Shown: positions 1 through 64,000 of the stretch, in pieces
How the letters are laid out: each line of letters opens with the position of its first letter
How positions within the stretch are numbered: the stretch's first letter is position 1
Assembly: GCF_023238625.1 (NCBI RefSeq)
Contig: NZ_CP096670.1
Coordinates: 2,407,501 to 2,471,500, forward strand
Origin: Agarivorans sp. TSD2052
Lineage (GTDB): Bacteria; Pseudomonadota; Gammaproteobacteria; Enterobacterales; Celerinatantimonadaceae
DNA: 64,000 bases
Direction: 5' to 3'
Translations under genes and position numbers: made by a program
The notes under the pieces: generated by a model
Seen by the model: only the letters and a program-made list of their open reading frames with translations
Told to the model about the DNA's origin: nothing
Database searches by the model: none

Positions 1-197
1 ACGCCTATTGTGGAGCTATTGGTTATATTTCTGCGAACGGTGACATGGACACCAATATCACCATTCGCACCTTAGTTTGCGAAAACCAACAAATATACTG
101 TTGGGCTGGCGGCGGCGTGGTCGTTGATTCACACGTAGAGGCTGAGTACCAAGAAATATTCGATAAGCTAAGCCGTATTTTGCCTATTTTGGAGTAA
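1..197 (+). CDS. pabB: Aminodeoxychorismate synthase component I, 3' end only
   Basis: The window opens inside this gene. The frame starting at base 3 reads to a TAA at 195-197 and gives about 64 residues. They include AYCGAIGYIS, TNITIRTLV and AGGGVVVDSHVEAEY, the C-terminal signature of chorismate-binding enzymes (PabB, TrpE and MenF/EntC relatives). The AGGGVV.DS...EY pattern fits PabB/TrpE best; PabB is chosen because a nudL-sdaA neighbourhood follows pabB in many gammaproteobacteria. The enzyme makes 4-amino-4-deoxychorismate for folate synthesis. The 5' end lies outside the window, so length and start cannot be judged. Confidence 0.8.
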   Translation, partial: AYCGAIGYISANGDMDTNITIRTLVCENQQIYCWAGGGVVVDSHVEAEYQEIFDKLSRILPILE

Positions 198-230
198 CCA
201 GCCCGAGTACTGCGGAGAATTTGATAGACA

Positions 231-800
231 ATGAGCCACACTACGCAACATTACTTACAACGCTTTTTGCTTCAACACGGCCAGCCAGATACCCAGCGCA
301 GCGCTAAACAAGCTGCAGCAGTATTATTGCCCATTATCATCAAACAGGGACAACCTGAGCGCATTGTACTGACTCAGCGTAGTGCGAAACTGCGCCACCA
401 TCCTTCACAAATTAGCCTTCCTGGCGGTAAGCGAGATCCTGATGATATTAGCCTCGCCTATACAGCCTTACGAGAAACCCACGAAGAAATTGGTATTAGC
501 CCGGAAACCTTTACCATTCATGGGCAACTTCCAAAACAAACTACAGTAAGCAATTTCTCGGTACGTCCTTTTGTGGCGACGACGACAGAAACCTTATTGT
601 TTGACATCAATAGCGACGAAGTGGCGCAAGTTATGGTGTTACCTTTGGCGCCTTTTTTAAACTTAAACAACTACCATCGCTATCAATTTCACCGTAAAGG
701 TCAGCTTGAAAAAGTTTACTTCATTGAAGTCGATAAACATGTAATTTGGGGGGCTACCGCTAAAATATTGCGAGATCTCGCCTCACACTGTTGCAGATAA
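231..800 (+). CDS. nudL: NudL-type Nudix hydrolase (probable CoA pyrophosphatase)
   Basis: This 189-residue protein carries the UPF0035/NudL hallmark LTQRSAKLRHHPSQISLPGG at about residues 47-66, running into a Nudix box at 65-89 with the metal-binding R81-E82-T-H-E85-E86. NudL-family enzymes are expected to cleave the diphosphate of coenzyme A and its derivatives. The Nudix Glu that usually follows the first Gly by six residues is Asp here, as is common in this family. The length matches the family. The gene lies 33 bp after pabB on the same strand and may be co-transcribed with it. The function is inferred from the family. Confidence 0.85.
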   Translation: MSHTTQHYLQRFLLQHGQPDTQRSAKQAAAVLLPIIIKQGQPERIVLTQRSAKLRHHPSQISLPGGKRDPDDISLAYTALRETHEEIGISPETFTIHGQLPKQTTVSNFSVRPFVATTTETLLFDINSDEVAQVMVLPLAPFLNLNNYHRYQFHRKGQLEKVYFIEVDKHVIWGATAKILRDLASHCCR

Positions 801-870
801 CTAGATATACTTATAATCTCAGAATTAAATACTGAGTCACATTACTCCATCCAAAGTGATAGGAACAACA

Positions 871-2229
871 ATGGTAAGTTTATTCGACCTTTTTTCTATA
901 GGGATTGGTCCCTCTAGCTCGCATACCGTAGGCCCGATGAAGGCGGCTAAATTGTTTGCCCAAAGCTTAGCTCGGCAGAACCAAATATCACGAGTAGATT
1001 ACTTAAAAGTAGAACTGTTCGGCTCCTTAGGCGCAACCGGTAAAGGCCATGGTACAGGGAAAGCCGTGATATTAGGTTTATTAGGAGAGTCTCCAGAATC
1101 TGTTGACGTAGATAGGATTGACCAGCAGTTATTGCAGGTTGAACAATCTGAAGAATTAATGCTACTTGGCAAGAATACCGTTAATTTTGCCAACAAGGGC
1201 TCGATCATCTTTCATCGCCGTAAACATCTACCAGCGCACAGTAACGCGCTAAGCTTTCATGCTTATTTAGACAATGGTAAAACCGTATCAACCACTTATT
1301 ATTCTATCGGCGGAGGATACATTGTAGAAGAAGGCGAAGAAACGGCCAGCCAAACTACCCATTACCCCTACCCCTTTGATAGCGCCGAGTCGTTGTTACA
1401 GCGCTGTAAAGAAAGTGGTAAAAGTATTGCGGCAGTGGTGTCTTGTAACGAACAAGTACATTGCTCTACCCGCACCATTAGCCAATATACCCAACAAATC
1501 TGGGCAACCATGCAAGCCTGCGTTACGAGGGGGATCAGCGAAGAAGGTATTTTACCTGGCGGCCTAAAACTCGCGCGGCGGGCGCCTAGCCTTAAAAGGC
1601 AGTTGTCATCACAACGTAATCTTAGTTCAGATCCACTAAATGTTATGGACTGGGTAAACCTCTATGCATTAGCTGTTAGTGAAGAAAATGCCGGTGGAGG
1701 GCGCGTCGTGACCGCGCCAACTAATGGCGCGGCCGGTATTATTCCCGCGGTATTACATTACTACCACCATTTTGTACAAGAGCTTGATCAAGACTCTCTT
1801 AATCAATTTTTCTTAACGGCCACCGCAATTGGCTCACTATATAAAACCAATGCCTCAATCTCTGGTGCCGAGGTGGGTTGTCAAGGCGAGGTGGGCGTCG
1901 CGTGCTCTATGGCTGCAGCTGGTTTAGTTGCTATGTTTGGTGGTAACCCTGAACAGATAGAAAATGCTGCTGAAATTGGTATTGAGCACAACCTTGGTCT
2001 TACTTGCGACCCAATTGGTGGCTTGGTGCAAGTGCCCTGTATCGAGCGTAATGCAATGGGGGCACTAAAAGCGATAAACGCAGCAAGGTTAGCCTTACGC
2101 GGTACTGGAGAACATAAGGTTTCATTAGATAAAGCAATAAAAACTATGTGGGAAACCGGCTGCGATATGAAAAGCAAATATAAAGAAACTGCCCGCGGCG
2201 GCTTAGCCGTTAACATCATCGAATGTTAA
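871..2229 (+). CDS. sdaA: L-serine ammonia-lyase (L-serine dehydratase)
   Basis: This single-chain iron-sulfur L-serine deaminase converts serine to pyruvate and ammonia. The N-terminal [17 protein letters not shown] is the beta-subunit signature. The C-terminal half carries [20 protein letters not shown] and later [15 protein letters not shown], which supply the cysteines of the 4Fe-4S cluster. The chosen ATG at 871 has an AGGA at 861-864. The reading frame extends upstream to a GTG at 856 but that codon has no suitable ribosome-binding site. The 452-residue product matches E. coli SdaA (454). No serC or sdaC neighbour is present. A hairpin follows the gene. Confidence 0.95.
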
Positions 2230-2331
2230 TAAATAGAACCGTGTAAATTTCTAGTTATTAGACTTATCTCATTGTTTTAGTGTTAAAAAGTGCATTCCCC
2301 ACAAAATATCTATAACATTTAGCTAACAACT

Positions 2332-2353
2332 CGGCCTGCTATACAGCAGGCCG
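2332..2353 (+). terminator. Hairpin downstream of sdaA
   Basis: A nine-base-pair perfect stem (CGGCCTGCT with AGCAGGCCG, loop ATAC) lies 103 bp after sdaA and 30 bp before the cytochrome gene. The following bases are only weakly T-rich (CTTGCATTCTT). It may be a weak terminator or a 5' leader hairpin of the next gene. Confidence 0.45.
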
Positions 2354-2382
2354 CTTGCATTCTTACAAATGGATTTGAAACT

Positions 2383-4494
2383 ATGCTGAAACGCCTCATC
2401 GCTGGGCTACTTTTGCTCATCTTAAAAATAGTACTTTACCCTTTCAAACTTATTGTTAAAGCCAGCATGCTATTAGTGCGTTGGATAGGGGGCTTGCTTA
2501 AAGCCGTTTGGCAAGTTTGGCTAGCCTTAGGGCCGCGCTGGCTGCGTTATTCGTTTCTCAGTATCGGCATACTCTTAGCCGCTTACTTTGGCTTAAAAGC
2601 CTTTCTTAAACCTAATCTCACCATCGAAACCGTAAATCAGGTTCATTACCTCAATCAGGGATGGACCGACGAGCAACGAGAGCGTTATTACTACACCCCA
2701 CAAGGCACCGAGCTTCTAGGCCTAGAATACGATTGGTTCGTAAATTTAGAACTGCCTTTATCTAAAGACTTGTTAACCAGCCCAGACAATATGCGTGGTT
2801 GGGGCTTTATCGTATCCCCCGGCCAACAGGCTACCATCCTTAATCCAGGCAATTTGCCGGTAGGTTTAGCGCGTCATATTGATCCTAAATCAGGTACCGA
2901 ACGCTTGGATCTGACTTGTGCAATGTGTCATACCGGTGAGTTACATTATCAAGGTAAGGCCTTACGTATTGACGGCGGACAAGCTGTACAAAGCATCTCT
3001 AATGCAAAACGTGGCGAGTTTATCACCACCCTTGGCGCATCAGTGTTAGCCACTTATATTAACCCGTCAAAATGGCATCGTTTTGCTGACCGCGTAGTTG
3101 GACAAGATACGGAATTACGCAAACAGTTACGTAAAGACATTTGGGCCTTTCTAGGGAAAATAAAACAATTTGCCACTGGCGCAGGTTCATCAAAATACTA
3201 CCCTACCGAAGAAGGTCGTGGCCGCACCGACGCGGTAGGTCGAATTGCTAACGTCGTTTTTGGTTTTGACCTAGACGAACCAGCAAACTACCGGGTTGCC
3301 GATGCCCCGGTGAGCTATCCCTTTCTGTGGGACATTTGGCGATTTGATTGGGTGCAATATACCGGTTTTACTAACCAAGCAATGGCACGCAATGTAGGCG
3401 AAAGCCTCGGTGTGTTAGCACCAATCAAACTTGTTAACGAGCAAGGTGAACTACTCAAAACCGAAGAATTTGGTGAATCAGTTATCGACTTAGCCGGTAT
3501 GCATTGCATAGAGGGCACCTTACGTTCACTAGAGCCGCCACGCTGGCCAGAAGCAATTTTGGGAGAGATTAATCTTCCACTTGCCAGCCAAGGTAAAAAC
3601 TTGTTCCTTGACCAGTGTGAGTTTTGCCACGGTCCACACCAGGTGCAGCCCTACGATTGGACCGTAGCCGATAAGCCCGGCGATAATCCCAATAAACAAA
3701 TTGACGTCAACTGGCAATGGGATATGGACGGTGATATCAGCTTTATTGGCCAACGCCCGATCCGCAAAGATTGGCGAGAAGTGATATGGGCAATGCCTTG
3801 GGTTAAAACCGAGGTAATTGGTACCGACTCTACCGCCGCTGATAACTACATGGACCATCGTTACGACGGCAGTAAAATCATACCGGGTTCAGACCCAGTA
3901 AACGCTGGTGACGGCCTACAAATTTTACTTAACCGCTTGGTGCCCAAACTTTACCAAGACAACGGCATTACCAAAGACATGGTTGCAGATTACGACGGCT
4001 TAAATGTTCCGTTCCGTATCGCTAATATGCGCGCATATAAACCTCGGCCTTTACATGGCGTGTGGGCTACTCCACCGTTTTTACATAATGGTTCAGTGCC
4101 TACCTTATACGACTTGTTATCACCGCTACGTGAGCGCCCTACCCAGTTTTATATTGGTAATCGCGAATACAACCCACAGCGTTTAGGTTTTGTTACCGAG
4201 CAACGCCCCGGCAGTTTTAAACACGACACCCGTATTAAGGGCAACAGCAATCGCGGCCACTTGTTTACCGATGTAGACATGGCAGGACGGATTGGCCGCT
4301 TACTCACCGTTGAAGAACGTGCCGCCATTTTGGAATACCTAAAAGTAATGGGGAATCCAGACTTTACACAGCGGCTCGGTGGTGACCCATTAGATTGGTC
4401 TAAATACACACAAGCACCGTCTATTGGCTCAGAGCAACAAGCCTGTATTGATAGCTTTAACGCCGCAAAAAACAACCCGGTAAAGGTACATTAA
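2383..4494 (+). CDS. Membrane-anchored dihaem c-type cytochrome, RoxA-like/cytochrome c peroxidase-related
   Basis: This 703-residue protein begins with a long hydrophobic region (about residues 1-75, likely one or two membrane helices) that anchors a periplasmic domain. Two haem c sites are visible: C179-A-M-C182-H183 and C412-E-F-C415-H416. The C-terminal third contains ANMRAYKPRPLHGVWATPPF and LHNGSVPTLYDLL, the motif shared by RoxA rubber oxygenase and related dihaem peroxidase-like proteins, which also match its size. The role is therefore probably oxidative or peroxidatic; the substrate is unknown. A catalase-family gene starts 1 bp after the stop, so the pair is one operon. A MauG-like enzyme is the main alternative. 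Confidence 0.8.
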   Translation: MLKRLIAGLLLLILKIVLYPFKLIVKASMLLVRWIGGLLKAVWQVWLALGPRWLRYSFLSIGILLAAYFGLKAFLKPNLTIETVNQVHYLNQGWTDEQRERYYYTPQGTELLGLEYDWFVNLELPLSKDLLTSPDNMRGWGFIVSPGQQATILNPGNLPVGLARHIDPKSGTERLDLTCAMCHTGELHYQGKALRIDGGQAVQSISNAKRGEFITTLGASVLATYINPSKWHRFADRVVGQDTELRKQLRKDIWAFLGKIKQFATGAGSSKYYPTEEGRGRTDAVGRIANVVFGFDLDEPANYRVADAPVSYPFLWDIWRFDWVQYTGFTNQAMARNVGESLGVLAPIKLVNEQGELLKTEEFGESVIDLAGMHCIEGTLRSLEPPRWPEAILGEINLPLASQGKNLFLDQCEFCHGPHQVQPYDWTVADKPGDNPNKQIDVNWQWDMDGDISFIGQRPIRKDWREVIWAMPWVKTEVIGTDSTAADNYMDHRYDGSKIIPGSDPVNAGDGLQILLNRLVPKLYQDNGITKDMVADYDGLNVPFRIANMRAYKPRPLHGVWATPPFLHNGSVPTLYDLLSPLRERPTQFYIGNREYNPQRLGFVTEQRPGSFKHDTRIKGNSNRGHLFTDVDMAGRIGRLLTVEERAAILEYLKVMGNPDFTQRLGGDPLDWSKYTQAPSIGSEQQACIDSFNAAKNNPVKVH

Positions 4495-4495
4495 G

Positions 4496-5731
4496 ATGAA
4501 TGACAAACATTTTGCTACAGCTACGATCGCCGCTTGTTTATTCACCCTTGCAACAAGCAGTGTTTCGGCCAGCGACTTATATAAAGAGATGGGCATAACT
4601 AAGCCTGAACAAGAAGCCATTATGTCGGCGATAAACTCTGCCAGAGAGATATCAAAACGGGCTGAGCAATACAATGGGTTACCCTATCGGCGCGATGCGC
4701 ACGCGAAGGCAACCGGCTGCGCGCGAGCAACCTTCTCAATTAACCCCGATATTCCACAGCGATTTAAAGCTGGCATTTTTGCTAATAGTAATCAGCAGTT
4801 CCCCGCTTGGATCCGCTTTTCTAACGGCGATATGTTAGTGCAGGCCGACAGTAAGGGCGATGCCCGCGGGATGGCCGTTAAAGTGATGAATGTGCCAGGC
4901 AAGGCAATTGCGCCAGAGTTAGGTGAAAGCCACAATCAAGATTTCATCATGACAAATACCCCCGCGTTTTTTAATCGAAACATCTTTGATTACGCTGATG
5001 ACATGCTGTATCTGGCCAAGTTTGAACGGACTAAATGGTTTATCAGCTTTTTCCCACCACGTTTGCATCCGAAACAGTTTTATCGTGCGATTCAAACCGT
5101 ATCATCGGTGATCGATACACCGTTAGACGCCCAATACTATTCCATGCTTCCTTACCAGTTGGGGAATAACACCGTAAAGTTTTCTACCAAACCCTGTGCA
5201 GGTATGAGCTTCTCAAGCAAGGTAGACAAAACAAACCCTGATTACTTAAGCCAACAACTTAATAACCAGCTAGCTTCAGGCGGCGCCTGTTTTGAATTCA
5301 TGCTGCAGGAAAAGATCCCGGGGCACTACATGCCGGTTGATGATGCCACGGCGATTTGGTCGGAAAAAGCGTCTCCGTTTATTAGCGTTGCCACCATAAA
5401 CATCCCCCCACAGCACCTGTACAGTGAACAACAGCAGCAGTTCTGTGAGAACTTATCGATGAATCCGTGGCGCGCAGTAGAAGGTTGGGAGCCACTAAGT
5501 AGTTTGAACAAAGCAAGGCGCGTGGTGTATCAAGCGGTATCGCAATATCGTCATAAGCAAAATAAAGCAGCCACACCAGAACCTAGTTCATGGTGCTTGA
5601 GCGAAACTGGAGAGCCTTGTGATCCTCAGCAGGACCTAATCGTGACAAAACCTACTTGGCCATTACCGCGCTGTTTTGATAGTTATGCAAAGTCTTTGTC
5701 GGGAGAACCGCTTGATAGCGACTGCAACTAA
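4496..5731 (+). CDS. Exported catalase-family haem protein
   Basis: This 411-residue protein has an N-terminal signal peptide ending near SSVSA-S (about residue 25). The mature part resembles the truncated catalase-like (y4iL-type) family: RRDAHAKATGCARATF with the distal-His region, then FPAWIRFSNGD, GDARGMAVKV, ESHNQDFIMTNTPAFF with the conserved Asn, and a C-terminal GWEPLSSLNKARRVVY. It is shorter than monofunctional catalases (about 480 or more). Start ATG at 4496 is 1 bp after the cytochrome stop, indicating translational coupling. It probably destroys or uses peroxide in the periplasm next to the dihaem cytochrome. The exact reaction is not known. Confidence 0.8.
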   Translation: MNDKHFATATIAACLFTLATSSVSASDLYKEMGITKPEQEAIMSAINSAREISKRAEQYNGLPYRRDAHAKATGCARATFSINPDIPQRFKAGIFANSNQQFPAWIRFSNGDMLVQADSKGDARGMAVKVMNVPGKAIAPELGESHNQDFIMTNTPAFFNRNIFDYADDMLYLAKFERTKWFISFFPPRLHPKQFYRAIQTVSSVIDTPLDAQYYSMLPYQLGNNTVKFSTKPCAGMSFSSKVDKTNPDYLSQQLNNQLASGGACFEFMLQEKIPGHYMPVDDATAIWSEKASPFISVATINIPPQHLYSEQQQQFCENLSMNPWRAVEGWEPLSSLNKARRVVYQAVSQYRHKQNKAATPEPSSWCLSETGEPCDPQQDLIVTKPTWPLPRCFDSYAKSLSGEPLDSDCN

Positions 5732-5744
5732 GTCCCTAATTAAA

Positions 5745-5771
5745 CAACAGCCAGGCTAAGCGTGGCTGTTG
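5745..5771. terminator. Bidirectional terminator between convergent genes
   Basis: A nine-base-pair stem CAACAGCCA/TGGCTGTTG with a nine-base loop sits between the catalase-family gene (plus) and the DUF1835 gene (minus, stop at 5776). On the minus strand the stem is followed by TTTAATTA, giving a modest U-tract. Confidence 0.7.
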
Positions 5772-5775
5772 TCGC

Positions 5776-6804
5776 TTATCGCATGACAAAACAAGCACCA
5801 TGGTGATCCCAACACCAATAGTTTTGTCGGTGTATGTTAACGCCACCACGCCATTGTCCACCTAACTGCTCAACGGTTAAGGCTCTTTTTCCCTGTATGG
5901 CTTGACGCCCCTCTTGGCTTATCTGATACCTTGCATCTTGATCCCATATGTCACCATTGGGTTTATCGATACATAGATATGCAGGCTTTAGCTTAGCCAG
6001 AAACAAAAGCTCTTTGCTTAACCAAACATCACCAAGAAACGGAGCGTCTTCCGCGCGTTGCAAATGCGTAAATAACTGGTCAAAGCTGAGGCCGTCGTGG
6101 TTAAGCGCTTGTTGATCATGCTGCTCGTCCAGCGTTTGTAAGATCAACTGTTGAGTTAAGCTTAAACCATTCACCGTAGAAGGATACTCCTGAGCAAAAC
6201 GAGTTAATGCCGCAGCCATAAATGGCAAGGGTGCTAGGTTATCAGCCATAACACGGCTCAATGCTAAAGGGGTGGCACTGGCCATCGCCAGCCAAATTTG
6301 CTGGCCCAAGGCTAGTTGTTCGCAATGTAAGGCGGCGCGCTGTGGGTATAGCGCTTCCAGTTGTTCAAGATGTAAATTGCCTAAGCCATGAAAAACATCA
6401 ACCTCAGGGTGCTCTCCAATACATATTAGGCTTACTTTACTTACTATATTGGGGTATTTAGCCAATTGATAAAGGCATTCCGCCAACTGCAACTGATCAT
6501 AAAGATCGTGCTCAAACCACAGCACTATCTCGCTATAATCATTGAGATTATCCAGAATGTCTTGACGCTGTAAAAAATCATCTAAGATCGCTTGCTCGCT
6601 GACTTCAGCGCAACTTAAAGGGCTATCTAACACCATTGTTGTATAGATAAAATTGGCTCTCGCCGTTAGATAAGGCAAGCCCTCTGTGGCGACAATCGGC
6701 CCATCATGTAATACATCTCTCCAGCAGAGGACATGGCCTTGTAACACATTAGATGCGGTCAACATGTCGCCGACCATGTCTCCATTAGTGATATGCAACT
6801 GCAT
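5776..6804 (-). CDS. DUF1835 domain-containing protein
   Basis: This is a 342-residue soluble protein. Its N-terminus (LHITNGDMVGDML, then VLCWRDVLHDGPI) is the DUF1835 signature, followed by IVLWFEHDLYDQLQL around residues 105-120. Family members are of unknown function; the fold may bind a nucleotide or small phosphorylated ligand, but nothing in the sequence proves it. There are no membrane segments. The gene is separated from the downstream convergent catalase gene by a hairpin, and from the channel operon behind it by another hairpin, so it is probably transcribed alone. Confidence 0.75.
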   Translation of the reverse strand: MQLHITNGDMVGDMLTASNVLQGHVLCWRDVLHDGPIVATEGLPYLTARANFIYTTMVLDSPLSCAEVSEQAILDDFLQRQDILDNLNDYSEIVLWFEHDLYDQLQLAECLYQLAKYPNIVSKVSLICIGEHPEVDVFHGLGNLHLEQLEALYPQRAALHCEQLALGQQIWLAMASATPLALSRVMADNLAPLPFMAAALTRFAQEYPSTVNGLSLTQQLILQTLDEQHDQQALNHDGLSFDQLFTHLQRAEDAPFLGDVWLSKELLFLAKLKPAYLCIDKPNGDIWDQDARYQISQEGRQAIQGKRALTVEQLGGQWRGGVNIHRQNYWCWDHHGACFVMR

Positions 6805-6825
6805 CTATAGGTCCTTGCAATTTGT

Positions 6826-6852
6826 GAAGGAGTTAGCATAGCAAACTCCTTC
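6826..6852 (-). terminator. Hairpin ending the channel operon
   Basis: A nine-base-pair stem GAAGGAGTT/AACTCCTTC lies 18 bp past the stop of the chimeric channel gene (stop at 6870) and before the DUF1835 start. The U-tract is poor, so efficiency is uncertain. Confidence 0.5.
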
Positions 6853-6869
6853 TCTGCCGTGCATTAAAC

Positions 6870-9710
6870 TTATAGGTCCTCAGACTCGTTTTCTTCTGTC
6901 GGCTCTAACGCTGCTAATTCATTTCTTATTTCACTGTCTAAACCCCAAATAGCCTGCCAAACTAAATCGGTAGTTTGTGCTGTATCGTCGACCCCATGAA
7001 CCAGTTTGATTTGATAATCTACAGTGTCAGAACCAATATTTGAAATATCAACGTAAACCCGCTTAACCGCTTCTATTGCTATCAGTATGGCCTCGATCCG
7101 CGGAATAATTTGCATCGGTTCTAGCTGTTTGTTCACCGAAATTGAAAATCCGCCGGTAACAATCTGACCACTACTGCTCACGTTATTTAAGTTAGCATTA
7201 GCTAAGGTGTTGTTAGGGATGGAGTACAGCGTATTGTCAGCTGTTTTTACCTTGGTGGTTCGCCAGTTCATGTCGATGACCTCCCCCACTATTGGGCCAC
7301 CGTAGCTAGCAATGCTGATCCAGTCCCCTAATTTGAAGGGTTTCTCTAAACTAATGGCAATACCCGAAAAAATATTAACGAGGTTAGACTGCAAGGCCAA
7401 GCCCAAAATCATCGCCACTAAACCAGACGTGGCCAACAAACTGGTTAACTCCCGCTGATAAACGAAAGACAAAATAGCAAAAACAGCGCCAATGTACGCT
7501 AGGCCACGAGTCAGGTGACGCATAATTTTTGGCACTTGGCGGCCACTGCGCCTTTCGATGGGATCCCAGACCAGTAAGTCAATTAACAACGCTAACGTTG
7601 AAGCAAACAATAACCACCACAAAACATCAAAACAGGTACTAGCAAATAATTGATTGGTATTAGGATAGTTCTGGGCAAGCCAATCTAAGAATAGCGGTTC
7701 AGCTGATGCAATAAATAAAGCGTAAAGTAACTTATTGCCTAACGCATAAGCTCTTGGTAATCGGCCCAATAGTTTAAAGTCTAATATCAAGGCATAGACC
7801 AACCAAGCCAATACGCTGCTATAAAAGATAATTTGTTGCCATTGCGCTGGTATACGCCCGCGTAAGCTCAACACATTTTCATGAACAGAACTCAAGGAAT
7901 TAAAGCGAGAGAACTCGATAGCTTGGCGATCAGAATGAAGATATTTGGGATCACCTAAACTGCGTTTACGTAAGGTATCTTGAAAAGATAAACCTTGGTT
8001 TTGCTGCCATTGGTTTGTATCAAACTGCACCTTATGTTGATTGTTATCGTTCCGATGTAGCGCAGTTTGACCCAAGCCAACGATATCCGCTACGTAGATT
8101 AACTCACTTCTTGGCAAGGTTCGATGACGAAAACTCACCCCTAACTGGTACTCGCCAAATGCCGCCCTGCCGGGTTTTGCATCGGCCAAAAACATCCCTT
8201 CTACTTGGTAGAGCTTATAAACGCTTTGGCTCGTGAAATATGACTCTATAGGCTCACCAAGTGTTAAGTCGCCCACTGCGTTTAGAAATGCAATATCCTC
8301 AGCATTTACCCCCGGCGTACTTCTAAACCACAGCTTAAACTTAGCTTTAAACGTCATATCTACTGGGGAAAATTCATTAATGGTCTGCATTTCAATTCCG
8401 GTATAAACAACGTCGGTTCGTCGGGTACGGAGTTTTTCTCCTAATACGGCTTGCAATTGAATAGGCGCTGACACAAACGAGCCACCACTAAATAGCCCCA
8501 CTTGCATAGGGCGTAATACATTACCTTGCGGGTCAAAATATAAGGGATGTGTGAGCCCCTGTATGGCAGCACTTGGTGAATTGAGTCCGGCTAGTTGAAT
8601 TCTAATCGCTGAGCGTTGTTGCGATAAATCGAGCTTAACAAACTCTTGTTCGCCTCCCGATAGGCTCGATGCTAAATCTAAGGCACTAGCGGCAATCGTC
8701 GCAGCATCATAATAAGCCGCTGCTACACCACTAGGTGGGTAACCAAAATCTTGGCTAAAACTCTGATAAAACATTTGAGCAGACTCACTCGCTACATCAA
8801 ATAGTATTGGGCTAACCGCAAACATTCCATTCGTGTAATAACCAGAGACCTCTCGTTCGTGGTTACGATCTTTAAAACGTTCAGGGAAACTTTGTTTACC
8901 GATCGACGAGCTGCCAATCATTAACCAACTGGGGTGTTGGTTTTTTAAGGTACTCACCAATACCGCGCCCTCAACGTCATGCACTGCAAGAAATATTGCA
9001 CCGGTATGACCTAGGGATCGTATTTGTTGGTTTATAGTTTCAGCCTGCTGCTGCCAATCTCCTTTTAAATCAAACGGAAACTGGCTTACATCAATGGCTA
9101 AGCGGTTTGCCCCTGCCAAAAAGGCCTTGGCTAACGATTCGCCAAATTTGTCTTGGCTATACACCAAAGCAGCTTTGTTCTTGCCTAAGGTAGCCATATA
9201 CTCTGCAACAAAACTGCCCTGTAATCGGTTATCTGGGATTACCCTAAATGACCAAGCATTATCTTGGGTAATTTCAGGTGCCGTCGCAGAGCCGCCGATC
9301 ATAGGCAAGCCTGCGCGTTGATAAATACCGGCAGCTTTAATTGACGTGGCTGAAGCACGGTGTCCTAATACAGCAAGCACCTTTTTAGTCTTGGCTAATT
9401 GCCTGGCAATTTGTTCGGCTTTTACGACATTATTACCATCATCGTATTGCTGTATCGTAAGGGCTATTTGTTTGTCTTGCTGTTGCATGTTGTATTGGCG
9501 AACAAACAGTTTGGCACCATTTAACATTGCAATTCCCTTGTCTGCTTCAGGCCCACTCATCGGCCCCACTACCGCCAAGACAAGGGTATTGGTACCAGTG
9601 TGGTTGAACCATTGCTTTAACTGCTCAAAACTGGTGACTAAAGCACTCAAAATAACCACGATAAAACCGAGCAATAAGAGACGGCGTCGTAGGTTCCATT
9701 TCATTTTCAA
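6870..9710 (-). CDS. Chimeric channel: periplasmic binding domain, ligand-gated-channel-like domain, MscS
   Basis: The 946 residues read as follows. One N-terminal membrane helix spans about 11-27. A Peripla_BP_6 (Leu/Ile/Val-binding-type) domain follows at about 42-400 (VVGPMSGPEADKGIAMLNGA, GHRASATSIKAAG, AAYYDAATIAASAL). A beta-rich region at about 430-615 opens with TGIEMQTINEF and TFKAKFKLWF and continues with FRHRTLPRSELIYV. This resembles the ligand-binding domain of prokaryotic pentameric channels, including the Pro-loop spacing. Several helices occupy about 625-755, and an MscS core follows (LLATSGLVAMILGLALQSNL, GIAISLEKPFKLGDWI, IPNNTLANANLNNVS). The TTG at 9710 is well spaced from GGAAG; an ATG at 9704 is the alternative. 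Last gene of a four-gene operon. The BP and MscS calls are firm; the middle domain is inferred by eye. Confidence 0.85.
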   Translation of the reverse strand: MKMKWNLRRRLLLLGFIVVILSALVTSFEQLKQWFNHTGTNTLVLAVVGPMSGPEADKGIAMLNGAKLFVRQYNMQQQDKQIALTIQQYDDGNNVVKAEQIARQLAKTKKVLAVLGHRASATSIKAAGIYQRAGLPMIGGSATAPEITQDNAWSFRVIPDNRLQGSFVAEYMATLGKNKAALVYSQDKFGESLAKAFLAGANRLAIDVSQFPFDLKGDWQQQAETINQQIRSLGHTGAIFLAVHDVEGAVLVSTLKNQHPSWLMIGSSSIGKQSFPERFKDRNHEREVSGYYTNGMFAVSPILFDVASESAQMFYQSFSQDFGYPPSGVAAAYYDAATIAASALDLASSLSGGEQEFVKLDLSQQRSAIRIQLAGLNSPSAAIQGLTHPLYFDPQGNVLRPMQVGLFSGGSFVSAPIQLQAVLGEKLRTRRTDVVYTGIEMQTINEFSPVDMTFKAKFKLWFRSTPGVNAEDIAFLNAVGDLTLGEPIESYFTSQSVYKLYQVEGMFLADAKPGRAAFGEYQLGVSFRHRTLPRSELIYVADIVGLGQTALHRNDNNQHKVQFDTNQWQQNQGLSFQDTLRKRSLGDPKYLHSDRQAIEFSRFNSLSSVHENVLSLRGRIPAQWQQIIFYSSVLAWLVYALILDFKLLGRLPRAYALGNKLLYALFIASAEPLFLDWLAQNYPNTNQLFASTCFDVLWWLLFASTLALLIDLLVWDPIERRSGRQVPKIMRHLTRGLAYIGAVFAILSFVYQRELTSLLATSGLVAMILGLALQSNLVNIFSGIAISLEKPFKLGDWISIASYGGPIVGEVIDMNWRTTKVKTADNTLYSIPNNTLANANLNNVSSSGQIVTGGFSISVNKQLEPMQIIPRIEAILIAIEAVKRVYVDISNIGSDTVDYQIKLVHGVDDTAQTTDLVWQAIWGLDSEIRNELAALEPTEENESEDL

Positions 9711-9731
9711 AATAGTCTTCCTTTGCTATTT

Positions 9732-10769
9732 TTATTCATAGTAATTGTTCGTGGCACGAGCAAAGGCTTCCAAAACCTTTGGCACGACTATTTCACGCTT
9801 CAGTAATGCTTTCCGACGCAGTGCTACGACATACTGTTTAGATACGGTAATTGGCAACTCGGCTAGATGTTTCGGTTCATTCAGTAGCTCCAGCGCAAAA
9901 TTAAAAGCGACTTCTCCCTGCTCAAAAGGAGAGGCGCCAACTGACAGCATCATGCCGTCTTCAGAATTAAAGGCATTGATACCAATAATCGGTAATGTCG
10001 AATGCTGTTCGGTCCATTGCGCAACCGTTTGCGCTGAAACAAACTTGCCGTCCTCGCCCCCTAATAACTTGCGATAGCCACCCACCATTAAGTATTTGTA
10101 GTTACCTTCCAGAGATAACACCGCTTGCTGCCATTCCGTGAAGCTATTCACCACCACATGCCCTTGATAATCAATGGGTGACCAAACTTGCTTGGCCAAA
10201 TAATTCCCATCGTGTTTGGCTGAAGATGAATTATCCGAAAGATAAATAATTTTCCCGGCGAGTTGTCCTGGTATGGGTTGGGCCTCAACCAACAAGCGTA
10301 AAACTTCTTTCACCGCCGATACCGATTTGCGTTCTAAAATACCGGTTACATTACTGGCATGTTGATAACCGTAGGTTTCTAACTCAGCGTTGACCCCGGC
10401 AAACACAATTTGGATATCGGGCTTATCAATGTACTCGGCAGCAACAAGGCGTTGCGCATCATCATCAATCACTATCATTACGTCGGGTTGAAAAGAGTCC
10501 ACCACCCTTTTGGCCACCGTTGCAGCGCGCTTTTTCGCGGCTTCGCTAGATTGGTTTTTGGTATTCATGTAGTGATAACGGATATCAACATTCAGGTGCG
10601 CTGTTTTCGCTCGCTCAATGCCTTGATTAACCGTTCTAGTCCACGAATAATCAGTATTGTAGCTATGTAATATCAACAACCTAGGCCGAGATGAACCTTC
10701 AATGAGGGTGATGGCAATGGTGGCAACCAAAAAACTAAACATAACGATGCTTAACAATAATTTCTTCAT
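9732..10769 (-). CDS. ABC-type substrate-binding protein (ABC_sub_bind family), no cognate transporter
   Basis: This protein of about 345 residues has an N-terminal hydrophobic segment (KKLLLSIVMFSFLVATIAITL) acting as signal or anchor. It is followed by RPRLLILHSYNTDYSWTRTV, a motif typical of ABC_sub_bind (PF04392) periplasmic proteins, and by PDVMIVIDDDAQRLV and IQIVFAGVNAE. The frame extends to 10793, but the ATG at 10769 overlaps the upstream stop as TAATG, which indicates translational coupling and sets the start. No ABC permease or ATPase lies nearby. The partners are a CNBD/SLC13 fusion and a channel that carries its own binding domain, so a sensing role is more likely than ABC import. 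The ligand is unknown. Confidence 0.8.
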   Translation of the reverse strand: MKKLLLSIVMFSFLVATIAITLIEGSSRPRLLILHSYNTDYSWTRTVNQGIERAKTAHLNVDIRYHYMNTKNQSSEAAKKRAATVAKRVVDSFQPDVMIVIDDDAQRLVAAEYIDKPDIQIVFAGVNAELETYGYQHASNVTGILERKSVSAVKEVLRLLVEAQPIPGQLAGKIIYLSDNSSSAKHDGNYLAKQVWSPIDYQGHVVVNSFTEWQQAVLSLEGNYKYLMVGGYRKLLGGEDGKFVSAQTVAQWTEQHSTLPIIGINAFNSEDGMMLSVGASPFEQGEVAFNFALELLNEPKHLAELPITVSKQYVVALRRKALLKREIVVPKVLEAFARATNNYYE

Positions 10770-12616
10770 TAGATAAGCCCCATACTTTGCCAATACGGGA
10801 TACTGAGATACACCGCCACTAGCTTAAACAGATAAACCGACAGGTTGAGTTTCATCAGTTTCGATTCATCAGCGGTGACGACGCCGCTGGTTAAACTTAA
10901 AAACTGCATGTAATAAGAAGCCTGAAACGGCCAAAAAAAGCTTTCTGAAAGGAACAGTATTAAGAAGCCAATCACCCATGGATTCACTCCTACTTCTATA
11001 GATGCGGGAATCAACAAGGTGGCTAAAATGACCACTGTCGCATTGATAGGTAACACTAAACGGACGACACTAACGATAAGCGCTAGCATTACTACGAATA
11101 AGGCCAAACTTTGCTGCATATATATTGCTAACCAATATATTTTACTGGTTAACCAAACATCCAATTCTACCTGATTTATAATGTCGACCATGCCGATCAA
11201 CGAACCCAAAAAAACCAAAAAACTCCAGTCAATTTTTGAACGGAACTGATTGGTATTTAAAAAGCCGAACATCAATAAGTAAAACAATATGGCTAACGCG
11301 ACCCAAGCCACTTCAATCCGATGGATATTGGCAAACAGCAAACTGGCGATTAACACAATAAGCCCAAGTACTGAAGACCATTCAGCGGGGTTAAGTGGGC
11401 CTAACGTTCTGAGCTGCTGCCGGCTGATAGATTTTGGGATCTTTAACGCTTGTTTGTTGCGGTATATCCAGCACAACGCAACGGTATATAAAGCCAACAC
11501 AACCAAACCACAAACAATGGCGGCCAGCAACCAATCTAACCATTGAAAATACTGTTGTACCTGCTGTGGCAGCATGCCCAGTACAATGAAGTTTACTGAT
11601 TTACTACTAACAAATATTGGTGAGAGCAAACTTGCGCCAAACAACAAGCTAGCTTTTAAACGCGGTCCTTCTTGCTCACGAGCTTCTTTAGAAGCGCCAC
11701 TGAGTAAATCTTTGAGGAACGGCGCGACAATAGTTACACGACCATTCACCGTGGGTACAACAGGTGTTAACAACGCGCCTACACTGAAAAAACTGAGGTT
11801 GTACCAAATTTTTGACGCCGGACCAATGAGTAAAAGATGCAACAGCATTCGATAACTGAGGCCAGACGATCTGATCACGGCACTTAAACCCAAAATGCTT
11901 AAAGCCATGAAAAAACTATTGCTAGAAAATCCGGAAAAAGCCGATTCGCTAGAGCTTATACCCAGTAATACCGCACTGAGTATGGCAAATAACCCTGGCA
12001 CATAGTCGGGAAGCAATCGAAAGATCCACATAATGGAACAGATGCCTAAGATAGACGCAAAATAAATGGCATCTTGATGCAAAGGCTCGCCACTAAGCGT
12101 AAGACCGAAGTAAATCATTACTGGTGTAATCAACGCGAATAACCAGCCAATCAACAAGCGATAGCCTATTTCGACTTCTACTTTAGGCGCTAAATCAACT
12201 TCAATATAGGTTTGCCCGGCCAAACGGGCATGAAAGCTATCTAATAGGCATTGCTTAAAACTGGAATAACGATCTAAAGCTTTCACCGCCGCGAGCGGTA
12301 ATACTACCACTTCGGCACAATCGACCACTTCGATGTCGTAGATATAGCTACGCATGCCCAGTGTTGACTCTTCACCAAAAAAACCACTGATAGGTCCCTT
12401 TGCCTGATCCTTATTGGTGGTTTCTAACTGACCATTGAGCAAATAATAAAGATTATTGGCTTGGTCTCCGGATTGGCAGAGTACCTCTCCTTCAGCAAAT
12501 TTTTGAATCGTGACATTAGCGAGCAATCGCGCTAAGTCTTCTTTGTCACAAGCGGCAAAAGCCGGATTACTATTTAAAAACTGACTGATCTTCTGTAGGG
12601 AATCGGTATCACTCAT
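10769..12616 (-). CDS. Cyclic-nucleotide-binding domain fused to SLC13/DASS-type permease
   Basis: The product is 615 residues. Residues about 10-125 form a cyclic-nucleotide-binding-type domain (FAEGEVLCQSGDQANNLYYL, GQLETT, FFGEESTLGMRSYIYDIEVV). Residues about 150-615 form a multi-helix permease of the SLC13 (divalent anion:sodium symporter) type, including FVSSKSVNFIVLGMLP and VVRLVLPINATVVILATLL. The ATG at 12616 overlaps the lipoprotein stop (ATGA) and is preferred over the TTG at 12622. Uptake of a carboxylate or inorganic anion gated by a nucleotide is the simplest reading. Whether the CNBD still binds cAMP cannot be told from the sequence. Confidence 0.82.
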   Translation of the reverse strand: MSDTDSLQKISQFLNSNPAFAACDKEDLARLLANVTIQKFAEGEVLCQSGDQANNLYYLLNGQLETTNKDQAKGPISGFFGEESTLGMRSYIYDIEVVDCAEVVVLPLAAVKALDRYSSFKQCLLDSFHARLAGQTYIEVDLAPKVEVEIGYRLLIGWLFALITPVMIYFGLTLSGEPLHQDAIYFASILGICSIMWIFRLLPDYVPGLFAILSAVLLGISSSESAFSGFSSNSFFMALSILGLSAVIRSSGLSYRMLLHLLLIGPASKIWYNLSFFSVGALLTPVVPTVNGRVTIVAPFLKDLLSGASKEAREQEGPRLKASLLFGASLLSPIFVSSKSVNFIVLGMLPQQVQQYFQWLDWLLAAIVCGLVVLALYTVALCWIYRNKQALKIPKSISRQQLRTLGPLNPAEWSSVLGLIVLIASLLFANIHRIEVAWVALAILFYLLMFGFLNTNQFRSKIDWSFLVFLGSLIGMVDIINQVELDVWLTSKIYWLAIYMQQSLALFVVMLALIVSVVRLVLPINATVVILATLLIPASIEVGVNPWVIGFLILFLSESFFWPFQASYYMQFLSLTSGVVTADESKLMKLNLSVYLFKLVAVYLSIPYWQSMGLI

Positions 12617-13365
12617 CGGCAATATTGCCCAGTAGGAATGACAGCATTAATCTGATATTCACCACCGGGTACTAGGATATACTCGCTGGCTCCTTGTTTA
12701 GAAATAGGATTACCCCAATCATAGGTATAACCTAAGCCTGTCCAAGGCACGCCAGTACCCGATCCCCTGAAACTCTTAAAATACAGGGCTTGATAAAAGT
12801 TAGCGTAATCTTCAATCCCTTTTACCGAGCTAGCCATTTGGTCGCTAGCTAAAACACACGAGTGGTCATCAATTTGCGGATCAACACAAGGGCGGAATAA
12901 ATCTTCTGGTGCTACGTACATCTCTACAAAAGCGTCATAGTTCCAGCTTGCGTCTAAACCTAAATACTGTTTTAAACGCAATGCTAATTGTTGATCGTTG
13001 CGCTCAGGTTGTTGCTGTAAGTATTGTTGGCAGAAGTGTTTAACTTGAGGCGCTAAGGTGACCCAAATAGGATAGTTAGGGTTGTTTGAACTATGGCTAT
13101 TAGGCAATAGAAACTGATCAATGGCTGACTGACTTTTCCAAGTCAACACTAGCACCTTATCGGCTTGTTCGTTCCATTGCAAAAGTGTGTTTTCTGGGTT
13201 TAGTGCGAAGAGCGTATGGCTAACATCCTTTACAGTAGGAAACGCCGCCTGTATGACCGCTTGTTGGTAGTTTTGCGATGGTTCTTTGAGGTTTTGGCTA
13301 CAGCCGAGCAATACAGTGCTTAAACCAACTGCTACTGCTATTTTGGTAGTTGCTAATGTGTTCAC
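12613..13365 (-). CDS. Lipoprotein of unknown function, first gene of the channel operon
   Basis: This 250-residue protein starts at a GTG preceded by AGGGA. It has a lipoprotein signal peptide with lipobox LLGC and the lipidated Cys at residue 22. The mature part contains KVLVLTW, NYPIWVTLAPQVKHFC, LDASWNYDAFVEMYVAPEDL, FRPCVDPQIDDHSC and GVPWTGLGYTYDWGN, with several cysteines that could form disulfides. I do not recognise a characterised family. Its 4-bp overlap with the CNBD/SLC13 gene implies one transcript and a related role, perhaps as a periplasm-facing accessory of the transporter. Confidence 0.75.
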   Translation of the reverse strand: MNTLATTKIAVAVGLSTVLLGCSQNLKEPSQNYQQAVIQAAFPTVKDVSHTLFALNPENTLLQWNEQADKVLVLTWKSQSAIDQFLLPNSHSSNNPNYPIWVTLAPQVKHFCQQYLQQQPERNDQQLALRLKQYLGLDASWNYDAFVEMYVAPEDLFRPCVDPQIDDHSCVLASDQMASSVKGIEDYANFYQALYFKSFRGSGTGVPWTGLGYTYDWGNPISKQGASEYILVPGGEYQINAVIPTGQYCR

Positions 13366-13717
13366 GATTTGTCCCTAAATCTACTGAAGCAATCCATTTG
13401 CTTACATTTTATATAACTTAAATACTCAGATATAAGTCAACACTGCCCCCGCCAACCGCATGATGTTAATCATTAGTTACACAATAAAGTTACAGACAGT
13501 GCGTGTTACAAATTTAATAAATACCATACCTAGCCGTATATTGCTGCTTTTTATATGGTATTTACTATCTTTAGCTGTATAAACATATGGACAGAAAAAT
13601 CACCAAAGCCAAATGTTGCTATAATGTACAACTTGGAGCCATCCACTTATAACCATGTGATATATTAAAACTAGCTATGTGGTTTATGCTAAGGCATTGA
13701 TTTCTGCAGGAGATAAA
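13366..13717. other. Intergenic region between divergent genes
   Basis: About 350 bp, AT-rich, separate the minus-strand operon starting at 13365 from the plus-strand GFA gene. It must hold the promoters of both. I found no long inverted repeat, RNA-like structure or extra open reading frame that I could support. Confidence 0.5.
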
Positions 13718-14122
13718 ATGAATAGACTAAAAGGTAGCTGTTTGTGCGGCGGTGTTGAATTTGACGTGAATGACAAATTTGAGCAATTTCATTTATGTCA
13801 TTGCGATCAATGTAAGAAAGTCTCGGGGAGTGCTCATGTGGCTAATCTGTTTATAAGGCCTATTCATTTTCAATGGATAAAGGGGCAATCGCTAGTTAAA
13901 CAATTTGACCTACCTGGTCGGGCTATCTCCAACGGATTCTGCGGTGCTTGTGGTAGCGCTATGCCCTATTTATCGAGCACAAAGCATTGGGTAATTATTC
14001 CGGCGGGATCCTTAGATAGCAGCCCAAGCTTAGCCCCTCAAGACCACATTTTTACCGCAGAACAAGCCAGTTGGTATCATCAAGTAAGCCAACTTAAACA
14101 GTTTGAGGGTTTCCCAGAATAG
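13718..14122 (+). CDS. GFA (glutathione-dependent formaldehyde-activating) family protein
   Basis: This zinc-binding protein of about 134 residues belongs to the Gfa/Mss4-like fold (PF04828). Visible ligands are the N-terminal C8-L-C10-GG motif, C27-H-C29-DQ-C32 and the later FCGACGSAMPY. The ATG at 13718 has an AGGAG five bases upstream (13708-13712); the frame continues further upstream to 13679 without a ribosome site. The family was named for formaldehyde-glutathione condensation, but most members have unproven activity. The gene stands alone and converges with the GGDEF gene. Confidence 0.85.
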   Translation: MNRLKGSCLCGGVEFDVNDKFEQFHLCHCDQCKKVSGSAHVANLFIRPIHFQWIKGQSLVKQFDLPGRAISNGFCGACGSAMPYLSSTKHWVIIPAGSLDSSPSLAPQDHIFTAEQASWYHQVSQLKQFEGFPE

Positions 14123-14172
14123 TGTTACCAATACACTCTAACTCTCATTAAGCTGTGCTGTTCTTTTGCTAG

Positions 14173-15990
14173 TTAAGCAACCATGGCCTTATTTCGCCCG
14201 CTTTCTTTAGCGCGATAAAGTGCTTGGTCAGATACGCTAATTAATTGTTCAATGCTTTCCTCAGAATCCATCAATGCGACACCAATGCTCGTCGTGAAGC
14301 GAACTTGAACTCCTCCTGCATCAACAACTAACTTTTCAACTTCGCTGCGTAAACGTTCAGCTGTTTGAGTGGCGGTATCTTTATCAGCACTTAAGGCAAG
14401 TCCAAACTCTTCGCCACCTAAGCGGCCAAATACATCGCCATCTCGGATTTCATTTTCTATCGCATTAGCAAACAATTGTAAGGCTTTATCTCCAATGGCA
14501 TGGCCATGAGTATCATTAATCTTTTTAAAGTGGTCTATATCAAACATTAACATCGACATTGGGTGAGAGCGATTACGACAACGGTCAAACATCGCTTCAG
14601 CCTTGGCCATAAAACTACGCCGGTTATTAATGCCCGTTAATAGGTCTGTACGGGCTTCTTTCTCAGCTTCTGATTTGGCTATTTCTAATGCCTGTGTACG
14701 TTCAAAAACCAAAATTTCAAGCTCTTGTTTAGCCCGTTCTAATTGACTACGGTAACGCAACTCTGCTTGCTCTTTTAGGCGGCGTAGACGGAATAAATGA
14801 ATCCCCATAGCTACCATTATTACCATCATCTCGCTGTAAGAAGCGACCACCGGCCAATAATAAGTGACAAACGTATGCTCAACTAAACCTAAGTCACGCA
14901 ATGCTTGGCTAAACAAGCCAACCACAAGCACTATCCAACCTAAGGTATACACTGCGGATTCACGAGAGCCTTGATACCAACGAATCAAACTTGCGATGGC
15001 CAGTACCGGATACAATAACAAGGCTATAGTGATAAGCATCACCGAGAATACCGTTTCACGAGTGAGTGCAGCCAAGGCTAATAAGCCGGCATTAAGAATC
15101 ATAAATTTGAGCACATAATCTAAGCGAGGCGTATATAACTTAGTTTGCAAGAAAATGCGCGCAAATATAACACCGGTCATGATCGACATTGCCCCAGTGA
15201 GAGACATATAACTCCAATGAAAATCATCACGAATGAAAAACATGTGAGTAAAACCAAGAATGGTTGGCCAAGTCGCTAACTTAGTAGAGGCATAAACAAA
15301 ATAGGCATAGTAGGTTTTATCGTTGGTGGCGATACCGGTAACTAATGAGATAATCGCCATTAAGGCTAAGCCCCCAACTAGAAAGGCAATACTGCCTAGC
15401 TCGATGCTTTGCACGTAGTGCATTTTATCGGGTTGCCAGAGCCTTAATTCAGGGAATACAAATCCCTTCTCGTCAGAGCCGAATCGAAAATAGAACTGAT
15501 GTGTTTCGCCAGCACCAAGCTCAACAGGTACCACAAAGCGCTGATGACTCACTAAACGCTCGGAAAAAGAGTTACTGAGAGCTAGGTCTGCTATTTCTAA
15601 AAAGCTAGGGTCTTGGGTATTGCGTTGGTAAGCATTCAAGTAGATGAGCTGATGGTCAACATACTCTAGGTTAAGAGTTATAGGTTTATCACTATCATTA
15701 TGTAAATAAAAGACACTCCAGAACGCGCCAGCTTGTAAACCCGTAGAGCCTTTGCTTTCCAGTCGCTTAAAGTTGTTTAAACGAAATGCGGCCATGGCAT
15801 CGGCCAAATCGGCTCGGCCATCTTGGTCATGCCAAACCTGAAAGTGTTGTCCTAGGCGTAAGCCGTCTTCTAGGCCATTGACGTGAAGTGCGGTAAGGGG
15901 TTCTGCATAGGCTTTGGATAGCGTAAACCAGCAACACAATAAAACAATAAACGGCAGTTTGCCCATACGGCATAATAGGTTAGCTTTCAT
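14173..15990 (-). CDS. 7TMR-DISM receptor diguanylate cyclase (GGDEF)
   Basis: This membrane-bound diguanylate cyclase of about 605 residues probably makes cyclic di-GMP. It has a signal peptide (FIVLLCCWFTLSKAYA), a periplasmic 7TMR-DISMED2-like sensory domain to about residue 190, seven transmembrane helices, a short coiled coil (RLKEQAELRYRSQLERAKQE) and a GGDEF domain with an intact GGEEF active-site motif at 525-529. FKKINDTHGHAIGDKAL is also conserved. No RxxD inhibitory site stands out. The start is uncertain: the frame extends to 16074, and the ATG at 15990 lacks a good ribosome site. The 7TMR-DISM family senses small ligands; the ligand here is unknown. Confidence 0.88.
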   Translation of the reverse strand: MKANLLCRMGKLPFIVLLCCWFTLSKAYAEPLTALHVNGLEDGLRLGQHFQVWHDQDGRADLADAMAAFRLNNFKRLESKGSTGLQAGAFWSVFYLHNDSDKPITLNLEYVDHQLIYLNAYQRNTQDPSFLEIADLALSNSFSERLVSHQRFVVPVELGAGETHQFYFRFGSDEKGFVFPELRLWQPDKMHYVQSIELGSIAFLVGGLALMAIISLVTGIATNDKTYYAYFVYASTKLATWPTILGFTHMFFIRDDFHWSYMSLTGAMSIMTGVIFARIFLQTKLYTPRLDYVLKFMILNAGLLALAALTRETVFSVMLITIALLLYPVLAIASLIRWYQGSRESAVYTLGWIVLVVGLFSQALRDLGLVEHTFVTYYWPVVASYSEMMVIMVAMGIHLFRLRRLKEQAELRYRSQLERAKQELEILVFERTQALEIAKSEAEKEARTDLLTGINNRRSFMAKAEAMFDRCRNRSHPMSMLMFDIDHFKKINDTHGHAIGDKALQLFANAIENEIRDGDVFGRLGGEEFGLALSADKDTATQTAERLRSEVEKLVVDAGGVQVRFTTSIGVALMDSEESIEQLISVSDQALYRAKESGRNKAMVA

Positions 15991-16230
15991 GGTGGTATTG
16001 CTTAAGCACGCCTCTTCCCTGCGTTGTTGAAGTAGTTGAATAAATAATGATTGTACAACCCTGTAACAAAACATTAACCACTAGGTCGAGCTTAAAGATA
16101 AATGCTAGAGAAGTCTACGAAGTAGCCTCTAATAGGCGATTTGTCATCACGGCTCTCATTGTCATAACAATGAGTCGAGCTCATTCAATGTTACGCGCGA
16201 AGATAAACTGTTCTGCGCTATTTGGTAGAT

Positions 16231-16269
16231 AAAAAAAGCAGCCAGGAAATTGCTCAACGAGGCTGCTTT
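16231..16269 (-). terminator. Rho-independent terminator of cysB
   Basis: On the minus strand the stem AAAGCAGCC/GGCTGCTTT (16261-16269 pairing with 16235-16243) is followed by a run of seven T, 23 bp after the cysB stop. Confidence 0.85.
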
Positions 16270-16291
16270 AATAAGTCTTCACATCACATAC

Positions 16292-17278
<987 letters not shown>

Positions 17279-17415
17279 TTAGTTAAATTCTCTGGCGCTA
17301 TAGAGCTAGCACTACCTAGTCCGTTAGCTGATTTCTTATTACATTTATTTATAAGTATATAATCAATCTAGCTGATAATGAAACGTCTTTAGGCCAGATA
17401 TTAATAACTGTCTAG

Positions 17416-19914
17416 CTAGTTCAAATTTCTGACCAATTGAGCAGAATTTTGTTTCAATAAGCGCAGGGTTGCACCGGCTCCCATTACCGACACTAACAAG
17501 GTGCCTATCACCGGCCCCAACAGCCACAATCCCCAGTTAACTGAAGCGCCAATATCAAACACCATGACTTGCAGTAACAACAATATGGTTTGCGCCGCGC
17601 TGGCTGCAATGAAGCCGGCTAACAAACCTAAAATAACAAATTCATAGATAATCGCATTGCGTAACAACTTAGCACTAGCGCCTAAGGTTCGAAGGATCAC
17701 TGTTTGTTGACGCCGTTCTTCTAGGGAACTTTGAACTTGAGCATATAACACCAAACTGCTCGCCAACAATACCACGATTAACACTAAACGTAGTGCCAGC
17801 GACACTTGGTCGACGACTTGCGACAATTGGTCTATTAATGCCTTTACGTTGATCAGCACCAAGGTAGGAAAACGCCCCATTGTCTCAGCAATCCAAGCAC
17901 TTTTGTCTTGAGGAAGATTAAACGAGGTTAAGTAGCCTGTAGGGAACTGCTGCAAGATATCTTGACTGAGTAAGATATAAAAATTGGGCTGCATAGTATT
18001 CCAATCAACACTACGAATACTGCTTACATTTACTTCTATTTGCGTAGAGCCCACCATAAACGCCAACGTATCATTGAGTTTGATGTCTAATCGCTCGGCA
18101 AAATCTTGCTCGACAGATGCCTGACGCTGACTTTGTTCAGTAAACCATTGCCCTTCCAGCAGTTGATTTCGATAAGGTAGGTTTGCCACACTACTTAAAT
18201 TGAGTTCACGCCCAGCGCCTCTTCTTCGGGATGAGTCTTTCTCAGAATACTCACCTTCACGCTGCTGACTGACCGAGTCCCCGTTTATCGCTACCAAACG
18301 GCCACGTAACATAGGAAACATATCTGTTAGCTCTACATTTTCTGCTGCAAAGCGCTCTACTAACAAAGGCTTTTGTTGCTCACTGATGTTATACATAAAG
18401 TGATTAGGCGCGCCTTCCGGTAATTGTTGTTGCCACTCACTAATCAAATCTTGCTGGATAACCCACACCACTAAGGCTAACTTAATGGCTACAGTAAAAC
18501 CGATTAACTGTACCCGGTTTTGCTTTGCACGTTTATATAAAGACGATATTGCAATCTTTAAGCTCAGATTTTTCAAGTTTGCCGCGCGCTTCTTACCCAG
18601 CCACAGTAAAAGCTGGCTAAGCACTAATAAGGCCGCCACGGCAAGAACCCCCACTCCCAGCAAAATAAGACTAAGCTTCAATGAGCCGCTGTATAGCAGT
18701 AGCAAAGCAAAAACACTTAGCAACATCCACATAGCTCCCCAAAGGGGATTAACGACGCCATCGTCACTGTTTCTGCGAATGACTCGCATTGGCGCTATAT
18801 CAAATAGCTGAATCAACGTAGGAAGAGTAAACGCTAAACCACAAATTAAGCCACTTCCTACCGCCATTAAATACGGTGATGTGCCTGCGCTAGGTAGCGA
18901 GATATTGAGTAAACTTTGCACATAGTTGACCACCGGCCATTGAATAATGAATGCCAAGGCCACCCCAATAACAATGGAAAACAGCACCACAATAAACAGA
19001 TGACCTAAATAAATAGATCTTATTTGTTGTTTGCTAGCGCCTAAAACCTTGAACATTGCCACGGTGTCATAGTGGCGTTGGCAATAGAGCCGACTCGCTA
19101 CGGCAATCGCAGCACTGGCAAGCAGAATACCAATCAAACCAGCTAATAATAAGAACTGTTGCGCTTTCTGAAGGGCTCCAGCTAACGGCGAACTACCACT
19201 ACTCACATTAACCAATCGTTGATTGTCTGCTAATAGCGGTGTTACCCAGTTTTCTAATTCTGCTAATGCGGGTTTGTCACCAGCAAACATATAGCGATAA
19301 GCCAAGCGACTGCCCGGTTGCACAACGTCAGTACTGGCCACATCGTTAATACTAATAATCACTCGAGGCGCGGTCATAAACACACTAAAAGGCGCATCAG
19401 GCTCGTTAACAATACGCCCAGAAATGACAAATTCGCCCTCTCCAATTTCTATGCGGTCACCGACATCCACATTTAACTGATAAAACAAACGCTCTGCTAA
19501 CCACGCTTCCCCTGATGTAATACCTTTGGCTAAATAAGTATCGGCTTCGGTCTTATGTTTACTGATCCGCAAGCTACCCTTGAGAGGATATTGTGCAGAT
19601 ACCGCTTTAACGCTCGCTAACACCAACTTTTCATTACCATAAACCATCGAAGGAAACAGTAATTGTTCAGCATAATCTAATCGCAGCTTTTCAGCCTGAG
19701 AGCTCAAGGGTAAATCAACCGGATGCGCACTTCGCACCACACGGTCGGCCGCTATGAAGTCGCCGCTTTTGTTGAAAATGGCTTGTTCCATGCGATCGGT
19801 AATACTGGTAAACAACCACACGGAGCTCACAGCTAATACAATAGCCGCAGCGACAATAGTTAATTCTCCACGTCGTAGCTCAGCCCGAAACAAACGCCAA
19901 ATTAAACTTCTCAT
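17416..19914 (-). CDS. ybbP: ABC transporter permease, FtsX-type (YbbP-like)
   Basis: This 832-residue integral membrane protein has an N-terminal helix followed by a MacB-type periplasmic domain (about 40-240), then FtsX-like helices at about 250-450, a second large periplasmic domain, and C-terminal FtsX helices at about 700-825 containing RRQQTVILRTLGASAKLLRN. A similar MFKVLGASKQQIRSIYLGHL occurs in the first FtsX unit. The architecture and the neighbours ybbA and tesA match the E. coli tesA/ybbA-ybbP locus. The transported substrate is not established; a link to lipid or lysophospholipid handling is inferred only from tesA linkage. Confidence 0.88.
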   Translation of the reverse strand: MRSLIWRLFRAELRRGELTIVAAAIVLAVSSVWLFTSITDRMEQAIFNKSGDFIAADRVVRSAHPVDLPLSSQAEKLRLDYAEQLLFPSMVYGNEKLVLASVKAVSAQYPLKGSLRISKHKTEADTYLAKGITSGEAWLAERLFYQLNVDVGDRIEIGEGEFVISGRIVNEPDAPFSVFMTAPRVIISINDVASTDVVQPGSRLAYRYMFAGDKPALAELENWVTPLLADNQRLVNVSSGSSPLAGALQKAQQFLLLAGLIGILLASAAIAVASRLYCQRHYDTVAMFKVLGASKQQIRSIYLGHLFIVVLFSIVIGVALAFIIQWPVVNYVQSLLNISLPSAGTSPYLMAVGSGLICGLAFTLPTLIQLFDIAPMRVIRRNSDDGVVNPLWGAMWMLLSVFALLLLYSGSLKLSLILLGVGVLAVAALLVLSQLLLWLGKKRAANLKNLSLKIAISSLYKRAKQNRVQLIGFTVAIKLALVVWVIQQDLISEWQQQLPEGAPNHFMYNISEQQKPLLVERFAAENVELTDMFPMLRGRLVAINGDSVSQQREGEYSEKDSSRRRGAGRELNLSSVANLPYRNQLLEGQWFTEQSQRQASVEQDFAERLDIKLNDTLAFMVGSTQIEVNVSSIRSVDWNTMQPNFYILLSQDILQQFPTGYLTSFNLPQDKSAWIAETMGRFPTLVLINVKALIDQLSQVVDQVSLALRLVLIVVLLASSLVLYAQVQSSLEERRQQTVILRTLGASAKLLRNAIIYEFVILGLLAGFIAASAAQTILLLLQVMVFDIGASVNWGLWLLGPVIGTLLVSVMGAGATLRLLKQNSAQLVRNLN

Positions 19915-19924
19915 GGTTTGTTCC

Positions 19925-20623
19925 TTATTGATTGACTATTCGACCAGCTTGCAGGGTAATCTGTCTTGCGCAACGCTCAGCGAGTTTTAACTCGTGCGTC
20001 ACTAGCACTAGTGTTGTTCCTGATTGCTGGTTAAGCTCGAAGAGTAAATCTTCGATAATCTGTCCATTGGTATTATCCAAGTTTGCCGAAGGCTCGTCCG
20101 CGAACAGTACTTTAGGCTGACTAATAAATGCCCGAGCAATCGCCACGCGCTGCTGTTCTCCGCCAGACAACTGATTTGGGTAATGGTGATGGCGCTCTGC
20201 TAAACCCACTTTCTCAAGCCATTGTTCGGCTATCTGCTTAGCATTAGCTAGGCCTTTTAGCTCTGCTGGTAACATCACGTTTTCAAGTGCTGTTAAAGCG
20301 GGTACCAGAAGAAACTGTTGAAAAATAAACCCTACGTTATCGCGTCTTAGTCTGGCCCGCTGTTCTTCATCTAAGCGGGTTAGATCCTCACCACAAAGAT
20401 GAATAATGCCATTGGTGGCACTGTCTAAACCCGCGAGAATGCTTAATAAGGTGGTTTTACCAGACCCTGATGCACCCACGATAGCTAATGACTCTCCTTG
20501 CTCTATTTTGAGATGAATGTCATTCAACAAACTTAAATTTCCACCAGGCGTTACAACATGATGATTGAGTCCATCGGCATTTATGATTATGTTAGTCGCT
20601 GAAACTGGTTTATTTATTGGCAT
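19925..20623 (-). CDS. ybbA: ABC transporter ATP-binding protein (YbbA-like)
   Basis: This 232-residue ATPase of the MacB/LolD type has Walker A GASGSGKTT near residue 55, signature LSGGEQQRVAIARAF, Walker B VLFADEPSANLD and the switch His in LVTHE. It energises the FtsX-type permease encoded 10 bp downstream. Its start at 20623 lies only 16 bp from the divergent tesA start, the same arrangement as in E. coli, so each gene's promoter must extend into the other gene's coding region. Confidence 0.92.
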   Translation of the reverse strand: MPINKPVSATNIIINADGLNHHVVTPGGNLSLLNDIHLKIEQGESLAIVGASGSGKTTLLSILAGLDSATNGIIHLCGEDLTRLDEEQRARLRRDNVGFIFQQFLLVPALTALENVMLPAELKGLANAKQIAEQWLEKVGLAERHHHYPNQLSGGEQQRVAIARAFISQPKVLFADEPSANLDNTNGQIIEDLLFELNQQSGTTLVLVTHELKLAERCARQITLQAGRIVNQ

Positions 20624-20639
20624 AGATAGGTGCTCGAGA

Positions 20640-21281
20640 ATGTTGGTTAGCCGTAAAAGTAAGTTTATATCGCTGTTTACTCTAGTTGTTTTACTCTTTT
20701 TTACATTGAATACAAAGGCTTTCTCTAATGAAAAGTCTATCTTAATTCTAGGTGATAGCTTGAGTGCTGGCTATGGCATGTCAATTGATCAAGCTTGGGT
20801 TGCACTTAGTCAGCAGTACTATAACGACAACAATAAGCGCGTGGATCTCATTAATGCAAGTATTAGTGGCGAAACCACCGCCGGCGGTTTACGTCGACTA
20901 CCCGGTTTATTAGAGCAGCATAATGTGGATGGGTTACTCATTGAACTAGGCGGTAACGATGGTTTACAAGGCCATCCTACTGGTAACATAGAAACAAACT
21001 TAGAAGCGATAATAGAACTCGCTAAGCAACAAGATATAAAAGTGGCGCTAATGCAGATCCGCATACCGCCAAATTATGGCAAACGCTATCGCCAAGCATT
21101 TGAAGGGCTTTACCCTGCCATCGCCGAAAAACATCAGGTCACTTATTTACCATTCTTTATTGAAGAATTAGCCACCCAAGCAGAATTTATGCAAAATGAT
21201 GGCATTCATCCAAATCAGCAGGCACAACCACTGATTAGCCAAAAGATGCGCCAACAATTGTTAGAATTGGTGTTTGATTAA
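20640..21281 (+). CDS. tesA: Multifunctional acyl-CoA thioesterase I/lysophospholipase (SGNH hydrolase)
   Basis: This exported SGNH hydrolase has about 213 residues. A signal peptide (ISLFTLVVLLFFTLNTKAFS) precedes block I GDSLSAGYG with the nucleophile S40, then block III GGNDG and block V with D187-G-I-H190. It hydrolyses acyl thioesters and lysophospholipids in the periplasm in the E. coli counterpart. The ATG at 20640 has AGG nine bases upstream and gives a proper signal peptide; the frame runs back to 20565 inside ybbA but that extension is spurious. It converges with zapC, overlapping its 3' end by 4 bp. Confidence 0.92.
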   Translation: MLVSRKSKFISLFTLVVLLFFTLNTKAFSNEKSILILGDSLSAGYGMSIDQAWVALSQQYYNDNNKRVDLINASISGETTAGGLRRLPGLLEQHNVDGLLIELGGNDGLQGHPTGNIETNLEAIIELAKQQDIKVALMQIRIPPNYGKRYRQAFEGLYPAIAEKHQVTYLPFFIEELATQAEFMQNDGIHPNQQAQPLISQKMRQQLLELVFD

Positions 21282-21829
21282 CCGGTTTGTGCGAAGCTGT
21301 TTTGATGTTGCATTAGTCGCGATAATGACACGACTCTATCTTGCATCACCTTTATGGCTTCAAACTGATTTAGCGTTTTACGCTCATCTAGTACCATACC
21401 CGCTTCGATTGTCATTAAAGTGTAAGTTTGCTCACTTACTTCAACAACGACACAACGAGTCTGAGACTGCTCTGTTTGCAATACTGCCAGCTCACCTAAG
21501 GCTAATTGAGTGTGCAAATTAGTGGCGACACTCTTGAAAAACCAGCTTTGTGGCATCAATGGCTTTAAGAATTGAGCCGAAGCTACCGCATTAAGGCAAA
21601 TTTGTACTTTGATAGGATCAGACCAATTACATGAATCTAATTGCTCTAAAAATTGATAATAAAGTTGAGTGTGCTCTGCAGTAAACGGACTGTCTTCTTG
21701 GGCATGTTGCACACAACGCTTTTTACACAGCTTTGACACAAACAGCATTTCAGGCCCTAACTCAAGAGTCATAACTCCCTTATTAGAATCGAATACCCAG
21801 TGCCAGTGTTTATTTGGTTGAATTAACAT
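21278..21829 (-). CDS. zapC: Cell division protein ZapC
   Basis: This 183-residue protein aligns by eye with E. coli ZapC (180). Shared features are an N-terminal KHWHWVFDSNKGVMTLEL, LGPEMLFVSKL, ALYF-like LYYQFLE, ICLNAVASAQFLKPLMPQSW and a C-terminal AIKVMQDRV. ZapC stabilises FtsZ protofilament bundles at the division ring. The neighbouring pyrD is also its neighbour in E. coli, which strengthens the call. The 3' end overlaps the convergent tesA stop by 4 bp. Confidence 0.88.
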   Translation of the reverse strand: MLIQPNKHWHWVFDSNKGVMTLELGPEMLFVSKLCKKRCVQHAQEDSPFTAEHTQLYYQFLEQLDSCNWSDPIKVQICLNAVASAQFLKPLMPQSWFFKSVATNLHTQLALGELAVLQTEQSQTRCVVVEVSEQTYTLMTIEAGMVLDERKTLNQFEAIKVMQDRVVSLSRLMQHQNSFAQTG

Positions 21830-21918
21830 TTTATAAAGACAAAACTATCCGTGTAGAGCTCACTTAATAAACAAATGTACTACGAGAGCTCTACAATAAC
21901 AAATATATTTACTAATTT

Positions 21919-22929
21919 TTATATAGCTTTAGATATTTGTTTAATTAATTCTGGGCCTTTATAAATAAAACCGCTGTATATTTGGACCAATTTAGCGCCG
22001 GCATCCATTTTTTCTTTAGCAGCCATAGCAGAATCTATTCCACCTACACCAATAATAGGGATCTCAGATTTTAAATAATGATCTAATTTTCGAATAACTT
22101 CGGTAGATTTAAGTTGCAATGGGCGTCCACTTAAACCACCGGCCTCTCCAGCATGAGGCATACCCTCTACCATTGAGCGTTCTAGGGTTGTATTGGTTGC
22201 AATAACACCGTCCAATTTATATTTAAGCAGTGAATCACTTATTTGTTCAATCTCTTCTTCTGATAAATCTGGTGCTATTTTGATCAATAAAGGGACATGT
22301 TTATTATATTGCTGACTTAATTGATCTTTACGCTCAGTCAGATCCTTTAATAGATCTTCCAATGCTTCTCCGTATTGTAAAGATCTTAAACCAGGCGTAT
22401 TCGGGCTAGAAATATTAACAGCAATATAAGAAGCATGTTGAAATGCTTTATTCATGCCTATTAAATAATCATCTTTACCCTTTTCTACCGGCGTATCAAA
22501 GTTTTTACCAATGTTGATCCCAAGGATCCCCTTGAATTGACTTTGTTCGACATTATTAATTAAATTATCGATCCCTAAGTTATTAAAGCCCATTCGGTTA
22601 ATTAAACCTTCGGCCTCTAATACTCGGAAAATGCGCGGCTTATCGTTACCTGATTGAGCACGAGGAGTAACAGTACCAACTTCAACAAAGCCAAAACCCA
22701 TTGCGTCAAACGCTTGAATACACTCGCCATTTTTATCTAATCCCGCCGCTAAACCAACCGGATTAGGAAAAGTTAAGCCCATCAGCTCAACCGGGTTCGA
22801 TGGAACATTCTGGCGATAAACCCGATCTAATAGGGTGCCACCAGTACGTTTAAACATTTCAATAGTAAGATCATGAGCACGCTCAGGATCAAGTTGGAAA
22901 ATAAGTTTTCGAGCGAGTGGGTAGTACAT
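21919..22929 (-). CDS. pyrD: Dihydroorotate dehydrogenase (quinone), class 2
   Basis: This is a 336-residue FMN enzyme, the same length as E. coli PyrD. It oxidises dihydroorotate to orotate with quinone at the inner membrane. The N-terminal [20 protein letters not shown] forms the membrane-associating helices. Catalytic-region motifs include [45 protein letters not shown] with the catalytic Ser, and the C-terminal [15 protein letters not shown] precedes the start. pyrC lies elsewhere in this window, at 42.8-43.8 kb. Confidence 0.97.
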
Positions 22930-22948
22930 GTAGACTCCTAGTATAAGA

Positions 22949-22974
22949 CCCCCGAAGATGCAGGGCTTCGGGGG
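22949..22974 (-). terminator. Hairpin between gdhB and pyrD
   Basis: A GC-rich nine-base-pair stem CCCCCGAAG/CTTCGGGGG lies 12 bp past the gdhB stop. On the minus strand the downstream bases are T-poor (TCTTATACT), so it may attenuate rather than fully stop read-through into pyrD. Confidence 0.6.
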
Positions 22975-22986
22975 CAGTATTTTATA

Positions 22987-25900
22987 CTAATTTACGGAGC
23001 AATTTAAATTTAATAGGTTTAATTCCCTCAATAATACCGAAAATTTTGCAAACTCGTGGGTATTTCCGGTCTTAAAGTCCGCTAACATGTGGTTCCATCG
23101 GTCTAACAGGGCTTCATGTGCTACTAACCAATCATCCAACGGAGTCTCACTTTCCATTTTTGCAGCCCATTTTAAAGCGCTCACCGTTAACTGACGCTGT
23201 TGCCAATCGAGATCTTCTCTAAAGGAAGAGCGCGCTAGGGCTTGCCAATGGTTATCAACACTTTGTAAATCGATTTGCTCTAAGAACCAGTGTAATCCGA
23301 TGTTGGTTCCCAAGTTGAAATAAAGCTTGGCCACTTGCACGATATCTTGCTCAGCTTGCTCTGCCACTTCAGTGAGATCGAGCACGGAGTAAAGTGAATT
23401 CATTTTAGCCATGGCACAAGCAATATCTGCCGGTACGTGCTGCTGTTGCAACTCTTGCGACTCTGCATTGACCAGTTTTACTTCTTCCGCTGCGAGAACG
23501 TCCATCAAGTTTTTTTGCAATTGCAGGTAACTTGGCTGATAACGTGCTATTTGTTGAGTGATAGTTAGTGACCGGTCCCTAAGGGTTAAGAAACGACGTG
23601 TAGCTCGGCGTATAATACGACGCATGTTGTCCATCATTTTCAACTGCAGCTGGGCACTCACTTTATTATCTAAAGCTTCAATTTTCTCAAATAGATCCCA
23701 AACGCCGAACACTTCACAGGCCGTTACATAGCAGGTACATATTTCAGCAGGGTTAGCGCCCGTTTCTTCAACTAAACGCGTTACAAAATTAAAACCGGCA
23801 TTATCTACCACTTTGTTAGCGAGTCGAGTCGCTACAATTTCGTGACGTAAAGGGTGATGGTTCATCTGTTCTGCGTAGCGTTTTTGCAACAGCACAGGGA
23901 ACGACTTAATCAGGGTTTGGCTCAAGTAGCTGTCTTCGGTGACTTCAGGAACATTAAACCATTCTTTCAGCACCATCTTGCCATAAGCCACTAATACCGC
24001 AAGCTCTGGCCGAGTGAGACCTAATCCCTTAGATTGACGCTCAATAAGCTCCTCATCACTGGGCAGAAACTCGAGATTGCGATCTAATAAACCGTCACGC
24101 TCTAAGGCATGCATGAAACGAATGATTTCTTTAACCGTACTAGTACCTAGCTGTTCAGTGATACTAATAGACTGACCTTGTCGGTAAGCGTTTTCTAGCA
24201 CAATCTCTGATACGTTTTCGGTCATATCAACCAATAACTTATTGCGTTGTTTTTCGGTTAAATCACCATTAGTTACTAGCCCATTAAGCAAGATTTTAAT
24301 GTTAACTTCGTTGTCCGAGCAATCGACTCCGCCTACGTTGTCGGTGAAATCAGTATTTATACGCCCACCGTGAGCGGCAATTTCAATACGGCCTAACTGG
24401 GTAATCCCTAAGTTACCGCCCTCTCCCACAATTTTAGCGCCGAGCTGCTTACCGTTGATCCGTAAACTGTCGTTGGCGCGATCACCCACATCGGTATCAG
24501 ATTCGCTGCTAGATTTGATATATGTGCCGATTCCGCCGTTCCAAAACAGATCTACCGACGAGCAAAGGAGCATTTTAATCAATGCATTAGGCGTCAGGCT
24601 GGTTTCTTTGGTCGCTAACAGCTGTTGGATTTGCGGTGTTAGTTTAATTGACTTAGCACTGCGCAGGAATATTCCCCCCCCTTCGCTGATTAGACTGGTG
24701 TTGTAGTCTTGCCAAGAAGAACGAGGTAATTCAAATAGGCGTTGCCGTTCTTTGTAGGAGCTAGCGGCATCTGGTTTAGGGTCAATGATAATATGCTGAT
24801 GATTAAACGCCGCCACCAAGCAGGTATGCTCAGATAACAGCATGCCGTTTCCAAATACATCACCGGCCATATCACCAACTGCAATACAGGTGAAATCAGT
24901 GGTTTGACAATCCACGCCTATTTCTCTGAAGTGACGTTTAACCGACTCCCAAGCACCTCGAGCGGTAATTCCCATTCCTTTATGGTCGTAACCATTGCTT
25001 CCGCCAGAAGCAAAAGCATCGCCCATCCAGAATTGATATTCTTGGCTCAATTGATTGGCAATGTCTGAGAACGTAGCCGTTCCCTTATCGGCGGCCACCA
25101 CTAAATAGGGGTCGTCTTCGTCACGTCGCACAACCTGATTGGGCGGGACAATTTCACCTTTAATGTTGTTATCAGTGATATCTAATAGCCCGCGAATAAA
25201 GGTACGGTAACATTCTTTTCCTGCTTCTAGCCAAGCATCTCTATCACTAGGGCTTGGTAGGCGTTTACAGACAAAGCCGCCTTTAGCACCCACCGGAACA
25301 ATCACCGTATTTTTTACTTGTTGGGCTTTAACTAAACCTAATACTTCAGTTCTAAAATCTTCACGGCGATCAGACCAACGTAAGCCACCACGAGCCACCT
25401 TGCCGCCACGTAAATGAACGCCTTCGACTTTGGGTGAGTAAACAAATATTTCAAACATAGGGACCGGCTGCGGCATATCTGAAATCTGATGGGGACTGAT
25501 TTTAAAAGAAATGTAGTCTTTAATTTGCTTAGCGCTATTTAATTGATAGAAATTGGTTCTTAAGGTGGCCTTAATCATCTCAAGATAACGGCGAATAATG
25601 CGGTCGTCGTCTAAGTTTTCAACGCCATCTAATAAACCAATTAACTTGGCCTCAATTTTCTCTTCGGTTTTTTCAGAGCGTTTCAGGGCTGGGTTAAAAC
25701 GACGCCTAAAGAGTTCCATCAATAACATTGATATATCAGGATAATTGGCAAATGTTTCCTCGATATAACTTTGGCTAAAGTTACTGCCAATTTGACGCAT
25801 ATACTTGGCATATGCACGCAATAATGCCACGTCTCTTCCAGAAGCTTGGGCGGCCAGTACTAAGCGGTTAAAGCCATCGTCTTCCAACTGACCTAACCAA

Positions 25901-27819
25901 ATATCGGCTAAAGCCTGCTGGAAGTTGTCTCGATGTTTTTCAATATCTAGCTCTGTTGTTGCTACGTACATCATTGAAAAATCGAGTACCCAATACACCT
26001 TATTGTCACTGGTAGTGAACCGATACGGTGTTTCACCAATGACCCGTAAACCCATGTTTTCTAGCATAGGCAGTACATCAGATAAGTGCAGAGGCTCATT
26101 GAGATGAAAGAGCTTTAAGCGCACATGATTACTATTAATGTTTTCTTCTTGAGGCCTGTAAAACAACATGCCCAATTGATGTTCATCATTTAACTCTTCA
26201 AATTGCATGATATCAGCGACCGCTGAACCCGGTAACACATTCTCTTTATAAGAGCGGGGAAACGCTGCTTGATATTTATCACTGAGGCGAATAGCACGTT
26301 CTTCGCCAAAGTTAGAAATAAGCGAATCTACTAATCTATCTTCCCACGTTCTAGCGGCTTCAGTGAGATTGGTTTGTAACTCTCTCAAATCAAACTCCTG
26401 ATCATTGTTTTCTACTCTCACTAAGTAGTGAGTACGCGCCATAGAACCTTCGGTGAAATAGGTAGAAAACTCTACGTCTTCCTTGGAGTTAAAGTGCTGT
26501 TTAAGGATCTGCTGGCTGTCGATACGTAAAGCGGTGTTATAACGCTCTTTGGTGGTATAGATCAAACACGAGTAAAAACGCCCATATATATCTTTTCGCA
26601 CAAATAACTTCACCAAGTCCCGTTCTTGGATTTGCTCTACCCCTAAGCCTATATCCAATAACTCATGCTCAGTCGCTTGAATCAATTCATCCCGAGGATA
26701 AGTCTCCATGATATTCAGCAGTGACTTATAGGCATGTGAACCAGCGGGTAAGGCTGAATTGACCATAATCCTGGCAAGCTTCTGATTAATCAGTGGAATT
26801 TCTAAAGCGCTGCGATTGTAGATAGAAGACGCATATAAACCAATAAAGCGGTGCTCTCCTATTACCTTGCCTTTTTTATCGAAAATTTTGACACCAACAT
26901 GGTCAATATATGCCGGGCGATGCACTCTCGATTTATGATTACTTTTGTTTAACACTAAGGGAGTGTTGTTAGTCGCTAATTCTCGGCCTGCGCTGGTATA
27001 ACTAGACAGTGATACAATTTGGCTCGTCACATACTCACGGTATAAACCTAAACTACCGCTCTCGTCTGGAACTAGGTGTAAATCACCTTTAGTTTTTTTA
27101 AGGCTGTAGTGGCGATAACCCATTAAGGTAAAATTGTTATCTGACATCCACTCTAAAAAAGCGGTGCTTTGCGCTAACGATTGATCATCAAGTAAACCCT
27201 CGCTGCCTGCGAGCTCAGCACTCACCGTGCGCAGTTTATCCAACATCAACTGCCAATCGTTTACCACTGCATTGACTTCATCAAGTACCGTGTTCAGCTC
27301 TTTATTTAGGCGAACTAACGCCGTTTCATCGCTTTGTCGATCAATTTCAATCATAAAAACAGTTTGGTTGCCCAACTCTGCATGCTGAACATCACTTACA
27401 CCACAGATTTGATTATTATTATCTCTATCTAATCGCATCGGTTGGTGCATCAACAAGTGGGTATTTATGCCACAGCGGCTCAGCGCCATCCGCATAGAGT
27501 CAACCAAAAACGGCGAGTCCGGAACCACAATTTCTATAATTGTGTGGGTGGACTGCCAACCATGTCGACTTAACTCGGGATTGTATACTTTGATGTGTCG
27601 GTCACACGTGTTAGTGAGGTTTAGGGCATTCCATAAACCCACGCCAACACCATATAAATCACTGTCGCTTCGGTTGGCTAAATCATCGCTACCCATGCCA
27701 GAAAACAGCCGAGAGAGAAACTCTTCAGCTAATGGAGCAGCATTTTTATCAAGTTTCTTATTAACAATTTGATAGACTTTTTTTAGTAGTACGGAGGCGT
27801 GTTGCTGCGCTCTTGTCAT
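22987..27819 (-). CDS. gdhB: NAD-dependent glutamate dehydrogenase, large 180-kDa class
   Basis: This 1610-residue protein is of the size typical of the large NAD-GDH family. The N-terminal half carries ACT-like regulatory regions. The catalytic part contains GGLRWSDRREDFRTEVLGL, VGAKGGFVCKRLP, GDMAGDVFGNGML and FWNGGIGTYIK. It oxidatively deaminates glutamate to 2-oxoglutarate for catabolism. AAGGA precedes the ATG. It is followed by a GC hairpin before pyrD and preceded by about 160 bp without a gene. Confidence 0.95.
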   Translation of the reverse strand: MTRAQQHASVLLKKVYQIVNKKLDKNAAPLAEEFLSRLFSGMGSDDLANRSDSDLYGVGVGLWNALNLTNTCDRHIKVYNPELSRHGWQSTHTIIEIVVPDSPFLVDSMRMALSRCGINTHLLMHQPMRLDRDNNNQICGVSDVQHAELGNQTVFMIEIDRQSDETALVRLNKELNTVLDEVNAVVNDWQLMLDKLRTVSAELAGSEGLLDDQSLAQSTAFLEWMSDNNFTLMGYRHYSLKKTKGDLHLVPDESGSLGLYREYVTSQIVSLSSYTSAGRELATNNTPLVLNKSNHKSRVHRPAYIDHVGVKIFDKKGKVIGEHRFIGLYASSIYNRSALEIPLINQKLARIMVNSALPAGSHAYKSLLNIMETYPRDELIQATEHELLDIGLGVEQIQERDLVKLFVRKDIYGRFYSCLIYTTKERYNTALRIDSQQILKQHFNSKEDVEFSTYFTEGSMARTHYLVRVENNDQEFDLRELQTNLTEAARTWEDRLVDSLISNFGEERAIRLSDKYQAAFPRSYKENVLPGSAVADIMQFEELNDEHQLGMLFYRPQEENINSNHVRLKLFHLNEPLHLSDVLPMLENMGLRVIGETPYRFTTSDNKVYWVLDFSMMYVATTELDIEKHRDNFQQALADIWLGQLEDDGFNRLVLAAQASGRDVALLRAYAKYMRQIGSNFSQSYIEETFANYPDISMLLMELFRRRFNPALKRSEKTEEKIEAKLIGLLDGVENLDDDRIIRRYLEMIKATLRTNFYQLNSAKQIKDYISFKISPHQISDMPQPVPMFEIFVYSPKVEGVHLRGGKVARGGLRWSDRREDFRTEVLGLVKAQQVKNTVIVPVGAKGGFVCKRLPSPSDRDAWLEAGKECYRTFIRGLLDITDNNIKGEIVPPNQVVRRDEDDPYLVVAADKGTATFSDIANQLSQEYQFWMGDAFASGGSNGYDHKGMGITARGAWESVKRHFREIGVDCQTTDFTCIAVGDMAGDVFGNGMLLSEHTCLVAAFNHQHIIIDPKPDAASSYKERQRLFELPRSSWQDYNTSLISEGGGIFLRSAKSIKLTPQIQQLLATKETSLTPNALIKMLLCSSVDLFWNGGIGTYIKSSSESDTDVGDRANDSLRINGKQLGAKIVGEGGNLGITQLGRIEIAAHGGRINTDFTDNVGGVDCSDNEVNIKILLNGLVTNGDLTEKQRNKLLVDMTENVSEIVLENAYRQGQSISITEQLGTSTVKEIIRFMHALERDGLLDRNLEFLPSDEELIERQSKGLGLTRPELAVLVAYGKMVLKEWFNVPEVTEDSYLSQTLIKSFPVLLQKRYAEQMNHHPLRHEIVATRLANKVVDNAGFNFVTRLVEETGANPAEICTCYVTACEVFGVWDLFEKIEALDNKVSAQLQLKMMDNMRRIIRRATRRFLTLRDRSLTITQQIARYQPSYLQLQKNLMDVLAAEEVKLVNAESQELQQQHVPADIACAMAKMNSLYSVLDLTEVAEQAEQDIVQVAKLYFNLGTNIGLHWFLEQIDLQSVDNHWQALARSSFREDLDWQQRQLTVSALKWAAKMESETPLDDWLVAHEALLDRWNHMLADFKTGNTHEFAKFSVLLRELNLLNLNCSVN

Positions 27820-27978
27820 AACGCATTCCTTATCCTAGTAGAGTAATATTATTATTGTGTAAAACAACGGCTTATTGTTCTTTTTAGTGTAGTTGGCTTT
27901 AGAGAATTATCGATGTGACTCAGCCCTAAAGATTACAAACAATTAAACCAGTTTTTTACACTTATACAACATTGTTAA

Positions 27979-28197
27979 CTAGATTTTTTGAAGTGATAGG
28001 AATTTATTTTGGTTATTTGTGGTTAAAACGAAACGACCACTCACCCCGCCAGAGTTTAAAAAAGGCAAAAAACGTAAGGCGGGTATTTGGATCCGCTTAC
28101 CCGTTTCGTCGGTAGCGATGACTGAGCGGGCACTACCTTTGTAGACCCGCTCAAACTCTAAGTAAGAAATATGTAAACTAAAGTAATACTGCTTCAT
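27979..28197 (-). CDS. DUF2835 family protein
   Basis: This 72-residue protein contains KQYYFSLHISYLEFERVYKG and then QIPALRFLPFLNSGGVSGRF, the conserved DUF2835 pattern. It is predicted to be a small cytosolic beta-rich protein of unknown function. The start is 16 bp after the pepN stop on the same strand, so it probably rides on the pepN transcript, an arrangement seen in other gammaproteobacteria. Confidence 0.82.
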   Translation of the reverse strand: MKQYYFSLHISYLEFERVYKGSARSVIATDETGKRIQIPALRFLPFLNSGGVSGRFVLTTNNQNKFLSLQKI

Positions 28198-28213
28198 GGC
28201 AATGGTTAGCTAT

Positions 28214-30835
28214 TTAGGCCTGTAGTTGCTGTAAACCGTTAGTCACTTTCTCAAACAGGTCTTTACTTAGATCCTCTAAGGCTGCCAAGCGTTCTAATTG
28301 CTTTATAATCATAGACTTTCGTTTTTCATCCAATTTAACGGTTTGGATTAATGGCGTAATTAGACGTGATGCCACCTGCGGATTCTGGGTATTTAAGATG
28401 CACAAAATGTCGGTAAGGTACTGATAACCCGAGCCGTCTTTTGCGTGAAAGTGTCGAGTATTGTTCGCAAAACTGCCAATTAACGAACGCACTCTATTCG
28501 GGTTTTCCATACTAAAACTTGGATGCTCGGTTAAAGCCTTTACTCTTTCTAAACTATTCCCTTCGCCGTAACTGGCTTCTAGTGCGAACCATTTATCCAT
28601 GACCAAACCATCATGTTGCCACTGTTGCTCATAATCTTTAAACATGGCACTGCGTTGGGCTATCGCGGCGTTATTAGCTGCTGACATCGCGGCCAATTTA
28701 TTGGTCATTAGGGCACTATCAAAATAAGCGGCTGAAACCAATTCTGGTTTAGTGTAAGCCACGTATTGCAAACAAGCTGCACGTAACGAACGTAAAGCAA
28801 TATCTGAATGCGCTAGAGTGCGTTGATCATGCATGGCACAGCGCTGCTCAAGCTGACAAAACTGCTCGGCTAATGCCTCGGCTAAACCTTTAATGAAAAA
28901 GTCGCGAGCGCTAGCAATGGCATCGATATCAACGTGAGTAAAGCTGTCTGCTATCTCGTTCTCACTACTAATGGTTAGCAACTCAGCCAGTAAGCCTTTA
29001 TCAATAGATGGGTCTTCTAATAACTGTCTGAAGGTAGCAACAATGGCTTCATCTAATAACAGTGATTTTCCTTGTTGTAAGGCGGCGACAGCTTGCACCA
29101 TCCAAGCAGTGACAAGTTTTTGCATCCCATCCCAGCGAGCAAAGGTGTTAGACGCATGATTGATAATCAGCAGTAACTGCTCGGTAGAATAAGATAAATC
29201 TAACTTAACCGGCGCTGAAAACTCCTGCAGCATCACCAAAGTAGGAATGTCAGAAATGCCATCAAACACCCAAGTTTGCTGGTCTTCGACCAGTTCTAAG
29301 ACCTCAGATACCGCTTGTCCTTTTATCTGCAAAGGCAACGCATTGCCGTTACTGGCCAGTAATTCAATTGAAACGGGTATATGCAATGGTAATTTTTCTG
29401 TTTGCTCTGCAGTAGCAGGGGTATGCTGACTGATGGTTAGGCTATATTGTTTATTTGATGCGTCGTATGAGCTATCAACATTAAGAATCGGTGTACCTGA
29501 TTGACTATACCAGCGCTTAAATAGGCTTAGATCTTTAGCACTAGCATCTTGCATAGCATTGACAAAATCATCACAGGTTACAGCCTGGCCGTCATGCCGG
29601 TCTACGTAGGTTTGCATACCAGCTTGAAAGGCCTTCTCACCTAATAAGGTGTGCAACATACGAATCACTTCTGCGCCCTTTTCATAGACTGTTAAGGTAT
29701 AAAAGTTATTCATTTCTATAACTTTGTCAGGGCGAATTGGGTGCGCCATCGGGCCGCCATCTTCTGCAAATTGATGACTACGCAACAAGCGAACATTCTT
29801 AATTCTATTGACTGCACGAGAGCCTAAATCCGAGCTAAACTCTTGATCGCGAAAAACGGTAAGACCTTCTTTTAACGATAACTGAAACCAATCACGGCAA
29901 GTAATACGGTTGCCGGTCCAATTATGGAAATACTCATGACCAATTACCGCTTCAATGCCCAAAAAGTCATTGTCGGTAGCACTTTGTTTGTTAGCCAATA
30001 CGTATTTTGAGTTAAATACGTTTAAGCCCTTATTCTCCATCGCGCCCATATTGAAGAAATCGACGGCAACAATCATATAAATGTCTAGATCGTACTCTAA
30101 GTTAAACCGTTGCTCGTCCCATTCCATAGAGGCTTTTAGAGACGCCATAGCATGTTCGGTCCTATCGAGGTTACCTTTATCAACAAATAGCTCTAGAGCG
30201 ATTTTTCGGCCTGACTGAGTCACAAAACTGTCTGACAACAAATCAAAGTCACCGGCGACTAAGGCGAATAAATAGCTAGGTTTTGGGAAAGGGTCTTGCC
30301 ATGTTACCCAATGTTTACCATTAGCCAAGTCCCCTTGGCCTACCTTGTTACCGTTCGATAGTAGGTAGGGATATTGAGCTTTATCAGCAATAATCTTGGT
30401 GGTGTAAGTGGCTAATACATCAGGGCGATCAAGATAATAAGTAATGCGACGAAAGCCTTCAGCTTCACATTGAGTACAAAACGCATCACCCGATTGGTAT
30501 AAACCTTCAAAAGCTTTATTTTCAGCTGGGTTGATATGGGTCACTATTTCTAGTTCAAAGCGTTCGGGTAGCTCGCTAATCACTAACTGTGACTCGGTAA
30601 CTTGATAAGCTGAGTGCACATTTTGATTGACTTTCAAACTAATTAACTCAAGCTTTTCGCCATCGAGGACTAAATCACAAGCCTGCGCAGCTTTTCTAAG
30701 CAAGGTTGATTTAGCGGTCACTCGGGTTGAATTTGGTTCTAAATCGAATTCTAAAGCAACGGTTTCTATGCTGTAGCTGGGAGCTTGGTAATCTGAGCGA
30801 TATTTGGCGATAGGTTGAGCTGATAATTCGGCCAT
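28214..30835 (-). CDS. pepN: Aminopeptidase N (M1 family)
   Basis: This 873-residue zinc metallo-aminopeptidase is close in length to E. coli PepN (870). The substrate-anchoring GAMEN motif occurs in FFNMGAMENKGLNVF. The zinc site H300-EYF-H304-NWTGNR follows, with the third-ligand Glu in LSLKEGLTVFRDQEFS. It removes N-terminal residues from peptides in the cytosol. The N-terminal beta domain and C-terminal helical domain are complete. DUF2835 lies immediately downstream. Confidence 0.97.
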   Translation of the reverse strand: MAELSAQPIAKYRSDYQAPSYSIETVALEFDLEPNSTRVTAKSTLLRKAAQACDLVLDGEKLELISLKVNQNVHSAYQVTESQLVISELPERFELEIVTHINPAENKAFEGLYQSGDAFCTQCEAEGFRRITYYLDRPDVLATYTTKIIADKAQYPYLLSNGNKVGQGDLANGKHWVTWQDPFPKPSYLFALVAGDFDLLSDSFVTQSGRKIALELFVDKGNLDRTEHAMASLKASMEWDEQRFNLEYDLDIYMIVAVDFFNMGAMENKGLNVFNSKYVLANKQSATDNDFLGIEAVIGHEYFHNWTGNRITCRDWFQLSLKEGLTVFRDQEFSSDLGSRAVNRIKNVRLLRSHQFAEDGGPMAHPIRPDKVIEMNNFYTLTVYEKGAEVIRMLHTLLGEKAFQAGMQTYVDRHDGQAVTCDDFVNAMQDASAKDLSLFKRWYSQSGTPILNVDSSYDASNKQYSLTISQHTPATAEQTEKLPLHIPVSIELLASNGNALPLQIKGQAVSEVLELVEDQQTWVFDGISDIPTLVMLQEFSAPVKLDLSYSTEQLLLIINHASNTFARWDGMQKLVTAWMVQAVAALQQGKSLLLDEAIVATFRQLLEDPSIDKGLLAELLTISSENEIADSFTHVDIDAIASARDFFIKGLAEALAEQFCQLEQRCAMHDQRTLAHSDIALRSLRAACLQYVAYTKPELVSAAYFDSALMTNKLAAMSAANNAAIAQRSAMFKDYEQQWQHDGLVMDKWFALEASYGEGNSLERVKALTEHPSFSMENPNRVRSLIGSFANNTRHFHAKDGSGYQYLTDILCILNTQNPQVASRLITPLIQTVKLDEKRKSMIIKQLERLAALEDLSKDLFEKVTNGLQQLQA

Positions 30836-30928
30836 GAAACGTCCTTGGTAATAGAATGTCGAAACGAGGGGCTTATTGTAAAAGATATTTCTGAGAGCGG
30901 CTAACGCTTTTCAACCCTAGCCAAAAGC

Positions 30929-30955
30929 AAAAAAGCCGGCCGAAGCCGACTTTTT
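30929..30955 (-). terminator. Terminator of the NSS transporter gene
   Basis: On the minus strand GTCGGC-TTCG-GCCGGC (one G-T pair, UUCG tetraloop) is flanked by an A-tract and followed by six T, 14 bp past the transporter stop. Confidence 0.9.
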
Positions 30956-30968
30956 ACTGTTTAAATGC

Positions 30969-32348
30969 TTACAAAGACAATAAGCCTACAGCATTTAAAA
31001 AGACTACCGCAATGGCGATAGGAGAGATAAAGCGAACGCTCTTTGAGAACATTTGGAACGCTTGGCTTTCTAAGCCCATACCTTCTTTCACTTTATCAGC
31101 TTGGATAATCCAACCTACAAATACCGCAATAAACAAACCGCCTAGAGGCAGAAGAATATTCGCTGTAATGTAATCTAATACTTCAAAAAAGTTGGCACCC
31201 ATTGGGCTTTCTTCAAACTGGAAAATTTCCCAACCAGCAAATGAACCAATAGTTCCTAAGCTAAGCAACCACACTGCCGCGCCAGATACTATGGCTGCAA
31301 CATTGCGACGGAAACCTTTACGCTCAACTAAGTAAGCTGACGTAGACTCAAGCAAAGCCAAGGCAGAAGTAAAGGCTGCGACTGTCACCATGACAAAGAA
31401 TACCGTTGATACAAGTCCACCGAAAGGCATTGTCCCAAAGGCAATAGGCAATGATACAAACAATAGGCCTGGACCCGCACTTGGTTCAATACCATTGGCA
31501 AACACGATGGGGTAAATGGCTAAACCGGCCATTAACGCAACCACTGTATCGGCTATCGCAATATAAATAGAGGTTTTGGCAATAGAAGCGCCTTCAGGTA
31601 AGTAGGCACCGTAAACCATCATGATGCCCGATGATAAACTTAAGGTGAAGAACGCATGACCTAAAGCCATTAGCACGCCGTTAATGGTCAACTTAGAAAA
31701 ATCAGGGCTAAACATGAAGTCAACAGCTGCTGCAAAATCGCCTGTAACGGCTGCATAAATCATGATCACTGTAAGTAAAATGAAGAGTGCAGGCATTAGT
31801 AAGGTAACAATACGCTCCAGACCTTTGGTCACACCTTTAGCTAGTACCACAACCGTACCAACAATCACTAACGTTGCCCATAAGATAAGTTGTTGCGGAT
31901 CAGAAGTTAGTGCACCAAACATAGCTCCGATTTGCTCTGCACTCCCCTCGGCGGCTGTAATATCACCAGCAGCAGATTTGAATACATACGCAACGGCCCA
32001 GCCAGCGATGACAATATAGAAGCTGAGAACTAAGAAGCCAGCTAATACACCCATACCTCCAATAAAGGCCCAGTTTTTAGAACGACCATTTTCAATTGCT
32101 ACTTTGGCAACCGCATTGGCGGGTGTCGAACGGCCTTGTTTACCTAAGTAAACTTCAGCCATCATTACCGGGATACCGATAAACAAAATACATAACAGAT
32201 AGACAAGAACAAAGGCACCGCCACCATTCTCACCCATAATGTAAGGGAATTTCCAAATGTTACCTAAACCTACGGCCGCGCCTGTCGCAGCTAGAATGTA
32301 GGCGAAATTACTAGACCAGCGATTACTCACTGAAGTGTTATTGCTCAT
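30969..32348 (-). CDS. Sodium-dependent transporter, NSS/SNF family
   Basis: This membrane protein of 459 residues has about 11-12 helices. The first helix carries AATGAAVGLGNIWKFPYIMG, the sodium- and substrate-binding signature of neurotransmitter:sodium symporters, followed by ENGGGAFVLVYLLC. Later come GHAFFTLSLSSGIMMVYGAY and FVMVTVAAFTSALALLES. The family imports amino acids or related compounds with sodium. The specific substrate cannot be read from the sequence. It is a single-gene unit with its own terminator. About 300 bp upstream carry no gene and only a weak five-base-pair hairpin near 32569-32585. Confidence 0.92.
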   Translation of the reverse strand: MSNNTSVSNRWSSNFAYILAATGAAVGLGNIWKFPYIMGENGGGAFVLVYLLCILFIGIPVMMAEVYLGKQGRSTPANAVAKVAIENGRSKNWAFIGGMGVLAGFLVLSFYIVIAGWAVAYVFKSAAGDITAAEGSAEQIGAMFGALTSDPQQLILWATLVIVGTVVVLAKGVTKGLERIVTLLMPALFILLTVIMIYAAVTGDFAAAVDFMFSPDFSKLTINGVLMALGHAFFTLSLSSGIMMVYGAYLPEGASIAKTSIYIAIADTVVALMAGLAIYPIVFANGIEPSAGPGLLFVSLPIAFGTMPFGGLVSTVFFVMVTVAAFTSALALLESTSAYLVERKGFRRNVAAIVSGAAVWLLSLGTIGSFAGWEIFQFEESPMGANFFEVLDYITANILLPLGGLFIAVFVGWIIQADKVKEGMGLESQAFQMFSKSVRFISPIAIAVVFLNAVGLLSL

Positions 32349-32645
32349 GATTTTCTCTTATATTTTTGTGTTTGCTAAATGCGTCCGTGTTATAGGGCGC
32401 CGATCTAAGCATAAACCAAAAGAAATTTACAGAAAAAATGCTTTTTTATGCTGATTTAACACCCTGGCTCACTATATAAAACAGACTAAGTCATCAATAA
32501 GGTATATTATCTACTGAATAAACATTCTAAAATATTGCATGTATTATTAGCAACGGTTGAATTACTACGGCCATTATTCATGGCCTTATCGGGTTTCCTG
32601 GCCAAGCGATGACATTACAACGCCAACGTCACACAACAACAGCCC

Positions 32646-34034
32646 TTACTTGATAGCTTCTAGTTGGGTTTCTAGCCATGCACGCTCATAGGCGAGCATT
32701 GGATGTAATGTTTGTCTCATTTTCACCGTTTTAGCTTGCTCTGCAGTTAACGATACCCCATTACTCATCAGCACAAATGGTGTCAACTTACCTTGCTTTT
32801 CGATAAAGCCGGCAAGATTAATCACCCCATTTACATAGCCACTTTTGGCGTAAATATGTTGCTTGAGTGGCTTTCGAGTAACACTGCGACGATATTTCAA
32901 AGTACCACTGACGCCAGCAATGGGGAGTTTATTGATTAGCGGTGCCAACGCGGCGTCTTGTTGCCATAACTGTAGTAATTGATAGAGCATTTCAGCACTC
33001 ACGAGATTTTCGCGAGATAAGCCCGAGCCATCTCGAATAACCAGTTGAGTGACATCCAAGCCCAACGCGTCTAGCTGCTGCTTAACTAGCTCGCCTGCGA
33101 CCCTATAACTCGCTGTACGTTGCTGCTCAAAGGCCAGTGTTTTAAATAGGCTGTCTGCGGTCAAATTGTCTGACTCCACCAGCATGTATTCAAGCAGTTT
33201 TATTAATGGCGCAGATTGATGCGTATATCGGCTATCGAACATACTTAGGCGGTTTTGAAAGTTGAACTCGCCACGGTATGTCAGCCCTAACTGGCTCAAA
33301 ACTCGACGCAGTTTAGTGGTAAAATATTGTTGTTCATCGCTAATAGAAAAACGCAACGGCATCATCTTAGCATCAGCCCTAACACAGCCTTTTAAGTGAT
33401 AATGGTTATTATCACCCACTACTAGGCTTTGCTCACAATCGGTATGTTCGGGACTCACTGTAACAATCTGGTTATCTATGCGTAATAAGCTAGGGTCACT
33501 TATGTGTAACTTACTCAGCTGCCCTAACTTGCCAGGCTTTAAGTTTCCATTGACACAGTTTTGGTCAATATTTAACGCACTGACTGGCGAAGCAAAACAA
33601 ATACCAATGTCATTCCATACTTGACCTTGACTGCGATGGTGACCGCTAAAGGCACCGCTTTCGATGTCTATTGACGCGATCTTTTTCCCATACACTTGAG
33701 TCGCTTGAGCGATTAACGATTTCAGGTCCTTTGAGCTAAAGCTTGGGTCTCCCCGCATATGCAAGCGTAAATGCAAGCCTTGAGGGTTGGGCTTAACACT
33801 CAATTGAGTACGATAGCGATAGTCAGCGCCAAGTTGCTTAAGTGCAGCAGTTGCAGTGACGAGCTTCAAGGTGCTTGCTGGCGTTAACAGCAGTTGGCTA
33901 TTTTGCGTTCCAGTTGGGCCAATGAAGCTAACAACTGCACCTCGTGGAGAGCTTAACGCGGCTTGAGAGAACGGAGAATAAACAGAAAGGGTAATAAACA
34001 GTAAACGAATAAGAAGGCGCATGTTTGTCAGCAT
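32646..34034 (-). CDS. dacB: D-alanyl-D-alanine carboxypeptidase/endopeptidase (PBP4)
   Basis: This 462-residue periplasmic S13-family enzyme has a signal peptide ending near SQAALS. Active-site motifs are S54-T-L-K57, the SxN triad in VESDNLTADSLF, and KSG in IYAKSGYVNGVINLAGF (KTG equivalent). It trims or cleaves peptidoglycan cross-links. The ATG at 34034 and another at 34022 are both possible; neither has a clear ribosome site. A perfect ten-base-pair inverted repeat lies directly upstream of the start. Confidence 0.93.
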   Translation of the reverse strand: MLTNMRLLIRLLFITLSVYSPFSQAALSSPRGAVVSFIGPTGTQNSQLLLTPASTLKLVTATAALKQLGADYRYRTQLSVKPNPQGLHLRLHMRGDPSFSSKDLKSLIAQATQVYGKKIASIDIESGAFSGHHRSQGQVWNDIGICFASPVSALNIDQNCVNGNLKPGKLGQLSKLHISDPSLLRIDNQIVTVSPEHTDCEQSLVVGDNNHYHLKGCVRADAKMMPLRFSISDEQQYFTTKLRRVLSQLGLTYRGEFNFQNRLSMFDSRYTHQSAPLIKLLEYMLVESDNLTADSLFKTLAFEQQRTASYRVAGELVKQQLDALGLDVTQLVIRDGSGLSRENLVSAEMLYQLLQLWQQDAALAPLINKLPIAGVSGTLKYRRSVTRKPLKQHIYAKSGYVNGVINLAGFIEKQGKLTPFVLMSNGVSLTAEQAKTVKMRQTLHPMLAYERAWLETQLEAIK

Positions 34035-34062
34035 TTATATAATCAGTAAACAGATTATATAA
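34035..34062. repeat. Inverted repeat immediately upstream of dacB
   Basis: TTATATAATC at 34035-34044 and GATTATATAA at 34053-34062 form a perfect ten-base-pair inverted repeat around an eight-base spacer. It ends at the base before the dacB start codon and begins inside the T-tract of the deaD terminator. It could be an operator or a leader hairpin that hides the start. Confidence 0.6.
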
Positions 34063-34087
34063 AAAAAGGCGAACCGAAGTTCACCTT
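34061..34087 (-). terminator. Terminator of deaD
   Basis: On the minus strand AAGGTGAAC-TTCG-GTTCGCCTT (nine pairs with one G-T, UUCG tetraloop) is followed by seven T. It lies 21 bp past the deaD stop. Confidence 0.9.
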
Positions 34088-34107
34088 TTCCTTTCGAAAT
34101 TAACGGC

Positions 34108-35835
34108 CTATTGGGCAATCAATTCTAAACGCATCGCACGTTGACGAACAAAGCTACGTTTTAAGTGATTAAATGTCTTTTCTGGCATACCACTCGGTAA
34201 TTCAACCGTAGAGTAGTCATCAAACAACTTTACACTACCAATGTAATCACTGCTGATGTTTGCTTCATTCGCAATAGCACCAACAATATGTTTAGTCTGA
34301 ACACCGTGCTCTTTACCAGCATCAACACGGTAAGTATTCATTTCAACATCTGCAGTACGGCGTTTGCGCTTAGCGGCACCCGCTTCGTTGCGACTTGGAC
34401 GATCGCCACCGCGTTCAGAACGTTCACCGCGGCCTCTGTCACCGCGAGAATTGCGATCACCACGTGGGTTACGCTCGTTATTTCCAGCGAATCGAGGTGA
34501 TCGAACTTCAGGATCGGCAGGCATTTTAAACGGCCGCGCGGTTTGCGCTTGGAATAATAATGCAGTCGCTAATTCAAGCTCTGTCATACCCATACTTTCG
34601 GCTAACTCAGAAGCTATCTTCTGGTAATCAGCCAACTCGACGTTTGCAACAGCTGAAGAAAGTTTCTCTTGGAAGCTCTCTACACGCTTTTTCTCCATCT
34701 CTTCACGAGTAGGTAGTTGCATTTGGGTTATTTGCTGGCGAGTTACGCGCTCAATGTTACGCAACAAACGTTGCTCACGGTAGCCTACAAACATGACCGC
34801 TTTACCGCTACGACCAGCACGGCCAGTACGACCAATACGGTGAACATAAGCTTCAGCGTCATAAGGAATGTCGAAGTTAACCACCAAGCCAATACGCTCA
34901 ACGTCTAAGCCACGGGCCGCTACATCAGTTGCAACAACGATGTCTAATTTACCAGACTTCAAACGCGTAATAGTGCGTTCGCGCATCGTTTGGTTCATAT
35001 CACCGTTTAATGCGGCAACACTGAAACCTTTAGCTTCTAAACGCTCAGCAATTTCTGTGGTAGAGGTTTTAGTTCGAGCGAAAATGATTGATGCGCCATC
35101 ACTATTAACTTCAAGAATACGGGCTAGCGCTTCTATCTTATTAATGCCAGCTACATGCCAGTAATGTTGCTCAATGTTAGAGACTGTTTGTGTCTTAGCC
35201 GCAATTTTTACTTCTTTTGGCTCAGACATGTAATTTTTTGTGATGTTTTTAATTGCCGGCGGCATGGTCGCTGAGAACAAAGCGGTTTGACGCTCTTTTG
35301 GCATATCACGCATGATACGTTCTACATCATCAATAAAGCCCATACGTAGCATTTCGTCTGCTTCGTCTAATACTAAGGCTTTAAGTTGATCAAGCTTAAG
35401 CTTGCCACGATCTAAGTGGTCAATTGTACGGCCTGGAGTACCCACGATAATTTGTGGACCACGACGTAGTTCTTTAATTTGTTGACCGTAATCTGCCCCA
35501 CCGTATATGGCCAGAACACGTAGCCCTGGAATATGACGGCTAAAGTCTTTAATCGCGTCAGCTACTTGATTAGCTAGTTCACGAGTTGGCGCTAGAACTA
35601 ACATCTGAGGCACGTTGAGTTTAGGGTCTAACTTTGCAATCAAAGGCAAAGAGAACGCTGCTGTTTTGCCGGTTCCGGTCTGTGCTAAGCCAAGTACATC
35701 ATGTCCTTCCAGCAGTAATGGAATGGTCTTTTCCTGAATCGGAGACGGTGTCTCAAATCCAATCTCGGAAATCGCTTTTAAAATCGTTTCAGGTAGAGCG
35801 AATTGCTCAAAACTTGAACTGCTGGATTCTGTCAT
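34108..35835 (-). CDS. deaD: DEAD-box ATP-dependent RNA helicase DeaD/CsdA
   Basis: This 575-residue helicase carries the full motif set: Q-motif region SPIQEKTIPLL, motif I AQTGTGKTAAF, APTRELANQ, VGTPGRTIDHL, motif II LDEADEML, motif III FSATMPP, and in domain 2 ARTKTSTTEIAE and ATDVAARGLDVERI, with HRIGRTGRAGR. After it come an Arg/Gly-rich linker at about 445-490 and a DbpA-type RNA-binding domain (HIVGAIANEANISSDYIGSV). It is slightly shorter than E. coli DeaD (629). The role is ribosome assembly and RNA unwinding, notably in the cold. Confidence 0.95.
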   Translation of the reverse strand: MTESSSSSFEQFALPETILKAISEIGFETPSPIQEKTIPLLLEGHDVLGLAQTGTGKTAAFSLPLIAKLDPKLNVPQMLVLAPTRELANQVADAIKDFSRHIPGLRVLAIYGGADYGQQIKELRRGPQIIVGTPGRTIDHLDRGKLKLDQLKALVLDEADEMLRMGFIDDVERIMRDMPKERQTALFSATMPPAIKNITKNYMSEPKEVKIAAKTQTVSNIEQHYWHVAGINKIEALARILEVNSDGASIIFARTKTSTTEIAERLEAKGFSVAALNGDMNQTMRERTITRLKSGKLDIVVATDVAARGLDVERIGLVVNFDIPYDAEAYVHRIGRTGRAGRSGKAVMFVGYREQRLLRNIERVTRQQITQMQLPTREEMEKKRVESFQEKLSSAVANVELADYQKIASELAESMGMTELELATALLFQAQTARPFKMPADPEVRSPRFAGNNERNPRGDRNSRGDRGRGERSERGGDRPSRNEAGAAKRKRRTADVEMNTYRVDAGKEHGVQTKHIVGAIANEANISSDYIGSVKLFDDYSTVELPSGMPEKTFNHLKRSFVRQRAMRLELIAQ

Positions 35836-35945
35836 ATTTGGCCTACAATTAATTTAAGGATGCGCACTATACGCTTTTGATCACAAAAAGTCTCATTGAT
35901 TTTACCTTTTTATGGAAAAACATTGACCATCTTGCTATGTGACAT

Positions 35946-35974
35946 CAAAAAACCGCTCGATTAATGAGCGGTTT
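35946..35974 (-). terminator. Terminator of grxD
   Basis: On the minus strand AAACCGCTC/GAGCGGTTT (nine pairs, seven-base loop) is followed by TTTGATG, 27 bp past the grxD stop. Confidence 0.85.
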
Positions 35975-36000
35975 ACACCTTTGATTATAGGCCGGAACCG

Positions 36001-36339
36001 TTATTCTGACTCTTCGGTAGGATGTTTTTCAGCGGTTTCTTTAATTAGAGGCTGTAGTTCGCCACTGCGGAACATTTCCATGACGATATCACAACCGCCA
36101 ATTAACTCGCCCTCTACCCACAATTGTGGAAAGGTTGGCCAATCAGCGTAATTGGGTAATTCAGCACGAATATCTGGATTCTGTAAGATATCTACAAACG
36201 CAAAACGCTCTCCGCACTGCATTAATGCTTCTACGGTTTGCGCAGAAAAGCCACAGCTAGGAAATTTAGGAGAACCTTTCATATAAAGTAGGATTGGGTT
36301 TTCAGCAATTTGCTGTTTTATTTTATCAATCGTTTCCAT
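36001..36339 (-). CDS. grxD: Monothiol glutaredoxin Grx4
   Basis: This 112-residue protein has the monothiol glutaredoxin core: IKQQIAENPILLYMKGSPKF, then active-site PSCGFSAQ (CGFS), WPTFPQLWVEGELIGGCDIV. Grx4 binds and passes on 2Fe-2S clusters with glutathione and with BolA partners. Length fits the family (E. coli 115). It has its own terminator and lies divergent from sodB, with 212 bp of AT-rich intergenic sequence that must hold both promoters. Confidence 0.96.
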   Translation of the reverse strand: METIDKIKQQIAENPILLYMKGSPKFPSCGFSAQTVEALMQCGERFAFVDILQNPDIRAELPNYADWPTFPQLWVEGELIGGCDIVMEMFRSGELQPLIKETAEKHPTEESE

Positions 36340-36551
36340 TTTAAACTTCTCTATTTTTTACACTAAGTCTATTCTAGGTGTTGGGCGTACCCTAGCAAAA
36401 ATAATCGTCCATTTCACTACTTTGCTCTAGATCAATTTTTTTTAGTTTTTTTGCTTTGCTGCTCAAAGTAGTAATGCTAAACTATTTTGTAAAGTATTTA
36501 CTATATAAAAGATTGCGCTAACTTAGCCAATTATAACAAGGAGAGAAATAC

Positions 36552-37133
36552 ATGGCATTTACACTACCAGCCCTACCTTACGCACAAGACGCTCTTGAGC
36601 CTCATATTTCAGCTGAAACCTTGTCTTTCCACTACGGCAAGCATCACAATACCTACGTCGTAAAATTAAACGGTTTAGTTGAAGGTACTGACTTAGCAGA
36701 TAAAAGCCTAGAGGAAATTGTAAAGACCTCTACTGGCGGCGTTTTCAACAACGCAGCGCAAGTTTGGAACCACACTTTTTACTGGAACTGTTTGGCACCT
36801 AACGCTGGCGGCCAGCCTACTGGTGCTCTAGCAGCGGCAATTGACGCTAGCTTCGGTTCGTTTGATGAATTTAAAGCTAAGTTCACTGATAGTGCGATCA
36901 ACAACTTCGGCTCTAGCTGGACTTGGTTAGTTAAGAACGCAGATGGTAGTCTAGCTATCGTTAACACCAGTAACGCGGCGACTCCGCTTACTGATGATAG
37001 CGTAACACCGGTTCTTACATGTGATTTATGGGAACACGCTTACTACATCGATTACCGCAACGTTCGTCCTGACTACTTAAATGCTTTCTGGGCATTAGTT
37101 AACTGGGAATTTGCTTCTGCAAACTTTGCCTAA
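36552..37133 (+). CDS. sodB: Superoxide dismutase (Fe)
   Basis: This 193-residue Fe/Mn-family superoxide dismutase has metal ligands in HYGKHHNTYV, in QVWNHTFYWNCL and in CDLWEHAYYIDYRNVRPDY. Residue GGQPTG before the second half, and the Q in the FNNAAQVWNH region, fit the iron type. It disproportionates superoxide in the cytosol. AAGGAGAG precedes the ATG by about nine bases. A strong terminator follows. Confidence 0.96.
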   Translation: MAFTLPALPYAQDALEPHISAETLSFHYGKHHNTYVVKLNGLVEGTDLADKSLEEIVKTSTGGVFNNAAQVWNHTFYWNCLAPNAGGQPTGALAAAIDASFGSFDEFKAKFTDSAINNFGSSWTWLVKNADGSLAIVNTSNAATPLTDDSVTPVLTCDLWEHAYYIDYRNVRPDYLNAFWALVNWEFASANFA

Positions 37134-37164
37134 GCTACAGGCAAACGATTAGCGGATAAAAAAT

Positions 37165-37188
37165 GGGCGCTTTAAGCGCCCTTTCTTT
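37165..37188. terminator. Bidirectional terminator between sodB and the SelW-like gene
   Basis: GGGCGC-TTTAA-GCGCCC is followed by TTTCTTTT on the plus strand and by a six-T run on the minus strand, serving the convergent sodB and SelW-like genes. Confidence 0.9.
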
Positions 37189-37195
37189 TGCCTGT

Positions 37196-37495
37196 TTACT
37201 TAACGTCGCTATGCCCAAGGCTCATATCTGGGGCAATTTTGTCTCTCACTCGACGTTTAAGGATCTTCGCCTCTGGAAAGCCTGCATCTTTCACTCGACA
37301 CCAAATTAACTCACCATCTAAGTAAATCTGAAAACGGCCTTTAGTTGCGGGTTTTAAGGCTACCTCTGCTAATTCTTGAGAAAACGTCGTCAGCAGTTCT
37401 TGGCTTAACCAAGATGCTCGTAATAACCATCCGCATAAACTGCAATAATAAATCTCAACCTTAGGTAAATCTGACTCTGCTTGCTCGGCTGACAT
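37196..37495 (-). CDS. SelT/SelW/SelH (Rdx) family protein
   Basis: This thioredoxin-like protein of about 99 residues has a C18-S-L-C21 redox motif inside YCSLCGWLLRASWLSQELL, the usual bacterial Rdx signature, plus GRFQIYLDGELIW. Selenocysteine is replaced by Cys. The ATG at 37495 has GGAAG upstream and lies 1 bp after the hrpA stop; the frame extends further into hrpA without support. The function is unknown, presumably thiol redox. Translational coupling to hrpA is likely. Confidence 0.87.
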   Translation of the reverse strand: MSAEQAESDLPKVEIYYCSLCGWLLRASWLSQELLTTFSQELAEVALKPATKGRFQIYLDGELIWCRVKDAGFPEAKILKRRVRDKIAPDMSLGHSDVK

Positions 37496-37496
37496 T

Positions 37497-40400
37497 TCAC
37501 TTCCTTTTTTGTAAATCACTAATGTGGCTAAGTACACGCTTTAAGGATATCGGGAATTTAGTCCCTAACTGCTGAGCGAAAAGCGAAACCCGCAGCTCTT
37601 CAATCATCCAGCGTAGCTCTTCGCCTTCTTTACTATAAATGGGTAAGGCTAATTCTTTGTAGCGCTCAGCAGCCGTGTCTATTTGGCTCATCGCTAATCT
37701 ATCTTTATGCGTATCGATAGCCAACTTCTCAATTCGGCGCTCAATGGCTTTTAAGTAGCGGAGAACATCACTTAGACGCTGCAGCCCAACCTCTCGCACA
37801 AAACCTTTATGCACCAGTGCAGCTAGCTGTGCTTTAATATCGGCATGCGCCAACACGCGGTCAAAGCCAACCTTTCCCTTTAGTTGCTTATTGATTTGAT
37901 AATGCAAACTTAGAATTTGCTCTACTTGTACTACTGCAGCTAGCGTTTCGGTTGCCAGTTCAGCCCGAACCTCGTCACACAAAGCCTTAAAGGCTGCAGG
38001 ATTATCTACTTGCTGTACCCGAGAATAATTGTCGATAACCGCCAAACTACAATCATCAAGCAATACGTCCACTCGGCCAAAAGGATTAAAATATAAGCCT
38101 AGCTTCGCTTTATTAGGTAAATGCTGCTGCAAATAACTTAAGGGAGATGGAATATTGAGTTGCAGCAATTTACTTAAGCCGCGAGTTTGACTCCAGTGGG
38201 CTTCCTCTTGCTTATCAAACAACTTCAACGCAACGGTTTTACCTTCGTCAACTAAGGCAGGAAAAGCGGTGATTTGATAGCCTTGGCGTTGCTCCTCGAT
38301 CACTGACGGTAGTTCTCCAAAACTCCACTCCGTGACTTTAAGTTGTTCAGCAAAAGAGCTAGGCGCAATTTCAGCGATGCTTTGCTCTACCTCATCTTGC
38401 AATTTATGTTGCAGCGCTTGGTAACTTCGCCCTTGTGCCACCATTTTGCCTTGATCATCAATCACTTTAAAATTAACTTTTAGGTGATCGGCCACCGAAT
38501 CCAAATTCCAAGCATCTTCGGGTATTTTTACCCCGGTCATTCTTAATAGCTGCTTAGTTAACACGTCGAGTAGTTGGCCGTCTGCGTTAGGCACCGCCTG
38601 TACAAACGCCTGAACATAGTTTGGCACCGGAACAAAGTTTCGGCGCAGCGGCTTGGGTAATGATTTAATTAACGCGCTAATTAGCGCTTCGCGAAATGCC
38701 GGAATTTGCCATTCAAAGCGGGAGAAGTCTAACTGATTCAGCAGTGCCAAAGGAATATATGCACTCACCCCATCATCGGGCTCTGAAGGTTCAAACACAT
38801 AACTTAAGGCAACCGACACTTGTTCAAATTGCCATTGCTCTGGATATTGTTGCTCAGTAATATGACTAGCATCATGCTGATATAACATCTGTTTAGAGAA
38901 GCTAAGTAAATCGGGCTGTTGTTGGCTGGCTTGCTTCCACCAGCGATTAAAATGACCGGCCGATACAATATCTTCAGGAAGGCGCTGCGCATAGAAATCA
39001 AACAGTACCTGATCATCAACCCGCACGTCACGGCGACGCTGCTTTTGTTCTAACGCTTCAGCATCATCAAGCAACTGTTGATTCAGTTTGAAAAACGCAT
39101 GCTTCGCAGTCCACTGCCCTTCCACTAACGCTGAACGAATAAACACTTCACGCGACACCAGAGGGTCAATGGGGCCATAATTTACTAAACGCTTGTTAAC
39201 CAAGCTTACGCCATACAGCCGCACACTTTCGTAGGCCATTACCGCTTGTTGCTTAATCGACCAATGCGGCTCACTGTAAGACTTTTTAATTAAGTGCTTG
39301 GCTTGATCTTCTAACCAAGCAGGCTGAATCTTGGCCACGCCACGGGCAAACAAACGCGAGGTTTCCACCAATTCCGCTGCGACTACCCATTTAGGTGGTT
39401 TTTTGGCTTGGCTAGAACCAGGAAACACCACAAAACGCGCATTTCGCGCCCCGAGGAACTCACGTTCTTTGTCTTTAAAACCCAGATGACTCAGTAAGCC
39501 TGCAGTAATCGCTTGGTGTATCGCATCGTAACTCGCTTCATGTTGATTAAGCGGGTAATCGAGCTCTTTCACTACAGTAGAGAGCTGAAAAACCAAGTCT
39601 TGCCACTCGCGAATACGCATGTAAGCCAAGAACTCTTTTTTACACTGTTTGCGAAATTGATTGCTCGATAAGTCTTTTTGCTGTTGTTGCAAGTAACGCC
39701 ATAGCAATAAGTAACTGGAAAAATCAGAATCTTTGTCAACGAAACGAGCGTGCTGCTGATCGGCGGCTTGTTTGCGATCATTAGGCCGCTCCCGTGGATC
39801 TTGTATCGATAACGCTGCACAAATAACCATCATCTCTTGCACACAGCCAAATTGCTTGGCTGCAACCATCATTCTGGCTAAGCGAGGATCAATGGGAAAC
39901 TTAATCACCTCTCGCCCCAAAGCACTTAGGCTGGGTTTAGTGATACCCTGCTGTAAAGCGCCAATTTCTTCAAGCAAGTTTAAGCCATCTTTAATATTGC
40001 GCTGATCGGGCATATCAATAAACGGGAACTCTTCTAGCTTACCCAGCTTCAAGCCCAACATCTGTAATATTACCGAGGCTAAGTTGGTTCGTAATATTTC
40101 AGGGTCGGTGAACTCTGTGCGCCCGTCAAAATCTTCTTCACTGTATAGCCGAATACAAATACCCTCAGCGACACGACCACAGCGACCTTTTCGTTGATTA
40201 GCACTAGCTTGAGAAATAGCTTCAATCGGCAAACGCTGCACTTTAGAGCGATAACTATAGCGGCTAATACGGGCTGTGCCAGGGTCAATGACATAGCGAA
40301 TACCAGGTACCGTTAAACTGGTTTCAGCCACGTTAGTGGCCAGTACGATGCGCCGTCCACGATGCGATGAGAATATTTTATTTTGCTCGGCATTCGATAA

Positions 40401-41357
40401 GCGAGAATATAATGGCAGAACTTCGGTATCACGGAGATTGCGCTTTTGCAGATAATCGGTAGCGTCTCTGATTTCACGCTCACCGTTCATGAAGATAAGG
40501 ATATCGCCAGGTTTTTCTCGGTATAACTCATCTACCGCTTCAGCCAAGCCTTCTAATACATCTTTAGTTTGTTCTCCCTCATTTAACGGGCGATAACGTG
40601 TTTCTACTGGATAAGTACGACCAGACACTTCAATAATAGGCGCATCATTAAAATGTTTCGAAAAGCGCTGCGGATCAATGGTTGCAGAAGTGATGATGAC
40701 TTTAAAATCAGGGCGTTTCGGTAATAGTTTTTTAAGTACCCCCAAGATGAAATCAATATTTAGACTCCGCTCGTGTGCCTCATCGATAATCAACACTTCA
40801 TACTGGGAAAGAAAGCGGTCCTGCTGCATCTCGGCCAACAACATACCGTCGGTCATCAACTTGACTAGACTATCGTTTTTAATTTGGTCGTTAAAACGGA
40901 TTTTATAACCCACTAGCTCACCTACGGGGGTGGCTATCTCTTCGGCAATTCGCGCTGCTACGGTTCTTGCCGCCAAGCGCCGTGGTTGAGTGTGGCCAAT
41001 ATAACCGCGGCTTCCCAAACCCAGTTCTAAACATATTTTGGGGATCTGAGTGGTTTTACCCGAGCCTGTTTCCCCAGCAATGATCACCACCTGGTTATCA
41101 CGAATAGCTTCGTAGATGGGTTTCTTTTGTTCAGCAACCGGTAAATGCTGCGGATAATCGATGCTCGGGATCGAAGCACGTCTTCGGCTGGCAATATCGG
41201 TTGATTTAGCCAGAGCCTGATTAAATTTGGTAAAGCGTGGCGTCTCTTTAGCTATGTCCTCGGATTTTAGCGCCGCTAGCTGACGCTGAAGACGATATCG
41301 ATCTTTTGACAACGCTAAAGAAATCTGTTTTTTTAAGTTTGAGAGAGCCGACTGCAA
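37497..41357 (-). CDS. hrpA: ATP-dependent RNA helicase HrpA (DEAH-box)
   Basis: This DEAH/RHA helicase of about 1286 residues has Walker A GETGSGKTTQIPK, GHTQPRRLAARTVA, motif II DEAHERSLN, motif III SATIDPQRFS, VLATNVAETSLTVPGI and QRKGRCGRVAEG, plus the long HrpA-specific C-terminus. E. coli HrpA resolves stalled ribosome collisions. The open frame extends back to 41405, but that part spans a terminator-like hairpin. The TTG at 41357 gives an N-terminus (QSALSNLKKQISLALSKDR) that aligns with E. coli HrpA, and is preferred. The ATG at 41381 in the hairpin loop is the alternative. Confidence 0.93.
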   Translation of the reverse strand: MQSALSNLKKQISLALSKDRYRLQRQLAALKSEDIAKETPRFTKFNQALAKSTDIASRRRASIPSIDYPQHLPVAEQKKPIYEAIRDNQVVIIAGETGSGKTTQIPKICLELGLGSRGYIGHTQPRRLAARTVAARIAEEIATPVGELVGYKIRFNDQIKNDSLVKLMTDGMLLAEMQQDRFLSQYEVLIIDEAHERSLNIDFILGVLKKLLPKRPDFKVIITSATIDPQRFSKHFNDAPIIEVSGRTYPVETRYRPLNEGEQTKDVLEGLAEAVDELYREKPGDILIFMNGEREIRDATDYLQKRNLRDTEVLPLYSRLSNAEQNKIFSSHRGRRIVLATNVAETSLTVPGIRYVIDPGTARISRYSYRSKVQRLPIEAISQASANQRKGRCGRVAEGICIRLYSEEDFDGRTEFTDPEILRTNLASVILQMLGLKLGKLEEFPFIDMPDQRNIKDGLNLLEEIGALQQGITKPSLSALGREVIKFPIDPRLARMMVAAKQFGCVQEMMVICAALSIQDPRERPNDRKQAADQQHARFVDKDSDFSSYLLLWRYLQQQQKDLSSNQFRKQCKKEFLAYMRIREWQDLVFQLSTVVKELDYPLNQHEASYDAIHQAITAGLLSHLGFKDKEREFLGARNARFVVFPGSSQAKKPPKWVVAAELVETSRLFARGVAKIQPAWLEDQAKHLIKKSYSEPHWSIKQQAVMAYESVRLYGVSLVNKRLVNYGPIDPLVSREVFIRSALVEGQWTAKHAFFKLNQQLLDDAEALEQKQRRRDVRVDDQVLFDFYAQRLPEDIVSAGHFNRWWKQASQQQPDLLSFSKQMLYQHDASHITEQQYPEQWQFEQVSVALSYVFEPSEPDDGVSAYIPLALLNQLDFSRFEWQIPAFREALISALIKSLPKPLRRNFVPVPNYVQAFVQAVPNADGQLLDVLTKQLLRMTGVKIPEDAWNLDSVADHLKVNFKVIDDQGKMVAQGRSYQALQHKLQDEVEQSIAEIAPSSFAEQLKVTEWSFGELPSVIEEQRQGYQITAFPALVDEGKTVALKLFDKQEEAHWSQTRGLSKLLQLNIPSPLSYLQQHLPNKAKLGLYFNPFGRVDVLLDDCSLAVIDNYSRVQQVDNPAAFKALCDEVRAELATETLAAVVQVEQILSLHYQINKQLKGKVGFDRVLAHADIKAQLAALVHKGFVREVGLQRLSDVLRYLKAIERRIEKLAIDTHKDRLAMSQIDTAAERYKELALPIYSKEGEELRWMIEELRVSLFAQQLGTKFPISLKRVLSHISDLQKRK

Positions 41358-41358
41358 G

Positions 41359-41388
41359 AAAAAAGCCTCGTAGGGTTGCATACGAGGC
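41359..41388 (-). terminator. Terminator of the CBS gene overlapping the hrpA leader
   Basis: On the minus strand GCCTCGTA (41388-41381) pairs with TACGAGGC (41372-41365) around an eight-base loop and is followed by six T. It ends a few bases before the preferred hrpA TTG at 41357. Its GAGG also sits at ribosome-binding distance from that codon. Confidence 0.85.
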
Positions 41389-41422
41389 GCAAATGCTAAC
41401 AACAATGGCTAAGAAAACAAGT

Positions 41423-41842
41423 CTAACTCACATGTTTATAGCAACTGTTCAAATGTTTATCGATACCGCCCAGTATTTGCTCACGGGTAATCATTCCCAA
41501 TAACTTATTTTGCTCAATCACTGGGTACATCTTTGGCTTTTGCTCCAACATACTTTGAGCTAACTCTAATATGCTAGTTTCAGGGTCTACACTTAACACA
41601 TCACTACGCATAATATCTTCAACCAGAGAGACCGTTTCACAGTGATACATCGCCTCTAATAAACTTTTTAGACAATCTTGTTGTGAGATCCAGCCAATCA
41701 AGTTTTTTTGTTGATCAACAACCGGCGCCCCAAGTTGCTTATGCTCTAGTAAGGTATGAACCACCTGAGCAATAGGTTGTTTGGCTGTAAAGCAAACCGG
41801 CCTCGTTAACATATAGTCACGAACCTTCAAGTTTTCAGGCAT
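41423..41842 (-). CDS. Tandem CBS-domain protein
   Basis: This protein of about 139 residues consists of two CBS motifs and nothing else. The first is around VRDYMLTRPVCFTAKQPIAQ and GWISQQDCL; the second around IMRSDVLSVDPETSILELAQ and GMITREQIL. CBS pairs bind adenine nucleotides and act as regulatory sensors. The ATG at 41842 has GGGAGG seven bases upstream; an ATG at 41848 is too close to it and the frame start at 41863 is unsupported. No linked enzyme shows what it regulates. Confidence 0.85.
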   Translation of the reverse strand: MPENLKVRDYMLTRPVCFTAKQPIAQVVHTLLEHKQLGAPVVDQQKNLIGWISQQDCLKSLLEAMYHCETVSLVEDIMRSDVLSVDPETSILELAQSMLEQKPKMYPVIEQNKLLGMITREQILGGIDKHLNSCYKHVS

Positions 41843-41958
41843 AACCATACCTCCCTTCAACACATCTACTTTTAGCTTAGCTGGCAGCTATGATTTGCAC
41901 CAGTATTGCGGCTAATTAGGCCTTCAACACCAATATTTAGAGCATCTCTAACAATATC

Positions 41959-41970
41959 ACCCATTTGGGT
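41959..41970. promoter_or_regulatory. Palindromic operator candidate, copy 1 (repeated at 42186, 42413, 42640)
   Basis: ACCCATTTGGGT is a perfect 12-bp palindrome. It is unchanged in all four repeats (41959-41970, 42186-42197, 42413-42424, 42640-42651), centred about 44 bp upstream of each inferred transcription start. That position suits an activator site; no regulator is assigned. Confidence 0.6.
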
Positions 41971-41972
41971 AA

Positions 41973-42001
41973 TAGAGAGACCGGTGGCTACGTTATATGA
42001 T
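41973..42001 (+). promoter_or_regulatory. Sigma-70-like promoter, copy 1 (repeated every 227 bp)
   Basis: TAGAGA, 17 bp, TATGAT. The equivalents lie at 42200-42228, 42427-42455 and 42654-42682. The -10 box matches five of six consensus bases and the -35 four of six. The predicted start falls at or just before the G that opens the first stem-loop. Confidence 0.55.
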
Positions 42002-42008
42002 TTGTCTC

Positions 42009-42113
42009 GATTGAGTCGCTAACTCAATCATCGCGTTTAGTTACCTATTGCGGTGTAAGTTTTTACACAAATTATGCAGGCCCCTTGTCCTCACCGACAC
42101 GGGGCTTTTTTTT
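42009..42113 (+). ncRNA. Predicted small RNA, array copy 1
   Basis: The predicted transcript is about 105 nt. Stem-loop 1 is GATTGAGT (42009-42016) with ACTCAATC (42022-42029). Stem-loop 2 is GTGTAA/TTACAC at 42053-42068. Terminator GCCCC/GGGGC (42080-42105) precedes eight T. This copy has a G instead of T at the base of stem 2, so that stem is one pair shorter than in copy 2. The role is unknown. Confidence 0.7.
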
Positions 42114-42235
42114 GTTGGTAAGGTTTGGCTGAACCAAGAATACACCAATAAATATAGCAAATACCCCAAACAAAACACCAATATCACCCATTTGGGTAAT
42201 AGAGAGATCGGCGGCTACGTTATATGATTTATCTC

Positions 42236-42340
42236 GATTGAGTCGCTAACTCAATCATCGCGTTTAGTTACCTATTGCTGTGTAAGTTTTTACACAAATT
42301 ATGCAGGCCCCTTGTCCTCACCGACACGGGGCTTTTTTTT
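42236..42340 (+). ncRNA. Predicted small RNA, array copy 2
   Basis: The layout is the same as copy 1 with stem-loop 1 at 42236-42256, stem-loop 2 TGTGTAA-GTTT-TTACACA (seven pairs), and the terminator with eight T ending at 42340. It differs from copy 1 by a few bases only, in leader and stem 2. Confidence 0.7.
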
Positions 42341-42462
42341 GTTGGTAAGGTTTGGCTGAACCAAGAATACACCAATAAATATAGCAAATACCCCAAACAA
42401 AACACCAATATCACCCATTTGGGTAATAGAGAGATCGGCGGCTACGTTATATGATTTATCTC

Positions 42463-42566
42463 GATTGGGTCGCTAACTCAATCATCGCGTTTAGTTACCT
42501 ATTGCTGTGTACACCTTTACACAAATTATGCAGGCCCCTTGTCCTCACCGACACGGGGCTTTTTTT
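42463..42566 (+). ncRNA. Predicted small RNA, array copy 3
   Basis: Stem-loop 1 reads GATTGGGT/ACTCAATC; the A-to-G change keeps pairing as G-U. Stem-loop 2 is TGTGTA-CACCTT-TACACA, with a loop different from copies 1-2 but the same stem. The terminator is as in copies 1-2, with seven T ending at 42566. Confidence 0.7.
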
Positions 42567-42689
42567 GTTGGTAAGGTTTGGCTGAACCAAGAATACACCA
42601 ATAAATATAGCAAATTCCCCCCAACAAAATTCCAATATCACCCATTTGGGTAATAGAGAGATCGGCGGCTACGTTATATGATTTGTCTC

Positions 42690-42793
42690 GATTGAGTCGC
42701 TAACTCAATCATCGCGTTTAGTTACCTATTGCTGTGTACACCTTTACACAATTTACGCAGCCCCTTGTTTTAACTAACAAGGGGCTTTTTTTT
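42690..42793 (+). ncRNA. Predicted small RNA, array copy 4
   Basis: Stem-loop 1 is as in copy 1 and stem-loop 2 has the CACCTT loop of copy 3. The terminator is different: GCCCCTTGTT-TTAACT-AACAAGGGGC, a perfect ten-base-pair stem followed by eight T. It stops 3 bp before the pyrC 3' end on the other strand. Confidence 0.7.
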
Positions 42794-42795
42794 GC

Positions 42796-43830
42796 TTATT
42801 TCACCTGCCATTGCAGAGTTTCACCGGCGAAAAATGGCACTAAAGCTTGCTCTTCAACCATTACGCTCTCTGGCACTTGCCAAGCATCTTTAGTTAAGGT
42901 GATGGTTTCACTGTTACGTGGCAAACCATAAAAATCAGGACCATTGAAGCTAGCAAAAGCTTCTAGCTTGTCCAGTATGCCTAGTTGCTCAAATATTTCA
43001 GCGTAAAGCTCTATGGCCGCAGGCGCGCTATAGCATCCCGCACACCCACAAGCACTTTCTTTTGCTCCCTGTAGATGTGGTGCAGAGTCGGTCCCTAAAA
43101 ATATTTTTTTAGTGCCGCTGGCAACCGCTTTTTGCAGTGCTTGCTGGTGAGTTTGACGCTTCAACACCGGCAAACAATAGTTATGTGGGCGTAAACCGCC
43201 GGCTAATAAATGATTCCGGTTATACATCAAGTGTTGTGGAGTAATTGTTGCCGCCACATTATCGGGTGCATTTAGAACAAAATCAGCCGCTTCTGCGGTG
43301 GTGATATGCTCAAAGACAATTTTAAGATTAGGAAGTGAATCAACCAAATCACGCATATGCGCATCAATAAATGCCGCTTCACGGTCAAAAATATCAATAT
43401 CAGCGTGTGTCACTTCACCATGTACTAATAGCAATAGGCCATGCTCAGCCATCGCTTCAAATACTGGACGTAATGCAGTGACATCAGTAACACCGTGCGC
43501 TGAGTTGGTAGTCGCATTGGCTGGGTATAGTTTACAGGCCTTAACAATCCCACTGGCAGCAGCTTCTGCAATCATCGCTGGCGTCGTTGCATCAGTCAAA
43601 TAGAGCGTCATTAAGGGTTCAAACTCGCTTTGTTCTGACAAGGCTTGCTTAATACGTTGATAATAAGCTTTGGCGTCGCTTAACTGAGTTACAGGAGGTG
43701 TTAAATTAGGCATAATGATCGCACGAGAAAAATGCTGAGCGGTCGCATTTGCAGCTACATTCAGCATCGCGCCGTCGCGTAAATGTAAGTGCCAATCATC
43801 AGGTCTGGTAATGGTAAGCGTTTGAGTCAC
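42796..43830 (-). CDS. pyrC: Dihydroorotase
   Basis: This 344-residue class II dihydroorotase is close in length to E. coli PyrC (348). It cyclises carbamoyl aspartate in pyrimidine synthesis. Zinc ligands lie in [15 protein letters not shown], in [14 protein letters not shown] (carboxylated Lys region), in LLLVHGEV and VFEHITT, and in [29 protein letters not shown] is also conserved. The start is GTG with GGGGA six bases upstream. Transcription runs toward the small-RNA array, and only that array's terminator separates them. Confidence 0.96.
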
Positions 43831-43924
43831 AACTATCCCCTAAAGTCGATATTAACGATGGGCTGGAAGTCTACCCGAACTAAACCAGCAAGTCTCGCCC
43901 TTGGCTCAGGATATGACAGCAAAA

Positions 43925-46900
43925 CTATGTTAACTGTTCACTCATTTCGACCAGCAAGTGACTAGCCGCTTCATAATCATACTCGTCGATCAAAATTTGC
44001 AATTGCTTCGCTTGTTTGGGGAAGCGCATTAAGATATCTGCATGCTGCTCGATATAATCATTACTAGCACTATCGAAATCGTCTAATAGCCCCTGTAATT
44101 GTTGAAGGTGAAGCGCTATCGCTGTTTCATCAAGTGTGGCCACTTCGCTAGATTTACTTTCCGCAGAGGGTAGATCTGCAGACGAAAAGAACTGTCTCAA
44201 GGGCTGCTGAACCCGCAGCAACTCAGCGGACAATTTGTCCAGATCATCATCGTTGACGTCGGCGAGCTCTGCTTGCTGCTCAATAACCATAGCCAACGGT
44301 GACACTCGCTCCGCACCTAAAGTGGCAGCAATACCTTTAATGGTATGAGCAATACGCTGCGCTTCGATAAGTTGGTTTTGCGATTTAGCACTCCGTAAGG
44401 CTTGGAAGGATTGGTTTTCCGTATCCGAAAACTTAGCTAACAGTTTCAAATACAGTGTGTGATTACCGTTAGCATTAGCCAAGCCAACCACGGTATTCAG
44501 CCCTTCAACAACGGGTAAAACTGGCTCATCAAGCGTCATTGAATGTGTCAGAGAACGGGTATTTTGCAGAGGGCATTTAGGGGTAATCCACTGCGCCATT
44601 ACCGCAAACAAATTGTTAACATTAATCGGCTTAGAAACGTGATCATTCATACCGGCATCCACTGCTTTTTCTCTATCGCCAGCCAAAGCGTTAGCCGTTA
44701 AAGCGATGATGGGTAGTTGCTTTAAAGCTAGCTGGTCGCGAATAACCTTAGTGGCGGTATAACCGTCCATAACTGGCATCTGGCAATCCATCAATACCCC
44801 ATCAACTTGGTGGTGTTTTAAGTATTCAACTGCTTGAGCACCATCATCACAAACGTGACACGTAAGCCCGTTCGAGTTTAATAATTCGATAATTAACTCT
44901 TGATTAATATCGTTGTCTTCGGCGACTAGTATATTAGCGCCCGCCAGTTGAATAATGTCTTGATTAGACCCTTGACGCTTAACTTCTCTACGCGTTTGTT
45001 CAAATACTTCGATTTTTCTCACTTCTACGATAGTGTCGAATAAATGAGAAGGAGTGACAGGTTTGGTCAAAATCGCTTTTAAGTGAATATCTGCGGCCTC
45101 AGAACTGAGTTCGTCGCGCCCAAAAGCGGTGACCATTATAATATCTGCTGATACACCTTGTTGTTGCATTTGACGAACCGTTTCTACCCCGTCCATTTCC
45201 GGCATTTTCCAGTCCATAAATACCATGTCGAAAGCATTAGTATCCTTAGCTTGCTCAATCAATGCTAAGGCGTCACTGCCGCTGCTAGCGGCAGTGACGA
45301 TTAACCCAAAACTTTCTAGAACCTGAACATTTATCTCTCTAGCATTAAAATTGTCGTCAACAACCAAAGCCTTTAAGTTTGTTAGTTGTATCTGCTTACT
45401 CTCGTTGAGTGGCTTGGCATTTTTTTGAATCATCATCGGCAAGTCAAAATAGAAACAGCTTCCTTTGTCGATTTCGCTTTCTAATGCTATTTTTCCGCCC
45501 ATCAACTCGGTCAGCTTCAAACAAATGGCTAAACCTAAACCTGTACCACCATGCTTACGGGTGGTTGAACTATCGGCCTGAGAGAAAGGCTTGAATAATT
45601 TGGTCTGTTGCTCTGGCGTCATGCCGATACCAGTATCACTGATGGAAAATTTCAGATGTACCTGTTCATCTAACTGTGACAACACCGCTATTTTGACCAC
45701 CACAACCCCTTCGGTTGTGAATTTGACAGCGTTATTACAAAGATTAACTAACACCTGAGTTAAACGAAGAGGATCGCCAATCAACGCTGTTGGAGTATTA
45801 GGGTCAATATCAAACAATAACTCCAAGCTTTTCTGCTCAGCTCTTAACCCCACCAGATTGGCCAAATTATCTAATACATCCTCTAAACGAAAATCGATAA
45901 CCTCTATATCTAGCTTACCGGCTTCAATTTTAGAGAAATCTAAAACGTCATTAATAATTCCAAGCAACGCCTCTGCTGAGCGATGAACCTTGTCAATATA
46001 GTTACGCTGCTTATTGTTTAAGTCTGTTTCTAAAGCGAGATAAGACATCCCTATAATGGCGTTCATTGGCGTTCTAATTTCATGAGACATATTCGCTAAG
46101 AAATCACTTTTAGCCTGATTCGCCGTATCTGCTTGGGTTCGCGCTTCGTTGAGAGCGGCTTCTAACTGCTTAATCTCATGTATGTCAACGTGAATACCAC
46201 TAATACGCTGCGGTTTGCCTTGTTCGTCAAGCTCAGAAACCCGACCAATCGAGAGGATCCAACGATAGTGCCCATCCTTGCACAACAAGCGAATCTCATT
46301 ACGTAGCACTTCGCTTTGATGTGCTAAATGCTCAACTAACTTTTCACTGTTTGGTACTACATCATCGGGATGAATCAAATCACTCCAAGTTGTTGAGTCA
46401 CCGCGCAAACGTGCCCATAAGCCATTACCATCACGCAATTCGCCCACGTGATAGCCCAGCATAGTTTCATAAATCTTATTCACCTCTACGCGGTCTTCTT
46501 GAGGATAATAGTCCCACATCCCCAAGCCAGCACCTGAGGCGGCAGAGTCCAGCCGCTCTTCACTTTCTCGAAGTTGTTGCTCTACTTGCTTTATTTCTGA
46601 AATATCAAAAATAGCGCCGTCTGAATATGCCGGAACACCATGGTCATCCAAAGAAACATAGGCTTTTTGCAGCATATATTTTGTCTGACCAGAGGCATCT
46701 ATAATTCGAAACTCTTGAGAAATCGCCCCCCCCTCTTTGTTCAAAGTACGAGAACGGGCAATACTTTGTTCTACATCTTCTGGGTGTACTAAATCTCGAT
46801 ATCGGCGAGTAGGGGTCGGCCCTAAGAAATCTGCAACTGGATAACCCGTTTGCTGCTCAATTTGATCGCTTAAATAGAGCCACTCGGGTGAGCCGTTCTC

Positions 46901-48964
46901 AGTGAGGCGAACGCGATAGACTACACACTGTAAATTATTGGTTAAGGTCCTAAATTGACGCTCGCTATCGGCTATTTTTTGCTGCGCTTGTTTACGTGCG
47001 GTGATGTCTCTGATGATTCCTGTAAAATGGCGTTTCCCTTTCAAAATCACTTCTTTTACTGCTAATTCCATAGGGAATAATTCACCATTTTTACGTCTAC
47101 CAAACACCTCTCGCTCATTACCTATAACGGTTGATTCAACTTTGGGTTGATAATCGGCCAATATTTGATCGTGCTGCTCAGCGATGTCTGTTGGCATCAG
47201 CATTTTAACGTTTTTACCCACGACTTCTGCTTCGCAATAGCCAAATATTTGCTCTGCTGCTGGACTGAAGCTACGAACAATGCCAGATTGTTCGATAAGC
47301 ACAATACCGTCTGCAATGGTATCCACAATGGTTCGGATCCGCTCTTCATTGTCAGCTAGAGCTAGGCGCGCTTGATAACGTTCGGTAATGTCCATTAATG
47401 ACACTTTCACTTCTACCACTTCATTATTAAGGCGTCGACCAGGTTGAATATTCACGCTGAAGGTTTTTTCTTCTCCCCCTTTAACAACGACTTCTAAGCT
47501 TTCATCATGGTGACTTAGCCCATTGAGCGCATCATTAAATAACTGTTTAGCTTTGGCGTGTTGTTGCTCACTAGCAATATCTTGCCAGCTCAGATTATCA
47601 AAGGCATCTCGCTCAATATCTAAGGCTTCGGCTAGACTCAAATTATGTTTTAGAAACGCACCAGAAGCACTAAGAGAGGCATAAGCAATAGGCGCATTTT
47701 CATATAAGTCCCACAGGGACGCTTCTCGTTCTTTCAGTTTGATTGTTCGTTCTTCAACTTGACGTTCGAGATCTTTTTTAGAGCGATTTAAACGAACATT
47801 TACTTTTCTGGCTAAAGCAAAAACTAAAGCAAACAAAAACATACAGAAGGCAACGGCGGCCCCCAGCACCAACAAAACAATGTTGCGAAAATGCAGGTAG
47901 CCTTGCATTATTTCCTGATGGTCAATCTCTGAAACTAGACCAATCTCCAGCTCTTCATCCCAACGCCAAGAACCCACCACCTTCTCACCGCGGTAATCAA
48001 TATAGCCCTCAAAATTTTCGCCACTTTGCTTACTAATGATCGAATAGCCACTTTCGGTCCAATCATGCTGATCTAGAGTATTAGGGTTTTTAAGTTTGAC
48101 ATTAAGGACCGAAGATTGATGGGGCTCAAGTAAGCCATTAGCCACCAATTGATGTTCAAACTTACTCGGCGAAATCATAAAACCGGAACGGTTTACGAGG
48201 TAGGTTTCTCCGGAATCACCAATTCTTGCGCCTTTCAATAACTGGCTAAATTCAATTTCAGGATTCATTCGCAGGGTAAATATCGCAACAACTTGACCAT
48301 CACCATTCTTGATGGGGGCGGCAATAAACATGGTCGTGTTACTATAACCACCTAAATTTATGTCAGCCCGAATGGGAGGAATAATGACCGTTTCCCCCTT
48401 AAAGGCTCGATTAAGTAAATGCGGGTAATGGCGAGTAATCACATTAATCTCACCAAGATTATTGTCACGCATTGAGGCGATATTGATCCGTTCTTGGGAA
48501 ATAATAAAGAATCCCAAATCGTCAAAGATAACCCGATAGTTATCTACCGATTTACGTAAACCGGCTAAAGCAGGGTTGGCCAAAAGCCCCGATTGTGTAT
48601 GCTCTGATTCAAGTAAGACCGATGAAAAGTGCTGAAATGCCGTATCCAATAAAACCGCATTAACTTTGGATTGCCAACTTTGTTTCCATTCAACAAGGCC
48701 CGCGTCAGTGGTATCTAGTACCGATTCAATCACATTTTCAAGTTGGGCAAACTGGGTTTGTTTCAGCTGATTCAAACCGATACTGGTAATTGCAGCAATG
48801 ACACCAAATGCCAGCGAAAAGATGGCAAAAAGAACCAATACGCTCTTTCGAGAATTCAGCAATAGACTGAAGTTCTCAATCGTAATTTTGCGTAACTTCA
48901 GCAATAAAAATACGATAGTGAGTAGTAAAGCTAATAATACCAATACCAACTGCTCAACCGTCAT
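43925..48964 (-). CDS. Hybrid sensor histidine kinase with multiple PAS, two receivers and Hpt
   Basis: The 1679 residues form a complete phosphorelay chain. Two N-terminal helices (about 5-22 and 43-65) and a third near 362-390 bracket a periplasmic dCache-like sensor. About four PAS domains follow between 410 and 930, some PAC-linked ([16 protein letters not shown]). HisKA has H961 in [13 protein letters not shown]. HATPase contains NAVKFTTEG and GTGLGLAI. Receivers have phospho-acceptors D1251 ([11 protein letters not shown]) and D1393 ([14 protein letters not shown]). Hpt has H1540 in [13 protein letters not shown]. No dedicated response regulator is adjacent, so the output is unknown. 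All catalytic residues look intact. Confidence 0.93.
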
Positions 48965-49131
48965 AAACCATCCTTGTGACTAGGCAATGATTCCCTTTGG
49001 GTAAAAATCAAAGGTCAAAGTATAACTTTACTACTGATGATAGCCTAAATATAGCGGGCACAGACCTAAGCCCATGTTTTACCGTTCATCTTTTGAAATT
49101 TAAATGCAGTTATAGTACTGATACTGTCTAT

Positions 49132-49160
49132 GAAAATGCCCTCAGTTAAACACTGAGGGC
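49132..49160 (-). terminator. Terminator of the dienelactone hydrolase gene
   Basis: On the minus strand GCCCTCAGT-GTTTA-ACTGAGGGC is followed by ATTTTC, 30 bp past the stop at 49190. Confidence 0.8.
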
Positions 49161-49189
49161 AAATCAACTCTTTATGTTAATGGTAACCG

Positions 49190-49963
49190 TTAGTTTAAGG
49201 TTTCAGCGAAGAAGCTATCCATCATCACATAGGACCGTGCAGCCGCTTTCGGGTGGTACTCAGCCTTACCCGCCATCTTAGCCGCAGGATTGGTAAATGA
49301 GTGCACAGCCCCACCAAAGGAGACAAATTGCCAATCAGTGTTGGCCGCCGTCATTTCTTGTTCAAAGGCCACGACCTGACTTGCCGGTACAAATGGGTCT
49401 ATCGCACCGTGCAGAACCAATATTGGGGTGTTAATGTTTTCGGCATCCTTTGGGTTTGGGGTATCTAAATTACCATGAAAAGAAACCACACCATTAAGCG
49501 GTTCTCCGTGACGCGCTAACTCCAATACCGCCCCTCCTCCAAAACAAAAACCAATTGCTGCGACCTTATTCGCATCGACATTCCCGGCAGGTACATTGGC
49601 TTTCATCGCTTCTAAAGCAGCTTTGGTTCTGCTTCTCATTAACGCCCGATCACTACGTAATACCGTTGCCGCCGCTTTGGCTTCATCAGCATTTTTTGGT
49701 CTAACACCCACCCCGTATACATCGGCCATCATCACGGCATAACCCATCTCTGCAATTTTTTTAGCCTTTGTTAATGAGCCTTCGGTTGGCCCCATCCAAT
49801 TCGGCACCATCAACACCGCGGGCAAGTTTTGTTTTTGATCATCGAACACTAAAGTAGATTCGAAGGATGTATCACCAATAGTGTGGGTGACTGTTTGGCT
49901 GACCATGGCAGCATTGGCGTTTAAGGCAAACATAGCGCTTGCAAGCAAGGTGAAATATTTCAT
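49190..49963 (-). CDS. Dienelactone hydrolase family protein, exported
   Basis: This 257-residue alpha/beta hydrolase has a signal peptide (FTLLASAMFALNANA). The nucleophile elbow is GFCFGGGA with C140 in place of Ser, typical of dienelactone hydrolases. The Asp and His follow in LHGAIDPFVPASQ and GAVHSFTNPAA. PNWMGPTEGSLTKAKKIAEM and YGVGVRP are conserved in this subgroup. The export signal distinguishes it from cytosolic catechol-pathway enzymes, so a different ester substrate is likely. AAGGA precedes the ATG. Confidence 0.9.
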   Translation of the reverse strand: MKYFTLLASAMFALNANAAMVSQTVTHTIGDTSFESTLVFDDQKQNLPAVLMVPNWMGPTEGSLTKAKKIAEMGYAVMMADVYGVGVRPKNADEAKAAATVLRSDRALMRSRTKAALEAMKANVPAGNVDANKVAAIGFCFGGGAVLELARHGEPLNGVVSFHGNLDTPNPKDAENINTPILVLHGAIDPFVPASQVVAFEQEMTAANTDWQFVSFGGAVHSFTNPAAKMAGKAEYHPKAAARSYVMMDSFFAETLN

Positions 49964-50140
49964 TACATATCCTTATGGAGTTAAACTGACCCTTAGACTA
50001 CGAACAGTGTAGTCGAAAAGATTAGCGCTCAACTAAATAAGAACAAAATAACGCTATACGTTAATTCGCCATAATGTGGCGCTACCATCAACGTTGCAAC
50101 GAATAGTCGGTTTAATGAAGATAAAGGCCTGCTGAATTAA

Positions 50141-50356
50141 CAAAAGCAATACGATGATGGCATGGTTAATACATATTTAGAAACGGTGCCCGCGGATCAA
50201 CGCGGTGGTATTACTATATGGGGAACCATCGATGGAGATAGTTGGTTACAAGGTTGGCCTAGCCCAACGACAGAGTGGCCACTTTTATTTTTCAATGACT
50301 ATACAGCAAAACCGGCATTACAAGGTGTCGCTGATGCGCTTGAGACAAGCCAGTAG
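50141..50356 (+). pseudogene. C-terminal remnant of a GH10 endo-xylanase
   Basis: About 70 in-frame codons end at a TAG and read VNTYLETVPADQRGGITIWG, then DGDSWLQGWPSPTTEWPLLF and DYTAKPALQGVADAL. This is the C-terminal end of a GH10 xylanase catalytic domain, with the conserved ITxWG...DSWL and PLLF..(D/N)Y..KPA segments. A stop at 50138-50140 closes the frame upstream, and no other frame upstream shows xylanase sequence. The catalytic glutamates would have been in the missing part. It is a relic and cannot encode an active enzyme. Confidence 0.75.
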
Positions 50357-50701
50357 ATCACTCTAAAAATTACCTAAGCCGCCAGCCACAATGCTGACGG
50401 TGTTGTTAAATATCTTACCTTTATGCTCTCCAATTATTCTTTCGATTCTCGGCTATAGCGCCGCTCATTGGATAGCCTTAAACGTCGAAAACCCGGTCTT
50501 TCAAATCTTATTGCATACACATCAACAGCCTAGCAGTCACTTTTTTGAGATGCAGCTTATCAAATTGAACATTCGATAAGCTGCATAGTAATAATTGGAT
50601 GCAAACTAAACACTTAGTTGCTCAGCTATCAGAAGTGCTAGCAAATTATGCTATTGTTATGAAAGTTAAAGACCCGCTGACAAATAAGATTACTAACAGC
50701 C
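50357..50701. other. Gene-poor gap between the xylanase relic and sbcB
   Basis: About 345 bp without a supportable gene. A 62-codon frame at 50391-50579 has no ribosome site and no recognisable similarity. The only structure is a 12-bp inverted repeat at 50550-50586. The gap may be debris of the same deletion that removed the xylanase gene. Confidence 0.5.
50550..50586. repeat. Perfect 12-bp inverted repeat
   Basis: ATGCAGCTTATC (50550-50561) and GATAAGCTGCAT (50575-50586) flank a 13-base loop. There is no T-run after it on either strand, so it is not a standard terminator. The role is unknown. Confidence 0.7.
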
Positions 50702-52114
50702 ATGAGCGACAACACTTTTCTATTTCACGACTACGAAACTTTTGGCATACACCCAGCTAAAGATCGCCCTTGCCAGTTTGCTGCAATTCGAACGGATTGG
50801 CAGTTAAATCCGATAGGCAAACCGATCGAGCTTTTTTGTCAGCCACCTAATGATTACGTCCCCCACCCTCAAGCTTGTTTAGTGACCGGCATTACACCGC
50901 AAACTGCACTTCAAAAAGGCTTAATTGAAAGTGACTTTATTGAGCGAGTTAACCAAGAATTTAGCATTCCAGGCACCTGTGGAGTGGGTTATAACAGCAT
51001 TAGATTTGATGATGAAGTTACTCGGTATACGCTATTTCGAAACTTTCTAGACCCGTATGAGCGCGAATGGAAAAATGGTAATTCACGCTGGGACCTCATA
51101 GATATGGTTCGCGCCTGTTATGCTCTTCGCCCCGAAGGGATAGAATGGCCTACCAATGATGATGGCTTAGTGAGCTTTAGGTTAGAATTGCTCACCGCAG
51201 CCAATGGTTTAAGCCATGCCAACGCCCATGACGCGGTATCAGATGTTTACGCCACCATTGCCATGGCAAAGTTAATCAGAGATAAACAGCCTAAATTATT
51301 TGATTATTTGCTCAAGCTACGCGGAAAAAAAGCCGTTGCTCAACAGTTCGATTTGCTTAATAACAAACCGCTGGTACATATATCAGGTATGTTTGGTGCA
51401 AGCCAAGGTTGTGCTTCATGGATACTTCCTATTACTTGGCACCCAGTGAATAAAAACGCCATGATAGTGGTTGATTTGAATAAAGATGCTACTGTCTTAC
51501 TCGAACTCAGCGCTGAACAGATTCATCAACGCCTATATACTGCACATGCTAATTTAGCGACTGATGAGCTACCAATCCCAGTTAAGCTTATTCACACGAA
51601 TAAATGCCCTGTACTGGCTCCTGCGAGTACCCTTACGCCGCAACGCGCCGAAGAACTGGGACTAAATCGTACTCAGTGTCGTCAAAGTTTGGATTTATTG
51701 TCCCAACACAAAGTGGAAATTGAAGCTAAGTTAAGCCAAGTATTTGCAATGGAACGTCAATTTGAAGAAGACGACAATCCAGACACTTCGTTGTATAAAG
51801 GCTTTGTGGGAAATGCAGATAAAAACCTTATGCAGGTATTGCGTAGTAGTGATCCGCAACTGGTAACAAAACAGCAGTTTCAGTTTTCAGACCCTCGGCT
51901 TAATCGTTTAATACTGCGCTTCAAAGGCCGAAATTATCCTGAATGTTTAAACGAAATTGAATTACAACAATGGCAAGCGCATCGGCAATCTAGCTTAAAT
52001 GAACAAATTAACCAGATATTACCCGATCTAGAAAACCTAATGTTCGAGTATCAAAATGATACTAATAAGACAAATATTCTAAAAAGTCTCTATAGCTATA
52101 TAGAAAATCTTTAA
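50702..52114 (+). CDS. sbcB: Exodeoxyribonuclease I
   Basis: This 470-residue DnaQ-fold 3'-5' exonuclease matches E. coli ExoI (475). The catalytic DxE is in FLFHDYETFGIHPAKDRPCQ. Exo II is in VGYNSIRFDDEVTRYTLFRN and Exo III in LSHANAHDAVSDVYAT. The exonuclease I specific C-terminal region carries LLNNKPLVHISGMF. It degrades single-stranded DNA and limits recombination. The ribosome site is weak. Transcribed alone or with the small exported-protein gene 79 bp downstream. Confidence 0.95.
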   Translation: MSDNTFLFHDYETFGIHPAKDRPCQFAAIRTDWQLNPIGKPIELFCQPPNDYVPHPQACLVTGITPQTALQKGLIESDFIERVNQEFSIPGTCGVGYNSIRFDDEVTRYTLFRNFLDPYEREWKNGNSRWDLIDMVRACYALRPEGIEWPTNDDGLVSFRLELLTAANGLSHANAHDAVSDVYATIAMAKLIRDKQPKLFDYLLKLRGKKAVAQQFDLLNNKPLVHISGMFGASQGCASWILPITWHPVNKNAMIVVDLNKDATVLLELSAEQIHQRLYTAHANLATDELPIPVKLIHTNKCPVLAPASTLTPQRAEELGLNRTQCRQSLDLLSQHKVEIEAKLSQVFAMERQFEEDDNPDTSLYKGFVGNADKNLMQVLRSSDPQLVTKQQFQFSDPRLNRLILRFKGRNYPECLNEIELQQWQAHRQSSLNEQINQILPDLENLMFEYQNDTNKTNILKSLYSYIENL

Positions 52115-52193
52115 AACGTGAGCTAAAAGTAACTTTATTATTGCTGCTAGGGTATAATTCGTCCTACAAATATAAGGATAGCTTAGTCGAGTT

Positions 52194-52733
52194 ATGGGAA
52201 TTAAACGCAAATTACAATTGTCGTTAGCCACTGCAGCAAGTTTTGCTGTCGCTACCGTCATTTGCTATTCCCCTACTTGCTACAGTGAAGACAGTTTGTT
52301 ACTTCGCCCTTCTTCTTTATTGCGCTTAAGTGCTGAGCAATTTGCACTGCTAGGCGATATCTTTGAGAAAACCTACCAAGATACCGATTTCTCTCCGACA
52401 TTAACTAACAGTTATTTTGCTAAGTCAGAGTTATACGACATGGTAGCAGTACCCATTGTTCAAACTCCCTTTAATTCGTTTCGTATTGAATTATTTAGCC
52501 ATGTCTATGATCCCAAATACTCGGTCTACAACCAGCTACACGAAGACTCTATTTATCATAGTTTAGGTCAACGACAGATGTCTTATTTGGTTGATAAATC
52601 AGATATTGCTGTAGGCTTAGGCTTTGTCGCGCCGATTAATCAACAGCTACTAATGAAAACCATCGTCTCTAGTCATGAAATCCCAGGCTATGGCGATAGT
52701 AACTTTTCAGTGGGCTTAGAGTTTAAATACTAA
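52194..52733 (+). CDS. Small exported protein of unknown function
   Basis: This 179-residue protein has a basic N-terminus and hydrophobic segment (LSLATAASFAVATVICYS) typical of a signal peptide. The mature part alternates short strands and ends in SVGLEFKY, whose terminal aromatic residue and beta pattern recall outer membrane proteins. I do not recognise a family. AAGGA lies about 14 bases before the ATG, a long spacing. It converges with the alpha-galactosidase gene with only 18 bp between stops. Confidence 0.65.
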   Translation: MGIKRKLQLSLATAASFAVATVICYSPTCYSEDSLLLRPSSLLRLSAEQFALLGDIFEKTYQDTDFSPTLTNSYFAKSELYDMVAVPIVQTPFNSFRIELFSHVYDPKYSVYNQLHEDSIYHSLGQRQMSYLVDKSDIAVGLGFVAPINQQLLMKTIVSSHEIPGYGDSNFSVGLEFKY

Positions 52734-52751
52734 ACCCACTTAACTATTTCT

Positions 52752-54485
52752 TTAGTTTTTCTTTTCAAATACCACTGCACTGTTTGGCGCTAAAGTCATG
52801 GTTATTGTCTGGCCACACGCTTGATACTCAAAGCTGACATCCGACCACAACACCATCCATTGTTGCTCATTTAGCCCCACTTCAATGGTAAGGTCTTTAT
52901 GCTCACTCCAGTTAAACCAATACTGTCGTAACAATTCTCCTCCTTGATACTGTTTAGCGTGTTGTAGTGAGAAATCTTCAAAACGAGCGGCTTCTGCTTG
53001 GTTTTGTTGCAGTACTTTTAATACTTCTCGCTGTTGAGGATGTAACTGTTGCAAACGGTCGCCAGAAAATACCAAACCGCTGCTGGCCAACAAACTAATT
53101 CGATGCCAGTTATAAGCCGCCTCATTGGTTTGCTGATGAGCGATGTTATTTAAGGTTACGCAATCAGGGTCGTTATGCCATAAGCGTTGATCTTGCCAGT
53201 TGCGGAAAAACGTCTCCTTTGCAATCTGTTTAAAGCGATGAATATTTCGCTCAACGTCGTCGGCAATACGCATTCCATGAACCAAACCTAAAGATGGCCA
53301 CATGGGCGCATTACAGCCTAATATATAAGCCTTACCTTCACAGGCGTGATTAATGGTTTCCATGCCCATGCGATAAGCTTCAATGCGGGTTTTACTAATA
53401 TCTGCACGATACCCCTTTGCCAAGGTCCCCCAATAAATGGCATCTAATTTAAAGTAACGTACGCCCCAGTGATGATACATATGACTAAATACATCGTGTA
53501 AGTAACGGTTTACCTCTGGCTGAGTGGTATCTAGTACATACCAAGGCGTACAGCGCCAACCACCATAGGTGACTTCTTCAGCGGCGAGTGGTTGGCCAAA
53601 TTGGTCTTTTACAAACCAATCTGGATGTTGCTGGAATAGCCGCGACTCTGGTTGAGCGATAAAAGGTGCCACCCAGATAGCGGGTTCTTTTCCTTGTTCA
53701 CGAATCCGTTTACATAGACTTTCTACACCGCCACTAAAGCGCTCTGAAGGGTACAGCCAGTCGCCCATAAACTCTTGGTAACCATCATCAATCAATAGGT
53801 ACTCGAGATGCTCATGCGGGCTCAATAACTGTTGTAAATTTTCTTCAATATCATTGGCGGTTACATCTGCATAGTAGTGATACCAAGAGCACCAACCATT
53901 AGGCTTATTTGGCCATGGTAAACGTGGATGATGTTGCTCAATAGTAGCTGCAAACTCAGCCAACAATGTTTCTCTGCTAGCGTTATGCCCAACAAACAAA
54001 CTCTCACTGTTTATATATTGATGTGCGTTCACTGCCAAGGTATCGGTATCAATACCGATGATCAAACGCCCGTCGGGGTAAACTTTAAAATAGCCGCTAA
54101 ATCGCTCACAAGAACTAAAGGCTAATAAGGTAAATATTCCCCCGCTTTCAATAAGTAGCTGGTTATATGCGGTGAAATGGTCACGATCTTCACTCAGACG
54201 ATACTCACCTGCATCGGGGCAACGACCAATAGCGATGACCTGTTCGGGGCAACCATAGTTTTGCGCCAACATTTGAAAACCTTCACCATGAAACATTGCG
54301 TTTTCTGGTAATTGGCCAGCCAATAAGTCTATCTGACCTAAAGCTAAACTATGTGATGACAGATTATCTATTCTTACAACACACTGCTGGTTACTCCATT
54401 GGGGAGTAAATAGCACCTGGTGCTGGGGAGAAGATAAATGCCATTGCCGAACAGTTTGCAGAACAGAATCTAGATTTGAAAACAC
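52752..54485 (-). CDS. Alpha-galactosidase-like glycoside hydrolase, clan GH-D (GH36-type)
   Basis: This 577-residue cytosolic enzyme has no signal peptide. The (beta/alpha)8 domain starts at GWCSWYHYYADVT and continues with YLLIDDGYQEFMGDW. The nucleophile is probably D348 in RYFKLDAIYWG, and the acid/base is D409 or D410 in MRIADDVERN. An N-terminal beta domain and C-terminal beta domain complete it. It would release terminal alpha-galactose from oligosaccharides. There is no sugar transporter or regulator beside it, unlike typical raf/mel operons. Algal or plant galactosides are plausible substrates. Confidence 0.87.
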   Translation of the reverse strand: MFSNLDSVLQTVRQWHLSSPQHQVLFTPQWSNQQCVVRIDNLSSHSLALGQIDLLAGQLPENAMFHGEGFQMLAQNYGCPEQVIAIGRCPDAGEYRLSEDRDHFTAYNQLLIESGGIFTLLAFSSCERFSGYFKVYPDGRLIIGIDTDTLAVNAHQYINSESLFVGHNASRETLLAEFAATIEQHHPRLPWPNKPNGWCSWYHYYADVTANDIEENLQQLLSPHEHLEYLLIDDGYQEFMGDWLYPSERFSGGVESLCKRIREQGKEPAIWVAPFIAQPESRLFQQHPDWFVKDQFGQPLAAEEVTYGGWRCTPWYVLDTTQPEVNRYLHDVFSHMYHHWGVRYFKLDAIYWGTLAKGYRADISKTRIEAYRMGMETINHACEGKAYILGCNAPMWPSLGLVHGMRIADDVERNIHRFKQIAKETFFRNWQDQRLWHNDPDCVTLNNIAHQQTNEAAYNWHRISLLASSGLVFSGDRLQQLHPQQREVLKVLQQNQAEAARFEDFSLQHAKQYQGGELLRQYWFNWSEHKDLTIEVGLNEQQWMVLWSDVSFEYQACGQTITMTLAPNSAVVFEKKN

Positions 54486-54646
54486 GTATCAACACCTTCA
54501 GTTACAATAAATTACGCGCTAGGATCCAAGCCTCAAATAAATGATATATGTTGGGTAAACACGAATAAGGCGGATTATAATCGAAGTCTTAGCAATTTAT
54601 TCACTATTTATTGCTAGCTTGGATAAAAAATAAAGGGAACGATAAT

Positions 54647-55489
54647 ATGCCAGAGACCCAACCAGACCAGCCGCTGCTTAATGCACTAAAAACGGTGGTA
54701 AACAGTGAGCTAATTCCCAGTTCACTGACCACTGCGCAAACCACAGAAATATGCCAACAATTACACTGTAGCCTAATAGAACTCGCCGAGCGAATGCTGC
54801 CATTAGCCGCTAGTTTTTCATTTGCGCCTAAGTCTAACTTTCATGTTGGCGCCATCGCCCTAGACAAACAACAACAGCTCTTTATGGGGGCCAATTATGA
54901 ATTAGAATATGGCCCATTGACCGGAAGCCTACACGCTGAACAAAGTGCCATCTTTAATGCATTAAGTCACCAAGCTGACGAGCTAACAGACTTAGTCATC
55001 AATGCTGCACCTTGTGGTTATTGTCGCCAATTCATTAACGAATTAGCCAACGCAGCAAGCCTTAAGGTGCACTTTAATCAGCAGAATTTTGCCTTTCCTG
55101 AATTATTACCACAATCATTTGGCCCTAATGATTTGGGCATCAAAGCCCCCTTGGCCCGTTTAGATTTAGCCACCGCCAAACAAGCCCCCGATTTTGCTAA
55201 AGCGAGTTACTCACCTTATACCCAAACTCAGAGCGCAATGTTTGCCTATCACGGTGATAAATTGCTCGCTTGGAGCTGTTACTTAGAAAACGTTGCTTTT
55301 AACCCTTCTCTCTCGCCGCTTCTCACTTTATTATCGCAATTAACGCTAAATCACCTGAGCTTAGACAAAGTTGAACGATTTGAGTTATGGGAACATATCG
55401 ACAATCCATTCAGCTTTAGGCAAGAATTGGAAAATTTTGCGGAACATTCTCGAAAACCTATGGTCCATCATAGCTACCCTTTAACTTAG
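54647..55489 (+). CDS. cdd: Cytidine deaminase
   Basis: This dimeric-type cytidine deaminase has about 280 residues (E. coli 294). It converts cytidine to uridine. The catalytic zinc site is H96-A-E98 in SLHAEQSAIFNAL and C123-GY-C126 in APCGYCRQF. NFHVGAIAL and the degenerate C-terminal second domain are present. ATG at 54647 has AGGGAA upstream; the frame continues to a TTG at 54611 that is less likely. purT starts 10 bp after the stop, an unusual pyrimidine-salvage/purine-synthesis operon. Confidence 0.93.
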   Translation: MPETQPDQPLLNALKTVVNSELIPSSLTTAQTTEICQQLHCSLIELAERMLPLAASFSFAPKSNFHVGAIALDKQQQLFMGANYELEYGPLTGSLHAEQSAIFNALSHQADELTDLVINAAPCGYCRQFINELANAASLKVHFNQQNFAFPELLPQSFGPNDLGIKAPLARLDLATAKQAPDFAKASYSPYTQTQSAMFAYHGDKLLAWSCYLENVAFNPSLSPLLTLLSQLTLNHLSLDKVERFELWEHIDNPFSFRQELENFAEHSRKPMVHHSYPLT

Positions 55490-55499
55490 GAGTATTTAA

Positions 55500-56675
55500 A
55501 TGTTAGGAACTGCGCTAAGCGATTCTGGAACAAAAGTGTTATTACTCGGAGCAGGCGAACTTGGCAAAGAAGTCGCCATCGAACTACAACGTTACGGCGT
55601 AGAAATCATTGCGGTAGATCGCTACCCCAATGCGCCTGCAATGCATGTCGCGCATCGTAGTTACGTTATTGATATGACCGATGAAAAAGCACTAAAAGAA
55701 CTCATTCTTAAAGAAAAGCCCCAGCATATTGTTCCTGAAATTGAAGCTATCGCTACCCAAGCCTTAGTTGAATTAGAGCAACAAGGCTTTGCGGTTACTC
55801 CTACTGCGCGAGCCACTCAACTGACGATGAATCGTGAAGGTATTCGCCGTTTAGCCGCAGAGACGCTTGCGATACCCACATCGGCCTATCAATTTGCTGA
55901 TAGCCTAGAAGAGTGCCAACAAGCAGTTTCAGCAGTAGGTTTACCTTGCGTGCTTAAACCAGTGATGAGTTCTTCAGGCAAGGGACAATCAACCTTACGT
56001 AGTAACGAGCAAGTCATCACCGCATGGGATTATTCTCAAGAAGGCGGCCGCACAGGCGCTGGCCGTATTATTATTGAAGGCTTTGTTGATTTTGATTACG
56101 AGATCACTCTACTCACCGTCAGTGCCGTTGATGGGATTCACTTTTGTGCCCCCATTGGTCACCGCCAAGAAGATGGTGATTATCGCGAGTCTTGGCAGCC
56201 TCAAGCGATGTCAGACCAAGCCTTAGCTAAATCTCAAGAGATTGCTCGTAAAGTAGTCACAGAGCTGGGGGGTTACGGCTTATTTGGTGTAGAACTCTTT
56301 ATTAAAGGTGATGAGGTGTTCTTTAGTGAAGTATCCCCACGTCCTCATGATACCGGTATGGTCACCTTGATTTCTCAAGATCTATCCGAGTTTGCATTAC
56401 ATGCCAAAGCCATTTTGGGACTACCAATCAAACAAATTCAACAATATGGCGCCAGTGCTTCAGCAGTGATTATGGGTGATGGCAGCTCTAAAGATATTCG
56501 TTTTAACGGCTTAGCAGAGGCATTAGATATTGCTGATAGCCAACTACGTTTGTTTTCTAAACCCGATATTGATGGTCAAAGGCGTCTTGGTGTCGCCCTT
56601 AATCGCAGTGCGAGTATCGAACAAGCGGTGAAAAATGCTAAGCAAGTAGCAAGTAAAGTTAAGGTCACTTACTAG
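55500..56675 (+). CDS. purT: Formate-dependent phosphoribosylglycinamide formyltransferase 2
   Basis: This 391-residue ATP-grasp enzyme (E. coli 392) makes formyl-GAR from GAR, formate and ATP, giving a folate-independent step in purine synthesis. N-terminal [23 protein letters not shown]-binding EIEAIAT, ATP-grasp [10 protein letters not shown], and [20 protein letters not shown] and [12 protein letters not shown] are all present. AGGAG precedes the ATG. It lies between cdd and an unrecognised gene that starts 2 bp after its stop. Confidence 0.96.
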
Positions 56676-56677
56676 CT

Positions 56678-58039
56678 ATGACGGCAGGGTCATTCTCGCT
56701 GAATGATGAAGAGTTGGCGCTATTATTAGCGCCAAGTTCAAGCCCTGCCCCTTCAAAACTATTGCGTGTTTTATGGTTTCAGCAAGCTGCCACGCCATCT
56801 GAATACTCAATAGAACATGTCGAAGTAAATCAAATCGATGAGCTGCAACTGCAGCTACAACAGTCTAACGAGTTTGATGGCATTGTTTTCAATTGTGCTT
56901 TGCTTGCCCCCGAACAACTCGCTTTGTTAGCCGGCTTGCTTGAAGAACAATCACAAATTTCAGTGTTCTTGGTGGGCCAAATGCCAACGATGGCCTTTGA
57001 CCTTCCCGACTTCACCTATTGCGCGAATCAGCAAGAGTTCACGGAACAATTTGCCTACTGGTGCAAGCACATAAACAGCCAATATCAAGCTTGGGCAAAC
57101 CGAAAAAAAGTTTACCTTTATTGCCCAAATGAGCGCAGTAAGATACTCGAAGAAATGACCAATTTTGAATTTAGCCAAACCCAGTACTGGCAACCGAAGC
57201 AGGATAATGCTGCTCAACGGTTACAGCAAGCTAACCTCGTTTTGGTCTCTGTATTTGATGATGACCCTGCAATTATCGATGTCATTGAAAGCCTCGCCTC
57301 AGTATTTCATCGCCCCGGTCTAATTCTCATTTTCCAAGAGCAGTCTAAGCTTAAAAACAGCATTATCTTACTGGCTAAACACTATGGCTTAAACTTATAC
57401 ACATCTATTCATATTAGTCAGTTCAAACCGCAAATAGCTTACTTAAGTCGTCAGTTCTTTCGCCTCTACCGCCATAAGTTAAACCAATTAGGTCATGCCA
57501 CAAAACATAGCCATTACTTGATTCGAGATACTTATAGCAATGAATTAGCTGGTTACTGGGACTGGCCAAACAGTGAAGCTAAAATAGAAACAATGACGAG
57601 ATGTAAGGCGCCACTAAACGCAGTATATTGGCATCATTTTGAACGAACACTACTTAAAAATAATGTTGAACTCACCCGCTTAGCCGAGCAGGGTTCTGAG
57701 ATGATGTTAGTTTTTAGCCCTGAATTTCCAATGGAAAATCTGTCTAATTTAATCAGAATTAAGCAACAGCAAGTCAAACTCGCGTGGCAACCTAATTTAG
57801 TCGCGCAGCTAAAGAACCACCCAACGGTACTTGATTTGATAGACGTATTGGTTGTGTCATTAGATATGTGGATTTTGCTAAACGTAAATAATGATAACCG
57901 CAACTTTTGGCAAGTCACCAAACAACGCTGCCAAGAAAAAAATATTTCATTAGCTATTTTGGGAGTGCAACCAGAGCTGGTTCAATATTGGCGAGATAAA
58001 GGCTTTGACTTACTTATTCATCGTGACGATGCTGAGTAA
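56678..58039 (+). CDS. Protein of unknown function coupled to purT
   Basis: This 453-residue soluble protein has no signal peptide or membrane helix and no motif I can name. Residues about 25-125 (KLLRVLWFQQ, EFDGIVFNCALLAPEQLALL, QISVFLVGQMP) have the strand-helix rhythm of a receiver-like fold, and a second such unit may span about 145-260. The C-terminal 120 residues (VVSLDMWILL, ISLAILGVQPELVQYWRDKG, FDLLIHRD) recall the end of an EAL barrel but lack its catalytic residues. This is inference only. Two bases separate it from purT, so it is co-transcribed. It may be a degenerate signalling protein. Confidence 0.7.
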   Translation: MTAGSFSLNDEELALLLAPSSSPAPSKLLRVLWFQQAATPSEYSIEHVEVNQIDELQLQLQQSNEFDGIVFNCALLAPEQLALLAGLLEEQSQISVFLVGQMPTMAFDLPDFTYCANQQEFTEQFAYWCKHINSQYQAWANRKKVYLYCPNERSKILEEMTNFEFSQTQYWQPKQDNAAQRLQQANLVLVSVFDDDPAIIDVIESLASVFHRPGLILIFQEQSKLKNSIILLAKHYGLNLYTSIHISQFKPQIAYLSRQFFRLYRHKLNQLGHATKHSHYLIRDTYSNELAGYWDWPNSEAKIETMTRCKAPLNAVYWHHFERTLLKNNVELTRLAEQGSEMMLVFSPEFPMENLSNLIRIKQQQVKLAWQPNLVAQLKNHPTVLDLIDVLVVSLDMWILLNVNNDNRNFWQVTKQRCQEKNISLAILGVQPELVQYWRDKGFDLLIHRDDAE

Positions 58040-58051
58040 GTAGCCTAAAGA

Positions 58052-58243
58052 TTAGGCTACTTGGTAATATTTGGGTGTAATGTCTAATTCTTTATTAATG
58101 ATGGCTTTAGCCATTTTTGCACATTTACCACACTGTGAAGCCACACCATGCTTTTCTCGCACATCAGTCAAACTTTCGCAACCCTGCTGTACAGCTTCTT
58201 GAATTTGCTTTTCGGTAATGCCGTGGCATAAACATACAAACAT
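58052..58243 (-). CDS. bfd: Bacterioferritin-associated ferredoxin
   Basis: This 63-residue protein has the BFD fold with four 2Fe-2S ligands at C4, C6, C38 and C41 (MFVCLCHGITEKQI, SQCGKCAKM). It donates electrons to bacterioferritin to release stored iron during starvation. No bfr lies in the window. AGGTGAAGC precedes the ATG. The upstream region carries Fur-box-like palindromes, in line with iron-starvation induction. It converges with the unknown purT-linked gene. Confidence 0.93.
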   Translation of the reverse strand: MFVCLCHGITEKQIQEAVQQGCESLTDVREKHGVASQCGKCAKMAKAIINKELDITPKYYQVA

Positions 58244-58267
58244 TGCTTCACCTCATTAATAACAATA

Positions 58268-58302
58268 TCGCAATTATATTGCGAACCATTATCATTCGCA
58301 AT
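58268..58302. promoter_or_regulatory. Fur-box-like site and nested palindromes upstream of bfd
   Basis: GCGAATGATAATGGTTCGC on the minus strand (58281-58299) matches 13 of 19 positions of the Fur consensus. Two inverted repeats overlap it: TCGCAAT/ATTGCGA at 58268-58284 and ATTGCGAA/TTCGCAAT at 58278-58302. The site lies 25-60 bp upstream of bfd. Confidence 0.65.
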
Positions 58303-58315
58303 ACCTTTTTTATAA

Positions 58316-59068
58316 TTAGACAGGGTTATCTATATCAATGAAGCGAACATCTAGTTGATGCTCTTGTGCTAACCATTCGCCTAGGGCCTGTGCGCCGTAG
58401 CGTTCGGTTGCGTGGTGGCCTGCGGCAAAATAATCTATCCCCATTTCTCTGGCGGTATGTACTGTATTTTCAGATATTTCACCGCTAATAAAGGCATCTA
58501 AGCCTTGTTCTGCTGCTAAGCCTAAATAAGACTGACCACCGCCTGTACAGATCCCTACTTTATGGATAGTTTGATGATTTGAGATATGTAGTGGTTTGCG
58601 TTTTAGCACCTGTTCAATGCGTTCGGCAAAAGCTTCACCCGACATCGGTTCTGCGAGTTTTCCAACCATTGCAACGCTGCGAGGGTCCCAAGGTTCTAAA
58701 CCACGTTTTAAGGTAATGCCTAGGCGCTGAGCTAATTGGGCGTTATTGCCTAACAGAGGGTGAACATCTAAAGGTAAGTGATAAGCGTAAAGGTTGATAT
58801 CATGATTGAGCAAAGCTTGTAATCGGCGACGTTTCATCCCCGTTACTACCGCGGCTTCATTTTTCCAGAAAAAGCCGTGATGCACTAAGATAGCGTCAGC
58901 TTTTAACTCAATAGCTTGGTCGATTAAGGCTTGGCAAGCAGTAACACCTGTCACAACACGCTTAACTTGCTCTCGGCCTTCAACTTGTAAACCATTTGGG
59001 CAATAGTCTTTAAACTTAAAGCTTTCGAGATGTTGATTTAATATATTTTCTAATCGGGTATTTTTCAT
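58316..59068 (-). CDS. Nif3-like dinuclear metal centre protein (YbgI family)
   Basis: This 250-residue protein contains the Nif3 metal-binding set: ADAILVHHGFFW (two His), LYAYHLPLDVHPLLGNN (His, Asp), and the C-terminal YFAAGHHATERYGAQAL (His, Glu). KVGICTGGGQSYLGLAAEQG is also typical. E. coli YbgI forms a hexameric ring with a di-metal site; a GTP cyclohydrolase-like role has been suggested for the family but the function is unsettled. It is preceded by a weakly defined promoter region and followed by the bfd control region. Confidence 0.92.
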   Translation of the reverse strand: MKNTRLENILNQHLESFKFKDYCPNGLQVEGREQVKRVVTGVTACQALIDQAIELKADAILVHHGFFWKNEAAVVTGMKRRRLQALLNHDINLYAYHLPLDVHPLLGNNAQLAQRLGITLKRGLEPWDPRSVAMVGKLAEPMSGEAFAERIEQVLKRKPLHISNHQTIHKVGICTGGGQSYLGLAAEQGLDAFISGEISENTVHTAREMGIDYFAAGHHATERYGAQALGEWLAQEHQLDVRFIDIDNPV

Positions 59069-59147
59069 TAGCTTAACTCACAATGGTTTGGCACATTGTA
59101 AGTAGCAGACACGATCAGAAACAAGTCTTATAGTTATTTAGCGTTAC

Positions 59148-59351
59148 TTAAAAAAGTACAAATTGACTATTTTTTTCCAGTTGCTGCATCCAACTTGGAC
59201 GGTCATTACATTTTATCCATTGGCGGTGCAATGCGCTATAAAACGGCGCTCTTAAACCTGCCAAAGCCACAAATGGAAAACAAATCAAACCGACGAAAAA
59301 TAGCGCGATACGACGACCGATGATAATGCTAGTTGAAAATTGCTTACTCAT
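59148..59351 (-). CDS. Small membrane protein of unknown function
   Basis: This protein of about 67 residues has one hydrophobic segment (IALFFVGLICFPFVALAGL) near residues 16-34, a basic start and a hydrophilic tail (ALHRQWIKCNDRPSWMQQLE). It is probably a single-pass inner membrane protein. ATG at 59351 has AGGG eight bases upstream; a GTG at 59360 overlaps that site and is less likely. I do not recognise the family. It may be translated from a short monocistronic message. Confidence 0.6.
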   Translation of the reverse strand: MSKQFSTSIIIGRRIALFFVGLICFPFVALAGLRAPFYSALHRQWIKCNDRPSWMQQLEKNSQFVLF

Positions 59352-59424
59352 GTTGAACACCCTTACTGGTTAGACCACTAAATACTAGCTAAAACTTAGT
59401 AATAAAACTACATAAACCGTAAAA

Positions 59425-59456
59425 AACGTTTAAATAAAAAGCAAAACGTTTAAATA
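59425..59456. promoter_or_regulatory. Direct repeat of an AAACGTTTAAATA element
   Basis: AACGTTTAAATA occurs at 59425-59436 and again at 59445-59456, 20 bp apart (about two helical turns), in the promoter region of the DUF1853 gene. Each holds the palindrome AAACGTTT. It could be a paired operator for a LacI-type or other dimeric regulator. Confidence 0.45.
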
Positions 59457-59487
59457 GATGTAAAAAAATAACAAAGGAGCAACATTT

Positions 59488-60294
59488 ATGCCGCGGGACA
59501 GTTTTTTGGGTGATTTAGAGTGGTGCTTGCATGCGCCTACGTTGCTGTCGCATTCACTGCCTTTCGCGGTTGATCAGCACTGGAAAAAACAATGGCAAAC
59601 AGCGCTAACTCAGCATTTAAATACCGCTACCAGCGCTGAACCCAACTCGCGGCTAGGTTTATACTTTGAACAATTATGGCGAAGCCTGATTGCACTTCAC
59701 CCCGACTGGCATATGTTAGCCGACAACGTAGCGATACAACAAAATGGAAAAACCCTAGGTGCCATCGATTTTTTAGTGATAAATCACCGCTTACAACAGA
59801 TAGAGCACTGGGAACTTGCGGTTAAATTTTACCTGGCTAAGAACGACTGCCCGCAAGCAAGTGACTATGTAGGTCCTAACCAACATGACCAACTCAGCAA
59901 TAAACTCAGTAAATTAATACTCAAGCAAATTCCGCTGGGCCGTCATCCAAACATTCAAGCTTTATGCAATCGCTATCCTAATTACCACTTTAAGCAACGC
60001 ATTTTGCTATCGGGGTATTTATTTGCATTGGGAAGGCCTGAGCATGTTGAACCGCAACATTTACATTGGTACAGCCAAAGCCAATGGCAAGCGATGCACC
60101 AAAGCAATTGGTATGCTTTAAGTAAGCAGCAGTGGTTAAACCCGCAAGGGTATTCTCTGAATAAATGGCAGAATAACATCCCCTTAACCCGAGGGCCTAT
60201 TCAGCTTTATTTACCCAAACAAAACCAACAGGCTCCACGGCGAATATTTATTTGCCCTGATGATTGGCTCATCAGGGCAAATGCTGTCGAATAA
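59488..60294 (+). CDS. DUF1853 family protein
   Basis: This 268-residue protein contains the DUF1853 start FLGDLEWCLHAPTLL, then RLGLYFEQLWRSLIALHPDW, ADNVAIQQNGKTLGAIDFLV, EHWELAVKFYLA and FVGPNQHDQL-like YVGPNQHDQLSNKLSKL. The spaced D and E..K in GAIDFLV and WELAVKF resemble a PD-(D/E)xK nuclease core, so a nuclease-like fold is possible. The true function is unknown. AAAGGAG precedes the ATG. Its last codons hold a hairpin that may end the convergent fbp transcript. Confidence 0.82.
   Translation: MPRDSFLGDLEWCLHAPTLLSHSLPFAVDQHWKKQWQTALTQHLNTATSAEPNSRLGLYFEQLWRSLIALHPDWHMLADNVAIQQNGKTLGAIDFLVINHRLQQIEHWELAVKFYLAKNDCPQASDYVGPNQHDQLSNKLSKLILKQIPLGRHPNIQALCNRYPNYHFKQRILLSGYLFALGRPEHVEPQHLHWYSQSQWQAMHQSNWYALSKQQWLNPQGYSLNKWQNNIPLTRGPIQLYLPKQNQQAPRRIFICPDDWLIRANAVE
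60251..60281 (-). terminator. Hairpin inside the DUF1853 3' end, possible fbp terminator
   Basis: TTTGCCCTGAT (60251-60261) and ATCAGGGCAAA (60271-60281) form a perfect 11-bp stem. On the minus strand TAAATATTC follows it. It lies in the last codons of the DUF1853 gene, 27-57 bp past the fbp stop. Confidence 0.55.
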
Positions 60295-60307
60295 ACAGAA
60301 TTAACCG

Positions 60308-61324
60308 CTAACTATTTTGTTCTTCAGACGAGTACTCGCGCATCATTCCCTCTACTGTTTCTACCATATGGGTACTCCCACAGAAGAACGGAACACGTTG
60401 ATGTAACTCTATCGGTTCGATATCCATGATTCGATTAAAGCCATCACTGGCTTTACCACCGGCTTGCTCCATTAAGAAAGCCATCGGGTTGCACTCATAG
60501 AGCAAACGCAGCTTACCTGTGGGTGCTGAAGCCGTAGAAGGATAAATATAAATGCCTCCTTTTAACAAGTTGCGGTGAAAATCAGACACTAGTGAACCAA
60601 TGTAACGAGAAGTGTAAGGACGTTTAGTGCTTGGTTCAATTTCCTGACAGTATTTTAGGTATTTCTTCACACCGGTTGGAAATTTGAGGTAGTTTCCTTC
60701 ATTGATAGAGTAAATCACCCCATCTTCAGGAATGGTCATATTCTCATGAGACAAATAAAACACGCCTAAGGAAGGGTCACACGTAAAGCCGTGTACACCA
60801 TGTCCGGTGGTATATACCAACATAGTAGACGAGCCATATACGACATAACCTGCCGCTACTTGACGGTTACCTGGCTGCAAAAAATCTTCTAATACCGCTG
60901 GGCTACCACAAGGGCTAATACGTTTATAAATGGAAAATATAGTACCTACTGATACATTCACATCAATGTTAGAGGAGCCATCGAGTGGATCCATTAACAC
61001 CACATACTTACTATCAATAGACCGTGAACTGTCAAAGCTAACAAACTCATCTTCTTCTTCGGAGGCTACACCACATACCTCACCACGGGCTTCTAAGGCC
61101 GCTTTAAATTTTTCGTTAGCATATAAATCTAGCTTTTGTTGCACTTCTCCTTGAACATTTTCAACGCCAGTCGAACCAATAATATCAACTAGGCCGGCTT
61201 TGTTGATTTCACGGTTGACCACTTTAGAGGCTAAGCGAATAGCCCCCAGCAGTTGGGTTAGCTCCCCTGTTGCATCGGGAAACTGGTGTTGTTTTTCTAT
61301 TATGTATTCACCAAGAGTTATCAT
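60308..61324 (-). CDS. fbp: Fructose-1,6-bisphosphatase, class 1
   Basis: This 338-residue gluconeogenic enzyme (E. coli 332) dephosphorylates fructose 1,6-bisphosphate. Metal-binding residues are in [10 protein letters not shown] and in [60 protein letters not shown] and [10 protein letters not shown] complete the class 1 signature. AGGGAT precedes the ATG. It is divergent from imuA across about 200 bp. Confidence 0.97.
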
Positions 61325-61474
61325 TTTTATCCCTATTTTTAAGCACGCTTTCCTTGAAAACCTTTTCAGTCATCAATGTTATTTTGCAAGTATTTACGAA
61401 AAATTACTAGCGTTCAGATCTAATTGTCATACATATAGGCGAAAAAAACATTTGCAAATCTTTCAATCAAGAAC

Positions 61475-61508
61475 TACTGTATATCCATACACTGTATAAA
61501 AACACAGT
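61475..61508 (+). promoter_or_regulatory. Two overlapping LexA (SOS) boxes upstream of imuA
   Basis: ACTGTATATCCATACACT at 61476-61493 and ACTGTATAAAAACACAGT at 61491-61508 each match 15 of 18 positions of the gammaproteobacterial SOS box. The second has a perfect CTG-N10-CAG. They share three bases and sit 36 bp upstream of the imuA start. Confidence 0.88.
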
Positions 61509-61543
61509 CACTTAATGACATTGACTAAAGCATGGAGCAAACA

Positions 61544-62170
61544 ATGGCGCAACAAATTGAACAACTGCTACAAAGCAACAAGGTATGGCAAGGCAGCCAA
61601 TGGCAACGCAGTCATCTTGACGTTCATGCAAGTGGCTTTGAACAGCTTGACCAGCAACTACCTAACCATGGCTGGCCACAAGGTGGCATCACCGAGGTGC
61701 TTTATGAAAATCATGGTATTGGCGAGTTGCAATTACTGCTTCCAGCGCTAGCTAAGTTAAGTCAGCAGTCTCGATGGATTATTTGGGTCGCGCCGCCATT
61801 TATGCCTAACGCGCCAGCCTTACAACAACATGGTGTAGACATTAGCAAAGTTATTATTATTCGCCCCGAGCAATGTAGTGACGTAATTTGGACCATTGAA
61901 CAGGCCTTAAAGAGTGGCTCATGTGGTGCGGTACTAGGTTGGTTAAACGGTTTGGATTTAAAAGCCAGTCGACGCTTGCAACTTGCTGCAGAACAAGGCG
62001 ATTGCCTAAGTTATTTATTTCGACCGCTGCAACAACAACAGCAAAATTCTAGCGCCAGTGTACGAATGGCCCTACATCCAAGTAAGGCGCCTAATCATAT
62101 CAACTATCACCTGCTAAAGCGGCGCGGCGGTGCTCCACTCTACGAGCAAAGCATTCCGCGACTTAACTAG
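61544..62170 (+). CDS. imuA: SOS mutasome protein ImuA (RecA-like, SulA-related)
   Basis: This protein of about 208 residues has VWQGSQWQRS, the HGWPQGGITEVL entry and a degenerate RecA core (GELQLLLPALAKLSQQ, WIIWVAPP, KVIIIRPEQCSDVIW, SGSCGAVLGWL). The Walker A is not canonical, as usual in ImuA. It supports ImuB and DnaE2 in damage-induced translesion synthesis. The ATG at 61544 has GGAG six bases upstream and is preferred over the in-frame ATG at 61532. LexA boxes lie upstream. Confidence 0.92.
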   Translation: MAQQIEQLLQSNKVWQGSQWQRSHLDVHASGFEQLDQQLPNHGWPQGGITEVLYENHGIGELQLLLPALAKLSQQSRWIIWVAPPFMPNAPALQQHGVDISKVIIIRPEQCSDVIWTIEQALKSGSCGAVLGWLNGLDLKASRRLQLAAEQGDCLSYLFRPLQQQQQNSSASVRMALHPSKAPNHINYHLLKRRGGAPLYEQSIPRLN

Positions 62171-62195
62171 CCGGTACTTATTATGCAAGTGACAC

Positions 62196-63578
62196 ATGTA
62201 TTGGATATATCTTGATTTTCCTCAACTCGCGTTGGACTTATTGCAACGCGAGTATCCTGCCAATCAGGCCTTGGCTATTCATCACAACAAACAAATCATT
62301 CAACTGAACCACTTTGCCTACCAGCTCGGTGTTTATTTAGGTTGCTCACTTAACACCGCCTACCAACTTGCGCCACAATTACGTTTATATGAACAAACTG
62401 ATTTATCGTGTGCTGCCTATTTCAACGATTTAGCCCAACAAGCCTTACGTTATTCAGCCCAAGTAGCCCTTCATCCTGAGCAGGGCTTATATATTAGCGG
62501 GGCTGGCATGCTCAGCATTTATGAGAAGCCAGAGCGACACCTTAAGCAACTCGCTAAGCACTATCAGCAACAACAACTTAGCTTGCGCATTGCTCATGCA
62601 GATACCGCCCTAGCAGCACGTTGGCTAGTACGTTCACAAGATTTAAAACAACGAGGCTCTGGTAGCCAACAATTGATGGATTTAGCGCTCACGGCCAGCG
62701 ATCTTCCCGCTAACCAGGTCAGTAGTTTACAAGCCATGGGCTTATATACGGTAAAGCAACTAAACGCCCTACCTAGACCTGAGTTGCGCAAACGGCTTGG
62801 TGAAGACAGCTTAGCCGCTTTAGATCAAGCCCTTGGTTTACAAGATACCCCGCTGACATTCATTCAGCAAAAAGCGCACTACCAGCAGCGTTTTCCCCTA
62901 CTCAGTGAAACCCACACAACTCAAGGTCTCATGTTTCCGCTTAAACAAGCCTGCCTGCATCTACAACAGTGGTTAAGACAACGTCAACTGTGCAGTAACA
63001 GCCTTATTCTAGAATTACATTTCCGCGATAAACCTAACGAGCAAGTGCTTATAAAGAGTGCCCGTTTGTTACAAACTAGCCAAGACTGGTTAGCCCTGTT
63101 TAGTTTAAAGTTAGCAACCCTGCGTCTACCAGCAGCAGTGACTGAGTTCAGCCTTTATTGCAACGCGTTATACCCTCTTGGTAGTGAAGTAAGGGGCTTG
63201 TTTGAAAGCCAACAAGCAACATCCGATAGTTTACTGTTTGATCAACTGAGTGTCCGGCTAGGCGAACAGGCGATTAGCCGTTTAAGCTGCCAAGCCGATT
63301 ACCGACCAGAGCGCGCTAGTCAATATCGCTCGTTACACCAAGATGTAGTACTAAACGACCCGAGCCTGTTTGCTCGCCCCTGTTGGTTATTACCGCAATT
63401 AAAGCCAATTAATATTCAGCATTACACGCTACTCTCGCCGCCAGAGCGTATCGCCAGTGGCTGGTGGGATGACCAGAGCATTAATCGCGACTATTATATG
63501 GCGCAAAGCCCGCAACAAGGCGTGGCTTGGATCTGCCAAGAAAACCAACAATGGTACTTACATGGTTGGTTTGCTTAA
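62196..63578 (+). CDS. imuB: Y-family DNA polymerase-like protein ImuB
   Basis: This 460-residue Y-family relative has the N-terminal WIYLDFPQLALDLLQ and then ALAIHHNKQIIQLN. The metal-binding carboxylates of active DinB-type polymerases are not conserved in this part, as in known ImuB proteins, which act as a mutasome hub rather than as a polymerase. A helix-hairpin-helix-like region (SLQAMGLYTVKQLNALPRPE) and a C-terminal little-finger region follow. It lies 25 bp after imuA and 2 bp before dnaE2, forming one SOS operon. Confidence 0.92.
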   Translation: MYWIYLDFPQLALDLLQREYPANQALAIHHNKQIIQLNHFAYQLGVYLGCSLNTAYQLAPQLRLYEQTDLSCAAYFNDLAQQALRYSAQVALHPEQGLYISGAGMLSIYEKPERHLKQLAKHYQQQQLSLRIAHADTALAARWLVRSQDLKQRGSGSQQLMDLALTASDLPANQVSSLQAMGLYTVKQLNALPRPELRKRLGEDSLAALDQALGLQDTPLTFIQQKAHYQQRFPLLSETHTTQGLMFPLKQACLHLQQWLRQRQLCSNSLILELHFRDKPNEQVLIKSARLLQTSQDWLALFSLKLATLRLPAAVTEFSLYCNALYPLGSEVRGLFESQQATSDSLLFDQLSVRLGEQAISRLSCQADYRPERASQYRSLHQDVVLNDPSLFARPCWLLPQLKPINIQHYTLLSPPERIASGWWDDQSINRDYYMAQSPQQGVAWICQENQQWYLHGWFA

Positions 63579-63580
63579 AC

Positions 63581-64000
63581 ATGAATAACACTCTATTTGC
63601 CGAGCTGAATGCCCAAAGCAATTTTAGCTTTTTGTATGGGGCTTCGCATCCAGAAGAAATGGTTGAGCAAGCCCAAACTTATGGCTATCAGGCCATCGCT
63701 ATTACTGATGATTGCTCATTAAGCGGTGTTGTTCGTGCACATCAAGCTGCTGAACCACTAGCCATAAAACTGATTATAGGTAGCCAGTTCACCACTAATG
63801 AACAGTGCCAGCTGGTAGTATTAGCCAAGAACTTAGTTGCCTACCAACAGTTGTGTCAGTTTATCACTGAAGCTAGAAAAGACAGTAGCAAAGGCTGTTA
63901 CCAAGTCAATTTAGCGCAGTTTGACCAGCGCTTAGATCAGTGTTTAGTGTTGGTGAAAGCCAATCAAACACGACTAGCTGAGCACCTATCTCAGCTAAAA
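63581..64000 (+). CDS. dnaE2: Error-prone DNA polymerase DnaE2 (ImuC), 5' part
   Basis: The gene starts at ATG 63581 and runs off the window after 140 codons. The N-terminal PHP-domain sequence SNFSFLYGASHPEEMVEQAQ and GYQAIAITDDCSLSGVVRAH is typical of DnaE2. The usual LHxxS histidine of PHP domains reads AELNAQS here, so the PHP metal site is probably inactive. It is the third gene of the imuA-imuB-dnaE2 cassette and does the translesion synthesis in this system. Confidence 0.92.
   Translation, partial: MNNTLFAELNAQSNFSFLYGASHPEEMVEQAQTYGYQAIAITDDCSLSGVVRAHQAAEPLAIKLIIGSQFTTNEQCQLVVLAKNLVAYQQLCQFITEARKDSSKGCYQVNLAQFDQRLDQCLVLVKANQTRLAEHLSQLK

Follow-up and report, generated by a model that had tools for sequence, protein, structure and literature searches.

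Published surveys of prokaryotic pLGICs place the ligand-binding domain (LBD) on its own four-helix pore (4TM), with three interface residues as the signature of coupling. The Pro-loop proline has been called the only absolutely conserved residue of this superfamily, and the partner of the pre-M1 arginine is the aspartate of the Pro-loop (PMC4795631). The LBD and the 4-TM core have been described as preserved in bacterial forms (Tasneem et al. 2005, PMC549065). For MscS channels, 15 subfamilies carrying additional domains, among them domains that bind ligands, have been reported, and the sections of that source drawn on here name no LBD-MscS combination (PMC4560390). The original prediction that no described protein joins a type-I periplasmic binding protein domain (PBP), an LBD and an MscS pore agrees with our search of the open-access full-text literature, in which we found no earlier description (the 2012 review behind PMC4560390 lies outside this scope).

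The window analysed here, a stretch of 64,000 nucleotides from an Agarivorans-type genome of 4.6 Mb (Agarivorans sp. TSD2052), carries such a gene (Table 1). We computed the order of the domains, the homology of each, the grouping of the MscS-type LBDs into a single clade and the loss of the pLGIC coupling residues; the predicted architecture, with PBP, pLGIC-type LBD and MscS pore in one protein, is supported with three corrections. The ORF, 6870-9710 on the reverse strand, runs for 946 codons without a stop from a TTG start, with an in-frame ATG two codons downstream, and the Peripla_BP_6 and MscS matches noted earlier at its ends are confirmed (E 2.6e-24 and 3e-18). Full-length orthologues with 74-78% identity occur in four further Agarivorans genomes, so the fusion is no assembly joint. 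No match was found at E 1e-30 in the other 144 sampled genomes of the order, one congener among them. Within the genus the identity of the PBP is 62-68%, that of the LBD 79-84%, and that of the pore helix and beta-domain 95-96%. This genome also has a PBP gene about 3 kb from an MscS gene, and a split version of the fusion was considered for the two and rejected: the MscS ORF is separate, and the PBP gene heads a same-strand run with the spacing of a Liv-type ABC operon.

Table 1. Features of the fusion gene and its upstream neighbours, in window coordinates.
Feature	Position	Strand	Evidence
PBP-LBD-MscS fusion gene, 946 aa	6870..9710	-	uninterrupted frame; full length in 5 Agarivorans genomes
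Membrane segment, signal anchor or signal peptide, residues 11-29	9624..9680	-	hydropathy
Type-I periplasmic binding protein domain, residues 45-402	8505..9578	-	Peripla_BP_6 E 2.6e-24; phmmer
pLGIC-type ligand-binding domain, residues 431-612	7875..8420	-	AF2 pLDDT 79; Foldseek AChBP E 2.5e-9; hhalign E 1e-15
Degenerate Pro-loop RAAFGEYQL instead of YPxDxQxL, residues 515-523	8142..8168	-	joint alignment
Residue 611 (E) at the pLGIC pre-M1 arginine position	7878..7880	-	R in 27/27 4TM relatives, 1/36 MscS-type
Three N-terminal TM helices of the channel part, about 625-650, 657-677, 690-717	7536..7847	-	hydropathy, family alignment
MscS TM2, TM3 pore helix (LLATSGLVAMILGLALQSNLVNIFSGI) and beta-domain, residues 726-846	7173..7535	-	MS_channel_2nd E 3e-18; YnaI
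C-terminal cytoplasmic MscS part, residues 847-946, without the cNMP domain of several relatives	6873..7172	-	
Solute-binding protein (ABC_sub_bind/TrpX-like), probably same operon	9732..10793	-	PF04392 E 1.6e-6; order kept in 5 genomes
cNMP-binding domain N-terminal on DASS-type transporter, overlaps both neighbours	10769..12622	-	cNMP_binding E 2e-8; Na_sulph_symp E 5.8e-23
250-aa protein, lipoprotein-like N-terminus, first gene of putative operon	12613..13365	-	no family; order kept

The N-terminal domain belongs to the type-I PBPs, with a Peripla_BP_6 score over residues 45-350 of 87 bits against a curated Pfam cut-off of 31.7. Its nearest PDB matches by phmmer are 4mlc, an extracellular ligand-binding receptor (3e-21), and the Leu/Ile/Val-binding proteins LivK and LivJ (about 1e-14 to 1e-16). 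At the other end, Pfam places MS_channel_2nd, the MscS beta-domain, at residues 779-845, and the best PDB channel match is YnaI (residues 660-844, E 3e-14), with E. coli MscS matching residues 743-904 (E 4e-9). Five helices follow the LBD (limits by hydropathy and alignment), which would put the PBP and LBD on the periplasmic side of the membrane and the vestibule on the cytoplasmic side. TM3 retains its hydrophobic constriction, having M and L where MscS has L105 and L109. Both marks of the MscS superfamily, the TM3 pore helix and homology in the upper vestibule (PMC4560390), are present; the C-terminal cNMP domain on MscS that marks bCNG channels is absent.

By structural model and profile comparison, the middle domain (about 431-612) is a diverged pLGIC LBD. 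Pfam gave nothing over residues 430-620, and 0/36 MscS-type LBDs (alignment A4) matched any Pfam family of relevance when the threshold was relaxed to E 1. The segments TGIEMQTINEF (437-447), TFKAKFKLWF (453-462) and FRHRTLPRSELIYV (527-540), which had prompted the comparison with pLGICs, lie where they were predicted and align in the same order as in bacterial pLGIC LBDs. To guard against circularity, the AlphaFold model of residues 425-640 was built from the 36 MscS-type rows only (pLDDT 79, pTM 0.72, beta-rich); a single-sequence model of the full-length protein (pLDDT 37) was left out of the evidence. The model of 425-640 is the sandwich of Cys/Pro-loop receptors, the structure that the prediction had named as its test. 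Foldseek matched it to 1105 PDB chains at E <= 0.001, and AChBP made up 50/50 of the matches listed (best E 2.5e-9, probability 1.00, TM ~0.6). The MscS-only LBD profile aligned near full-length with the LBDs of four solo pLGICs (hhalign 98.6%, E 1e-15, 160 columns), reaching E 4e-20 when two further LBDs were added, while neither control, the profile reversed or a set of three unrelated domains, produced a match. With the model, these alignments identify the extracellular Ig-like LBD of the pLGIC superfamily. The MscS-only profile A2 found no match among PDB sequences, so the case for homology is built from the structural model, the profile-profile comparison and intermediates. Among the latter, BLAST joins the fusion LBD to the three nearest PBP-LBD-4TM relatives (E 9e-25 to 5e-14, small database), whose own LBD profile matches ELIC/GLIC at E 4e-7 to 2e-5. 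One of the solo pLGICs (L086, an LBD-4TM protein) matches GLIC, ELIC and GABA-A structures at E down to 3e-12, and the 4TM parts of L039, L038, L067 and L084 match Neur_chan_memb with E values from 6e-6 to 3e-4, scores that fall short of the curated cut-off.

A different kind of beta-sandwich in the middle, resembling a pLGIC LBD by convergence, would accord with this missing PDB sequence match, with a pairwise identity to AChBP of only ~10% and with the lack of a Pro-loop. The near full-length hhalign match with its negative controls, the BLAST-level homology to LBDs on four-helix pLGIC pores and the uniform AChBP result among the Foldseek matches listed already largely refute convergence, and we give it hardly any credence.

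The domain lacks the residues that couple pLGIC LBDs to their pores. The original prediction of a prokaryotic Pro-loop channel LBD stands for fold and homology and fails for the strict Pro-loop: the fusion protein has A, G and E (Pro-loop AAFG) at the positions of the Pro-loop proline, the acidic residue and the pre-M1 arginine. It thus departs from the [F/Y]PxD Pro-loop of the pLGIC superfamily, and in place of a pre-M1 arginine and a four-helix pore with M2 it has E611 and an MscS pore. All three residues (P, D/E and R) occur together in 27/27 4TM relatives and 0/36 MscS-type proteins in the joint alignment, and in 14/14 and 0/19 after thinning to 60% identity; since the MscS-type LBDs are one clade, Fisher p-values overstate the independence of these counts, and the contrast may represent one stem-lineage event. 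Singly, the MscS-type LBDs retain the proline in 8/36, the acidic residue in 4/36 and the arginine in 1/36, against 27/27 for both proline and acidic residue in the 4TM type. Both types share the core residues V435, G438, W461, F462, R463, D542, W568 and S601, which indicates that the fold persisted and that its contact with the former pore was given up. Loss of the triad with retention of the LBD core, new in the present analysis, is what a pore swap predicts. Two short LBD-4TM proteins (L089:1924-3141 and L080:1418-2626) have APLE or VPIE rather than [F/Y]PxD in the Pro-loop and retain P and R.

The protein had been taken for a lone chimera; it is instead a member of a broad family that spans two or more classes within the phylum. 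Residues 401-623 alone found homologues in nine further genomes of the class sample, and the LBD profile matched in 42/399 genomes of the phylum sample. In one sister class of the phylum 21/48 genomes have a match; by our classification of architectures, about 17 of the 21 encode at least one MscS-type protein that is complete or nearly so, and some encode several. We distinguish PBP-LBD-MscS, PBP-LBD-MscS-cNMP, LBD-MscS-cNMP and PBP-LBD-4TM architectures and a few short LBD-4TM proteins. Nearly all LBD-MscS proteins (n = 36) have a PBP and some a cNMP domain, which is C-terminal in L029-L034, L040, L071 and L072. L040:8421-10748, an LBD-MscS-cNMP protein without a PBP, shows the pore swap at its smallest. 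L031:6753-10553 has ~100 additional residues with several additional hydrophobic segments between the LBD and the MscS helices, and L085:1037-3403 and L088:1007-3658 are divergent PBP-LBD-4TM proteins, the former given no channel family by Pfam. In the LBD tree (joint alignment) the 36 MscS-type LBDs form one side of a 100/99 branch, with PBP-4TM proteins as nearest neighbours, which fits a single pore exchange. The root of this tree is not fixed, so the direction of the exchange is inferred: a PBP-pLGIC would have lost its four-helix pore and been joined to an MscS pore. The base of a PBP-domain tree, built for co-inheritance of PBP and LBD, is not resolved, which leaves co-inheritance unproven.

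The fusion gene is the last of a tight same-strand run in its five carriers, after genes for a 250-aa protein, a cNMP-DASS transporter and a solute-binding protein. Outside Agarivorans, the relatives whose neighbourhoods we compared do not share this operon; L032 lies beside a TRAP transporter operon and L035 beside a TAXI-type binding protein. The binding protein and transporter in the operon suggest a nutrient, for example an amino acid or an organic anion, as the solute that is sensed. The cNMP-DASS fusion (10769-12622, reverse strand) stands close to an MscS-type gene without the cNMP domain that several relatives carry. Elsewhere in the window, a RoxA-like c-type cytochrome gene is directly followed by a catalase-like gene (2383-5731, forward strand; the pair occurs in four Agarivorans loci), and a 7TMR-DISM diguanylate cyclase gene lies upstream of the operon (14173-16074, reverse strand; order kept within the genus). 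The cNMP-bearing transporter of the operon, and the recurrence of cNMP domains on relatives, would also suit a non-conducting receptor whose MscS part signals to the cytoplasm or to the neighbouring transporter without ion flow. We consider this quite improbable given the conserved pore helix and hydrophobic constriction.

From its architecture, the protein is probably a channel opened by extracellular chemicals; that its opening depends on a solute in the periplasm is the simplest reading. It is fairly likely to be an inner-membrane subunit composed of an anchor, a PBP, a pLGIC-type LBD, five TM helices ending in TM3 and a cytoplasmic vestibule, together forming a solute-responsive MscS channel. 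A solute would bind in the cleft of the PBP, at interfaces between LBDs or at both, and move the LBD assembly; this motion could pass through the first three helices to TM2/TM3 and either open the pore directly or shift the tension threshold. A cytoplasmic nucleotide may be a second input in those relatives that have a C-terminal cNMP domain. pLGIC LBDs are pentameric and MscS is heptameric, so the LBD would pack in a non-classical way or form no classical ring, and with the known coupling residues lost, any coupling would be by a new mechanism, or is absent. We are evenly divided on whether a receptor-type LBD gates an MscS-type pore without the Pro-loop/pre-M1 interface, possibly as a seven-fold ring, with the PBP (and cNMP in relatives) as extra inputs.

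Alternatively, the protein might still be a tension-gated safety valve, with the PBP and LBD as a periplasmic scaffold for cell-wall contact or oligomer assembly rather than a gating sensor. The intact MscS pore and beta-domain as the most conserved part, the missing pLGIC coupling residues and the PBP as the least conserved main domain within the genus are all consistent with a scaffold; retention of the PBP-LBD pair across distant families, invariance of W461, F462, R463, D542, W568 and S601 in the MscS type, the several ordinary MscS proteins already encoded in this genome and the second sensor, cNMP, added in several relatives argue against it. We judge the scaffold unlikely, though it deserves more weight than the other alternatives.

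The protein is a natural hybrid, in a marine bacterium, in which the sensing domain known from nicotinic/GABA-type receptors, preceded by a domain of the amino-acid-binding type, sits on an unrelated pressure-valve-type (MscS) pore instead of its usual one, suggesting that chemicals open some of the channels classed as 'mechanosensitive'. An LBD moved to an unrelated pore with its signature gone and its core kept is a natural control for separating coupling from folding residues, and may help to explain how a sensor of five-fold symmetry can work on a pore that is normally seven-fold. Among known systems, the prokaryotic pLGICs with an N-terminal PBP-I (Tasneem et al. 2005, PMC549065), of which L035, L038 and L039 are examples, have the PBP-I and the pLGIC-type LBD in the same order, but keep the LBD and 4-TM core, whereas in the fusion MscS replaces the 4-TM pore and P/D/R are absent. 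Compared by LBD, pore and Pro-loop, GLIC, ELIC and DeCLIC share the LBD fold and differ in the other two. The bCNG channels (Malcolm et al. 2012, as cited in PMC4560390) likewise combine an MscS pore with an added ligand-binding domain; their sensor is cytoplasmic, while those of the fusion, which has no cNMP domain, are periplasmic, and several of its relatives have a C-terminal cNMP domain. The YnaI-like MscS subgroup shares the pore helix, the beta-domain and the five helices of the channel part, to which the fusion adds two large periplasmic ligand-binding modules at the N-terminus.
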